Shown here piece after piece: positions 1 through 43,828 of a stretch of DNA of 43,828 bases. Numbering within the stretch: position 1 is the stretch's first letter; the number at the start of each line of letters is the position of its first letter. The translations under genes were made by a program, and so were the position numbers. This stretch comes from a virus, in the IMG/VR virus record IMGVR_UViG_3300005531_000238, positions 1 through 43,828 of that record. One strand, given 5' to 3'. The notes under the pieces were generated by a model. It saw only the letters and a program-made list of their open reading frames with translations. It searched no databases and was not told the DNA's origin.

Positions 1-513
1 GTGAGAATTTCCGAAGTCTTGGGGTTGCGCTGGAAGGATCTGGACTTCGAAGCAAAGACCATCTCGATTCGCCGGCGTTGGTATCGCGGAGACTTGACCG
101 AAGAGACCAAAAGCGAAGCGAGCGCGGCTGTGATGAGCCTGGGCGCCTCCATGCTCGCCGAGTTCGAACGCCGGTATCCAGGGCCGCACAAGCGCGAGGA
201 TTTCGTATTTGTCGGCGACTATGGAAAACTTCCGCCCGATGATCGCGATTTGCTGTCACACGAATTTCGCCCGGTGCTCAAGGCGTTGAAGCTGTATTAC
301 GTCGGCTTCGGCTGGCATGCCTTCCGCAGGGCCAACATCACCTACCGGCAGCAGATCGGCGGCGCGACTCCGCTGGAGGCGCAACGCGCGGCGCGGCACG
401 GCTCGCTCGATATGACGTATCTGTACACGCTGAGCGATCCCGAACGTGAAGCCTCTCAACAACAGGCGATGTTTGACAAGTTGATGGAGACGGCGGAGGG
501 ACCCGCGCAGTGA
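1..513 (+). CDS. tyrosine recombinase/integrase of a neighbouring element, C-terminal part
   Basis: This is the C-terminal catalytic part of a site-specific tyrosine recombinase; the N-terminus lies left of the window, so the first codon here is not the true start. Visible catalytic residues are the first Arg in VRISEVLGL, Lys in TKSEAS, HAFRR (His and second Arg), RHGSLDMT (second His) and the nucleophile Tyr in YLYTL. It is clearly related to the prophage integrase at 857-2047, sharing PPDDRDL, the HxFRRxNI block and GATPxEAQ, but it lies on the other strand and outside the att repeat. It runs toward the att repeat at 575, the usual place for an integrase at the edge of its own element. I infer a second element integrated in tandem at the same tRNA gene. 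Confidence 0.85.
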   Translation: MRISEVLGLRWKDLDFEAKTISIRRRWYRGDLTEETKSEASAAVMSLGASMLAEFERRYPGPHKREDFVFVGDYGKLPPDDRDLLSHEFRPVLKALKLYYVGFGWHAFRRANITYRQQIGGATPLEAQRAARHGSLDMTYLYTLSDPEREASQQQAMFDKLMETAEGPAQ

Positions 514-574
514 TTCGGATGTTTACTGAATCGGAAGTGAATCGCTGCATCGGCCAAAAACCGATGCAAGTTGT

Positions 575-625
575 TGGTGGACCTGGAGGGATTCGAACCC
601 TCGACCTCTTCCATGCCATGGAAGC
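575..625. repeat. attL: left 51-bp att repeat (tRNA-Ala 3' half)
   Basis: These 51 bases are identical to 43759-43809. They correspond on the minus strand to tRNA-Ala from the base before the anticodon stem through the encoded CCA end. The identity starts exactly at the CCA end and stops where the tRNA sequence becomes phage DNA (base 626). This is the expected duplication from integrase-mediated insertion into a tRNA 3' half. Confidence 0.93.
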
Positions 626-631
626 TATCTA

Positions 632-856
632 TCATTTGTTTTCATCCACATTCGTTGTTTCTGGACTTACTGCGGACTTAATGAAAAACATCCCAGAGCC
701 ATCGCCATCGCGCCGGACAACTCCGTACCAAGCTAGAAATCGCAGGAAATCTGTGCGACTAATCGCAAACACTTCCGGAATCTCGCAATGCTGTGTTAGC
801 ACGAAGAATTCCTCAGCTTTGTCCAGTTCATCATCGGGAACGTCAACACCTCTCAT
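632..856 (-). CDS. small 74-aa ORF directly after integrase, possible directionality factor
   Basis: A 74-aa acidic to neutral protein whose ATG directly follows the integrase TAA (TAAATG), so it should be translationally coupled to the integrase. I recognise no domain. Its last 15 or so codons run over the paired GGACTTA arm sites (663-680), and the resulting IKSAVSPE peptide reappears in frame near the right end, so its tail is shaped by the att arm and not by protein function. Its place between int and attL makes an excisionase-like role possible, but it lacks a visible helix-turn-helix. It may also be a spurious coupled ORF. Confidence 0.5.
   Translation of the reverse strand: MRGVDVPDDELDKAEEFFVLTQHCEIPEVFAISRTDFLRFLAWYGVVRRDGDGSGMFFIKSAVSPETTNVDENK
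663..680. promoter_or_regulatory. paired integrase arm-type sites, left arm
   Basis: Two copies of GGACTTA (663-669 and 674-680) lie 11 bp apart, about one helical turn, 37 bp inside the att core. The 17-bp block GGACTTACTGCGGACTT is repeated exactly at the right end (43692-43708). Paired short direct repeats flanking the core are typical of arm-type sites bound by the N-terminal domain of lambda-class integrases. The assignment is inferred from position and repetition. Confidence 0.7.
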
Positions 857-2047
857 TTACTGCGGCCTCCCGTCTCCGGGTATTACCCGCGCTAAAATCG
901 TATCTACGTGCGCCTTCTCGCGCTCAGCGTCCGTGATCGTGTACAAGAACGTCATATCCGGTTTGCTGTGGCCGGCCGCAATCTGAGCCTCAAACGGAGT
1001 TGCACCAGCCTCCTGCCGCCAGCTGATATTCAGCCTGCGGAACGAGTGCATACCGAACCCCTCGTGATAAATTCCAACCGCCTCCGCAGCCGGACGAATC
1101 ACGTAGCGCTGGAGGTCCCTATCATCTGGCGGCGCGCCAGGCTCACGCTCAAAAATGAAAGCCTTGCCCCGTCCAAGCTCTACCAGTTGCCCCGCTAACG
1201 CTCCGACCTGGCGAACTCGCCGAGACGCCGCGCTTTTCGTCGGGCCAACCTCTCCGCGTCGCCACCTTCGATCCACTCGTATAGTTCCCGCGAGCGGGTC
1301 CACGTCGCCCACCTGCAATCCCAGCACTTCAGAGACGCGTAGACCCGTCGCCACCGCGGTCAACACGACCAGTCGCGCTGACTCGGCTCGCAGCACATCC
1401 GTGTCCGGGATGGCCGCCAAAAACCTTTGCAGGTCGGCTGCGCCGGGAATGCGCTTCTCTCTTTTTTCAACCTTCTGTCCAATCTTGATCTTCGAGCATG
1501 GATTATTGCCCTGCCACAGGCCCCACTCGATCGCCGCGGTAAAGATCGCGCTCATGATGCCGCGCAGGCTCCACAGCGACCACCAGCCCAGCGCTTCGAA
1601 TTTTCGCGACTCCCCATCTTTCCCGATGTGGTCGTGTGCCGCCGACTCGCGATTCAGCCACGCTTCGATCGACTGGCGGTCAATATCGGCGAGCTCGGCC
1701 TTGCCGAACACCGGCAGTATGTGATTCTCGATCTGGCTCTCGTACCGCTCGCGCGCCGCGGCGCTCAGCTTTGGAAGCCGCGCCTCGCGGTACTTCTCGG
1801 CCAACTGGGAGAACGGGATCTGCGCCTGAAGAATCAGCTTTCCCGCGTTGATCGGAGCCATGATTTCTTGCTTACGAGCCTGCAAGGCGCGAGCCGACAG
1901 TTTTTCGTCTACGAACCCCAACGGGATGCGTTTCTGTTTCCGTTCGAGGCCGGATCTGCCAGGCCGCGGCACGTAAGGTCTGATGAAGTAATAGGGGCGT
2001 GGAACGTCCCTTCGAATCTCGATCGGTGGATCTTGCCAGCGCTTCAT
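857..2047 (-). CDS. int: prophage tyrosine integrase
   Basis: Site-specific recombinase of 396 aa that should catalyse integration and excision at tRNA-Ala. The ATG at 2047 is chosen because GGAGGATT lies just upstream; an in-frame start 20 codons earlier lacks this. The N-terminal part (about 1-70) would bind the arm sites. A SAM-like core-binding segment covers about 75-190. The catalytic domain follows with Arg237 (TGLRVSE), Lys271 (TKSAAS), His334 and Arg337 (HSFRR), His360 (AGHSKPD) and nucleophile Tyr369 (FLYTI). All six signature positions are present, so it looks active. It is the last but one gene before attL and reads toward it. Two competing hairpins lie about 65-100 nt upstream of its start (2111-2147). 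Confidence 0.95.
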   Translation of the reverse strand: MKRWQDPPIEIRRDVPRPYYFIRPYVPRPGRSGLERKQKRIPLGFVDEKLSARALQARKQEIMAPINAGKLILQAQIPFSQLAEKYREARLPKLSAAARERYESQIENHILPVFGKAELADIDRQSIEAWLNRESAAHDHIGKDGESRKFEALGWWSLWSLRGIMSAIFTAAIEWGLWQGNNPCSKIKIGQKVEKREKRIPGAADLQRFLAAIPDTDVLRAESARLVVLTAVATGLRVSEVLGLQVGDVDPLAGTIRVDRRWRRGEVGPTKSAASRRVRQVGALAGQLVELGRGKAFIFEREPGAPPDDRDLQRYVIRPAAEAVGIYHEGFGMHSFRRLNISWRQEAGATPFEAQIAAGHSKPDMTFLYTITDAEREKAHVDTILARVIPGDGRPQ

Positions 2048-2103
2048 GACGGAATCCTCCTGTAGGATCCCCTGAATTATCGCTAACTGGCTTGCTCCCG
2101 CGC

Positions 2104-2523
2104 TCACGCCGTAGCTCCAGTAGCGGGATGGGAGCTACCCATCCCGCGTCTCTGGTTGTTTATAGACGGCCTTCCCCTTCCGTTCCATGCCAACTCAGCG
2201 CGCCGCACGCCCTTTGTGTGATCTTCGCTGGCATTTCCAGGAAGACCGCGGTACGCCGTCTTACTCGCCGGGCCGCTAAGCCCAGGGAATATCGCGGAAT
2301 TTTCTTTCGCAATCTGAGCGTCGATACGCTCCAGTTCCTGCCGATCCCGAGCCTCACGCCTCCGCTCGCGGTAATCAGCCTCGACCTCCCGGTGCCGGCA
2401 CCGCGCACACCTGCCACAGCGACAGACCTTCGGCGACTTCCATGGCCCCTTACTCACGCGCGAGCACCCGCGCACGGGATTCCACGTCACGTCCGTCCAT
2501 TCGATCGACGTTTTCTGTCCCAT
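2104..2523 (-). CDS. truncated Gp37/Gp68 (DUF5131)-like remnant with foreign C-terminus
   Basis: The first 25 or so residues ([20 protein letters not shown]) match the start of phage Gp37/Gp68 family proteins (DUF5131). That family continues with a Cys cluster and a long radical-SAM-like domain of some 250 aa or more. Here homology stops after GCSRVS and a short Cys-rich, Arg-rich stretch follows ([13 protein letters not shown]), then a low-complexity tail, 139 aa in all. The gene begins 2 nt after the stop of the 2526-3017 gene. I infer an internally deleted or recombined remnant. The C-terminal half carries hairpin-forming sequence upstream of int, so this stretch may be kept for regulation and not for its protein. 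Confidence 0.55.
2111..2147 (-). promoter_or_regulatory. two mutually exclusive hairpins upstream of int
   Basis: GCGGGATGGG (2123-2132) pairs perfectly with CCCATCCCGC (2138-2147) across a 5-nt loop. GTAGCTCC (2111-2118) pairs perfectly with GGAGCTAC (2131-2138) across a 12-nt loop. The two stems share bases 2131-2138, so only one can form at a time. In the leftward mRNA they precede the integrase start. There is no T-tract, so this is not a simple intrinsic terminator. Confidence 0.45.
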
Positions 2524-2525
2524 GG

Positions 2526-3017
2526 CTAATCCCGATACGGCTTACGCGCCGCAAGTTTGTGCTGTTCCAGCGCCTCGCCGCGCAGGTGCTCTTCAATCGG
2601 TTCGTCCCCGAACATGCCTTCCTGTATCGGATCCAGCGTGCAAGTTCCTTCGCCGCAGCCAACCTTCAGTATGTGCTCGATGAGTTCGAACATAGCACCC
2701 TGTACGGACGCGACGAAGGTAACCATCAATTCTTCATCCGCGCGAAACACGCGAAAATGATCCACCCTTTCCGATTTAATCCTTAGCCGGTAATTGCTTT
2801 TCTGGATTTTCAACTCGTGCAGCAGGGTGACAGATTCCATTTCGAACGAGATCGGAACGCGAACCCCAGTCGGAGCACGCGGATCAAGCATCCACGACGC
2901 GCCAATCTTCGCAGCCACTTGCGGCGTCGCTGCCGCGACAAACCGCAACCGGCTGATCATACCATTGCCGCTAGTCCTGTGCTCGACTGCCGTAATTCGT
3001 GCCCGATTTAGAACCAT
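2526..3017 (-). CDS. conserved-looking early phage protein, unknown function
   Basis: A 163-aa protein I do not recognise. It has no signal peptide or membrane segment. The middle (about 20-115) looks like alternating beta strands ([50 protein letters not shown]). The C-terminal 45 aa is acidic and helical. The start at 3017 follows a weak GGTG; Met20 is an alternative. It is separated from the KTSC gene by 122 bp (3018-3139), the only sizeable gap in the early operon, in which I see no gene and no convincing promoter or terminator. Confidence 0.6.
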
Positions 3018-3139
3018 TTCACACCAATTAAGTAAGGGCGCACCTTATCCCGTTATAGGTACGCCCCGAATCAACGTTTTCACAGTCGTCGTGGATGCCA
3101 CGCCACCACGTTCAGCGCCGCCGGATCGCCGGCGAAAAA

Positions 3140-3355
3140 TCAAGAAACCTTCTTCGACGGAAACTTATCTCGGATGAACTTATGAAAGTGAGAACCGATC
3201 GACGGCGCATGAATCAACATCGAATAATGCTCCGGCTCAACGCCCTCGTATCGATGCACCGATCCAGATCGAAACTCCACCTCAAGCGTCTTCGTTTCTG
3301 GATCGTGACCTATGCTCGCGATGTTGCTGCTGCCGACCACCGGTTTCCTGTCCAT
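3140..3355 (-). CDS. KTSC-domain small protein
   Basis: A 71-aa protein matching the KTSC domain family, named for its usual C-terminal Lys-Thr-Ser-Cys-type residues. The pattern SSNIASIGHDPETKTLEVEF, then a beta hairpin with Tyr and a short helix, then a FxxxIRDKFP end covers the whole chain. The end here is KKVS, without the terminal Cys. The function of the family is unknown; phage members are usually stand-alone in early operons like this one. ATG directly follows the TAA of the Gp157 gene, with GAGGTAA as ribosome site inside that stop region. Confidence 0.8.
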   Translation of the reverse strand: MDRKPVVGSSNIASIGHDPETKTLEVEFRSGSVHRYEGVEPEHYSMLIHAPSIGSHFHKFIRDKFPSKKVS

Positions 3356-4051
3356 TTACCTCACCACCAGAGAGTAATTGTCGATATCCAGATCCGCGCC
3401 AGGAACATCTTCCCCGCTCTCGATCGCCTTCTTTACGTCGGCCTTGCGGGTGGAGTAGGTCACATTGCGGCCGTCCAGCAGGAGCGACATGAGTTGTTTC
3501 GCGTCGTCGGAAAACTGCATCGTCTCAAGCATCCCGGACCACGCCGCGCTGATCTCTTCTACCGCCGCAACCCACCGGTCCGCGGGACAGCGCGCTGTAA
3601 CGCTTGCGTCCTTGAACCGCAGCGGAATTAGCGAATCGTCCTCGATGGACGTGGAGGCCGGATTACGCTTTATGGAGAGCGTAGCGCTGTTTCCTTCTAG
3701 CTTCCGGTATCTTCCCTTTTCGTCCGCGCCCAACGATTTGATCACGGCCACAACGTACGATTCCAGACGTTCCGCGGCCTTCTCGAAGGCGGCCTGCCGC
3801 TTACGTATTCGATCGATCTCTTGCTTGGCGAGCGCTTTCTGTGAGTCACAGAAAGCCAAAAACTGCGCAACCCGATCCCGCTTCGAAGCCGCGGTATGGA
3901 GCGCGGCGGAAAGCTCCGCCTGAAATGCGTCTTCCATCTCCGGAGTGACGCTATCTCCAGTCTCGATTAGCGCCTGAAGCGAATCCTCGATCTCGTACAG
4001 GGTCGGTACCGTTGACTTGGCAGGAATAATGGATATATCACCTGCCGGCAT
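3356..4051 (-). CDS. Gp157-like phage protein
   Basis: A 231-aa protein resembling the siphovirus Gp157 family. The layout fits: an acidic helical N-terminus (LYEIEDSLQALIETGD), a long helical coiled-coil core (about 45-115, with a KQEIDRIRKRQAAFEKAAERL register), then a beta segment around SATLSIKRNPAS and an IPLRF element. The C-terminal part (RKADVKKAIESGEDVPGADL) also follows the family end. The family is linked to phage resistance in Streptococcus thermophilus and often sits beside single-strand annealing proteins, as here. The ATG is preceded by GGAGGT, and the gene overlaps the upstream gene by 14 nt. Confidence 0.75.
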   Translation of the reverse strand: MPAGDISIIPAKSTVPTLYEIEDSLQALIETGDSVTPEMEDAFQAELSAALHTAASKRDRVAQFLAFCDSQKALAKQEIDRIRKRQAAFEKAAERLESYVVAVIKSLGADEKGRYRKLEGNSATLSIKRNPASTSIEDDSLIPLRFKDASVTARCPADRWVAAVEEISAAWSGMLETMQFSDDAKQLMSLLLDGRNVTYSTRKADVKKAIESGEDVPGADLDIDNYSLVVR

Positions 4052-5072
4052 GAGCCACCTCCGACTTATCAGATAACTGCTTGCGTATTACTCTTCCGCA
4101 ACGGAACGTGAGCTTCATCCCTGGAGTGGCTGATTTCTTCGCGCGGAAGTATCTGACGCCCCCTCCGTTGCCGGACCATCTGTGCACAAACACAGCGCCC
4201 GGCTGAACAACCCAAGTAACTTCATCAGCGGTAGACACCGCAACGCCCGTGCCAGAGACTTCGACAGTGGAACATTCGTCCGTGGCCGAGGCCACGCCAC
4301 TCGCGCCCGTCGCCGACGCCGCGCCACTCCAGCCCGTCGCCGACGCCGCGCCCCTCCAGCCCGTCGCCGACGCCGCGCCCCTCCAGCCCGTCGCCGACGC
4401 CGCGCCACTCCAGCCCGTGGCCGAGGCCGCGCCCCTCTTGCCTGTCGCCGATGCCGCGCCACTCCAGCCCGTCGCCGATGCCGCGCCACTCCAGCCCGTC
4501 GCCGACGCCGCGCCACTCGCGCCCGTCGCCGATGCCGCGCCACTCCAGCCCGTCGCCGACGCCGCGCCACTCGCGCCCGTGGCCGACGCCGCGCCACCCC
4601 AGCCTGTCGCCGACGCCGCGCCACTCCAGCCCGTCGCCGACGCCGCGCCTCTCTCGCCTGTCGCCGACGCCGCGCCACTCGCGGCCTGATGGACCCAAGC
4701 GATCTGACCAGCCAGAATAAAGTTAGTCGCGTCCTGCCAATCACCGACGAAACGCACAGTTCCGCGTTTCGCCTTGACCTTTCCGCCAAGGTCAACTACA
4801 TCAGCAGGATCAGAGCCGAACACGATCCACTTGCCTGACCAGTCCGGTTCGCGTCCGTCACCCATCGAAAAGCCCCACGGCCAACCATGGAGACCGCCGC
4901 CGCATTCGGCAGAAATATTCCAGTCAGGAGCTTCTACGTCTGCGCCAACTTCGAGCGGCCACCGAAACCCGCCGTAACTACTTCCGTCCCGCTCCACGCA
5001 CTTCAGGATCAGGACCTCACTTCCGCCGTTCGTCCACTTGTGCGCGGGGATGATTACTTTATCAGTCGGCAT
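4038..5072 (-). CDS. phage protein with 15 nonapeptide GAASATG repeats
   Basis: A 344-aa protein of a phage/bacterial family (DUF7666-like, a tentative name) with runs of xxGAASATG nonapeptides. The ATG at 5072 follows GGGAGCGAGG; the longer frame upstream is a shadow of the next gene. Residues 1-130 form a globular Trp/Gly-rich domain (NGGSEVLILKCVERDG, GFRWPLEVGADVE). Residues 131-265 are 15 tandem nonapeptides varying only at the two residues before the conserved Gly (WS, AS, WR, ER, KR). A final 80-aa segment ends in a basic tail. The regular period suggests a repetitive beta or solenoid stalk. Relatives often occur with recombination genes, but the function is unknown. Confidence 0.7.
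   Translation of the reverse strand: MPTDKVIIPAHKWTNGGSEVLILKCVERDGSSYGGFRWPLEVGADVEAPDWNISAECGGGLHGWPWGFSMGDGREPDWSGKWIVFGSDPADVVDLGGKVKAKRGTVRFVGDWQDATNFILAGQIAWVHQAASGAASATGERGAASATGWSGAASATGWGGAASATGASGAASATGWSGAASATGASGAASATGWSGAASATGWSGAASATGKRGAASATGWSGAASATGWRGAASATGWRGAASATGWSGAASATGASGVASATDECSTVEVSGTGVAVSTADEVTWVVQPGAVFVHRWSGNGGGVRYFRAKKSATPGMKLTFRCGRVIRKQLSDKSEVAHAGR
4278..4682. repeat. 27-bp tandem repeat, 15 units
   Basis: Fifteen in-frame 27-bp units lie inside the preceding CDS. Most unit-to-unit differences fall in the two variable codons or at third positions. The array creates long spurious ORFs on both strands. Such near-identical repeats can gain or lose units by slippage. 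Confidence 0.9.
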
Positions 5073-6063
5073 AAACCTCGCTCCCTTTCGGCATCTGTAC
5101 CAGTTCGCGCTGTGACTCCCCGACGATATCCGGAGATGCCTTACTCTTATAAGACCGGAGGAGTTTATACATTTCCAGCACAACGCGGCGCGCGAAACCT
5201 ACCTTCTTTGTCGTGTTCCCGATGCCGCCCGCATACTGAATTTCGATGCGCTGGAACTCCTCACGCGCTTTTTCCGTACCGGCGATTTCCGCCAAGTCAC
5301 TGTGCAATTCAGCGAGAACATCAATGATGTCGTCTCGCCGTGAGCCCATTCGAGCCCATAACTCGTCCACCTCCGGGATTCCGCTGCCGGTAAACGGGGG
5401 AGCCTGCCTAGCGTCACCGGACGCCGATATCTGCGCCGGCTCGCTGACCGCGGTACGCTCCCCCTTATCGTTGGTCGGTGTATCTTGTTTGGCGATTTTC
5501 TGATCGCGCACGTAATCTTGAGCAGCCTTTGTTCCAACAGTGTGGCCGCCCGTGTCGATATCCTCGCGCTGCGCTCCGGGAATGCTGTCAACCTCGGATT
5601 CATCAAGCATCCCCAGGCCGCAAATCGAAAGCGTAACGCGCCGCTTTGCTTTCGTCTCGGCCTTCATCATCGCGTTCGCGCGAGCTTCGCCCTTCAAACC
5701 TTCTATCGCCACCGCGCCCGTAGCCTCGTCCGCTCGTCCATCCGGACGCGTCGCCCTGGACGTGACCACGTACACTCCGTCGATCACCTCTCGCGCCGGA
5801 ATGGATAGGCTGATCGAGTGCAGGTTGCGCAGCTGCTCCGTGCAGTCTTTCTGCGCGTACAGGACAGTCTTCCCGCTCAGAGTCAGATACGCAAACGGCT
5901 TCGTGAGCGGGTTCAGGTTGAGGCTCTTACACACAGCGTTGTAGTAAGAAATCCGTTGCTCGGGAGAAAGCTTCGACAGGTCGCCGCCTATCAGAACCTT
6001 CTCTACATCGGCCGCCACGATAGGGGCCGCATCATGAACCGGCTGCAATGCTCCCATTTCCAT
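5062..6063 (-). CDS. RecT/Red-beta-like single-strand annealing protein (putative)
   Basis: A 333-aa protein resembling a phage family taken to be RecT-superfamily single-strand annealing proteins. Features include GDLSKLSPEQR (about 28-38), YYNAVCKSLNLNPLTKPF (40-57), a strand/hairpin with YAQKDCTEQLR, and a helical segment NAMMKAETKAKRRVTLSICG ending at DESEVDSIPGA (about 165). The C-terminal 165 aa is hydrophilic and variable, as in Red-beta-type proteins. The ATG at 6063 overlaps the stop of the upstream gene (TGATG). It sits with an HNH-type nuclease and RusA (across attP), a plausible recombination set. Exact family membership was judged by eye. Confidence 0.6.
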   Translation of the reverse strand: MEMGALQPVHDAAPIVAADVEKVLIGGDLSKLSPEQRISYYNAVCKSLNLNPLTKPFAYLTLSGKTVLYAQKDCTEQLRNLHSISLSIPAREVIDGVYVVTSRATRPDGRADEATGAVAIEGLKGEARANAMMKAETKAKRRVTLSICGLGMLDESEVDSIPGAQREDIDTGGHTVGTKAAQDYVRDQKIAKQDTPTNDKGERTAVSEPAQISASGDARQAPPFTGSGIPEVDELWARMGSRRDDIIDVLAELHSDLAEIAGTEKAREEFQRIEIQYAGGIGNTTKKVGFARRVVLEMYKLLRSYKSKASPDIVGESQRELVQMPKGSEVYAD

Positions 6064-6371
6064 CACCAGGTAATAAACGCCTTCGCAATCGCGAATGCGG
6101 CAAAAAGACCAACACCAGAGGCCAGCGTCCAGAACAACCGCCGCCAATAATTGCAATCGCCGCGAAGCCCGTCGCGCTCCTCCAGCAGCTTCGCGAACTG
6201 CCCTAACAGCGCTTCGAACCGCAGACTCATTTCGTCGCGCTCGATCATGGCCCGCAGCCACTTCTTTTCCAGGTCCGTAACTCCGTGCGGCCGGATCGGC
6301 GGAGTGATCTTTTTCATCATTTCCAGGAACCGCTCGTCCTTCGACGTAAGCCGCAGCTCAGGCCGCAACAT
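6063..6371 (-). CDS. small protein with C-terminal membrane segment
   Basis: A 102-aa protein with a basic N-terminal half, a helical middle (LRAMIERDEMSLRFEALLGQFAKLLEERD, split here as one amphipathic helix) and one hydrophobic segment at the very end (LFWTLASGVGLFAAFAIAKA). This predicts a tail-anchored protein with a cytoplasmic coiled coil. The ATG at 6371 follows GGAGGATACCG; the upstream extension is a shadow. It overlaps the zinc-protein gene by 14 nt. No function recognised; a membrane-bound early protein could act in superinfection exclusion or as a lysis accessory. Confidence 0.65.
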   Translation of the reverse strand: MLRPELRLTSKDERFLEMMKKITPPIRPHGVTDLEKKWLRAMIERDEMSLRFEALLGQFAKLLEERDGLRGDCNYWRRLFWTLASGVGLFAAFAIAKAFITW

Positions 6372-6570
6372 CGGTATCCTCCGTCTTGATCGCCGCGGGG
6401 AACCGCAGCCGAGCGCGATCCCCGCGGGCGATTTCACGCGCATCCTGGATCAAGTCGGCTTCGCATACGGAGCACACCGCTTGAAGCGCCGGCTGTCCTG
6501 TATGCCCCGGATAATAACGGCGCTGCGACTCCGTCAAGGTCTGCTTGCAACAAGCACACACGTAGGTCAT
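6358..6570 (-). CDS. small zinc-ribbon-like protein
   Basis: A 70-aa protein starting MTYVCACCKQTL, with CxxC near residue 5 and a second pair CSVC near residue 38, a four-cysteine zinc-binding layout. Between them lies a basic YYPGHTGQPALQ segment, and the C-terminus is acidic to neutral. The start at 6570 follows GCGGAGG and overlaps the previous stop as ATGA. Likely a structural zinc protein of the early operon; partner unknown. Confidence 0.65.
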   Translation of the reverse strand: MTYVCACCKQTLTESQRRYYPGHTGQPALQAVCSVCEADLIQDAREIARGDRARLRFPAAIKTEDTDVAA

Positions 6571-6887
6571 GCAACCTCCGCCGGAGTCGGCCACCCTGGC
6601 TTCCCAGATCGCCGGCGCAGATATAACCGATCTAGCTCCTGAGCAGCCCGAAACAGCCCGTCAAGGGTCGGCTCCATCGGGTAGATGTAGCGCTCTCCGT
6701 CGTAGCTTAGTTTGCACTTTGCAACCTGCAGTGACTTGGCGTCTGCAATAGCGTTAACGCTTGCCGCCGGCAGGAAACCAGACCTCAGCAGATCACGATG
6801 CGCTCTGGTTCCCTGGCGAGCGAATTTGAAAACCCCATTTTTAGAGAGAAAAATTACGACTGCTCGACCGAGATTCAGTTTTTCCAT
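6567..6887 (-). CDS. early phage protein, unknown
   Basis: A 106-aa basic protein with no family I recognise. The N-terminal third looks like a beta hairpin (GRAVVIFLSKNGVFKFARQG), the middle is helical, then comes a short strand (KCKLSYDGERYIYPM) and a C-terminal helix with many Arg. The start ATG lies inside the stop of the upstream HNH-type gene (TGATG), and its own stop overlaps the next start. The coupling strongly supports a real gene. Confidence 0.6.
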   Translation of the reverse strand: MEKLNLGRAVVIFLSKNGVFKFARQGTRAHRDLLRSGFLPAASVNAIADAKSLQVAKCKLSYDGERYIYPMEPTLDGLFRAAQELDRLYLRRRSGKPGWPTPAEVA

Positions 6888-7222
6888 CACGCGACCCGCG
6901 CCCCCTCATCCGCGTAGAAATCCTTCTGAAATTGATCAATCAGTTCTTGCCGGTTAAGTCGGTGGTGTGACCAGAACCGCGCACCGAGAACATGATGCGA
7001 ATCCGGCGCGATTCTGTGGTGCCAGGCGCAGAGACTAAGCGTCTCCAAATCACTACACTTCTGGCCCTTGCCGTGATCCCCGACATGGGCGCACTCGACC
7101 ACACCCAGCACCGGATGCCGGAATTCGAGCCGGACGCCCAGTCCGCGCAGCTTCGCGCACACAACGCATTCCTGCCAGCGAATCCACTTGCGATACACGG
7201 GCGACTCGAACGGCTGGCTCAT
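6887..7222 (-). CDS. HNH-type / DUF968-like nuclease
   Basis: A 111-aa protein with the pattern of small phage HNH-fold nucleases of the DUF968/YbcO kind. CVVC (about residue 18-21) and a later LCAWHH supply zinc ligands, and CAHVGDHGKGQKCSD carries the catalytic-type His after a beta turn. These enzymes cut branched or single-stranded DNA in phage recombination. The ATG at 7222 overlaps the preceding stop as ATGA; the 79 codons upstream in this frame are a shadow. The position between early membrane and zinc proteins and the annealing protein fits a recombination role. The specific subfamily is uncertain. Confidence 0.65.
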   Translation of the reverse strand: MSQPFESPVYRKWIRWQECVVCAKLRGLGVRLEFRHPVLGVVECAHVGDHGKGQKCSDLETLSLCAWHHRIAPDSHHVLGARFWSHHRLNRQELIDQFQKDFYADEGARVA

Positions 7223-7404
7223 CGATCCACCCCGAACTCCCGGCGCCAGCGCAGCAGCGATTTCACGTGCACAAGCTTGGCTTCCTCGATCGCTTCCGCC
7301 CGCGCCATCAGCCGCGCCGCTGCTTCCCGCATCCACTCCGGAGAAAACCACCGCGCCACGCCGCACGAAACGCCTGTAACCAGGACCAGGATCAGCGGGA
7401 TCAC
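7219..7404 (-). CDS. 61-aa single-pass membrane protein
   Basis: The start is GTG at 7404, overlapping the RHH gene stop as GTGA. The protein opens with a hydrophobic helix (VIPLILVLVTGVSCGVA) and then a basic amphipathic region, so it is probably anchored by its N-terminus. No family recognised. It sits right after the regulator, a slot often taken by small exclusion or host-modifying proteins. Confidence 0.6.
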   Translation of the reverse strand: MIPLILVLVTGVSCGVARWFSPEWMREAAARLMARAEAIEEAKLVHVKSLLRWRREFGVDR

Positions 7405-7613
7405 GAGAGCGTCTCCTCTTCCCGCGAACCCCCTGAATCGGGACACGGATCAAATCCAAGGACGATGCGCAACCCCTTTGTTACCAACTGCTGAAGGGTA
7501 GTCCCGTTGAGCGTCGCATACCGCCTCGCGTCCGCAATCAACTGCGTCGGAAGCGAAACGGTGAGCTTTCTCTCGTCACTGTGTTCCCGTGTTACCGTAT
7601 TTCCTGGTGTCAC
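7401..7613 (-). CDS. ribbon-helix-helix regulator, first gene of the leftward operon
   Basis: A 70-aa protein with an RHH fold: the strand ERKLTVSLPTQLIADA is followed by two helices, with TTLQQLVTKGLRIVL closing the motif. RHH proteins of this size (Arc/Mnt type) bind short direct repeats as dimers. I choose the GTG at 7613 because a promoter with -10 CATAAT at 7621-7626 should start transcription near 7613-7614. The ATG at 7622 lies partly inside the -10 box. That would make the message leaderless, as known for lambda cI from PRM. Four GCGCCC repeats in and above the promoter are likely its operators, suggesting autoregulation. If the promoter call is wrong, the start may be 7622 or 7649. 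Confidence 0.65.
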   Translation of the reverse strand: MTPGNTVTREHSDERKLTVSLPTQLIADARRYATLNGTTLQQLVTKGLRIVLGFDPCPDSGGSREEETLS

Positions 7614-7620
7614 AGGGATC

Positions 7621-7649
7621 ATTATGCGCCCACGCGCCCATGATGTCAA
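7621..7649 (-). promoter_or_regulatory. sigma-70-type promoter for the leftward early operon
   Basis: On the minus strand TTGACA (7649-7644), a 17-bp spacer, and CATAAT (7626-7621) match the housekeeping consensus at 11 of 12 positions with ideal spacing. It drives the RHH gene and the coupled early genes down to int. The predicted start site falls on or next to a GTG in frame with the regulator. Confidence 0.72.
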
Positions 7650-7664
7650 GCGCCCAAGCGCCCC
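7626..7664. promoter_or_regulatory. operator: four GCGCCC direct repeats in two pairs
   Basis: GCGCCCA at 7626-7632, 7634-7640 and 7650-7656 and GCGCCCC at 7658-7664. Within each pair the spacing is 8 bp; the two pairs are 24 bp apart and flank the -35 box. Such an arrangement suits cooperative binding of RHH dimers between two divergent RHH genes. Confidence 0.62.
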
Positions 7665-7686
7665 AAAGGAGCCTAGGATTTTCCCT

Positions 7687-7902
7687 ATGTCTAAACAGAG
7701 ACCAGAAATGACGTATCGGCCGAGCGAACCAGTCCGTCAGAGGATAGGATGGATCAAGGCAAAAATGCAGGAACAGGACCAGAAGTTCGTATTAAACGAC
7801 GCGATCGAGGAAGCTATGATCGCTTGGCTGGAGAAAAAAGAAAAAACTTACGGGAGCAGACCGGCCGCTACGGGTCCACTTGAACGCCGAAAAGCTGGGT
7901 GA
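7687..7902 (+). CDS. second ribbon-helix-helix-like protein, divergent
   Basis: A 71-aa plus-strand protein. EMTYRPSEPVRQRIGWIKAK followed by VLNDAIEEAMIAWLEKKE resembles a strand-helix-helix RHH unit; the C-terminal 20 aa is basic and flexible. The start at 7687 is supported by AGGA 8 nt upstream, and a stronger AAGGAG lies farther off at 7666. It is divergent from the first RHH gene and shares its operator region, so the pair may form the lysogeny or early-gene switch. No plus-strand promoter of good quality is visible. The RHH assignment is less sure than for its partner. Confidence 0.55.
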   Translation: MSKQRPEMTYRPSEPVRQRIGWIKAKMQEQDQKFVLNDAIEEAMIAWLEKKEKTYGSRPAATGPLERRKAG

Positions 7903-7904
7903 TT

Positions 7905-7934
7905 TTGAGCAGAAACGGCATCAGAGAATATATC
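7905..7934 (+). promoter_or_regulatory. candidate promoter of the plus-strand moron
   Basis: TTGAGC (7905-7910), an 18-bp spacer and TATATC (7929-7934) lie about 45 bp before the moron start. Four of six bases match consensus in each box. A private promoter is typical for morons. Confidence 0.35.
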
Positions 7935-7977
7935 AGGTGAACCAGGCGTTCCGAATTTCAGAATAAGGGGAGGACTC

Positions 7978-8787
7978 ATGATCAGGAAGATGACCCAAAA
8001 TAGTTGTTCTTCGAAAGTCGCAATCGCCATCGCGCTTGCCCTCATCGGCCCCACGATCCGCGCGCAGGACAAGACGAAGCCGCCGGCGGCCACATCACCG
8101 GATGCGCAGCACGGGACGGCGCGGCTTGACGACATCGATCATATCGTAGAAGATCCGCACCCAACTCCCGGATCGCGTTTAGACGATCCCGGATTTCAGC
8201 CTGACCTATTCCAGCCGCCTAAATTCAAGTCGAAAGCCGCTCCCGATCAGAGATTCGAGAGCATAGAGAAGGCGATTGCGGAGTTAGCGAAAGATCTTAA
8301 CCAATACGACCGAATGCTGCGGGCACAAGAGAAGCAGCAGGACGACTACCATGAAAAGGACATCGATCGAGTGCGTAAATTGATCGACTCATATTTCAAC
8401 ATCCTGGCCGACGCGATCTACAGCGAGCCAGCGTCGCTCAACCCAAGCGCCCTGGACGTGTATTCTCCGCTTCGTGCGAGCAACGGCCTGCCGATGCTCG
8501 CCTCTCTAAAATCAGTCGATACCTACCTCGATGGGTACAAGCTGACTGTGGATCTGGGCAATCCAAACTTTGCCACGTTGAGCAACTGCGAGGTTGTCGT
8601 CCGCTGGGGCCCGACCACAAAACAACTCGATCCAAAGCTACCCAACTCAAGGACCATCAAACTCTCGCGAACCCTCCCGCCGGGGTCTTGGACGCCAATT
8701 GAAATCATCGTTCCGAGCGCCAAGGCTCACGATCTCGGTGCAATCTCCATCAGCCTGAACGTGGATACAGTTGGACTATCGCGGTAA
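7978..8787 (+). CDS. secreted moron-like protein carrying a virion LDDI segment
   Basis: A 269-aa plus-strand protein with a strong GGGGAGGA ribosome site. An N-terminal Sec signal is visible (basic start, hydrophobic SKVAIAIALALIGPTI, likely cut after IRA before Q). Residues about 38-68 hold TARLDDID, HIVEDP and SRLDDP motifs, nearly the same as the N-terminus of the 1690-aa virion protein. A coiled-coil helix (about 95-140) follows. A beta-sandwich-like C-terminus has LDGYKLTVDLGNPNFATLSN and a VVVRWG strand, faintly like DUF3251 lipoproteins; that last link is a guess. Exported and transcribed against the phage operon, it may be made in the lysogen. Confidence 0.65.
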   Translation: MIRKMTQNSCSSKVAIAIALALIGPTIRAQDKTKPPAATSPDAQHGTARLDDIDHIVEDPHPTPGSRLDDPGFQPDLFQPPKFKSKAAPDQRFESIEKAIAELAKDLNQYDRMLRAQEKQQDDYHEKDIDRVRKLIDSYFNILADAIYSEPASLNPSALDVYSPLRASNGLPMLASLKSVDTYLDGYKLTVDLGNPNFATLSNCEVVVRWGPTTKQLDPKLPNSRTIKLSRTLPPGSWTPIEIIVPSAKAHDLGAISISLNVDTVGLSR

Positions 8788-8861
8788 GGGAAGCACACCC
8801 AATGAGGAACCCCGGCCAGGATGCCACATCGCGATTTCACCACGACTGCCAGAGTGACTGG

Positions 8862-9056
8862 CTAACCCTGCCGCTCCATCGCCTCGAACCGCTTATCCGC
8901 CTCCCTCTGCGTCACAAACTCGGCTCGCGCCCACTCCTTCACCGCGCCGACGGCCTCCGCGATCTCCTTCTTGATCGCCAGCAGGATCGCATAATTAGCC
9001 AATCCAGCGCCAGCAACCAGCAGAGTCGAAACAACGTGCAGCGCTTCCCAGTTCAT
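8862..9056 (-). CDS. small membrane protein, holin candidate
   Basis: A 64-aa protein with a short polar N-terminus, one hydrophobic helix (about 6-28, STLLVAGAGLANYAILLA) and a charged helical tail ending in KRFEAMERQG. It is the last gene of the late operon, directly after the polyvalent protein, where podoviruses often keep a class-III-like holin. A GGCAATT box stands 8 nt before its ATG in place of a Shine-Dalgarno sequence. Convergent with the plus-strand moron (8787). Confidence 0.55.
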   Translation of the reverse strand: MNWEALHVVSTLLVAGAGLANYAILLAIKKEIAEAVGAVKEWARAEFVTQREADKRFEAMERQG

Positions 9057-9064
9057 CGCTTATA

Positions 9065-9071
9065 AATTGCC
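9065..9071 (-). promoter_or_regulatory. GGCAATT box before the 64-aa membrane protein
   Basis: GGCAATT ends 8 nt before the ATG at 9056, in a 20-bp spacer with no Shine-Dalgarno site. Confidence 0.5.
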
Positions 9072-9076
9072 AGGCG

Positions 9077-12000
9077 TCAGTACGGCGATTTCGGAGCCCT
9101 CCGCCTCTTTGCGCCCTGAATATTGGCCGGCGCTTTCGTGAACCCGAGATAATTTTCGACGCGGTGTTCCGGGTTTGGCTCCTCCGGCAGCTTCTTGCCC
9201 ATCCGCGGCTGAAGCGTGAACGGCATAAACTGCCGGGCTACGAAATCCGCTTCCTGCAGCATCTGACGCATGAACGGATCGTCCGAGTTGCGGATCGGCC
9301 TATCGTAAAAATCACGGTTGTGCAGCATCTCGATGACGGTATTCGCCAGGGGCGAGGTCTTGTTCTCGACCGTACGCACCGGGTCGGTTCCGTAATGGTA
9401 GACGTCCTTCACATCCGTCGGCAACGCGATACGCTGCCCATTTTCGCGCTTCGGGAAGAAATAATCCTTCAATTCCCGCGGACCTTTCCCGGTGTGCCCG
9501 TACTGGTATAGCGCTCCGATCATGCCGCTCACCATGGGCAGCGCCAGCGTGTACGCCAGACGATGATACGCGTCAGGCCGGCGGCCGCGCGCCAGGTTAA
9601 GCAAGTCCATAGTGCCGCCGCCGATCTCGCGAAGCGTTCCCAGATTCCACCCCACCGACCGCACTATTAGGTGCAGAATATCCTTGAACGTCCGGTTCAG
9701 AAACAGATTGTCGTACACCACCTGCCCCATCCGGTTATCCACCGAATCCCAGATCGGAGCCATCGCCTTGCGGACGCTTTCGACGTTCGCTCCCGGACCA
9801 AGACGCTCTAGCGCATCGGCCGCCATCCCGTGGAACACCCCAAGCTTCAGGCGGGGGATGATATGCTCCATCATCGGCTTCGAAGTCTGCTCGAGCAGCG
9901 CCCACGGCGCGCGGATCAATGCTCCCGGAAAATTCCCCTCGCGCAGCGCCTTCATCATCGAATCCGTGGCGTTCGTCGCAAACGCCGCGTCCATCCGTAC
10001 CCGCCCGCCGCCCTTTGTGAGCGCATCGGTAATCGCCGCGATCGGCGCGCCCTCGCTTCCAGGCGTGAACCAATCATGCAGCACTTTCGAGCCGTTCACG
10101 TAATCGAGGAACGGAGCCGCTGGAAACGTCGCGATTCGCAGAGAGCCGCGCAGCGCCTTTCCGTGCAACAGATCCTCGATCCCCAGCGCGGCCCGCGAAA
10201 CTCCGGAGCGGATCACTTCTCCGGTCAGGTGGAACGCGGACAGACCGAGGTTCGCCTGGTTCATCGCGTTATTCACACCCGCCAGGATGCGGTACGCTCC
10301 CGATCGCGCGCGCAAGCCGGGAGTCAGGTAATTGTTGAGAGCGTCTGCCGCGCCCTGCTCGGCGTACCATTTCCCGCCGCCGCCGATCGGATCGCGGATA
10401 CTCACGAATCCCGGCGGCAGATCCTCTTTTCTGGCAACCGCCCATTCGCGCTTGATCGGCGCACCCTCGAACATCTCGCCCTGTCGTTCGACCGGCAGAT
10501 CGCCAGAAACCCTCTTCGCAATGCCGCGATCCGCCAGGTCGCGCAACACGGCGTGCGCCAGCAGATACCGATCCATCTCCCGGACCTTCATCATCACCAG
10601 ATCCACGGGATTATCACTCACCGGCTTAAGACCCGCCGCCAGCGCTTCTTTGAACGTCGGGAACTCGCGATGCTTCAGGAACGATTTCGGACCCTCCATG
10701 CTCCGCTTGCCGGCAAAGAACGACTCGAAAAACTTGGTTGCCTGCTCCGGCCGCTCAAAGATATGGCCGAAGTAGTTGGTGTAGAACTTCTCCAGCTCGC
10801 CCTCGCCGAGCGCCTGCACCTCGCGCCGGCGCTGGTCGAGCATACGCGCCAGTGGGCGCGCGATCTCATCCAGCGGACCTTGCTTGCTCCGGCCGAGCCC
10901 GTGCTCCACATCGTCGATGAAATCGTAGTTCGCCTGCTTGCTGCGGTTGTTGAATAACTCACGCGCCGCCTTCAGGCGCTCCATGCCCTGGTCGTAGCGC
11001 CGCGCGAACTGCGCCATCCGTTGACGCAGGCTCAAACCGGTATATTCCGCCGCCTCGCCGCGCAATTGCGGCGCAACCATGCGCAGCGCTTGGTCCTTCG
11101 CCTCCACCAGATCGGTAGCGACGCGCTTGACGGCGGGAACTACGTCGTTTTTGATGAACTCCGGGACGCCAAGGCCCAACATCTCGCCCGAGATCGATCC
11201 GCGCTCGCCGGAACCCTTGACGCGGCGGCTGGATTCGCCGATATTAAAATTGGGTCCGGTTGCTGGGGGAGTCGGTCCAGCACCCTCCGGGGCTCCGGGA
11301 ACGCTGACACTGGTTCCGGAGGCCGGCCCGTACTGATATCCAGTCAGGAGCCATTCAGGCAGCGACCCCTTTGAGGGCTTCCCGGAAACCGATCCGCGCT
11401 CCGTAGCGCCAGCGCCAAAAGCGTCCTGAAAAGCCTGATCGCGCGTCGGCGGTTCGAACATCTGCGACTGCGCTCCAGGCCGCGAAAGCGCCTCATCGTT
11501 CGCGTATCGCCGGAAACGGGCCGCCGCGCGCACCGGCGATCCCCCTAGTGCCTTGGCGATCTGAACCGCCTCCGGCGAGTACTGTCGGTTGCTCCAGATT
11601 CCCGACTGCTTCACCTGCTGGTCGATGTCGAGCTTATGCGCCCGAGCCTCTTGCGCCAGTCCGACCGCTTCACGCAACCGGTCGGTCAGCTCCCACTCAG
11701 GACGGCCCTCCACGCGCAAAATCTGCGGCGCAATGCGCTCCAGCTTCGCCCGCATCTCCGGCGTCGTCGCGCGATATTCAGCCGGAGAATCGTACAACCT
11801 GCCAACCAGCGCCTTGCCGATCCGCGCCTTGGCTTCCGGAGTCAGGTTGTCTTTATCGTCGAGATACCCACCCTTTTCCTGCTCGGTAACGATGCCGTCT
11901 TTCACCAGCCGGTTGAGGATTTCCGCGCCATCTTCGCCGCGCAGAGCGCCCGCGAGCGTGCCGTCTTCGCCCATCTCCTCCAGGCGCGAACCGATCGCCT

Positions 12001-14149
12001 GAATCGTTTCCAGCGACAGATGCCGCCCGTCCGACACCGCGCGCTCCTCTGGCGTCAACTCCGCGGCCGCGGCTTTGTTGAAATCGGTAATCGCCTTCTG
12101 TGCGTCGATCCCGCCGCCGACCTCGCGCGCCAGCACTGGTTTTTGGAACCGCTCAATTTCCGCCGGATCGATGCCAAACTGTTGCGCTTTTTGCAGCAGT
12201 TCAGCCCTGTAGCCGTCGGCATCCGCGCCGCCCCGCTTGTACACCCGCGCGAGCGTCATCGTGCGCGAATTACCGCCCAGCGCGTTTCCGTTCGCGTCCA
12301 CCACTGGCGTGCCATGCTCCGCGGTGGGAGCATCCGTCGTCAGGAAGCTGGGGTTGAACGTGCCCTCGGACGCGTTCTTCACAACACGCGCGGCATTGCC
12401 GGCGCGCGTATAGTCCCGATCGTTCCGATAAGCATATTCGCGGTTCGGCTCAAAGCTGAAGGGGTTGTGCGACGGCTGCACATCCGCCAGCTCGCGCACC
12501 GCGTAGCGCGCCGGATAATTCGTTTTCTCGCCGGGAACCGCTATCGAGACTTCGCGGCCGTACGCCGGAGCAACGGACGGCGCGCGCGCTTCCTGTTTTT
12601 CGCCCTCATTTGAGGAAGGAGAAGCAGAACCCTCGCTGAAATCCGTCTCGCCGTGCCGCGCGAAATACATCCCCGGCTTGTCCGGCGAGTCCACCGGAAC
12701 CAGAGTCCGCGCCTCGGGATCGAGATACAGTAACCGCGCCGGCTCCGGCCAGTTTCCTTGGCGGGTCATCTCGCCGGTATCGATCGAGCCATCCTCCGGG
12801 AACCCAGCCTTGGCCCACGCCTGCAACATGCGAATCTGCCGCCCGTGCGTCACGTTCAGCACGCGCTCGCCGGGCTGCATCTCGGTAGCACGGCTCTGAA
12901 TCGTGCCTATGAACCGATCCTTCGCCGCGTTAAAACTCTCTCCAGGTTCTCCGGAGTGCTGCCCCACGCCCTCCGGCGCTTCATCGGGCGTCTCAACGAT
13001 CCGCTTGTCAATCGCCGCGCGCTCCCGGTCGGCGGGCTGCCCTTCGTGCTCCCCAAGCTTCCACGGACCCAAGCCAATATCCGGCTGGGCGTTCGGATCG
13101 ACCATCCTCGCTGTTTCCATGGCCCGGTCCATCGGACTCGAATACACGCGGTCGAAGTTTCCAGAGCCCTGCTCGGCCAGCGCCGCCGATTGTTCCCGGC
13201 CGGTGTCGTTCAGGGGTGGATTGCTCGATCCGGTGACGCGCCGCCCGCCCGGCTCGCTGGATACAATGTCTTCCAGTTTCGCCGTACCAGATTGCGGCTC
13301 TTCCGCAACAATGTCGTCAAGAGAAGCCCGCCGCGGAGTTTCTTCTTCAGTAGCAAGCGCCTCCGCGCCAGCGCGCGCCGATTCAGCAGCCTTCGCCACA
13401 TCGGGTTCCGTCGTTTCCGCTGCGGCTCTTGGACCACCACGAACCGCGTGGACGCCCGCCGCTGCGCCCATGCCGGCGGTCAAACCAGCCTCGGTGATCG
13501 CCGCGGCCGCCGTGGGCCAGTCTTTCCTATCGATCGCGTCTCTGATCCGCGGATACTGCTTGTATGCGTTCCGCAGCATGTCAATGCTGAATCCCGCACT
13601 CACCGCGCGCGGCAGATACTTCGACACGTTGCCGAGCACGCCGAGACCACCAGAACCAGCCATCATCAGCAGGTTCGGCGCGGTGGTCATCCCTTCAGTG
13701 AATTGGAGCGCGCCCTTGCCGATGCCGCCGGCAACCGATTCCGGCGCGCCCGGCGCGAGCGCCGTAGGCCGAACCAGCGGCAGATCTGTAGTCGGCGTGT
13801 GTTGCTCCGCCGGAGCCTCGTAGGATATGCCCAGAGCCCGCCCTACCGGCGTGTCGGTTTCTCCCGGCGCGCCTTGCGGATTTCCCAGCACCATCCGCTT
13901 TAACCGCTCAAGGAACGATGGGGCTGCCGCTGGCCCGATCGTCGGGCCAGCTGGCCGCGCCTTGTTCAACTCGTTGTGCAGATCGGCTACCGCCGCCTGG
14001 TGAGACGATTCGAACTGCTCACGCGAAGGTAGATCCTCCGGCCGCTCCGGTTGCGCCGATAAAGGATCGATATCGTCAAGCCGCGCTGTTCCGTGCTGCG
14101 CATCCGGGCGCGGATCTTCAACGATATCGTCAAGCCGCGCCGTTGCCAT
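9077..14149 (-). CDS. giant polyvalent virion protein with permuted histidine phosphatase and ddrB-ParB domains
   Basis: A 1690-aa multidomain protein of the phage polyvalent-protein class, probably packaged and injected with DNA. Residues 1-30 hold two ARLDDI motifs, and two more (SLDDIV, KLEDIV) occur at about 276-296. Residues about 300-505 form a histidine phosphatase in permuted order: NPPLNDTGREQ, YSSPMDRAMETA (Arg342), GEHEG, VTHGRQ (His435), and only then MYFARHGETDF (His499), the motif that normally comes first. Residues about 540-640 and beyond match ddrB-ParB-like domains (VQPSHNPFSF, then LGGNSRTMTL). The remaining 850 aa is largely helical, with a glycine-rich hydrophobic region, as in large polyvalent-associated domains. 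GGAGTTGAG precedes the ATG; the start overlaps the previous gene. Confidence 0.75.
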   Translation of the reverse strand: MATARLDDIVEDPRPDAQHGTARLDDIDPLSAQPERPEDLPSREQFESSHQAAVADLHNELNKARPAGPTIGPAAAPSFLERLKRMVLGNPQGAPGETDTPVGRALGISYEAPAEQHTPTTDLPLVRPTALAPGAPESVAGGIGKGALQFTEGMTTAPNLLMMAGSGGLGVLGNVSKYLPRAVSAGFSIDMLRNAYKQYPRIRDAIDRKDWPTAAAAITEAGLTAGMGAAAGVHAVRGGPRAAAETTEPDVAKAAESARAGAEALATEEETPRRASLDDIVAEEPQSGTAKLEDIVSSEPGGRRVTGSSNPPLNDTGREQSAALAEQGSGNFDRVYSSPMDRAMETARMVDPNAQPDIGLGPWKLGEHEGQPADRERAAIDKRIVETPDEAPEGVGQHSGEPGESFNAAKDRFIGTIQSRATEMQPGERVLNVTHGRQIRMLQAWAKAGFPEDGSIDTGEMTRQGNWPEPARLLYLDPEARTLVPVDSPDKPGMYFARHGETDFSEGSASPSSNEGEKQEARAPSVAPAYGREVSIAVPGEKTNYPARYAVRELADVQPSHNPFSFEPNREYAYRNDRDYTRAGNAARVVKNASEGTFNPSFLTTDAPTAEHGTPVVDANGNALGGNSRTMTLARVYKRGGADADGYRAELLQKAQQFGIDPAEIERFQKPVLAREVGGGIDAQKAITDFNKAAAAELTPEERAVSDGRHLSLETIQAIGSRLEEMGEDGTLAGALRGEDGAEILNRLVKDGIVTEQEKGGYLDDKDNLTPEAKARIGKALVGRLYDSPAEYRATTPEMRAKLERIAPQILRVEGRPEWELTDRLREAVGLAQEARAHKLDIDQQVKQSGIWSNRQYSPEAVQIAKALGGSPVRAAARFRRYANDEALSRPGAQSQMFEPPTRDQAFQDAFGAGATERGSVSGKPSKGSLPEWLLTGYQYGPASGTSVSVPGAPEGAGPTPPATGPNFNIGESSRRVKGSGERGSISGEMLGLGVPEFIKNDVVPAVKRVATDLVEAKDQALRMVAPQLRGEAAEYTGLSLRQRMAQFARRYDQGMERLKAARELFNNRSKQANYDFIDDVEHGLGRSKQGPLDEIARPLARMLDQRRREVQALGEGELEKFYTNYFGHIFERPEQATKFFESFFAGKRSMEGPKSFLKHREFPTFKEALAAGLKPVSDNPVDLVMMKVREMDRYLLAHAVLRDLADRGIAKRVSGDLPVERQGEMFEGAPIKREWAVARKEDLPPGFVSIRDPIGGGGKWYAEQGAADALNNYLTPGLRARSGAYRILAGVNNAMNQANLGLSAFHLTGEVIRSGVSRAALGIEDLLHGKALRGSLRIATFPAAPFLDYVNGSKVLHDWFTPGSEGAPIAAITDALTKGGGRVRMDAAFATNATDSMMKALREGNFPGALIRAPWALLEQTSKPMMEHIIPRLKLGVFHGMAADALERLGPGANVESVRKAMAPIWDSVDNRMGQVVYDNLFLNRTFKDILHLIVRSVGWNLGTLREIGGGTMDLLNLARGRRPDAYHRLAYTLALPMVSGMIGALYQYGHTGKGPRELKDYFFPKRENGQRIALPTDVKDVYHYGTDPVRTVENKTSPLANTVIEMLHNRDFYDRPIRNSDDPFMRQMLQEADFVARQFMPFTLQPRMGKKLPEEPNPEHRVENYLGFTKAPANIQGAKRRRAPKSPY

Positions 14150-14339
14150 CGCTCAACTCCACAACGCGGGCGTGGACTCCAGCCAGCGCGTTCAGCATGA
14201 CGCACAGGATCTCGGCCATCTCGCGATCGCGCAGAATCGCGTACAGGTACGGACCCTTCGGATACGCGGCCGGACCCAGCAGCCGCTTCACCTCCTCGCG
14301 GTTTGCCTGGTGATCGATTCGGGCCTCAATCTTGACCAT
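14130..14339 (-). CDS. small 69-aa late protein
   Basis: A small mixed alpha/beta protein (VKIEARIDHQANREEVKRLL, then YLYAILRDREMAEIL and VHARVVELS) with no recognised family. It starts directly after the stop of the internal virion protein gene (TAGATG) and overlaps the start of the polyvalent gene by 20 nt, so it is almost certainly co-translated with both. It could be a chaperone for either neighbour, which is only an inference from position. Confidence 0.6.
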   Translation of the reverse strand: MVKIEARIDHQANREEVKRLLGPAAYPKGPYLYAILRDREMAEILCVMLNALAGVHARVVELSDGNGAA

Positions 14340-15632
14340 CTAGTAAATAAACGTGCCGTCGGCGTTGATCTGCTTGATCGTGACGCTCTTGCCGTTCTTC
14401 AGTCTCACCGTCTGGCCGACACGATATTTCCCGTTCCCCGGCACCGCGCCCCGATCCGCATTCCCACCGGACGCCGGCGGCGCGGCCTGTCCACTACCGC
14501 TGGCACCAGGGTTGTTCAGTCCGCGCTTGTTGGCAATCGCCGCCGCGCGCTCTTTAAGGCTCGCCACCTGCGCCAGGGACTCGCCGAGCGCGTTCTTCAA
14601 TCGCAGACGCTGCGCGTAATTCATGGTGAGCTTCTTGCCCGACCACGGATCGGTAAACTCCTCGCCATCGTTCACCGCGGGCTGGCTGGTCTTCTGGCCG
14701 AGCATTCCCGTCGTTTCCTGCGTGTCGAGCAGCGCCTGCGCGCTGAGCGCCCTCTGCTCCTCCTTGAACGCATTGTCGAGGAGTGTCGAGTGCTGCTTTT
14801 GATCGGCGTCGAATAACCGGAGTTGCGTTCGGTTATTGATGTTGCTCTGCGCGTCCCCGGAAATCGCGGCGCGCGCCTGCTGCCAGCGATTCTGGTAGTC
14901 GAGCTTTTGCGCGTTCTGCTCGGCCTGAAACTGTTCTTTCGCGTCTTGCAGCCGTTGCGCGGCATCGGCGCGCATCTGCGCCACCGTCTTCTGTGTGTCC
15001 GCGCGAATGCCAGCGCCAGTGGTCGTCGCCACGCCGCGGATGTCCGCCGGGAACATCGTCTTGATGTTTTCCGGGAGATCCCGATAGTCGGGATTCATTC
15101 CGTACTTTTTGATCGTGTCCGCGTCGAACACGTCACCCAGGCGCACGCCGCGCGCCTGGAGATCGGCGGCGCGGGTCGCGCTTTCGCCCGCGCCACGGCC
15201 GCGCGCCTGGGCTTGCGCCAAGTCGCCAGCCTGCTGCACCGCCGCGGCGCGCTGCGGCGCTCCGAGCAGCATCTGCCGGCGAATCTGCTCTTCCATCGTG
15301 GGAATTTCCCACTGGACCGTGTCGCCTTCGGCTGTTTTATGATTCGCGACTGTCCGGCCATCCTCGCCGGCTTTACGGATCACGCTGAAAGACTGGCCGC
15401 CGCCGATAATACCCGGACCTTCCGGAATGGTCTGTTCGTCCTTGACCACGCCGTTGATCACCGGCCTCGCGCCGAGCTGCTGCATGTGCTCGGCGAACGC
15501 CTGATCGGCTTCCTGGTTAGCCCTCATCTGCTGCTGTTTTTCGAGATCGACCTGCTGCTGTCGCGCCCACATCTCCGTACCGGGAACGGGCTGCGTGAGC
15601 AGGTTTTTCATGATTTGACCGAATCCGCCCAT
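14340..15632 (-). CDS. internal virion protein-like, coiled coil with C-terminal SH3-like fold
   Basis: A 430-aa protein, strongly helical and Gln/Ala/Arg-rich over residues 20-370, with long coiled-coil stretches, typical of podovirus internal core proteins. A Gly/Ser/Pro linker follows. The last 30 aa (GKYRVGQTVRLKNGKSVTIK, then INADGTFIY) looks like a small SH3-like beta barrel. No transglycosylase motif is visible. GGGGGGC precedes the ATG. The place before the polyvalent protein is where podoviruses keep ejection proteins. Confidence 0.6.
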   Translation of the reverse strand: MGGFGQIMKNLLTQPVPGTEMWARQQQVDLEKQQQMRANQEADQAFAEHMQQLGARPVINGVVKDEQTIPEGPGIIGGGQSFSVIRKAGEDGRTVANHKTAEGDTVQWEIPTMEEQIRRQMLLGAPQRAAAVQQAGDLAQAQARGRGAGESATRAADLQARGVRLGDVFDADTIKKYGMNPDYRDLPENIKTMFPADIRGVATTTGAGIRADTQKTVAQMRADAAQRLQDAKEQFQAEQNAQKLDYQNRWQQARAAISGDAQSNINNRTQLRLFDADQKQHSTLLDNAFKEEQRALSAQALLDTQETTGMLGQKTSQPAVNDGEEFTDPWSGKKLTMNYAQRLRLKNALGESLAQVASLKERAAAIANKRGLNNPGASGSGQAAPPASGGNADRGAVPGNGKYRVGQTVRLKNGKSVTIKQINADGTFIY

Positions 15633-15641
15633 GCGCCCCCC

Positions 15642-16184
15642 TTAGATGTGAAAACTCGAGCTGCTCGTGTTACTCGCGCCGGTCTGCTGCTGGTTTCCGC
15701 TCGCGCTCGTCTGGCTCGTTTGGCCGAAATTCATGCCAAGCAACGCCTGCGCGATCTGCGATGCCTCCAGCGGCAGTGACGCCGCCGTCTGCTGAAACGA
15801 AGTATCGTTGCCTGCGAGTTGCCCGGCGCGTTGAAGGTTCGCCTGAGCCAGCGCCATGCCGTACTTACCGCTCGATCCGCCGCCGGTCGACAAGAACTGC
15901 TGCCGAAGGCTATCCGCTAACCCGTTGTAATTCTGGTTTATCTGGTTTGCGGCTTGCTGCTGGAACGGCTGCACCGTCGATTGCGGGTTCGCCATCAGAT
16001 TGCTGATGTAGTTGAACAGCGTCGGCTGAAGCCCCGACTGGTACGGAGTCAGCGTTCGCTGGGTGTTTGTCGATCCGCTTGACGAGTAATTCGCATTCGA
16101 GTTGCTGTTCGTATTCGAGCTGCTGTCCCCAAACCCGAACATGTTGCCGAGATTCCCGCCGAACAGACTCGCTACCGATGACAT
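15642..16184 (-). CDS. Asn/Ser/Gln-rich virion protein
   Basis: A 180-aa protein with a Gly/Phe N-terminus, a low-complexity Asn-Ser repeat (about 22-42), a helical Gln-rich core (SNLMANPQSTVQPFQQQAAN) and a Thr/Ser-rich tail ending SSSFHI. Similar small Gln/Asn-rich proteins precede internal virion proteins in podoviruses; the exact role is not known to me. AAGGAGGATT gives a very strong ribosome site. It lies in another frame from the C-terminal extension of the GNAT gene over 275 nt. Confidence 0.6.
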   Translation of the reverse strand: MSSVASLFGGNLGNMFGFGDSSSNTNSNSNANYSSSGSTNTQRTLTPYQSGLQPTLFNYISNLMANPQSTVQPFQQQAANQINQNYNGLADSLRQQFLSTGGGSSGKYGMALAQANLQRAGQLAGNDTSFQQTAASLPLEASQIAQALLGMNFGQTSQTSASGNQQQTGASNTSSSSFHI

Positions 16185-16665
16185 AATCCTCCTTCCGCAG
16201 ACCGAGAATTACCGCATCGACCGGCTTGCCATTTTGTAGCGTCTGCCCGGCGAGCAACCCCTCTTTCGAGCCGCCGAGAGCCTTCACAATCCCGATCAGC
16301 GCGTGGTTTGAGCGGAAGGCGGTCGACATGATCTTTATCACGCCATCGGCGAACAATTCCTCGCACACCATGCGCAGCGACGCCACCGTGGTTTCGTGTC
16401 CCCAGAAGGAGCGCTTGAAGATACAATGCAGATCGGCAAGCACGGGCGAAAGCCGACTCGATTCGATCACCCCGCCGAGATCCCCGTCCCTGATTACCTG
16501 CCACGTCTTTCTTCCTCGCGCATCCAATTCCACCCATCGCGCCACGAATTCATCGAGCGTCTTTGGGCTAAAATCATCCGCAACGCGGCCCCGAAACCTC
16601 GACATCCATTGCCAGACTCTCGGTACCGCATACAGCGGAAACCCTTTCTCGACTCGAACCGACAC
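15910..16665 (-). CDS. GNAT-family acetyltransferase with out-of-frame extension
   Basis: Residues 1-160 fit a GNAT N-acetyltransferase fold. FKRSFWGHETTVASLRMVCE supplies the core helix, KIMSTAFRSNHALIGIVKAL the acetyl-CoA-adjacent strand and helix, GGSKEGLL the following turn and VDAVILGLRKED the closing strand. Podoviruses often carry such an acetyltransferase next to internal virion proteins. After residue 160 the frame stays open for 91 more codons and runs under the next gene. That part has no GNAT character and reads like a shadow of the neighbour, so the original stop was probably lost. GTG start at 16665 with AGAGGT upstream, 1 nt after the previous stop. Confidence 0.6.
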   Translation of the reverse strand: MSVRVEKGFPLYAVPRVWQWMSRFRGRVADDFSPKTLDEFVARWVELDARGRKTWQVIRDGDLGGVIESSRLSPVLADLHCIFKRSFWGHETTVASLRMVCEELFADGVIKIMSTAFRSNHALIGIVKALGGSKEGLLAGQTLQNGKPVDAVILGLRKEDYVIGSESVRRESRQHVRVWGQQLEYEQQLECELLVKRIDKHPANADSVPVGASADAVQLHQQSDGEPAIDGAAVPAASRKPDKPELQRVSG

Positions 16666-16666
16666 G

Positions 16667-16972
16667 TCACCTCTGAACGGTCGACGAACTGCCGGTGAAG
16701 ATCACGCCATGCGCGGCGGCCGTCGGGACCTCCTGCGTCGACTTGGCAAGCCGCGCCGTCATGTCGGCGACCTGCGCCAGGGCCGCCTCATGCGCGTCGG
16801 CCGGAACCACCGGAGCCGCCGCGAGAGCGCCCGTCACCGTCGCCGCGACCTCCTCTTTTGACGGAGTCGACGCCGCGGACTTGTGTTTTTCGATCAGCCC
16901 GATCAGATCTTCAACCAGCTTTTCGGCGACAGGGGCCAGCGCCTCGATCATCGTAACTTCAGCGGGATTCAT
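16667..16972 (-). CDS. small helical late protein, unknown
   Basis: A 101-aa protein: an acidic helix (IEALAPVAEKLVEDLIGLIE), an Ala/Val-rich middle, a second helix (AHEAALAQVADMTARLAKS) and a short polar end. No family recognised. The start has a canonical AGGAG, and a GGCAATT box lies farther upstream, 17 nt from the ATG. The GNAT gene follows 1 nt after its stop. Confidence 0.6.
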   Translation of the reverse strand: MNPAEVTMIEALAPVAEKLVEDLIGLIEKHKSAASTPSKEEVAATVTGALAAAPVVPADAHEAALAQVADMTARLAKSTQEVPTAAAHGVIFTGSSSTVQR

Positions 16973-16989
16973 GATTTCTCCTGCTGGTT

Positions 16990-16996
16990 AATTGCC
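16990..16996 (-). promoter_or_regulatory. GGCAATT box upstream of the 101-aa gene
   Basis: GGCAATT lies 17 nt before the ATG at 16972. It is the only box where a true AGGAG stands between box and start. Confidence 0.4.
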
Positions 16997-17008
16997 AGAA
17001 CAGGAGGA

Positions 17009-17608
17009 CTAGGAATTGAGGGTAAAACTCACCGACCACCCCATCAGGCCCATCACCACGCGCGCGGTGAAGGTCTGGCCGTTCTGGGTGACCTGCTGGC
17101 CGTTTTTAACCGTCGGCTGTCCATTGTTCATCGCGCCAGGTCCGGGCGCATAGAGGCTGCCGAAGGCGAGCGGACCAACAACGTTATTCGCGGGGGCGAC
17201 GATCGGCGCGGGCGCCGCGAACGGCGGATAATCCGCAAGGCTCGTGCTCACCTTGATCGCGCCCGCTGGCGGATGGAGCGGATCGTAGGGGTTATACGGC
17301 GCATTTCCGCCGCCCGGCAGGAAGCCGATCGAGGGCTGTAGGGCCGAAGGCACCCACGACAAACCGTCCACCTGGCGGATAGTCATGCATTCGAGCGGGT
17401 CCATCTGATCGCCGGTGACGGCGAGCCCCACCATAATGGGCACGTCGATCACAAAGCCTTGCTGGGCCAGTTCCATCGCGAGCGTAATCCGGTCGGGAGA
17501 GGCGAGCGCGCGAAGCGCCTGCACCGGCGTGGGCTGCGATGCCCAATAGGCATCGGCGAAAATCTGGGCGGCCGACTTGGTCGAAGCGGAATTAGGAGAA
17601 GTGCTCAT
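17009..17608 (-). CDS. virion protein, unknown
   Basis: A 199-aa protein with a helical N-terminal half (ADAYWASQPTPVQALRALAS, ELAQQGFVIDVPIMV) and a Pro/Gly/Asn-rich second half ending in a strand pair (ARVVMGLMGWSVSFTLN). No family recognised. It lies between the lipoprotein and the 101-aa gene in the tail region. Its ATG has no Shine-Dalgarno sequence but a GGCAATT box 9 nt upstream. Confidence 0.6.
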   Translation of the reverse strand: MSTSPNSASTKSAAQIFADAYWASQPTPVQALRALASPDRITLAMELAQQGFVIDVPIMVGLAVTGDQMDPLECMTIRQVDGLSWVPSALQPSIGFLPGGGNAPYNPYDPLHPPAGAIKVSTSLADYPPFAAPAPIVAPANNVVGPLAFGSLYAPGPGAMNNGQPTVKNGQQVTQNGQTFTARVVMGLMGWSVSFTLNS

Positions 17609-17617
17609 ACATCGGGT

Positions 17618-17624
17618 AATTGCC
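17618..17624 (-). promoter_or_regulatory. GGCAATT box before the 199-aa gene
   Basis: GGCAATT ends 9 nt before the ATG at 17608, in a 21-bp spacer with no Shine-Dalgarno site. Confidence 0.5.
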
Positions 17625-17629
17625 CACGA

Positions 17630-17914
17630 TCACTTCTTGGCCGGTTTCGGCGGTTCTTTGCGCGAAATCTCGCCGGTTTTGGTATCCACCTGGCAGGAAG
17701 CAGGCTCTATTTTAGCCTCCGCGCACCGCCTGGAGACGATGGCGTTGCTCTCTGCGATGAATGGCTCGGCCGCGATTTGCAGCTGGAGTTTCAGCTTGTC
17801 CACCTCCGCCTGATCCTTCTGGATCGTCTGCAACTCTTCGCCCGTGAGTTTCACGGGCTTATACTGACCGCACGCCGCGATTGCGACCGCAAATACAAAC
17901 ACCAATCTTTGCAT
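17630..17914 (-). CDS. small lipoprotein with coiled coil, possible spanin-type role
   Basis: A 94-aa protein. MQRLVFVFAVAIAACGQY is a lipoprotein signal with lipobox AIAAC, so the mature protein would start at Cys15 and be anchored to a membrane. A helical coiled coil follows (LTGEELQTIQKDQAEVDKLK), then a segment with two more Cys (RRCAEAK, ASCQ) and a Lys/Pro-rich end. I chose the ATG at 17914, with GGAGAG in front; longer versions run through the palindromic insert. A lipoprotein in a late operon could be an outer-membrane spanin subunit, but no matching inner spanin is seen. Confidence 0.65.
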   Translation of the reverse strand: MQRLVFVFAVAIAACGQYKPVKLTGEELQTIQKDQAEVDKLKLQLQIAAEPFIAESNAIVSRRCAEAKIEPASCQVDTKTGEISRKEPPKPAKK

Positions 17915-17925
17915 GCTTTCTCTCC

Positions 17926-17999
17926 TAGTGTCGTGTCCCGGAGATACGTTGAACAAAATCGGCCGCCTTTGTTCAACGTATCTCCGGGACACGACACTA
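17926..17999. mobile_element. 70-bp palindromic MITE with TA target duplication
   Basis: Bases 17928-17957 and 17968-17997 are perfect 30-bp inverted repeats (outer ends GTGTCGTGTCCCGGAGATAC) around a 10-bp centre, flanked by TA on both sides. Removing the element with one TA leaves the fibre stop codon TAG directly fused to a GGAGAG ribosome site for the lipoprotein gene, the expected intact junction. A TA duplication points to an IS630/Tc1-mariner-type transposase acting in trans. No transposase is encoded. Confidence 0.78.
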
Positions 18000-19598
18000 G
18001 CAGTGTGTGACGATGCCTCCGGACGAGGCGAACGACGCCGAAGGAGCGCCTGAGCAACTAACACCCGAAGTTCCTCCAACTGTAACATTTTGTCCGCTAT
18101 CCAAAAGCAGACTTCCCAGTAGAATATGAAGATTGTGATTCACTAGGTTAATTTGGTCTTCCACGTTAATCGCTCCTCCACCCTCGCTGTAAAGAGTAGT
18201 TATATAAAGGGCGTCAATGTACCCGCTTCCGAAGGTGGTGCCAGATACTCCAAGGCTATAAGTGCCTCCAGTAGAGGGCACCACATAGGTTGTATCGATT
18301 TGGTCAAAAGTGGTTACTCCGGCGGTGAATGTCTTCGTCCCGGTAATCGTTTGCGTCGTATCTGTCGTCACGCAGTCCGAAATGATACTCGAGCACGTCC
18401 CTGGAATGGAGGTCGTATTTAGGGTTGTGATATAGGCCGTATTCCAGTAATTCGAGGAAAGGCCGATAGATCCGGTATTGTTCGAAGATGGCTCAACGAT
18501 TTGAGAGTGAACCGTATCGATGAATGCCGCACTCGCGTAGTTACTGCTTCCTCCAATGAAGTTGACATACAAAGCGTCAAATCCAAGGCTGGTAGTACCC
18601 AACTCTGTGTATTTGCCGCTCGCCGGAATGATGGTATTTACGCTGGAGCTCGTTTCCTGAAATTGTAAGACAGTTGCGGTGCTAACACCGGTTAGCGTCA
18701 GGGTGTTCGGGCTACTGGTTGCGCTCCACTCAAAGCAGCCCGTGCTTACAAGCGCCGGACCGTAACAGACATAATCACGCAAACCGTAGAAGGTGTACCC
18801 GAAGAACTCCTGCATTCCGTAGTTTGTGGACCCAATATTGTAGGTGTTGTCCGCTGTGGGAATGAGGTTGGCTCCAAGGTTGATCGTCGATCCGCTGAGG
18901 GCCTGTAAGCCGCCCAGATAATTCACATTCGAGAAGAACTCTCCCCAATATTTCCCGGTGCTGCCAAGCAGCTGAGATGTGGTCTGAGGAAGCAGGTATC
19001 CCGAGCTGCTTAACGATAGCCACAAGTTGCCGGAGGACCAGAATTGCGTAGCTCCACCGGTGCTGGTGTTGGGGCCAACGTTGAAATTATTCGAGGCGTC
19101 CAACAGCAGCAGCGAAGTTGCCACGCCACCGGTTGTGTACCAACCCAAGGGAGTGTCGTTCGCAAAAGTTTTCTGCGAATAAATCTCCTGGATCGTGTTT
19201 GTCGTCACGAAACCGATCCACGACCCGTCGCAGCCCCAATAATTCCCGTTTGCAGTGTTGAACTGCATCGGCAGTCCGGCGGTGCAGCTTCCCGATGGAT
19301 CGGTGGTTACCGGCGTGATCGCCGCCACGCCGACGCAACTCACCCAGCCGAGCGTATGCGCCGAGGCCCAGCCCCAACACTGTCCGCTCGATCCGTCGGC
19401 GCCCGGCAGCGTGAACGTGATGTCCGCCGCAACCGACGCCGGGGCGATAAGGCCAACCCTGTGCGCCTGCGAGGAATCCCACAGATAAAGCTGATTCGCG
19501 CTGCCGGCATACGGCAGAACCGAGACCGGTCCCGGAAGGTCCGTCTGCGCGAACCCGGAGGCCATCGCCATCAGCAGCAGAAAGGATTTACGAAGCAT
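17997..19598 (-). CDS. fibre-type virion protein with Sec signal peptide
   Basis: A 533-aa protein. Residues 1-18 (MLRKSFLLLMAMASGFAQ) form a classic signal peptide. The rest is beta-rich and Gly/Ser/Thr-rich, with repeated blocks of the kind NLIPTADNTYNIGS, GKYTELGTTSLGFDALYV, NNTGSIGLSSNYWNTAYI and GGTYSLGVSGTTFGSGYI, each about 60-90 aa apart, as in fibre shafts. It ends GIVTHC, which looks like a natural end and not a truncation. The stop TAG is formed at the edge of the palindromic element, but the same stop existed before insertion. A GGCAATT box lies 10 nt upstream of the ATG. Confidence 0.7.
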   Translation of the reverse strand: MLRKSFLLLMAMASGFAQTDLPGPVSVLPYAGSANQLYLWDSSQAHRVGLIAPASVAADITFTLPGADGSSGQCWGWASAHTLGWVSCVGVAAITPVTTDPSGSCTAGLPMQFNTANGNYWGCDGSWIGFVTTNTIQEIYSQKTFANDTPLGWYTTGGVATSLLLLDASNNFNVGPNTSTGGATQFWSSGNLWLSLSSSGYLLPQTTSQLLGSTGKYWGEFFSNVNYLGGLQALSGSTINLGANLIPTADNTYNIGSTNYGMQEFFGYTFYGLRDYVCYGPALVSTGCFEWSATSSPNTLTLTGVSTATVLQFQETSSSVNTIIPASGKYTELGTTSLGFDALYVNFIGGSSNYASAAFIDTVHSQIVEPSSNNTGSIGLSSNYWNTAYITTLNTTSIPGTCSSIISDCVTTDTTQTITGTKTFTAGVTTFDQIDTTYVVPSTGGTYSLGVSGTTFGSGYIDALYITTLYSEGGGAINVEDQINLVNHNLHILLGSLLLDSGQNVTVGGTSGVSCSGAPSASFASSGGIVTHC

Positions 19599-20142
19599 TC
19601 GTTATAGGAATTGCCGTCAGGAACCACTTGAGGTTTCCATCCGCCGGATCGGTGATCGCCGTGAACACCAAAATAGAATAGGTGCTTGCTTTCCCTCCGA
19701 GGTGCGCCTGGCTCACCCGAAAGGGAGGATTCGACCAGGTGACCGTGTGGCCGCCCGTCGGATCTTGCAGCAGCAAGACGACCAAGATGTTTCCCTGTGC
19801 GACCGGTGCCGGGGTATTGATGGTCGTCGCCGCGGTGAGCGTCTGGGAGGCCACGGTTACCCCTCCGCCACTCGTAATCGAGACGCTCGCCGCCTGCTTC
19901 ACCCCGCCAATCATGGCGTAGCGCTTGTCGGCGGATCGCAGGTTCAATGCGTCGGTCGGCGCAACCGGATCGGCCAAGTTGACGATCCCAAAGCCTCCCA
20001 TGTCGAGCGCGCCGGAAATCTTGAGACTTCCGCCTTCCGTGATCGCCGCCGCGATCGCGCGGAGCCTGAGGTTTAGCGCATCAACCAGTTGATCGCCCGC
20101 CGTGCCCGCCGCGATCGGAGTGATGGTGACAGGAGCGCTCAT
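19588..20142 (-). CDS. tail fibre/collar-type protein
   Basis: A 184-aa protein. The segment GALDMGGFGIVNLADPVAPT followed by DALNLRSADKRYA is the well-known motif of phage tail fibre N-terminal or collar domains. The second half is a beta domain (VTVASQTLTAATTIN, ILVVLLLQDPTGGHTVTWSN). The start at 20142, 4 nt after the previous stop, is preferred over 20163. It overlaps the signal-peptide fibre gene by 11 nt, so both may belong to the same appendage. Confidence 0.65.
   Translation of the reverse strand: MSAPVTITPIAAGTAGDQLVDALNLRLRAIAAAITEGGSLKISGALDMGGFGIVNLADPVAPTDALNLRSADKRYAMIGGVKQAASVSITSGGGVTVASQTLTAATTINTPAPVAQGNILVVLLLQDPTGGHTVTWSNPPFRVSQAHLGGKASTYSILVFTAITDPADGNLKWFLTAIPITNAS
19609..19615 (-). 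promoter_or_regulatory. GGCAATT box before the 533-aa fibre
   Basis: GGCAATT ends 10 nt before the ATG at 19598. Here it lies inside the 3' coding region of the upstream gene, encoding part of TAIPIT. Confidence 0.5.
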
Positions 20143-20146
20143 TCGC

Positions 20147-23100
20147 TCATTCCACGGCGTCAACCGGAAGATCGATCCAGGTGAACTCTTCCGGCGTCGT
20201 CCTCACCGGCATGGGCATTTTGTTCCACGCCTCCGGCGTCTCGCGCACCGGCATATTGAATTGCGCGAAATCGTCAGGGGTCGGCGGAAGCGGCACGTTC
20301 ACCCATTGCCAATCTCCGCCGTTCACGCCGAGCCTTCGAGCGAGGACCTTCAACTCAAAAAGGCGCGTCGGGTAATTCCCCTGCACGCGAAACTTGGTCA
20401 ACCGGCCCTTGGTATTCCCCGGCAGCCGCGACACGACAGGCGCGCGCCCGCTGGTCGTGAGCGTGGTATTGACGGCAATCGACGCCACCACGGCCATATT
20501 GAGGTTCGGCAGGTCCGTCTCTACCTCGAGCGTCATCGCGCCGCCGGTCTGCGCGACAATCACGATCTCCCGGTAAATCGCCGTACCGCCCAGCAGATCG
20601 AGCGGTTGCGTCTCCCATACCTCGCCCTGCGAGCCATCGAAGTACACGCCGATCGGCCGCACCCTGAAACTCGCCCGGCCGTGTAGCCGAAGGATTCCCG
20701 TGGGCGGGGGAACAATCTTCACTTGAAACAGATCGCCATAGGCCAGCACGTCGTTAAAATCTTCGCCCGCGAATGTATAGGGCTGGCGCGTCGCGCCCTG
20801 CACTGGAAGCGATAGCGTGCGCGCCGCCTGCAAGCCGCTCTGCCCCGGAAGGTCGGTGTAGATAATCACCTGGCCGCCCGCGGCGCTTGCGTCGTAATCG
20901 AGCATGAAATCTTTCAACTCACCGACGCGGCCCGGAGCCACGCTGAATTGCGGCGAAAGATAGAACTGACCAAGGGTACCGTCGAGCCATTCGCCGATCG
21001 CGCGCGAGCGGATAATCGCGGGTCCGTGCAGCCGGATATAGCCGCCGCTCGGCGGGTAAACCCGCACCTTGAAAATGCGCCCGTAGGGTAGATTCAGGCT
21101 CCCGTCTTCCAACTGGAAAAGAAATGGAAGCCGGGTCGATTCGACCGGCACGTTGAGCGTGCGCCGGATCGCGAGGCCATAGCCTGGCAGGTCCGAATAG
21201 ATCACAACCGTCGCGCCAACGCCGCTCACTTCATAATCGAGAAGCAGATCCTTCCATTCCGCGACCTGGTTATTATCGACGATGAAATCGGGAGACTCGT
21301 AATACTCCCCGATCGTCCCGTCGACATACTCCCCGATCACCCTCTGGCGCACGCGCAGCTTGTGAATCTGGAAATTAAGCGCTTGCGCCGTGAAGGTGAA
21401 GCGGAAATTCCGGCCCTCAATGAGACTCGGCAGCCTCATCCGCGCGTTGCCGCGGCCCAAGGGAGCCGTGAAGGTGTTCGTGTCGCGCTGAGTCAGCACA
21501 TTTCCTGGCAGATCGCTCGATAGAATTCGCTGGATCGTCTGACCCGCGCCCGTTAGGTAGAGCTCGAGATAATCCACCTGCTTCACGCGCTCCGGCTGCC
21601 CCAGATCGGTGAACCCCGAATCGATGGTGCTGGCGGCGCGCTCCTCCGGGTACCAATGGACGTACACATTGTAAATAATGCACGTGCTGGTCGCGTTGCC
21701 GGTGATCTGCACGGCGATGTTCTTCGCGCGCAACCCCTCGTCGGTCGCCCCCTCAACTTGGATGTTGAGCGAGGAAAGGCTAAACACCTGCGTTGTGCGA
21801 TTGGAGCTGGCGATCGTTCCCAGGCTAAGCACCGTTCCGTTGTCGTAGACGATCGATACAGAGAGCGTCGAGACTGGCTGAAATCCGCCGAAAGAGGTCT
21901 GGAAATCAATGACGATATCGGAATACCACTTAAAGTTGTCGGGTAGTCCCTGATCGGAAAAGCGCGACTGCCAAGCCAACGGAATGGGGTTTGCTCCGTC
22001 GAGCGCGGTTGACGCCTGCTCGATTGCCCACAATTGTCCAGCCCCGGAGGCCGTCACCGCGGCCATCAGCGAATTTCCCGCTCCCTCGTACTTCAAAGCC
22101 GTGAACCCGGTCGTCGAGGAGCCGAGATTCAGCTTCATCCTAGACCAGCGATAGGACGGGATCTGCCCGAAGGCGGTCTGCCCTGGCAACTGACAGATCA
22201 GCGTGACATTCGGGTAAGTCGAGCCCTGCTCCGGATAACTCACGTAGAGCCGGTCGTTAACGATCTCCAGCACGGAATTGACGATATTGACAGGATCGAT
22301 CGGAGGGAGATAGGTCCCGGTGCTCAACAGCACCGAATCGCCTTTAAAGATCGGATCGAGCACGCCGCTGATTTTCGCCTTATAATCCTGATTTCTGAGG
22401 TACACTCCCTCCGGACCCATGAAGTAGTCAATTTGTCCGGCATTGCACACCGCGCGCGGCCCGACCAGTCCGATGCTCGTGTCGATCAGCTGCGCGTCCA
22501 CGTTCGCGGGATCGCCAGGCAGCAGCCACAGCGACCGCTGCTTATACATGAGCGCGTACTGATTATGGTTGGTGATCGCAATCAGTTGATCGTCGTCGTT
22601 TCCCGCATCCTCCCAGTTCCCGTCGACATCGCCCGCGCCCGGAAAATGCCACGGTTCGCCGCTGTTGGTCCACCAGTAGCGCGCCGGATGCGCGGCGCTC
22701 GACCAGGCGAGGATCTTTCCAAAATAGGGACCCATGCACCCCGAAGCGGCGGGCGGCTGATCGCGATCGGCGGGAGCCGTGGCGTTGATCGCTTGCGCCG
22801 CGGCAACGCTCATCGTGTCCGTGAACGTTGTCGTAGTGTTGTCGGCGATCGTGCCGACCTTGAGCACCTGGTTCGATCCGAATCCCGTCCGCCAGATCCA
22901 GCGCTGCGTAACCTGTGGGTCGGCGGACACCGCAATCCCACTCAGGAGCGCACTCGCGTTTTGGCATGTGAGGATGCTCGAGGCAGGCGAAAGGTTCGAA
23001 TCTTCATTCGCCGCGTTCGCGAAGGACACAAAATACTGTCCCGAGCCGGTCAGGGTTCCCGAAGTGGTAAAAGTCGCGATGTCCAGATTAAAGACGCAGG

Positions 23101-24310
23101 GCTGGGTAAGATTGATCTGGAACTGGATGGCGCTCACCTTGGTCCAATCAATCTGCGTCACCATGCCCCGACTGAGCGCGGTTCCGTAGGGCGTGATGTT
23201 TGCCGGCATCGGTGGATCTCCAGGGACCATATCCACGTTGGTCATGGTGAACCTCCCCGCCACGATCTCAGTAAAGTGCGGAGTCGCAAGGGCCGTATTG
23301 AATTGCGCCTGAACGTCGTTCAACTGCGCCGTCAGGTCCGTGGTGTCGCTTCCGGCCGCGGCGGCGGCGTTGATCTGATTCTGGAGCGAAGAAATCTGGT
23401 TGATGAACTTGTCACAATCCACATTCCGCTTAATGCTGATCTGCGTCCAGGTGTTGGGTGCCAGATTCAGGCCGCCCACGTTGAGTTTCACCGCAACGAC
23501 CTGCTGCGACGGCCCTCCCGGATAATTTCCAGAAAAGATCAGAACGCTGAACGTGTCGATCGCCGCCGGATTGGTGCAGTAAAACCAGAAGGAATAGTAG
23601 TCGTTGTCGGCCGCGGGAATGCCTCCGGTAGTGTCCAGCGCGCTGCCCCGCTCGGTGTAAAGATTGTCGGTGACGACCCATAGCGCTGGATTCGCCGCGT
23701 TTACCTTGAGCGACGACGCGCCCTCCTGGAGGATGGCCGTATCGAAAGAAGCCGCGCCAGCCGGGAAGTTGTTGAAATTCCCGTTGCCATCCAGATAGCC
23801 GACGCTCAGGCCCGGAAACGTCACCGGATTTTGTCCAGGCGAGGTTTCGTTCCATCCTTCGACTCCTATCAGGTTGTTCGCAACGGACGCCACCATCGGG
23901 GCGGTCGTCGGCGGAGCGATGCCCCAATTCTGTACCGTCGATCCGGTGATGCGCAGTTGCCGAAGCCGGTTCATGAACCAGCCGGCTGCTTGGTAGAAAG
24001 CCACGCCAAGGGGATTTCCATCGAAGAAACCTGCCGCGATGGATGTTGGCGCTCCGGTTCCAGGCGTGTAAAACAGCCCGGTCCCGATGCCCGCGTAGCG
24101 GTCCGCTCCAGCGCGGGCGAGCGTATGAAAAACCCCACTCCCATAGCCAGCCCAGTAATTTATCGCGCCCTTGCGCGACCGCAATTCGCCGGCCTGATCG
24201 ACGCGCCAGTTGTCGAATTGCAGCGCCTCGCCATCGGCAAGCTTTTCGCCCGGCGGAAGCAGGTTCAGGCCGGAAGAGAGAATGCGTTGCTTTTCAGTTT
24301 TGGAGGCCAT
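20147..24310 (-). CDS. large beta-rich tail protein (nozzle/tubular type)
   Basis: A 1387-aa protein. The N-terminus (SGLNLLPPGEKLADGEALQF and NWRVDQAGELRSRKG) is the pattern of podovirus tail/DNA-stabilisation or nozzle-type proteins. The first 850 aa is a mixed beta structure including WLLPGDPANVD-like propeller strands. From about residue 930 there are at least four tandem modules of 105-115 aa sharing a VxIYxDLPG strand, a YG-FxVxVxPP strand and a LHGxA-xRxRxIG strand. The last 40 aa repeats a short Met-Pro-Val-Arg-x-Thr-Pro-Glu unit. Its place after the adaptor genes supports a distal tail role. No Shine-Dalgarno; GGCAATT lies 9 nt upstream. Confidence 0.65.
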   Translation of the reverse strand: MASKTEKQRILSSGLNLLPPGEKLADGEALQFDNWRVDQAGELRSRKGAINYWAGYGSGVFHTLARAGADRYAGIGTGLFYTPGTGAPTSIAAGFFDGNPLGVAFYQAAGWFMNRLRQLRITGSTVQNWGIAPPTTAPMVASVANNLIGVEGWNETSPGQNPVTFPGLSVGYLDGNGNFNNFPAGAASFDTAILQEGASSLKVNAANPALWVVTDNLYTERGSALDTTGGIPAADNDYYSFWFYCTNPAAIDTFSVLIFSGNYPGGPSQQVVAVKLNVGGLNLAPNTWTQISIKRNVDCDKFINQISSLQNQINAAAAAGSDTTDLTAQLNDVQAQFNTALATPHFTEIVAGRFTMTNVDMVPGDPPMPANITPYGTALSRGMVTQIDWTKVSAIQFQINLTQPCVFNLDIATFTTSGTLTGSGQYFVSFANAANEDSNLSPASSILTCQNASALLSGIAVSADPQVTQRWIWRTGFGSNQVLKVGTIADNTTTTFTDTMSVAAAQAINATAPADRDQPPAASGCMGPYFGKILAWSSAAHPARYWWTNSGEPWHFPGAGDVDGNWEDAGNDDDQLIAITNHNQYALMYKQRSLWLLPGDPANVDAQLIDTSIGLVGPRAVCNAGQIDYFMGPEGVYLRNQDYKAKISGVLDPIFKGDSVLLSTGTYLPPIDPVNIVNSVLEIVNDRLYVSYPEQGSTYPNVTLICQLPGQTAFGQIPSYRWSRMKLNLGSSTTGFTALKYEGAGNSLMAAVTASGAGQLWAIEQASTALDGANPIPLAWQSRFSDQGLPDNFKWYSDIVIDFQTSFGGFQPVSTLSVSIVYDNGTVLSLGTIASSNRTTQVFSLSSLNIQVEGATDEGLRAKNIAVQITGNATSTCIIYNVYVHWYPEERAASTIDSGFTDLGQPERVKQVDYLELYLTGAGQTIQRILSSDLPGNVLTQRDTNTFTAPLGRGNARMRLPSLIEGRNFRFTFTAQALNFQIHKLRVRQRVIGEYVDGTIGEYYESPDFIVDNNQVAEWKDLLLDYEVSGVGATVVIYSDLPGYGLAIRRTLNVPVESTRLPFLFQLEDGSLNLPYGRIFKVRVYPPSGGYIRLHGPAIIRSRAIGEWLDGTLGQFYLSPQFSVAPGRVGELKDFMLDYDASAAGGQVIIYTDLPGQSGLQAARTLSLPVQGATRQPYTFAGEDFNDVLAYGDLFQVKIVPPPTGILRLHGRASFRVRPIGVYFDGSQGEVWETQPLDLLGGTAIYREIVIVAQTGGAMTLEVETDLPNLNMAVVASIAVNTTLTTSGRAPVVSRLPGNTKGRLTKFRVQGNYPTRLFELKVLARRLGVNGGDWQWVNVPLPPTPDDFAQFNMPVRETPEAWNKMPMPVRTTPEEFTWIDLPVDAVE

Positions 24311-24319
24311 CCACTGAAA

Positions 24320-24326
24320 AATTGCC
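24320..24326 (-). promoter_or_regulatory. GGCAATT box before the 1387-aa tail gene
   Basis: GGCAATT ends 9 nt before the ATG at 24310, in a 15-bp spacer with no Shine-Dalgarno site. Confidence 0.5.
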
Positions 24327-24946
24327 TAGCGGGCTTCACCCCAATAGCCTTCGATGACCTGCTCCATCCAACCGGTCAGTTGCCGCAGCCACCCGGCGAC
24401 TTCCTGCATCTGCATCTTGGTTTCCTTGGCGCGCGCCTCCGCAATTGCGCTCAAGGTAAAGTATTCCCGGATGCACTGCGGAGCCGCCACAATCGGTGTC
24501 CCGCTGGCGATGGTCGGAGGGTACGCGTGCAGTACCAGGCCGATCGTCAGCCCGGAATTATTGGCGTCCGGAGCCGGATACACCGCGATTAGACCAAGTC
24601 CCTGAACGTTCTGCACAAAAGAAACCGGCTGTCCCTGCGTCGTCGGCCAACTCGCATCGAGATACTCCAGTTCCTCGACTGTGCGCGGCGAAAGGACAGT
24701 CCCATTGAGATCCGCCTGAATCGTCGCCACTTGACTCGCGGGCAGATTGTAGGTTCCCTGAGAGAACGAGGTGGTCAAAGATGTGTCGCGTGAAACGAAA
24801 ACGCCAGCCGTGCGCGCTAGCCGCTGCCCCGCCTCGTCGAACCACTGATACAGTTCCGTGGAGGTCCAGAAGACAAGATCAAGCCCGCTAGCAGCGTTAA
24901 GCTGCGGAATCACATCCAGGAGCGCCTGTGAACAGTCAACGCTCAT
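24326..24946 (-). CDS. head-tail adaptor-like protein, copy 3
   Basis: A 206-aa protein with the same order as the 242-aa and 394-aa proteins upstream. An N-terminal helix carries LYQWFDEAGQRLAR, a beta region holds TYNLPASQVATIQADL and LGLIAVYPAP, and C-terminal helices carry REYFTLSAIAEARAKETKMQ. This resembles podovirus adaptor/tail-tubular subunits that form a ring below the portal. The start has neither a Shine-Dalgarno nor a good GGCAATT box. It follows the permuted NlpC/P60 gene after 13 nt. Confidence 0.5.
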   Translation of the reverse strand: MSVDCSQALLDVIPQLNAASGLDLVFWTSTELYQWFDEAGQRLARTAGVFVSRDTSLTTSFSQGTYNLPASQVATIQADLNGTVLSPRTVEELEYLDASWPTTQGQPVSFVQNVQGLGLIAVYPAPDANNSGLTIGLVLHAYPPTIASGTPIVAAPQCIREYFTLSAIAEARAKETKMQMQEVAGWLRQLTGWMEQVIEGYWGEAR

Positions 24947-24959
24947 CGGTGGATTGGGA

Positions 24960-25418
24960 TCACGCCGTGATTCCCCGCTTGATCACCAGCTCATACAGGC
25001 CCATAGGGCTGGTGTTCCAAGGCTTCACTTCAGGCCAGCAGCCAAGGATCTTCTGAAGCGCCTCCGTGCAAATCTCCGAGCAGAAGCGGTCGTGATCGTC
25101 GTGCTCGCCGAAGGGCAGCACGAAACCAAGGATTCCCATCCAGTCGTAGGACTTGCTGCCGCATCCAGCGCAGAACGCCATCAGGTCTTCTTCTTGCGTG
25201 GAGCGCAGCGGCAGCATTTCGACCTCCCAGATTTTGTCGTCGAGAAGGTCGAGATGGGCGAAGCTTGTGCCGTTCGGCTGCCGCGAGCTGAAACACAGCG
25301 CATTACTGATCGGCCCGGAGAGGATCAACTCGACATGGACGAATGGGCCTCCAGTCTTCCATTCGATGACCTTATCCATCCATCCTCCGGTGTTTCGCTT
25401 GAACGCTAAGCCGGTCAC
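24960..25418 (-). CDS. circularly permuted NlpC/P60 (papain-like) peptidase
   Basis: A 152-aa protein with the order of permuted NlpC/P60 (YiiX/YaeF-like) enzymes: catalytic-type His28 in GPFVHVELIL first, then GTSF, a WEVEML strand, SYDWMGILGFVLPF, and catalytic-type Cys113 in DRFCSEICTEAL near the C-terminus. Such enzymes cut peptide bonds in cell wall stems or amide/ester bonds in lipids. In a tail gene cluster it may open the cell wall at entry or serve in lysis. GTG start at 25418 overlaps the previous stop (GTGA) and has GGAGGTGA upstream. Confidence 0.68.
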   Translation of the reverse strand: MTGLAFKRNTGGWMDKVIEWKTGGPFVHVELILSGPISNALCFSSRQPNGTSFAHLDLLDDKIWEVEMLPLRSTQEEDLMAFCAGCGSKSYDWMGILGFVLPFGEHDDHDRFCSEICTEALQKILGCWPEVKPWNTSPMGLYELVIKRGITA

Positions 25419-25783
25419 TCGATCACCTCCAGGTCGGAATCGCCCCAGCGCGTGATCGCCTCCCGGATCTCACGAGCCATGATGATGCAGCCGAAGGAAG
25501 CTTCTCCGGGATGGGCGATTTCATCGCCGTGGATCAGAAATCCGGAGCGGCCAAACATCTCGTTCTCCGGATCGGGCCGCAGCGGCAGCACATAAGGGCC
25601 ATGGGGGCCACCCTGAAGATCCTCCGGGCCGCCGATCCTGTACTTTCCCCGCGGGATAGGTCCGACGTTCGCTATGTTCTGAAAATCCGGGTCGTTTTTC
25701 CCGTCGCCGTGACCCGAGTACCCGGAGCCGATCAGGATGCCATTATGGAGCAGTGTTCCGGCGCGCTGGCTGTAGGTGAACAT
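25415..25783 (-). CDS. L,D-transpeptidase-like (DUF2778/Tlde1-type) peptidoglycan enzyme
   Basis: A 122-aa single-domain protein. TYSQRAGTLLHNG and GYSGHGDGKNDP, NVGPIPRGKYRI, a LPLRPDPENEMFGRSGF strand pair, IHGD (His85) and SFGCIIM (Cys99) follow the DUF2778 L,D-transpeptidase pattern known from Tlde1 type VI effectors. These can cut or exchange D-amino acids on tetrapeptide stems. No signal peptide is present. It overlaps the permuted NlpC/P60 gene by 4 nt, so the two are made as a pair. The start directly follows the previous TGA, and a GGCAATT box lies 10 nt upstream. Confidence 0.75.
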   Translation of the reverse strand: MFTYSQRAGTLLHNGILIGSGYSGHGDGKNDPDFQNIANVGPIPRGKYRIGGPEDLQGGPHGPYVLPLRPDPENEMFGRSGFLIHGDEIAHPGEASFGCIIMAREIREAITRWGDSDLEVIE

Positions 25784-26512
25784 TCATAAGAGGAATTGCC
25801 GGCTATTGCTTTGGCGAGCCGATTCCATGAGCAATGTGGAGCGATCGAAGCGCTTTAGTTCGATCGGTAGGTGGTCGTATCCCTGCTCTTTGTTGCGCGC
25901 TCGGACATAATCGCCGAGTTTTTGCGCGGCGTCTAGGAACCGATCCCAGAGCGGCATCACCTTGTGAAGCTCCTGGCCCCCTTCGCGACATCGCATCAGC
26001 GGTATTGCGCCATCGATCAGCACCGGGTGAAATTCCTCCGGTATCTCCGGAACCGCCATGGATAGCGCCATCGTGGTCGGGCAGCGCGCGTAAGTGACAT
26101 CCGCCTGTATCGTGCCTGTCGGTTGCTGATAAATCGCCAGCAGATCGAAACCCAGCAAAGAGTACCGCGTCACCGGACCGGGGCTGAGCGACCAACTGTT
26201 ATCGAGCGCCGCCAGATCGGAGAGCCGCGCCGGCGAAAGCTTTGCGCCCGACACTTCAGCGCCGCCGCCCGAGGCGAGCCGTATTCGAAGCGGCAAAAGC
26301 AAGTCGCTGAAAGTATTAAGCAGCGAGTAGAACGCCGTTCCCGCCGTAAAGGTCATTACTCCGGTGGTTTCAAGGCACAGCGTCATCAGGACGAAAATAC
26401 GCTGGGTCGCATTCAGCCACGCCACCGCGTCGGCGGCCGTGTAATACAACGGATTGGCGGTGTTCTCTCCCAACCGGTCAAGCAACCGGGTTTGCATGTC
26501 CCCAAACTGCAT
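25784..26512 (-). CDS. head-tail adaptor-like protein, copy 2
   Basis: A 242-aa protein, helical at both ends with a beta core. AADAVAWLNATQRIFVLMTL aligns in pattern with the LYQWFDEAGQRLAR helix of copy 3. TYARCPTTMALSM lies in the core, and the C-terminus has FHPVLIDGAIPLMRC and a helix pair before a positively charged tail. Likely part of the connector below the portal. ATG overlaps the upstream stop as TAATG. Confidence 0.5.
   Translation of the reverse strand: MQFGDMQTRLLDRLGENTANPLYYTAADAVAWLNATQRIFVLMTLCLETTGVMTFTAGTAFYSLLNTFSDLLLPLRIRLASGGGAEVSGAKLSPARLSDLAALDNSWSLSPGPVTRYSLLGFDLLAIYQQPTGTIQADVTYARCPTTMALSMAVPEIPEEFHPVLIDGAIPLMRCREGGQELHKVMPLWDRFLDAAQKLGDYVRARNKEQGYDHLPIELKRFDRSTLLMESARQSNSRQFLL
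25794..25800 (-). promoter_or_regulatory. GGCAATT box before the L,D-transpeptidase-like gene
   Basis: GGCAATT ends 10 nt before the ATG at 25783. It lies inside the 3' end of the upstream coding region. Confidence 0.5.
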
Positions 26513-27696
26513 TATCCCGGAAACCCTTCATGCCACGGACCGCGATGCCACCGCGGCGGCTTGCGCCCGACGTACTCTTCAGAGAGTCGCAACCCCTTCG
26601 GGCCGCGCTGCGCAGCATTGATCCGCGCCATGGTCGCGAGCAGCCGGTCAAAATCTCCACGGTGCGCCGCGGCAGCCGCCAGGTACGCCGAAGCCGCTTG
26701 CGGATTCGAGCTGGCCCGCCACTGATCGATCTTAGCCATTACGCCTTCGGTGATCGCCGCGGGCCGCGCCCACGGAAGCAGGCTGGCGCTCGTTTGAAGT
26801 GGGTCGAGATCGGCAGGGTCATACACGTAATCGACCTCGAATGAAAGCAGGTTACCCGCGCTGTCCGGCGTATCCGGGATTGGGTAAAATTCAATCTGCA
26901 ACGTAGGAGGATCGTTCTGGTCATCCCAGGTCGCGGCCGCCATCGTCGGGTTTCCGTACGCGAGGCGTCCGGCCGCCCGCCGGTCCAACTCCCCTGGCGT
27001 GATCAGCTCGAGCGGATAGCCGCCCTGATGCAGCGCCTTCACTCCCCGAAGGATGCGACAGCCATCAGGAAGCGAGAAAACCGCTTGATCGATCCGGTAA
27101 CTCAGACCGGAACTGCCACCCACTTGGGTGATGTTGATCGTCAATCCAACGCCGCTCCCACCCGTCGTTGCCACGCCATTCGCGACCGAATAATTATTTC
27201 CGTCGTTTTCGAGGCTGTAGCTGGTCACGCCGCCGGATTGGCTGACGCTAAGAACGATGCCGCTCGCCTGCCCGTTTCCGCCGCCGCTGATCCAGAACTG
27301 ATCGCCAACGACGTAGCCCACACCGGCCGCGCCCACGCCACTCGCGGCGATCGATTGCGTGCTTGATTCGTAGTTCCGGTCGAGCGTAGCATGGGTCGCA
27401 TCGACGAAGGTGAACGTGTACCACTCCGTGGTGTCGTTAATCCGTATCATCCTCCCGGTCATATCGGCGGTCCACGCCGTGCCGGTTCCCACAATCGAGG
27501 CGATGCCCTGCTGCACCGCGACCGTGCCAATCGCGTAAGACTGGGGCGGCTGAACAATGCTCTGGGCCTCCAGGCGCTTCCACGGCAGCGAATCGAGCAT
27601 TTCCGTGTAAACGTCCTGAATCCAGCCGTCGATCAGTTCGCGCGACACGCCGGGAGCCATCTGCGAGATGCGAAGCCGGATCTGGCCGTAGTTCAT
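26512..27696 (-). CDS. head-tail adaptor-like protein with inserted domain, copy 1
   Basis: A 394-aa protein. The N-terminus (YGQIRLRISQMAPGVSRELI, then DGWIQDVYTEMLDSLPWKRL) is the helical start of podovirus adaptor or tail-tubular-A-like proteins. A Gly/Ser/Val-rich beta insertion (about 60-205) follows, then the core with FSLPDGCRILRGVKAL, a FEVDYVYDP strand and C-terminal helices (AASAYLAAAAAHRGDFDRLL). It is longer than copies 2 and 3 because of the insertion. Upstream spacing from the 692-aa spike gene is 17 bp. A GGCAACT box lies 10 nt before the start, overlapping a 12-bp palindrome. Confidence 0.55.
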   Translation of the reverse strand: MNYGQIRLRISQMAPGVSRELIDGWIQDVYTEMLDSLPWKRLEAQSIVQPPQSYAIGTVAVQQGIASIVGTGTAWTADMTGRMIRINDTTEWYTFTFVDATHATLDRNYESSTQSIAASGVGAAGVGYVVGDQFWISGGGNGQASGIVLSVSQSGGVTSYSLENDGNNYSVANGVATTGGSGVGLTINITQVGGSSGLSYRIDQAVFSLPDGCRILRGVKALHQGGYPLELITPGELDRRAAGRLAYGNPTMAAATWDDQNDPPTLQIEFYPIPDTPDSAGNLLSFEVDYVYDPADLDPLQTSASLLPWARPAAITEGVMAKIDQWRASSNPQAASAYLAAAAAHRGDFDRLLATMARINAAQRGPKGLRLSEEYVGRKPPRWHRGPWHEGFPG

Positions 27697-27706
27697 CTAA
27701 CTGTAC

Positions 27707-27713
27707 AGTTGCC
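27707..27713 (-). promoter_or_regulatory. GGCAACT box before the 394-aa adaptor gene
   Basis: GGCAACT ends 10 nt before the ATG at 27696 and overlaps the perfect palindrome AACTGTACAGTT (27699-27710). No Shine-Dalgarno site. Confidence 0.45.
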
Positions 27714-29792
27714 TCAATGCCCGCTGCGCCAGCGGACGTAATCAAAGCTCCAGCGATAGAGCTGGCTGAATTCCTTGCCGCTCGAGGTCGAGTTATCGAA
27801 GGCGTGGCTGAAGAGATCGTCGCCGTCGGCTTGGTATGTGCCACATCCTCCGCAGAGACGCCAATACCACGCCCAGGCCGGGGCGTAAAGGTTGTTCAGA
27901 ACCTTAGTCGTATTTGAAATGCCCTGCGCGCCGGTACCGCACAGCGAGCTGTTGGCCGAGCCGAACCAGTAGGAGTTCAGCGAGCAGCCGGGGCCATCCG
28001 GCCCGGTGTTGTAGAACAGCGTGTGGTTGGTCGAATCGTACCAGTTTGCCTTGAGATCATCGATCTCGCGCTTCACCACGTACGGAATTCGCGGATCGTG
28101 CGTGATCTGCCAGCGCTGAATCAGCGCCTCCATCGCCAGGCCGTCCATGAAGGGCTGCTTGGCGAAGAGCCGCGCGTTGATTCCGTCCACATCCTCGCTC
28201 AGAATCTCCAGGAGCATCGTGGTGGTGCGCTCGGCCAGATCGACCGACGTTCCCGAAGCCGCAGGACCGAACTGCGGAAATGCCCCGCCGGTCCAGTACA
28301 CGCGCGGATATCCGGCCAGCTCGAGCACGTTATAAACCTTGAGCGCGTAAGCGGTCTCGCGCACGTAAGTTGGATCGACCAGGCCGCCGCCTTTCACATA
28401 ACCGCCGCCGCCATACGGCTGGCCCGGCAGCGAAACCGCGAAGGAGGCTAATGCAGTCATGTTGCGCGAATCTCCGGTAGCCACCGCGGCCATCGCCAAG
28501 CCATCGGGAAAAACTGTGTATCCGGACTGCGATCCGGACAAACCAAGCGTCGATAAAAACGGAAAACTATACGCGACTCCCGTCTGCGTTCCGGCCGAGC
28601 TTGTAAGCGTCAGATGCGTCGCGTCGGTCCACGATGCGATCGTGTAATTCACGCTATTGATAGTAATCTGGCCGCTGCTGGTGTTGGCGAATTGATCGCC
28701 GGAAACCAACGTCACCGTCGTGCCGTTGGTATTCACCACACCCGACGTTCCGATGCTATAGAAACGCGCAATCGACTGCGCGTCGGTGATCCAGGATGAA
28801 TCGCCCGTGTACGCCGCGATATTGGTGTCGGAGCGGATGCCGTCGTAATAACAGCGCGTGCCGTCACATCCTCCCATTGGGAAGCTGTGCGCCCTCCAAT
28901 ACGCGCCGCCGCCCGTCGGCGAACCATTGCATCCGGTACCGGTCATGCAACTCCGCCAGGTAGCCAAGCCGGGAATCGCTGGATAGCTGGCCGGATCCTG
29001 ATTGGTCGCGACCGGAGATATTTGCACGACGTTGATCGGAAAAGTGAACGTGCTGCTCGCGCCGCCGCCGGTTCGCACCGTGGACACCGTGAAAGAGAGT
29101 GTGAACGCGCCCGAAGCCGTCGCCGGAACGCTCAACTGAACGTAAATCACGTCGTTTGCGTATTGAAAAAACGGAGTGCCAGAAGATGTGGCTGCCGGTC
29201 CCACAATCCCGCCGTTCAACGCCTGCCAATATGCGACTGCGGTTCCCGCCGGGTATCCGCTCACGCTCGACAGATACGCCGTAGTCGGTTGATCCATGAT
29301 CATCGAGAGCTGCCCGGTGCCGTTCGAGGTGAAGGTCTGCTGCGTCGCCGCGCACGTAGATCCTTGGGCGAGAGTGAAGCTGTTGCCAACGATGTTGCAG
29401 AGGTGATAATACGCCACGCCTCCGCCATACACCGAGCACATACTAGAGCCAGAGGCGCACTGCGTTGACGCTGGCATCGTGCCTGAGCTGACAATGCCCA
29501 CACCTTGCAGCGTTCCGACATTCCACAAAGTCAAAGTTTCAGTGCCCGTCGGTGTATATCCTCCGGAACCGGTGGTACAGGTGTTAGTCGTGTGGTCGCA
29601 AGTGATGTCCACCGCATAGTGAAGCTGAAGCGAGTAATACGTGTCGTAGCCGGAGAACACGGTGGCGGGGCCCCAAAATCCACCATAGCCAGCGGTGAGC
29701 GACGACGAACCCCAAGCGACAACCGGGTACGGCGTGTTGCCGTTGCCGAGAGCCAGCACGGCGAACGCGACTAGCGTGATCAGGCGCTTCAT
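27714..29792 (-). CDS. putative tailspike/depolymerase with Sec signal peptide
   Basis: A 692-aa protein. MKRLITLVAFAVLALGNG is a signal peptide. The first half is Gly/Ser/Thr-rich beta structure with several Cys (CDHTTNTC, CASGSSMC, CNGS, CDGTRCYYDG). From about residue 430 the sequence becomes helical with paired helices (YVRETAYALKVYNVLELAGY, LAERTTTMLLEILSED, FMDGLAMEALIQRW, HDPRIPYVVKREIDDLKANW), like an (alpha/alpha) barrel of polysaccharide-active enzymes. This could be a capsule- or exopolysaccharide-degrading spike; no catalytic residue can be named with confidence. Its start overlaps the previous stop (ATGA). Confidence 0.6.
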   Translation of the reverse strand: MKRLITLVAFAVLALGNGNTPYPVVAWGSSSLTAGYGGFWGPATVFSGYDTYYSLQLHYAVDITCDHTTNTCTTGSGGYTPTGTETLTLWNVGTLQGVGIVSSGTMPASTQCASGSSMCSVYGGGVAYYHLCNIVGNSFTLAQGSTCAATQQTFTSNGTGQLSMIMDQPTTAYLSSVSGYPAGTAVAYWQALNGGIVGPAATSSGTPFFQYANDVIYVQLSVPATASGAFTLSFTVSTVRTGGGASSTFTFPINVVQISPVATNQDPASYPAIPGLATWRSCMTGTGCNGSPTGGGAYWRAHSFPMGGCDGTRCYYDGIRSDTNIAAYTGDSSWITDAQSIARFYSIGTSGVVNTNGTTVTLVSGDQFANTSSGQITINSVNYTIASWTDATHLTLTSSAGTQTGVAYSFPFLSTLGLSGSQSGYTVFPDGLAMAAVATGDSRNMTALASFAVSLPGQPYGGGGYVKGGGLVDPTYVRETAYALKVYNVLELAGYPRVYWTGGAFPQFGPAASGTSVDLAERTTTMLLEILSEDVDGINARLFAKQPFMDGLAMEALIQRWQITHDPRIPYVVKREIDDLKANWYDSTNHTLFYNTGPDGPGCSLNSYWFGSANSSLCGTGAQGISNTTKVLNNLYAPAWAWYWRLCGGCGTYQADGDDLFSHAFDNSTSSGKEFSQLYRWSFDYVRWRSGH

Positions 29793-31801
29793 TTATCAGC
29801 CCCGAGAAAGAGTGAAGCCGTCGAAATGGAATTGTTCTGCGCGGCGAGTGTGGTTACACTGATCCACGCGCCTACATTGCCGGTAACGAGATTGACGGTG
29901 GAGAAACCGGAGCAGACCTCGACGGAATCGATGTACCAATGCAGCGCGCTCGCCGTGTCATCGTTGATGATCGTGAAGCGGTGGGGATTGGTGTCCGGCG
30001 CGATGCCGGTGTCGGCGCTGGTGTCGGCGACCGACCCATTCGACATCTGGCAGTGTATTGTGGTGTCGCTGACATTCGTCGAAAAGCGGAAGGCTTCGCC
30101 GGCGCACGTTCCGGCTTGCAGCGTATCGACCACCATAATCGTGGAGCCGCAGTTATGAATGCCCGCCCAGAATCGCACGGAGGTGACCGCGCCGATCGCG
30201 CCGACCCAGTCAAACACCACATTGCGGCCCAGGCGAAAAATATTGGTGTTGAACGATCCGGAAACGGCCTCATAGTGATACGCCTGGTTGCCGCTGGTTG
30301 CGCCGCTGGTGGTCTGGGTCATCGCCGGATTGCTTCCGGCGGCGGCGATCGGGGTGGTCGCGCCGGCCGAAGTATTCGTGGCGAACTGGTTCATTCCGAG
30401 CACCTGCAAGCCGGCGCTGCCATCGGCCACCGCGAAGGCATTGCGCCGTCCATCGGCCGGATTCACCATCGCGCGCATATAGCTATATCCCGTGCCGTTG
30501 GTCACCGGCGCCGCGAATCGCGAGAAGAGGCTCTGCGGCGGCAGGATTGGGTACGGCTGGTTCGCCAACTCGTATTTTCCGCTCGCGGAATGATAGATCA
30601 GCAACGCCTGCGAGGGATTGACCGATGACGCAGCAATGATCTGACCCGCCGCAAGCGCAGTCCCGTTAGCGTTCGCGATCGGCAGAGCGGAGCCGCCACA
30701 CAGCGCGAAGGTGCTCGATCCGGTGTTGGTGTTGGCGGGGCGCAGATTGATCGACACGCCGTCCGCGAGGGTGACTGACGGCGTTGGGCAGCCCGCGTAA
30801 GCGTTGGCTGATCCGGTATCGGAGACCACCAGCGCGGCACCCACGGTTGCGGCCGAAACCGTTCCTCCAGTGACAGCAATCTGACTCTGCGAGGTCACAA
30901 GTCCCTTGCCATTGGTTGTTACCTGGCAGACGTGCGTGGAGTCGCCGCATACACCAGGACCGGCGTTCACGCTCGCAAGCGTGAGAGCCTGCGAGCCTGT
31001 ACCGGGGCCGGCGGTTGCATCTCCGGTCAGTTGCGTGATGCCGCCACTCCCTGAGCCGCAAGCCGCGCCAGCGTCCCCCAGTGTTGTCGAGGTGTGCCAA
31101 GTGACGCAATTTCCCGCGGTGGGCGTCCCAAAGATAGTCGGCAGCGACGGAACTCCGCTCAAATTTCCCCAGGCATATCCCGGCGGAATGTCTCCGATCT
31201 GAAGGGCTCCCAGGAACGGAGCCGCCGCCGCAGTTCCTGTTCCCTGCGAAATCAAAAACGTCCTTACCGTGCTCGTGCTTCCGGCTAGCCTTGCGGGCGC
31301 TCCGGCCGCACCGCCGTATAACAGATCCCCGAGCGTGGTTAACGGATTGTTGAGCGTCGCGAAAGACCCAAGCCCCAGATTAGCCCGGGCGATGGAAGCG
31401 CTCGCGAGATCGCTTAGGTTATTCGCCGCCTGCAAAAATATGGGCGCGGCTATAATCTTCGACCAGGACAAGCTCGTGATAAACGACGGATCGGCATAAC
31501 TCCCCGCGAATGCCGTCCCGGAGGGCAGCAGCAGATTATTGGATAGCGATAGCGTGACCACGCCGCTCGCGGTCGAGGAGGTGATCTGCTGCGTTGTACC
31601 GTTTACCGCGGTAACCAGGCCCGAGGCGGAAAAATCGGTGGAGACCAGCGCGCGGCATACCGGATACTTCGCCACCGTTCCCGAGGAAGGCCCGGCGACG
31701 ACTGTATTCGGAAGGCACAGCTGGTTGAATGGATTGTAGTTACGCGTCGGTTGGGCGGACGCCAACGCCGCTCCGCAGAGCAGCAACAGAAATCGATTCA
31801 T
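29789..31801 (-). CDS. tail fibre with Sec signal peptide
   Basis: A 670-aa protein. MNRFLLLLCGAALASAQ is a clear signal peptide. A repetitive fibre shaft follows, with fibre-type elements such as LSDLASASIARANLGLGSFA and GGITQLTGDATAGPGTGSQA. The last 240 aa looks like a jelly-roll, lectin-like receptor-binding domain (VVFDWVGAIGAVTSVRFWAG, CQMSNGSV, then HWYIDSVEVCSGF). The elements are typical of phage fibres, but the signal is not. Start codon without Shine-Dalgarno; GGCAACT lies 7 nt upstream. Confidence 0.7.
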   Translation of the reverse strand: MNRFLLLLCGAALASAQPTRNYNPFNQLCLPNTVVAGPSSGTVAKYPVCRALVSTDFSASGLVTAVNGTTQQITSSTASGVVTLSLSNNLLLPSGTAFAGSYADPSFITSLSWSKIIAAPIFLQAANNLSDLASASIARANLGLGSFATLNNPLTTLGDLLYGGAAGAPARLAGSTSTVRTFLISQGTGTAAAAPFLGALQIGDIPPGYAWGNLSGVPSLPTIFGTPTAGNCVTWHTSTTLGDAGAACGSGSGGITQLTGDATAGPGTGSQALTLASVNAGPGVCGDSTHVCQVTTNGKGLVTSQSQIAVTGGTVSAATVGAALVVSDTGSANAYAGCPTPSVTLADGVSINLRPANTNTGSSTFALCGGSALPIANANGTALAAGQIIAASSVNPSQALLIYHSASGKYELANQPYPILPPQSLFSRFAAPVTNGTGYSYMRAMVNPADGRRNAFAVADGSAGLQVLGMNQFATNTSAGATTPIAAAGSNPAMTQTTSGATSGNQAYHYEAVSGSFNTNIFRLGRNVVFDWVGAIGAVTSVRFWAGIHNCGSTIMVVDTLQAGTCAGEAFRFSTNVSDTTIHCQMSNGSVADTSADTGIAPDTNPHRFTIINDDTASALHWYIDSVEVCSGFSTVNLVTGNVGAWISVTTLAAQNNSISTASLFLGADK

Positions 31802-31808
31802 ACTCGGA

Positions 31809-31815
31809 AGTTGCC
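31809..31815 (-). promoter_or_regulatory. GGCAACT box before the 670-aa fibre gene
   Basis: GGCAACT ends 7 nt before the ATG at 31801, in a 21-bp spacer with no Shine-Dalgarno site. Confidence 0.45.
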
Positions 31816-31822
31816 GGGCGGC

Positions 31823-32218
31823 TTACCAGCTCGGTCGCCGCTTCCTGACGACCAGCGTAAGCACGCAGGACGCAGCCTGGTTCACAGGCGCAGCCGCCGT
31901 CCCGCTGCGCACCTTGATGTACGGACAGCCGCGGAAGTCTATGTATGTCACAGGCGAGCCCATCGACGCCGCGGAAACAGACATCTGAATGCGATTCCCA
32001 GCCGTCGCCGCCGCCGCGGGAATCTCGATCTCATTTCCCGAGCCGTCGAACAACTCAAAGAAACTGACGCCATCCACGCTGCCCTGGAAAGTAAGCGCCG
32101 CCGCCGTCCACGCCTGCGGCATCTGGATCGACACCAAATCGCCATCCCCGAGGAGCACCGTACCCGACAGCGATTGCCCCCCGGCGATCGTGGCCTGTGG
32201 CTGACTAAAAGGATACAT
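31823..32218 (-). CDS. small beta-rich virion protein
   Basis: A 131-aa protein made of beta strands (SLSGTVLLGDGDLVSIQMPQ, ALTFQGSVDGVSFFELFDG, RIQMSVSAA, YIDFRGCPYIKVRSG) with a C-terminal strand and basic end. It resembles carbohydrate-binding or head-fibre-like small beta sandwiches, but I cannot name a family. It starts 3 nt after the stop of the 162-aa gene, with no clear ribosome site, so it is probably coupled. Confidence 0.6.
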   Translation of the reverse strand: MYPFSQPQATIAGGQSLSGTVLLGDGDLVSIQMPQAWTAAALTFQGSVDGVSFFELFDGSGNEIEIPAAAATAGNRIQMSVSAASMGSPVTYIDFRGCPYIKVRSGTAAAPVNQAASCVLTLVVRKRRPSW

Positions 32219-32221
32219 GGA

Positions 32222-32710
32222 TTACGCACTCAGCATCGCGTGCCACTGCCCGATGCTCGTGCAGTAGAACACTGCGACCTTGCCGGCAGCGACCGCAAAC
32301 GCGGCGTTTGCGCCGAGCGAGTTGATCTGCTCACCCGTCGACGGGAACACGTTCATTGACGCCACGCCCGCGTTTACCACCATAAAGCTGGCCGAGGAAG
32401 CCTGGACGTTCGCAGCCGCGGCGCTATAGATCGCGGCCGTCGCCGGCAGAAGCGCGGAATCTCCGTTCGTCGCAACCGTAGTGAAGCGCGCCTGCTGCGC
32501 CGGGATCGGAGTCGCGTTCGCCTGGCCGCCGCCGGCGTGCGCCACCAATCCATCCTGTACCGTCTCGTACTGGAAACCCACGGCGTCCAGCAAGAGCATG
32601 TACTTGATCACCCCGCCGATGCCGGTAAAGATTTTGCTGTACCAGGGTCCCCGCTCGGCCCCACCGGGACCACCGACAAACGACTTTCCAGCGCCTTGAG
32701 TTTGCGGCAT
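32222..32710 (-). CDS. virion structural protein, unknown
   Basis: A 162-aa protein. The Gly-rich N-terminus (GKSFVGGPGGAERGPWYSKI) is followed by a hydrophobic patch and a beta/Ala-rich C-terminal domain with VNAGVASMNVFPSTGEQINS and AAGKVAVFYCTSIGQWHAM, a pattern I associate with small phage surface proteins. It follows the major capsid gene with GGGAGG as ribosome site. A decoration or head-fibre role is possible. Confidence 0.55.
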   Translation of the reverse strand: MPQTQGAGKSFVGGPGGAERGPWYSKIFTGIGGVIKYMLLLDAVGFQYETVQDGLVAHAGGGQANATPIPAQQARFTTVATNGDSALLPATAAIYSAAAANVQASSASFMVVNAGVASMNVFPSTGEQINSLGANAAFAVAAGKVAVFYCTSIGQWHAMLSA

Positions 32711-32737
32711 TCGAAGCCTCCCTTTCCGCTCGCGGCC

Positions 32738-33655
32738 CTATTGCCCAGGATTACCGATCAGGCCCAGATAATTGTTCCAGCCATGGCTCTTGCGGTAACG
32801 CATTCCCACAATGCCGACTTCGGTGTAATCATCGGTCCAACTCTTCGTGTACGGCTGCTTGCGCCAGAACCAGATCAGGCCCGTGTCGGCCGGCTCGGCG
32901 CACAAGAACCATGCGTTCGGCGCGGTCAGGTACGGCCAGACGAACGGCTTCGGCATCCCGTCGATTGCCCCGGCAAGCGGGTTCACCGAGCGATCGGCGG
33001 TCGTCGGATCATCGGGCGAGCGGAGCAGCGCGTGAGCAAGGAACCGATTGTTCGGATGCACCACGAGACGCCGGAACTGGATACGAATCAGTTCTCCAGA
33101 CGGCCGTTTCATCAGTTCCCCGGCCGTCATTGCCGTTTCCAGCGACAGGATGTCGAGATCCGCCGCCGTCATCGCGTTGGACTGCAAGCCTCCGGCCTTA
33201 AATAGCGGGTGAGTCGTCGAGAACAGCGGCATGCCATCCGGGCCGGGAAACGCGGCATTGAATCCGTTGTTGAACGTCGAAGCCGCGTCGAGTTCCTGCG
33301 TCTCGTAGCAGCTCCAGCCAAGATCCTTGTGGATGTTGCTGATCAGGTCCCATTTGTCGTCCTCGACCACATCCACCGTGGTCGGAACCGCCAAGCCGAA
33401 GCGCTTGTGAACAAACGTCGACTTGAAACCCTGCACGGGCTGATCGGTGCGGATCGACTTGCCTTCGTCGATCGCCGCGAAGCGCCCAACACCGGACACC
33501 TGCGAAAACTGCTCGATCGACCGATCCGAACTCTTCACGTTGAAGATCTGCGAGAACTGAGGCGGATACCGCCGCAGTCCGCGGTCGATGACCGCGCGCA
33601 GAGCGGGGAGCATGTTCACCCCGTAGAAATCCGTCATGTTGCCTTGTACGAGCAT
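32738..33655 (-). CDS. major capsid protein
   Basis: A 305-aa protein matching phage major head subunits of the HK97 fold (Mu gpT-like branch). Features include an N-terminal helix with LRAVIDRGLRRYPPQFSQIF, a FKSTFVHKRFGLAVPTTVDV E-loop/strand segment, the ISNIHKDLGWSCYETQELDA spine helix, LFSTTHP, the AMTAADLDILSLETAMTAGE P-domain and RRLVVHPNN. It lies between the decoration protein and small head genes. ATG at 33655 has GGGAGGG upstream; an internal ATG at codon 7 is less likely. Confidence 0.85.
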   Translation of the reverse strand: MLVQGNMTDFYGVNMLPALRAVIDRGLRRYPPQFSQIFNVKSSDRSIEQFSQVSGVGRFAAIDEGKSIRTDQPVQGFKSTFVHKRFGLAVPTTVDVVEDDKWDLISNIHKDLGWSCYETQELDAASTFNNGFNAAFPGPDGMPLFSTTHPLFKAGGLQSNAMTAADLDILSLETAMTAGELMKRPSGELIRIQFRRLVVHPNNRFLAHALLRSPDDPTTADRSVNPLAGAIDGMPKPFVWPYLTAPNAWFLCAEPADTGLIWFWRKQPYTKSWTDDYTEVGIVGMRYRKSHGWNNYLGLIGNPGQ

Positions 33656-33666
33656 GATTCCCTCCC

Positions 33667-34218
33667 CTAGACCGTCGCAACTTCCGCGCTGAACAAGTGC
33701 TTGTTGAACTTCAACTCGCAGCGAGCGTTCGCGCCGAACGCATTGTTGATCTCGTCGTACAGCCGCAACAGCCGCACGTCAAGAGTCGCCGTCACCGCAA
33801 TCGCGCCTTCACTGAACTGCGCCCCGGAATTATCCCGCGTCACTCCGCCGCCGGGGGTAGTGATCACAAGATTCGTATTTAAGTTCATATTCGCGAAGGC
33901 CACATTCGCCCCGTTCGCGCCATCGCCCTGCGCCTCATAGAGCGCGCCCGGATCGACCATTACCTGATGGTCGGAGGCAGTCGAAGCAGGCGACCAGTTG
34001 AGCGCCACGCCCAAGTAACGGGTCACTCCGGGCGTGATTGCCGGAGCGGTGTCGGCCGGAACCCCGATATAGCCAGTCGCCAGGAGCGTAACCGGGTCCC
34101 ACTTGAAGCAGGCAAACGCGTACGCCGCGGGCTTCGAGTATTTTTCACATTGGGGATAACCGCCCGCTTGCGTTCGGCCCATCGGCCGAAGACCGTGCGG
34201 ATTGTTGACGTTCGCCAC
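33667..34218 (-). CDS. capsid decoration/cement-like protein
   Basis: A 183-aa protein. MANVNNPHGLRPMGR is the common start of small phage head proteins encoded beside the major capsid gene. A beta-rich body follows (TRYLGVALNWSPAS, HQVMVDPGALYEAQGDGANG, VRLLRLYDEINN). These are thought to stabilise the capsid from outside. GTG start at 34218 with GGAGGT 7 nt upstream. An intergenic space of 123 bp (34219-34341) precedes it, in which a TTTAAAATTTT stretch might be a promoter -10 region; I see no clear -35. Confidence 0.7.
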   Translation of the reverse strand: MANVNNPHGLRPMGRTQAGGYPQCEKYSKPAAYAFACFKWDPVTLLATGYIGVPADTAPAITPGVTRYLGVALNWSPASTASDHQVMVDPGALYEAQGDGANGANVAFANMNLNTNLVITTPGGGVTRDNSGAQFSEGAIAVTATLDVRLLRLYDEINNAFGANARCELKFNKHLFSAEVATV

Positions 34219-34341
34219 TTGAGACCTCCAGCGTTCAGAAAATTTTAAACTGCCCTGATTCGCCGGATGTCCCGGACAAGCTCAAAAGGGAACCTGCCGG
34301 TTCACGCTATCGAACTTTCACTTTGCATATTGCCACTCGCC

Positions 34342-35124
34342 TCAGTACCCTTTTCCGAGTACCTGGGAGGCTGCCACTTCTGGATCGTCATCCTGGAGCC
34401 CGCCAAAAATATCGCGATCCGCGCCGCGTCTCCGCATATCGCGCTCCGGCTTGATCTGCTCGGCCTGCTCGCGAACACTGTCGTTCGCCTCAATCATACG
34501 ATCATGTGCCTTTTTCTCGTAGTAGCGGTCCGCCCGTTCGGCCACGGCGGCCGGAACCGAAGCGAGGAACATATTACCGACCTTGACCTTTTGCCCATCA
34601 ACGAGCACCGGCTGCCAGTCGATTACGCCGCGGCGCAGTCCTTCTTTGGCCGCTTTCTGCTCGCTGATCCACAAACCCCGATGCCCGTGCGGAAGATTCC
34701 GCTCCATCGCCACGCGCAACGGATCGTGATTTTCGTCCATAGGCACGTCGTTTTGCAGATCGTCGCGAAAGTGAACGATTTCTTTTTCCACCGGGTCCGT
34801 CGCTTCGCGACCGCTCGGCAGCCGCATTCCACGCCCTGACGCTCCGGGAGCAACCGCTTCGCGATTCTCCAAGCGGTGGGCATTTTCATTCCACCACTTA
34901 ATCCCTTCGTCCGTCTGCTGGAAAAGGATTTTCTGTTGGACCTCGACCGGCATATCACGCAGCGGAACGCCGGCCACATGGCAATCAAGCATTGCCACTT
35001 TAGAGCCGTCCGTCAACTCGATGAGACCATCCACAAAGACACCCTCGGGAGCAGCGAATATTTTCGACTCACCAACACCCTGCGACATCGTTTTCTTTTG
35101 AAAGCGCCCGCCCTTATCGGCCAC
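34342..35124 (-). CDS. head-region protein, unknown
   Basis: A 260-aa protein. The N-terminus (GGRFQKKTMSQGVGESKIFA) leads into a small beta region (GVFVDGLIELTDGSKVAMLD). The rest is charged and helical (VPAAVAERADRYYEKKAHDR), with a C-terminal DRDIFGGLQDDDPEVAASQV segment. I do not recognise a family. Its place between scaffold and decoration genes suggests a head-assembly role. GTG start at 35124 is chosen for GGGAGG 7 nt upstream and an 11-nt overlap with the scaffold gene; 148 codons upstream in frame are a shadow. Confidence 0.6.
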   Translation of the reverse strand: MADKGGRFQKKTMSQGVGESKIFAAPEGVFVDGLIELTDGSKVAMLDCHVAGVPLRDMPVEVQQKILFQQTDEGIKWWNENAHRLENREAVAPGASGRGMRLPSGREATDPVEKEIVHFRDDLQNDVPMDENHDPLRVAMERNLPHGHRGLWISEQKAAKEGLRRGVIDWQPVLVDGQKVKVGNMFLASVPAAVAERADRYYEKKAHDRMIEANDSVREQAEQIKPERDMRRRGADRDIFGGLQDDDPEVAASQVLGKGY

Positions 35125-35995
35125 GTCCGTTCCTCCCGGTACCCTGCTCGGCATACCTGCTGAACTGTTCCTCGGTGATACCCAGGCGGCTGATGATCTC
35201 GCGCTGTGTATTGGTGAGCGTCGGCGTATCATCGTCGCGGCCTCCGCCCGTGTCGCGCTCGCCTCGCTGCGCGTCAATACGGTCTCGGCGGCGCGTTTCC
35301 CGATCCTGCCGTTCGTTCTTTTTGTCGGCCGCGGATTCCATCTCGATCTCCTTCTTTGCCATCGACGCCGCGGCCCACAGCGCCGAGCGTGACTTTTTGG
35401 CCGCCGGATCAACCTCGACCATCTGCCGGAAATGCACCTGCGCGCGCTTGAAAAGATCCGACTTCGGATCAACGAGGTCCGGGAACTCTTTTCCCAGCTT
35501 CTGATCGAAAGCCACGCCGTCTTGCGCCTCAGAAAGACGTTGGTTGAACTTGCGCTCCTGCGCTTCAAGGGCAGCCTCGAGCTGGTCCGCTGTGATCACG
35601 CCGCGCTTGGCGAGAGCCTTCAGGCCCTCCGCGCTCAAATCATCAAGCAGTTTTTCTGGTTTATCGTCGGTCACCAGCGGGCGCGCCGAAGGCTGGGTTC
35701 CTTCGTCCGTGTCGTCGTCGTCATCCGGAAGCGGCGCGACATTACGCCCGCGGGCCTGCTCGGCCCAATATCGCTCTGACTGAGACAGTTCCTCAGTCCT
35801 GGCGCGGAGCGTCTTGTTTTCCGCTTCGAGCGCATCGAGGCGCTTTTCAATGTCGCTCTTTTCTGCCTTGGGTTCCGGCTTTGGTTCCGGGTCGGTCGAA
35901 TGGAAATGGGGCGCGCCAGGATCGATTCTGGTTGAGCCTTCTGTTTCGCCCGCGCGGTCGCGCAGCACAGGCTGGAAGGACAGGAAATAACGCAT
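35114..35995 (-). CDS. scaffolding protein
   Basis: A 293-aa highly charged, helical protein. A Pro/Glu-rich start is followed by a coiled coil (DIEKRLDALEAENKTLRART), an acidic DDDDDTDEG stretch and long helices. The C-terminus is basic and flexible (RQDRETRRRDRIDAQRGERD), ending in a small helix (SRLGITEEQFSRYAEQGTG). This composition and the place between portal and capsid genes match phage scaffolds, whose C-terminal helix binds the capsid. ATG preceded by a GGCAATA box 9 nt upstream. Confidence 0.75.
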   Translation of the reverse strand: MRYFLSFQPVLRDRAGETEGSTRIDPGAPHFHSTDPEPKPEPKAEKSDIEKRLDALEAENKTLRARTEELSQSERYWAEQARGRNVAPLPDDDDDTDEGTQPSARPLVTDDKPEKLLDDLSAEGLKALAKRGVITADQLEAALEAQERKFNQRLSEAQDGVAFDQKLGKEFPDLVDPKSDLFKRAQVHFRQMVEVDPAAKKSRSALWAAASMAKKEIEMESAADKKNERQDRETRRRDRIDAQRGERDTGGGRDDDTPTLTNTQREIISRLGITEEQFSRYAEQGTGRNGRGR

Positions 35996-36004
35996 TCGCC
36001 TATA

Positions 36005-36011
36005 TATTGCC
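36005..36011 (-). promoter_or_regulatory. GGCAATA box before the scaffold gene
   Basis: GGCAATA ends 9 nt before the ATG at 35995, in a 27-bp spacer; only a weak AGGCGA lies between. Confidence 0.45.
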
Positions 36012-36022
36012 CCGGCGCGAGC

Positions 36023-36376
36023 TCACGAGATTTTCGTTTCGTACCCAAACCGCGTATGTCCGAAAATATCCTTGCGTTTTTCCGCATACCGCCGCGCGCA
36101 CCTGGAGCACAAAAACTGATAGATTCCGTCCTTCCAGTGCAGGAACAGCGTCGCCTGTCCCGTACGATTATGGATAGACTCGCACGATTCGCGGCACTCG
36201 GCGCAACGATCCGGGCACTTCTGGGTTGCTAAAGCGTCGAGCGCTTCAACGTGGGTCTCATGACACTTCAGGCAGCGGTGCATGTGGCCGTCCTCTCCGA
36301 AGTGCACAACTTCAGATTTCGGGTAGAACTTGCTGCAATAGTGGCACTTTACACCTATGACCGGAATCGCGCCCAT
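36023..36376 (-). CDS. small multi-zinc-finger protein
   Basis: A 117-aa protein with a series of cysteine pairs: CHYC (about 11-14), CLKC (35-38), then CPDRCAEC and CESIH (about 54-68) and CSRC (90-93). At least two zinc sites are likely. A basic tail follows. The gene overlaps the previous one by 22 nt. Phage zinc proteins in the head region sometimes bind DNA or regulate late genes; nothing more specific can be said. Confidence 0.65.
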   Translation of the reverse strand: MGAIPVIGVKCHYCSKFYPKSEVVHFGEDGHMHRCLKCHETHVEALDALATQKCPDRCAECRESCESIHNRTGQATLFLHWKDGIYQFLCSRCARRYAEKRKDIFGHTRFGYETKIS

Positions 36377-36585
36377 GGCTCCCCTGGAAACGCACCCATA
36401 CCCGCGAATACATCATCCTGAGTCAAGCGTAGGCGCACCGGAGGCTCCGGTTTGCGCGGCTGGTCCAGGCTCCTCCATTTAGCGCTTCCGTGGCCGCGAG
36501 TTAGAACGAATCCTTCGGCCCTCCGCTGCGCCCACCTACGACGCATGGCCTCGCTCGCTTTGTGTTTGGCTTCCGCGCTACGCAC
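36355..36585 (-). CDS. small basic protein
   Basis: A 76-aa protein with a helical basic start (AKHKASEAMRRRWAQRRAEG) reminiscent of short DNA-binding helices in homing-endonuclease-associated modules, then a Pro/Arg-rich middle and a short end. GTG start, with GGAGG overlapping the previous stop. Coupled on both sides, so probably a real gene. Confidence 0.5.
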   Translation of the reverse strand: MRSAEAKHKASEAMRRRWAQRRAEGFVLTRGHGSAKWRSLDQPRKPEPPVRLRLTQDDVFAGMGAFPGEPWARFRS

Positions 36586-36593
36586 GTTTGTTT

Positions 36594-36758
36594 TTAACCT
36601 CCGATCATCCGCTCGGCAATCTGCTGATGCATCGGCTTGGGGACCTTCGCGGCGCGTTTCTTAGGCTTTAGCGGAAGGATCTTGGCTGGTTTTTCCGGGA
36701 ATTGCATCGGCCCCGATCCGACGTTCTCCATCACATTCTTTTTGGGCCAAGCCATCAG
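36594..36758 (-). CDS. 54-aa protein with C-terminal MHQQIAERM motif
   Basis: A 54-aa Lys/Pro-rich protein starting at 36758, where ATG overlaps the previous stop (TGATG). The N-terminus is short (MAWPKKNVMENVGSG). The last 16 aa (PKPMHQQIAERMIGG) nearly repeats the end of the next upstream gene product. The longer frame that extends upstream is a shadow of the 70-aa gene. Confidence 0.55.
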   Translation of the reverse strand: MMAWPKKNVMENVGSGPMQFPEKPAKILPLKPKKRAAKVPKPMHQQIAERMIGG

Positions 36759-36967
36759 TAACCGTCCGTCATCCGGTCCGCAATCTGCTGATGCATGGTT
36801 TTCGGCTTCGCCGCCTTGACGCGCTTCAGCCGAGGATTCGCTCTCTTCGCCGCCGGCGACGCCTTGCGGGTCGAACTGGCGAGGATGGCTCCAGCTGCTT
36901 TTTTCGAAACGCCTTCCTTCGCCGCGATCCGCGACTGAACCGCCTTGAATCCCGGATGCGCGCTCAT
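36755..36967 (-). CDS. 70-aa basic protein with C-terminal MHQQIADRM motif
   Basis: A 70-aa protein: HPGFKAVQSRIAAKEGVSKK followed by AAGAILASSTRKASPAAKRA is the pattern of small conserved phage proteins near portal genes. The end, PKTMHQQIADRMTDGY, matches the end of the following 54-aa protein. ATGA overlaps tie it to both neighbours. Function unknown; highly basic, so DNA or acidic scaffold binding is possible. Confidence 0.6.
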   Translation of the reverse strand: MSAHPGFKAVQSRIAAKEGVSKKAAGAILASSTRKASPAAKRANPRLKRVKAAKPKTMHQQIADRMTDGY

Positions 36968-37221
36968 TCGCCTTTAACCTCCTTGGCCTCTCCCTGTAAA
37001 ATGCCGGGAACCGAAAGCGCAACCTCCAGGCCGCGGATCTCACCGCGCAGCTTCGCGGTATCCACCGGGTCCAGCGGATTCACCAACTCGCGCATTTTCC
37101 TGTCCCGCGTTTCCTCGATCCTCCGCCGTATTAATTGCCAGCCACGGGAGTCGATCACCTGCGAAATATGATCGTGATCGATTCCGTCTAGTTTTTCACG
37201 CCGGTTGCGGGCCACCCGCAC
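36964..37221 (-). CDS. 85-aa helical protein next to portal
   Basis: A helical, charged protein (SRGWQLIRRRIEETRDRKMR, then DTAKLRGEIRGLEVALSVPG), a layout I have seen in small proteins encoded right after podovirus portals. GTG start at 37221, overlapping the portal stop by 26 nt. Probably a minor head component or chaperone. Next gene overlaps as ATGA. Confidence 0.6.
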   Translation of the reverse strand: MRVARNRREKLDGIDHDHISQVIDSRGWQLIRRRIEETRDRKMRELVNPLDPVDTAKLRGEIRGLEVALSVPGILQGEAKEVKGE

Positions 37222-39382
37222 CCCCTAATCCGCCTGGTCCAGCAATCGCCGCCGCCGCGGCCGGTCCCGATGCTCCAGGCTGTGCTTCTGGTTGCGCGGA
37301 CGGTTGCGGACTCACGGGCTGTCCGACCGGCTGCATCCGCGTTCCGCCGGCGAGCTGCGTCTGTTGCTGCTCCTGCTGCGCGCGCTGGATTAGCGCCTGT
37401 AGCAACATCTTTTGCCGGATCTGCTGCTCGTGCTCCATGATGTGCGCGGTCATGATCGCCTCGGCTTGCTTGTCGCGATCCTCCGGCTTCTCTTGCATTT
37501 CCTGCTCAAGGCGCCGCCGATGGTCCACGATATGCAACCTGTCGTCGTCGAGAGGGTTAACATGGATTTCCTCTCCCATCAGCGCATCCGCCCACTCCTC
37601 CTTGGGTGCGCGCGGCTGGTCCAGGTCCGGAGGCTGCGGAATCACATCTTCGAAATTGTCCTCTCCGAATGCCTTCCACGCCTTGTTGAGCAGAACCCAC
37701 AGCGCCTTCGGATTCTGCTGCACAAGCGGATTCTGCATCGACAGCCCGTAGAGCGCCATCACTTGTTGTTTTTTCGCTTCACGCGACCACACAGATGTCG
37801 CAAACTTCAACTGAAAATCGAAATTATGTTCCCGCTCCTGAGCGCTCATTGCTCCGAAGCCACTATTGACGTCGAACAGGCCGTTCGCGTCCTCCTCGGT
37901 CGCCCGGAAAAACACCCCCTCCGGGGCATACTCGCGATCGAGCGCCCAGTTGTATTCCAGCCATACCGACAAATCCTCGCGCAGCATATACATATCGAGA
38001 GACGCCCGCACGTTTCCTTGTTCGATCAACGCCATCTGCCCGGTCGCCGTGCGCGGAGCGTTCGGCCGATCGATCGCCTGGCCCAACGTCTGATCTGATA
38101 CACCCGTGGTTTTTTCCGCGAATCCCGACAACGCCTGCTGGTTCATCTCTGAGAACTTAAGGTCCGCCTGCAGACGGACAATATTCACGCCGCTCGGGTC
38201 TTCAGAAGGAACAGCTGTGTCTGGCTCATAGATGAATGTCTCAGGATCAAAGCCGCTTGCCGCCTTATAGAAAATCAGGGGACCGACACTCAACTTTCCG
38301 GCGCGCTCAAACAGCCTGTAATTGGCGGACGATTTGTTCTGTAGGTCCTCGACCAACTCGCCGAGTCCCGGCCCCCAATACGATCCGTCTTTGACTAGTC
38401 CGATATCCAGAATCGGAACGCGCTTCTTCATACGTGGGTACAGGTCGCGTAGATCCTGCACGCCTACCACGATGCGCGGGTCCTTCAGAAAACTCACGAC
38501 AATTTCGCTCTGCTGCGGCATCCTCCGGATAAGGTTCTCCGGCCTGGAATCCTGCTTTCCCCTGGGTAGTCGCCACTTCCCATACCAGATCCACATCTCC
38601 AGAGAATTTCGGTTCCCCATCAGCGAGGAGTGGTCTATGCCTTCCGCGCGATCCATCTCCAGCCCGGCGTCATCAAGCCAGTAATCGCGCTCCTGCCTTT
38701 GTTGCGCGTACGAGTAGATCTCCCTCCATCGCTCGGTTATACGCTGATATTTTCCGCGCCGCTCGCCCTCAAGCAGTTGATCCGGAGTAACCCGCACACG
38801 CCGGATCACCCAATCGAAGTCATCGATCGATTGAACGCTATCCTGAGCAGGAACAATGATCTGATCGAACCGCAACGGGATCAGCTTCGGGCCGTCGTAC
38901 GCTAGCTTCTCGACATCGTTTCCGTCCTCGTCGCGCTCCCAATAAAAATCCTGCTCGTAGGGACAATACGCATGCGCCCGGCCGTACAACGCTGCGTTAA
39001 ACACCCACGTTGTCAGCGCCGGCGTCGCGCGCATATACTCGAACACGCGCCACGTCTCGTAGATCCCGACCTTACGAGAAAGTTTTTCCGCTTCCGGAGT
39101 CCTCGCCGCGGCTACGATCTCGGCATCGTCCCCAAGCAGCGCCTGCATGCATCTCGCCCAGTGGCCGAACTGAATCCACTTGAGCATCGGAACATCGAGA
39201 TCGCTTCCTTCCCGTCCGCCCGTGTGCGGATTGAGCCCACGCCACATGCGCCAATACCGGCGAAATCGCTCAATTCGCGCGTCGTGGTTAGATCGCGCTC
39301 CGATAAAACGGTGCCAGATGTGGTCTTTGAGCCGCTCAAGCTCTTGATCGGAAAGCTTTAGCTGGATCTGCCTTTGGTCCAC
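37196..39382 (-). CDS. portal protein
   Basis: A 728-aa portal of podovirus type, forming the dodecamer through which DNA enters. The N-terminus is helical with RFRRYWRMWRGLNP. The wing/stem region holds VPMLKWIQFGHWARCMQALL, FNAALYGRAHAYCPYEQDFY and LIPLRFDQIIVPAQDSVQSI. A helical crown region includes LSGFAEKTTGVSDQTLGQAI and RPNAPRTATGQMALIEQGN. The end is a long Gln-rich coiled coil (MLLQALIQRAQQEQQQTQLA) and a Gly/Pro/Ala tail, possibly a barrel. The length suits podovirus portals. GTG start without Shine-Dalgarno; GGCAATT lies 7 nt upstream. Confidence 0.85.
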   Translation of the reverse strand: MDQRQIQLKLSDQELERLKDHIWHRFIGARSNHDARIERFRRYWRMWRGLNPHTGGREGSDLDVPMLKWIQFGHWARCMQALLGDDAEIVAAARTPEAEKLSRKVGIYETWRVFEYMRATPALTTWVFNAALYGRAHAYCPYEQDFYWERDEDGNDVEKLAYDGPKLIPLRFDQIIVPAQDSVQSIDDFDWVIRRVRVTPDQLLEGERRGKYQRITERWREIYSYAQQRQERDYWLDDAGLEMDRAEGIDHSSLMGNRNSLEMWIWYGKWRLPRGKQDSRPENLIRRMPQQSEIVVSFLKDPRIVVGVQDLRDLYPRMKKRVPILDIGLVKDGSYWGPGLGELVEDLQNKSSANYRLFERAGKLSVGPLIFYKAASGFDPETFIYEPDTAVPSEDPSGVNIVRLQADLKFSEMNQQALSGFAEKTTGVSDQTLGQAIDRPNAPRTATGQMALIEQGNVRASLDMYMLREDLSVWLEYNWALDREYAPEGVFFRATEEDANGLFDVNSGFGAMSAQEREHNFDFQLKFATSVWSREAKKQQVMALYGLSMQNPLVQQNPKALWVLLNKAWKAFGEDNFEDVIPQPPDLDQPRAPKEEWADALMGEEIHVNPLDDDRLHIVDHRRRLEQEMQEKPEDRDKQAEAIMTAHIMEHEQQIRQKMLLQALIQRAQQEQQQTQLAGGTRMQPVGQPVSPQPSAQPEAQPGASGPAAAAAIAGPGGLGGAGGPQPA

Positions 39383-39389
39383 ACAAGGG

Positions 39390-39396
39390 AATTGCC
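39390..39396 (-). promoter_or_regulatory. GGCAATT box before the portal gene
   Basis: GGCAATT ends 7 nt before the GTG at 39382, in a 15-bp spacer after the large terminase stop with no Shine-Dalgarno site. Confidence 0.5.
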
Positions 39397-39397
39397 G

Positions 39398-41125
39398 CTA
39401 ATCGTCATCGTCGCGCCGCGGCTGCCCGTACGGGACCATCGGCCGCCGGTCCACCTCGCGCTCCACGGTCACGATGCGCTTTTTCGGAGCATAACGAAGT
39501 CCGATACACGCCAGCGCCGCCGCAATTACACAATCGTCGTGACAGCCAGTTTGATGTTCGGCTTTCCCGTTCGGCTTGATCACGAAGGTCCGGAATTCCT
39601 GAAGTGCGATCGGACTTCGGATGGTGATTGCCATCTCCCGCACCGCATCGTCGAGCGCCGACACCAACCACGGCCTGGTTACGTTCGTCGTCTCGAAACC
39701 GATCTCTTCCGGCTGAGCGCTGCGGCGGTCAGTTGGATCGCGGCGGCGGTTATAGATCATCGCGAGCGGATAGTTCTGCCGCAGAATCGCATCGATGAAT
39801 CCAGCGTCGTTCGCCTCCGGAACCAAAAACGCCCAGTTGTACACCTCCGCCAACAGCGCCAGATATTCGGCAAACGGGACCGGCCGCAATCTTTGCCTGA
39901 GCATCGCAACTTGCTCGCCGGTGTGCTGGTCAATCACGAATCCTACCGAGAAGTCCGGGTCCGCGCCGCGCTGTTCTTCCGACACGTCTTTTCCCTTGGA
40001 CGGATCAGCGCCGATGACGTACTGGTGTCCCGGTTCCGGTTTTCTCCAGATTGTTAGAGCGCCGTGCGCGCGCGCCACCCACCGAATCTTCCTCCGGGGA
40101 AACTCCTCGATTACCTGCAGCTCGCCCGCGGTGCCGTTCGAAACCGGCATACGCATCAGAGCCTTGTGATCCAGCGCGGGCCGACCCGAGCTGAGAAATG
40201 CCTCTTCCGCCGTCGTCGGGTATTCCTGATGGAAATCCTCGACTCGGCCATTGAACGACGTCCGGATCTTCCAACGCCGCCAATGAAGCTGCTCAAGGGT
40301 CGCTCCGTGCATCGCCTGAAGTTGTTCTTCTTCTTCGTCCATCGTGCGTTGTAGCTCTAGCGCATCGTCCTTATCGTCGAAGGCCAGGCAGTTGTTTACG
40401 TCCTCCAGCCAGCCGAAGAACAGAAACTGCCAGCCCTCCGCCGTAGCCGGGTCCATCGCCATCAGGCAGCGCTTATGCCATTCGTCACCCTCGCCGTTCG
40501 CCGTGGATTGCTCGATGATCCCGGTCTCTGGCAGATCCGGAACCATCGTTCCCGCGGCCCTGATCGTTTCCGCCGGCGCGCGCCAGAACGCCACCTCGTC
40601 GAACAACGCCCAGTGCCGGCCGCCGCCGCGGATTTCTCCGCGGTCCGCGGAATATACGCTCAGCATCGGACTGTCGGGGGCATCTCCATCGCGAAACAGC
40701 GCCATATCCGCCGCGCGGATCGGCTTCATCCGGATTGATGCGCCGTAACGGGTAAACGGCTTGTACCCCTCGGCGAAGGTGCGGCAGTAACTGAACGCCT
40801 CAAGCGCCGCCGGGTCATACCTGTCGGCGATGATCATCGCCCTGCGGCCACTCCAGAACGCGATTTCCTTGAGGATGTGCGAGCAACTTCCGAGCGTGAA
40901 TCCGGAGCGACGGGTCTTGAGAATCCGGACTCGCACCGGCTTACCCATACGTCGCTGTGCACTGATCGCCTTTGCGAGTGTCATCTGACTCGGCCAGCAC
41001 TCGAACGGAACAAGGTTACCGATGCGATCACGGACCCGCAGCGATTCCCGGCAGAATGACGGATGATCGTTGAACTCGGCGATGAGACGCTCCCGCTGTG
41101 GTTGTGTCAGATCAGATGGCCTCAT
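39398..41125 (-). CDS. terL: terminase large subunit
   Basis: A 575-aa DNA-packaging motor. The ATPase half has a Walker A-like KTRRSGFT (70-77), Walker B ALFDEVAF (173-180, Asp-Glu pair) and a likely coupling motif near TANGEGDE (208-215). The RNase-H-like nuclease half has Asp374 (VIGADPSKGKD), Glu437 (VPEANDAGF) and the Asp pair at 530-531 (CHDDCVIAA). All key residues are present. The start overlaps the sigma factor stop as ATGA. It should cut the concatemer and load DNA through the portal encoded next. Confidence 0.93.
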   Translation of the reverse strand: MRPSDLTQPQRERLIAEFNDHPSFCRESLRVRDRIGNLVPFECWPSQMTLAKAISAQRRMGKPVRVRILKTRRSGFTLGSCSHILKEIAFWSGRRAMIIADRYDPAALEAFSYCRTFAEGYKPFTRYGASIRMKPIRAADMALFRDGDAPDSPMLSVYSADRGEIRGGGRHWALFDEVAFWRAPAETIRAAGTMVPDLPETGIIEQSTANGEGDEWHKRCLMAMDPATAEGWQFLFFGWLEDVNNCLAFDDKDDALELQRTMDEEEEQLQAMHGATLEQLHWRRWKIRTSFNGRVEDFHQEYPTTAEEAFLSSGRPALDHKALMRMPVSNGTAGELQVIEEFPRRKIRWVARAHGALTIWRKPEPGHQYVIGADPSKGKDVSEEQRGADPDFSVGFVIDQHTGEQVAMLRQRLRPVPFAEYLALLAEVYNWAFLVPEANDAGFIDAILRQNYPLAMIYNRRRDPTDRRSAQPEEIGFETTNVTRPWLVSALDDAVREMAITIRSPIALQEFRTFVIKPNGKAEHQTGCHDDCVIAAALACIGLRYAPKKRIVTVEREVDRRPMVPYGQPRRDDDD

Positions 41126-41667
41126 CCCGAAACCCGCATCACCTTACGTAACAACCGCACCCCATTTGATAGTCGGCGCTTTACTCGTGATACGCTCCAC
41201 GACCACACCATGGATATTTCCTCGACGCTGGACCCTTGAAGGTACACCCGCTTGAGTAGATACGCCTCCACTGCCGGCATCCGCATAAGCGCGGACTCAA
41301 CCGCCGCCAGTTGCAAGCTCATCTTGCGCTCGACCGCCGCCCGCTGAATCCCATCCTCGATCGCATCCTCGCCAAAGAGCCGACCATCGAGCGTTTGCGG
41401 ATCGATCTCCTGCATCGTCGCCGCCGCCCAGAAACGACGCCTGCAAGCCATCCGTACCGCGTTCAGGACGTACATGTACGCGTACGCCTGAAACGGGATG
41501 CCAAGCGAATCGTCCCACTTCTGCGCGCGCCGCCAACACTCGATGCGAGCCTCCTGCTCCAAGTCCGCCGGATCGAACGACGGAGGAAGCTTCCGCCGCG
41601 CAAAGTCTCGAGCCAGCTTAGCCGCCCACTCGCGATGCTGCTCGAATAGCGATTCACGATCCGGCAC
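41122..41667 (-). CDS. phage sigma-70-like factor
   Basis: A 181-aa protein with two sigma regions. Region 2 (about 17-80) has FDPADLEQEARIECWRRAQK and WDDSLGIPFQAYAYMYVLNA, where -10 recognition and core binding occur. Region 4 (about 125-177) has PAVEAYLLKRVYLQGSSVEE followed by the helix-turn-helix ISMVWSWSVSRVKRRLSNGV. Length and layout fit ECF-like or phage sigma factors. I chose GTG at 41667 because GGAGG lies 7 nt upstream; the start overlaps the small terminase stop. It may redirect host polymerase to phage late promoters. It could also be a sigma-like protein without transcription function. Confidence 0.72.
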   Translation of the reverse strand: MPDRESLFEQHREWAAKLARDFARRKLPPSFDPADLEQEARIECWRRAQKWDDSLGIPFQAYAYMYVLNAVRMACRRRFWAAATMQEIDPQTLDGRLFGEDAIEDGIQRAAVERKMSLQLAAVESALMRMPAVEAYLLKRVYLQGSSVEEISMVWSWSVSRVKRRLSNGVRLLRKVMRVSG

Positions 41668-42064
41668 TTTCGTGCCTCCGGTAAACCACCAACAGCTCCT
41701 CCAGCGTGAAATCTCCGCCGCGATCCTCCGCCGGGTCCAATCGCGCCAGCGGCGGATCTCCAGACTCGCTATATCGCAGAGCATCCCGCGTCGCTTGGCA
41801 CTGAACTGCCGGATCTGAGTGCTTCAGCCTGCGCTTAATGCTTTCAACCCCAAGCTTAAGAATCTCCTGTAGTTCAGCCTCGTGGCGATCCTTGAACCTC
41901 TGGATCAGGGTCTTCGTGCGGGGATCGATCACCTGCTTTTTCACCGCGGACTCCGACAACCCCACCTCGCAAGCAATCTCCCGCGCGGTTTGACCGGCAA
42001 CCCGCCCAGCGGCGATCTTCCGCCGCTGCTCCGGGCTCACGCGACTCTTACCCTTCGCCGGCAT
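41654..42064 (-). CDS. terminase small subunit-like HTH protein
   Basis: A 136-aa protein. The N-terminal helix-turn-helix (RRKIAAGRVAGQTAREIACE, then VGLSESAVKKQVIDPRT, about 13-48) is typical of small terminase DNA-recognition domains. A helical middle for oligomerisation follows, and the end is acidic (LDPAEDRGGDFTLEELLVVY). Its position just before the sigma factor and large terminase supports the call. ATG overlaps the upstream 46-aa gene by 17 nt. Confidence 0.72.
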   Translation of the reverse strand: MPAKGKSRVSPEQRRKIAAGRVAGQTAREIACEVGLSESAVKKQVIDPRTKTLIQRFKDRHEAELQEILKLGVESIKRRLKHSDPAVQCQATRDALRYSESGDPPLARLDPAEDRGGDFTLEELLVVYRRHESAGS

Positions 42065-42188
42065 TTCCGTTCCCGTTAGTCCCCATTCTCCGCCTCACTT
42101 CCGCCCGCCGCTGCTCCGCGGTCATCGCCGCCCAGATCTCGCGATTGACGCGCGACGCGTGCTTTCCCCGAAAATTTCGCTCACGCAT
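42048..42188 (-). CDS. 46-aa basic protein
   Basis: A 46-aa protein (RERNFRGKHASRVNREIWAA, then MTAEQRRAEVRRRMGTNG) whose ATG overlaps the replication gene stop. The pattern of a short basic helix with MTAEQRRAE resembles small DNA- or RNA-binding peptides found before small terminases. The frame is open for another 80 codons upstream, but these lie under the replication gene. Confidence 0.5.
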   Translation of the reverse strand: MRERNFRGKHASRVNREIWAAMTAEQRRAEVRRRMGTNGNGNAGEG

Positions 42189-43134
42189 AGCCGCTGCGTG
42201 CTCCTCCAGCCGCTCTCTTTTCGACTTCGACCAGGTACGCTGTTCCGTCCGGGCCAACGACGGACGCTCGCACAAAACCCTTGCTCCCATGAAGTGCGCC
42301 TCCCATGTGCTTGCTTCGCGCCAGCAACGCAATCTGGCTGCTGAGCCGTCCCGGATTCGCGGCGATATCCGGCGGCTTGCGCGGTGCTTGTGGCGATTCC
42401 GCCAGCGCACCGCCCGCTGTTTCAACCGGTAGAAACACAACCGGTCGCGGCATATCGCCGCGCACCATGCCGGGTCGTGCGCTCGCGGCTCGGGCTAATC
42501 CCGAAACCCGCCAAATCCATCCATCCGTGTGTGGTTTGGTGCTGTCTTTTCGCGTCGCGCACCGAAACGCACGCTCGATACGCGCCGCAATCGCAAACAG
42601 GCTCACGCCTTGCGCTCGCGCTTCCGCGGCTACCCGATCGGCAAGATGCTCGAATCCAGCCGATCGCAGATGCCTGCGTAGGGTGTCGAGTTGCATTTGC
42701 GTGTATCGGTCAGTCGCTTCTTGATCCGTGCACTCTTCTCGACTATTTTTACTAAAAGAACTAAGATTTAATACTGAGACCGCTTCAGGCCGGAAGTTTT
42801 TCACTTCAACTTCTTGATTGCCAGTGCTTTTCTCTTCCCTGTGGAAATTTTCAGCCCGGAAGTTCAGCCCGGAAGTCAGCCCGGAAGTTTCGCTTTTTTT
42901 CAACATGTTTTCCACAGGTTTTTCAACAGCGGTAAGGACGTACGATGCAGGCCGTCCATCGCCGCTTTGCTTGATTGTGATGAGACCCTCGCGCTTAAGT
43001 TCCGAAAGGTAGGATCGTACCTGACGGTCGCAGACCCGCAAGTGGGAAGCAATCTTATACTGCCGTGGATTCCAGCCGCGCACTGCGTACCAACGAAGCA
43101 CGTCCAGGCATTTTTTCGCGCCGCAGCTCAGCAC
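42181..43134 (-). CDS. replication initiator, lambda O-like, winged helix
   Basis: A 317-aa protein. Residues about 5-65 form a winged helix (CGAKKCLDVLRWYAVRGWNP, then ASHLRVCDRQVRSYLSELKR and a DGRPASYVLT wing), as in phage replication proteins of the lambda O class. A Glu/Asn/Ser-rich linker follows, and the gene segment coding for it contains four iteron-like repeats and an AT-rich stretch. The C-terminal half is helical (MQLDTLRRHLRSAGFEHLAD) and could contact a helicase or loader; no helicase gene is seen, so the host one is presumably used. GTG at 43134 is chosen: GGCGAGG is 7 nt upstream and the start overlaps the upstream ORF stop. A GTG at 43230 is possible. Confidence 0.65.
   Translation of the reverse strand: MLSCGAKKCLDVLRWYAVRGWNPRQYKIASHLRVCDRQVRSYLSELKREGLITIKQSGDGRPASYVLTAVEKPVENMLKKSETSGLTSGLNFRAENFHREEKSTGNQEVEVKNFRPEAVSVLNLSSFSKNSREECTDQEATDRYTQMQLDTLRRHLRSAGFEHLADRVAAEARAQGVSLFAIAARIERAFRCATRKDSTKPHTDGWIWRVSGLARAASARPGMVRGDMPRPVVFLPVETAGGALAESPQAPRKPPDIAANPGRLSSQIALLARSKHMGGALHGSKGFVRASVVGPDGTAYLVEVEKRAAGGARSGYA
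42737..42780. other. AT-rich stretch, putative DNA unwinding element
   Basis: Within the replication gene this 44-bp stretch is strikingly AT-rich (for example TATTTTTACTAAAAGAAC) compared with its GC-rich surroundings. It lies next to the iterons on their downstream side, as in the lambda origin. Confidence 0.5.
42786..42889. repeat. iteron-like repeats: putative phage replication origin
   Basis: CAGCCCGGAAGTT occurs at 42852-42864, CAGCCCGGAAGT at 42865-42876 and CAGCCCGGAAGTT at 42877-42889, three head-to-tail units. A fourth copy with one mismatch lies at 42786-42798. The units are 12 or 13 bp long and so shift reading frame, which argues against selection for a peptide repeat. This matches the O-gene iterons of lambdoid origins. 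Confidence 0.65.
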
Positions 43135-43253
43135 GAGTACACCTCGCCGATAAACCGCGCCAGCTGGTAGGGAATGACGCGAAATCCGGCTTCCAGCAGC
43201 CCGCGCGTCCACCCCCCCTTTCCACAACACAAATCGATAGCAAGCGGCCTCAT
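43128..43253 (-). pseudogene. internally deleted DNA methyltransferase remnant
   Basis: A 41-aa ORF too short for usual listing. The first half, RPLAIDLCCGKGGWTRGLLE, is the SAM-binding motif I of phage C5-type DNA methyltransferases, which should be followed by several hundred residues. Here it runs directly into IPYQLARFIGEVYSC, which resembles the final helix of such enzymes. The start overlaps the RusA stop (ATGA) and the stop overlaps the replication start, so the frame was kept for coupling. I infer an in-frame internal deletion leaving both ends. Confidence 0.6.
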
Positions 43254-43648
43254 GTTATCTCGATGGTCACCTTCTCTTCCTTCGCCACAATCGCCGGCAG
43301 CAGCGTAATTGTGCCGTTGAAGTGCGCGATGTTGTCGTTCCGAATTACACCCGCCTCCTGGAGCACATCCAGGAGGCAGGAAAGCTTGTTGTCCCGATCC
43401 CCACGCTTATTCGCTACGTAGAACCGTACCGTAAGATTGGGATGTTCCAGTGGTGTTCGGCCCAAACTCCGCCACGAATACGCTGCCTGTGTAACCAGAG
43501 CGCTGATCGCGCACCGGGCCGAGCTATCCAGCCGAACGCCTCCGCCCGGCTTCGGGCGCCATAGGTTCTTCTTGCTGGGCACGTGCCCGGTGAGATCCAG
43601 GATTACTCCGAGAATCCGCCGACCATGCCCTGGAATCGGGCAATCCAT
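43250..43648 (-). CDS. rusA: RusA-like Holliday junction resolvase
   Basis: A 132-aa protein of RusA type. N-terminal ILDLTGHVPSKKNLWRPK corresponds to the family PxSxN block. The metal-binding core is GDRDNKLSCLLDVLQEAG (Asp84, Asp86, Lys88) followed by NDNI (Asp105). It would cut four-way junctions formed in recombination-dependent replication, in line with the annealing protein and HNH-type protein across attP. The ATG at 43648 is chosen; the frame is open upstream through the att repeat and tRNA, where the peptide comes from the att arm and tRNA sequence. The start site choice is moderately sure. Confidence 0.78.
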   Translation of the reverse strand: MDCPIPGHGRRILGVILDLTGHVPSKKNLWRPKPGGGVRLDSSARCAISALVTQAAYSWRSLGRTPLEHPNLTVRFYVANKRGDRDNKLSCLLDVLQEAGVIRNDNIAHFNGTITLLPAIVAKEEKVTIEIT

Positions 43649-43739
43649 GGACTCACTCGGACTTTGAAGCGCCTGATTTTCGCCGTTTTCCGGACTTACT
43701 GCGGACTTGATCGCACCGCGATTTTCATCCTGTAAGTCC
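43649..43739. promoter_or_regulatory. integrase arm-type sites, right arm
   Basis: GGACTTA at 43692-43698 and GGACTTG at 43703-43709 are 11 bp apart. Weaker GGACTCA (43649-43655) and GGACTTT (43659-43665) are 10 bp apart. An inverted copy TAAGTCC lies at 43733-43739, 19 bp from the core. Together with 663-680 they form the expected set of arm sites on both sides of attP. Confidence 0.65.
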
Positions 43740-43758
43740 TTTATTTCCGGGTCTTGGG

Positions 43759-43809
43759 TGGTGGACCTGGAGGGATTCGAACCCTCGACCTCTTCCATGC
43801 CATGGAAGC
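43759..43809. repeat. attR: right 51-bp att repeat inside tRNA-Ala
   Basis: Identical to 575-625. Here the repeat is part of the otherwise complete tRNA gene, so this is the junction where the tRNA was restored by integration. Confidence 0.93.
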
Positions 43810-43828
43810 GCGCTCCCAACTGCGCCAC
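43759..43828 (-). tRNA. tRNA-Ala (anticodon GGC), 5' six bases outside window
   Basis: Read on the minus strand from 43828: last acceptor base, D arm GCGC-AGTTGGGA-GCGC, anticodon arm CTTCC-ATGGCAT-GGAAG with anticodon GGC, variable loop, T arm GAGGG-TTCGAAT-CCCTC, acceptor CAGGTCC, discriminator A and encoded CCA. All stems pair; the first six bases (GGACCT expected) lie beyond the window. It is the integration target. Confidence 0.93.

Follow-up and report, generated by a model that had tools for sequence, protein, structure and literature searches.

A probable circular permutant of the histidine phosphatase fold in a phage polyvalent protein

The DNA considered here, referred to as the window, is a stretch of 43,828 nucleotides from an uncultivated soil phage. 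Residues about 302-505 of a protein of 1690 amino acids encoded on its minus strand very probably constitute one complete branch-1 histidine phosphatase (HP) domain, circularly permuted. The chain would begin just behind the RHG strand, in the loop there, continue through the remaining elements, and finish with the RHG strand itself, which a short linker connects to the old C-terminus. An earlier note on this DNA had proposed a circularly permuted histidine phosphatase within a polyvalent protein, and the proposal is supported by a rotated-profile test, by independent homologues, and by AlphaFold2. The permuted order of motifs does lie in one minus-strand open frame, within the region to which that note had assigned it. 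The relevant features are the following.

9077..14149, minus strand: polyvalent protein carrying the permuted domain, 1690 amino acids, a single open frame
14123..14134, minus strand: first LDDI tag, residues 6-9
14069..14080, minus strand: second LDDI tag, residues 24-27
13400..13795, minus strand: N-terminal module, residues 119-250, conserved, hydrophobic/helical
13265..13321, minus strand: a further pair of tags, LDDI (277-280) and LEDI (292-295), just ahead of the phosphatase domain
12689..13246, minus strand: body of the permuted domain, residues 302-487 (PF00300 and AlphaFold2 elements)
Residues 311-317, minus strand: PPLNDTG motif
13109..13141, minus strand: SSPMDRAMETA motif, residues 337-347, with R342, the second arginine of the phosphate pocket
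13034..13069, minus strand: GPWKLGEHEGQP loop, with Pro362 where PhoE-type enzymes have the acid Glu (alignment to 1ebb/1h2e and phage relatives)
Residues 402-407, minus strand: PGESFN motif
12842..12850, minus strand: THG motif (in VTHG), with the second catalytic histidine, His435
12671..12688, minus strand: new linker SPDKPG, residues 488-493, from the old C-terminus to the RHG strand (alignment)
12638..12670, minus strand: displaced first strand MYFARHGETDF, residues 494-504, with the nucleophile His499
12122..12529, minus strand: ddrB-ParB domain (PF18763, Pfam E 1.7e-17), residues 541-676, following the permuted domain directly
24326-24946, minus strand: SU10-type adaptor
32738-33655, minus strand: major head protein
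39398-41125, minus strand: terminase large subunit

The Pfam profile His_Phos_1 (PF00300) matches residues 302-447 over positions 14-159 of its 194 (E 6.1e-22), with a score of 78.7 bits against a cut-off of 21.7. Since the match starts at profile position 14, the first strand, with its RHG, is missing at the front. The nucleophile motif is found on the last strand rather than on the first, where branch-1 enzymes have it, with RHGET at residues 498-502 (one residue beyond 497-501, where the earlier note had put it). According to the alignment, the second arginine and second histidine of the phosphate pocket are retained (R342 and His435), and the proton-donor Glu/Asp of branch-1 is absent, Pro362 standing in its place. 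A second RHG upstream, which would have restored the normal order, does not exist: no RHG precedes the domain, and no other RHG[EQ][TS] occurs in any open reading frame of the window of at least 100 amino acids.

An RHGET within 60 residues is expected from composition at a frequency of about 3e-5. When the strand of the window domain is rotated to the front, the PF00300 score rises from 84.6 to 100.4 bits, that of CobC from 49.3 to 63.8 bits, and that of PRK07238 from 42.2 to 58.6 bits. With a control HMM built from ordinary HPs only, rotation gains 15-26 bits in all eight aligned permuted sequences, and shuffled strands (20 per sequence) gain about 0 on average. Set on the PhoE/YhfR structure 1ebb, positions 207-220 of the permuted-family profile correspond to chain residues 4-17 and positions 6-158 to chain residues 17-162; the two blocks abut in swapped order and together cover the fold with neither gap nor overlap, as a circular permutant should. 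An HMM of my own matches with positions 17-156 first and positions 2-14 after them. A chance RHGET is ruled out by the composition estimate, the shuffled strands, and the recurrence of the arrangement in independent contigs.

AlphaFold2, run on an alignment of eight members of the permuted family, predicts a confident histidine-phosphatase fold (mean pLDDT 88.8, pTM 0.86) with the elements H19-32 E38-41 H45-54 H77-90 H110-127 E133-138 H140-151 H162-166 E177-181 E186-189 E197-202. The last of these, E197-202 of the modelled fragment, is the RHG strand, and it sits in a block of mean pLDDT 96. In a control, the ordinary phage HP L041 (pLDDT 86.8, pTM 0.87), the RHG strand comes first (E5-9) and the same series follows, so the permuted order is the ordinary order rotated. 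The top Foldseek matches of the permuted model in the PDB are all branch-1 HPs. On the same CobC and PhoE entries the permuted model reaches sequential TM scores of 0.53-0.58 and L041 scores of 0.75-0.79, the lower values being those expected when one strand is out of order. The earlier note had looked to such a prediction to place RHGET next to His435: RHGET is indeed predicted, with confidence, to be a strand belonging to this fold, and its place beside His435 is something I infer. The RHG strand would occupy its usual position, flanked by the VTHG strand and the C-terminal hairpin. His499, R498, R342, and His435 would then make up a phosphate pocket of the normal kind, and the new ends of the chain would lie at its rim.

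The same note had called for a database search for this order of motifs, and nine further IMG/VR contigs have it. They were found by scanning IMG/VR twice with DNA patterns that had RHGET as their key, which gave 23 loci, 21 of them genuine HPs and two spurious short frames. The order is ordinary in 11 of the 21 (L032, L033, L034, L038, L041, L042, L047, L048, L051, L053, and L054), and RHGET is last, as in the window, in nine (L035, L036, L039, L043, L044, L045, L046, L049, and L050). The presence of the same rearrangement in nine other phage contigs indicates a genuine variant of the protein rather than a peculiarity of a single sequence. Most of the nine lie in large polyvalent proteins of phages. 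Five of them (L035, L036, L039, L043, and L049) carry the domain in frames of at least 1256-1613 amino acids and four (L044, L045, L046, and L050) in frames of 334-447 amino acids; L045 is partial, about a third of the body being lost. The remaining locus, L052 (2241-3140, minus strand), is a giant phage protein with a second, different permutation, cut after the RA..T helix, so that HMM positions 71-154 come first and 2-65 second.

The eight complete RHGET-last members align end to end and are 29-43% identical to the window domain. G-x-Y and RHGET are invariant on the C-terminal side of the alignment, although the invariance of RHGET is partly ascertainment, as it was the search key. L044, L045, L046, and L050 form a related group with VPTSS in place of the second histidine and a conserved C-terminal extension, ARAQIIAHxRxGxxxxA. 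Two of the loci in ordinary order are fusions: L047 (3-2459, plus strand) is a lambda-type portal protein (Phage_portal_2) with a C-terminal histidine phosphatase, and L054 is a similar fusion to a larger protein.

Other searches yielded nothing of the kind. No permuted relatives came from searching IMG/VR with a single protein or with a first alignment, and a THG...RHGET pattern with fixed codons gave only chance matches. Cultured phages, searched by tblastn with P0002 and five permuted relatives, gave partial ordinary-type matches or nothing, and plasmids gave ordinary HPs but no permuted ones. A junction profile, which recovers known permuted members at E values from 1e-32 to 4e-4, found nothing in 794 bacterial genomes, of which 396 belong to the phylum of the host and 398 to another phylum.

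The protein that carries the domain has the character of a polyvalent protein: it is a large, multidomain phage protein with a ddrB-ParB-type domain and variable cargo. Both the ddrB-ParB domain and the LDDI tags that the earlier note had claimed are present, the tags as two pairs. Upstream lie structural genes in the same direction, for an SU10-type adaptor, a major head protein, and a terminase large subunit; amid the structural genes is also a frame of 1387 amino acids (20147-24310, minus strand) that matches nothing in Pfam or PHROG. The N-terminal module is shared with polyvalent proteins that lack a phosphatase (L019, L020, L021, L023, and the viral L027-L031), taken from Terriglobia genomes and IMG/VR; no phosphatase was found in the stretches of these relatives that were examined. 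In L020 the module is joined directly to the ddrB-ParB domain, with no phosphatase between, which marks the phosphatase of the window as a module added between the two. A contig from a Terriglobia MAG is identical to the window protein up to residue 447, where the contig ends, and this identity suggests an acidobacterial host for the phage.

The tags extend beyond this protein. The PDAQHGTARLDDID tag occurs also at 8098-8140 on the plus strand, in an unrelated frame (7978-8787, plus strand) whose start resembles a signal peptide, and the two DNA copies of the tag form a 43-nt inverted repeat with a 93% match. Related polyvalent proteins (L027, L030, L031, and L023) each have their own short tag, repeated twice N-terminally, and some have a third copy after the N-terminal module, just before the variable cargo. 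Examples are FDADSFMAG/FDADAFMAK/FDANAFMAA and TVSPEAFLAS/KVSPEDFLGQ/TVSPEDFLAS. Such repeated tags could be a signal for packaging, processing, or assembly.

What the domain does is a separate question from how it is folded. Of the readings considered, the favoured one is a phosphatase module that the virion delivers and that acts on a phosphorylated host or defence molecule, and an enzymatic, injected role for the window domain has, in my estimate, a little less than an even chance. As part of a polyvalent protein expressed along with the virion genes, the domain would be an exchangeable piece of cargo, carried into the cell, where it may remove phosphate from, or bind as phosphorylated ligand, a host or defence-related molecule. 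Pro in place of the usual acid Glu suggests that the substrate has a good leaving group or that a different acid does the work. Injection is suggested by the position of the gene, which lies on the same strand as the genes for head, adaptor, and terminase and downstream of them, together with the known behaviour of polyvalent proteins. Permuted relatives are fused to an Acb1/2'-5' RNA ligase fold (L039), an ADP-ribosyltransferase (L036), and a DarB-like methyltransferase region (L035); regions of the Acb1, ADP-ribosyltransferase, and DarB types are typical conflict domains.

The most serious rival is that the permuted fold is a phosphate-binding module no longer capable of catalysis, which binds a phosphorylated ligand or has a role in the structure or assembly of the virion. 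I consider this rather unlikely, but several observations speak for it. The second histidine is lost in six of the ten RHGET-last members, replaced in L035 (NR), L049 (TS), and L044, L045, L046, and L050 (TSS), so the family is not uniformly catalytic, and the body of L045 is a third short. The position of the acid is never Glu in a permuted member (the window, L039, and L043 have Pro there), and in PhoE-type enzymes that Glu serves as proton donor. HPs of ordinary order, moreover, are fused to the portal (L047) or to other large phage proteins. Against this, four of the ten (the window, L036, L039, and L043) keep both histidines, and the pocket arginines and PGES are conserved, none of which a dead scaffold would need.

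It is very improbable that the domain works by swapping, the RHG strand completing the fold of a neighbouring molecule so that the active enzyme is oligomeric. The linker, only about 6-12 residues, would have to cross the C-terminal hairpin within one chain, which favours a swap, but AlphaFold2 places the strand confidently in a single-chain model, and L036 (3-3770, plus strand) has a whole ADP-ribosyltransferase domain (PF03496, E 3e-10) set into the linker, an insertion compatible with any topology. A fragmented or chimeric HP, in which a truncated phosphatase and the first strand of a lost second copy share no fold after the decay of a tandem duplication, fits the usual route to permutation (tandem duplication with loss of both ends) and the decay visible in L045, but appears largely refuted and extremely improbable, given that eight diverged members conserve strand, linker length, and motif in a full-length alignment and that strand and body come together in a single confident AlphaFold2 domain.

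In a tree built on rotated sequences, with nine RHGET-last rows included, the permuted members and the ordinary phage HPs L041, L042, L047, L048, L053, and L054 form a supported group (99/97), separate from bacterial-type HPs. The nine rows fall on one side of a weakly supported branch (68/93), by which a single origin is neither shown nor rejected; L052, cut at a different place, requires a separate event of permutation. The textbook route to circular permutation is tandem duplication followed by loss of the outer parts, and the permuted HPs may have arisen in this way; no tandem intermediate was seen among the loci found. Since Pro stands at the acid position also in the ordinary L041, L047, and L048, the loss of Glu is probably older than the permutation. 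An adaptive reading, which I hold to be improbable, would have the catalytic strand placed late in the chain so that the enzyme stays inactive until threading into the cell is complete and the module has refolded; copies that lack the second histidine would sense a phosphorylated defence signal or act as a decoy for it. That reading would cover at least two re-cuts of the fold in polyvalent proteins, one after RHGET and one after the RA..T helix (L052).

The histidine phosphatase superfamily is very large. The window domain shares with branch-1 members (PF00300; PhoE/YhfR 1h2e, CobC 6e4b/6nru) the fold, RHG, the second arginine, GES, THG, and the order of all other elements, but differs from PhoE and CobC in having the RHG strand last, Pro for the acid Glu, and a place inside a phage protein of 1690 amino acids. 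The small ordinary phage HPs L041 (matched by phrog_12933), L042, L048, and L053 are nearer: they are grouped in the tree with all permuted members, and the two sets have in common an L-R-P-W-x-x-G-E-L loop that in most of them has no acid Glu. They differ from the permuted members in their normal order and in standing alone, or, in L047, in being fused to the portal. The resemblance to polyvalent proteins with ddrB-ParB/DarB-type domains (Iyer et al. 2017, PMC5512222; phage P1 DdrB) lies in the giant multidomain late-region make-up, the ddrB-ParB domain, and the interchangeable cargo. The text of that 2017 survey does not mention phosphatase, phosphoglycerate, or permutation. Within the open-access literature searched, no paper speaks of both circular permutation and histidine phosphatase. 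Circular permutation and phosphoglycerate mutase occur together in five papers, once or twice in each, which to judge by their titles deal with other subjects, and the permuted phage domain is apparently undescribed.

I found in that literature no report of a natural circular permutant anywhere in the superfamily, and search tools that assume collinear order match such domains only in part. With 10 of 21 motif-bearing phage copies permuted, in two ways, the evolution and folding of permuted enzymes become directly testable. The finding also adds phosphatase-type cargo to polyvalent proteins, beside Acb1-like, ADP-ribosyltransferase, and methyltransferase modules, and its place among these conflict modules points at a phosphate-based step in the conflict between phage and host.
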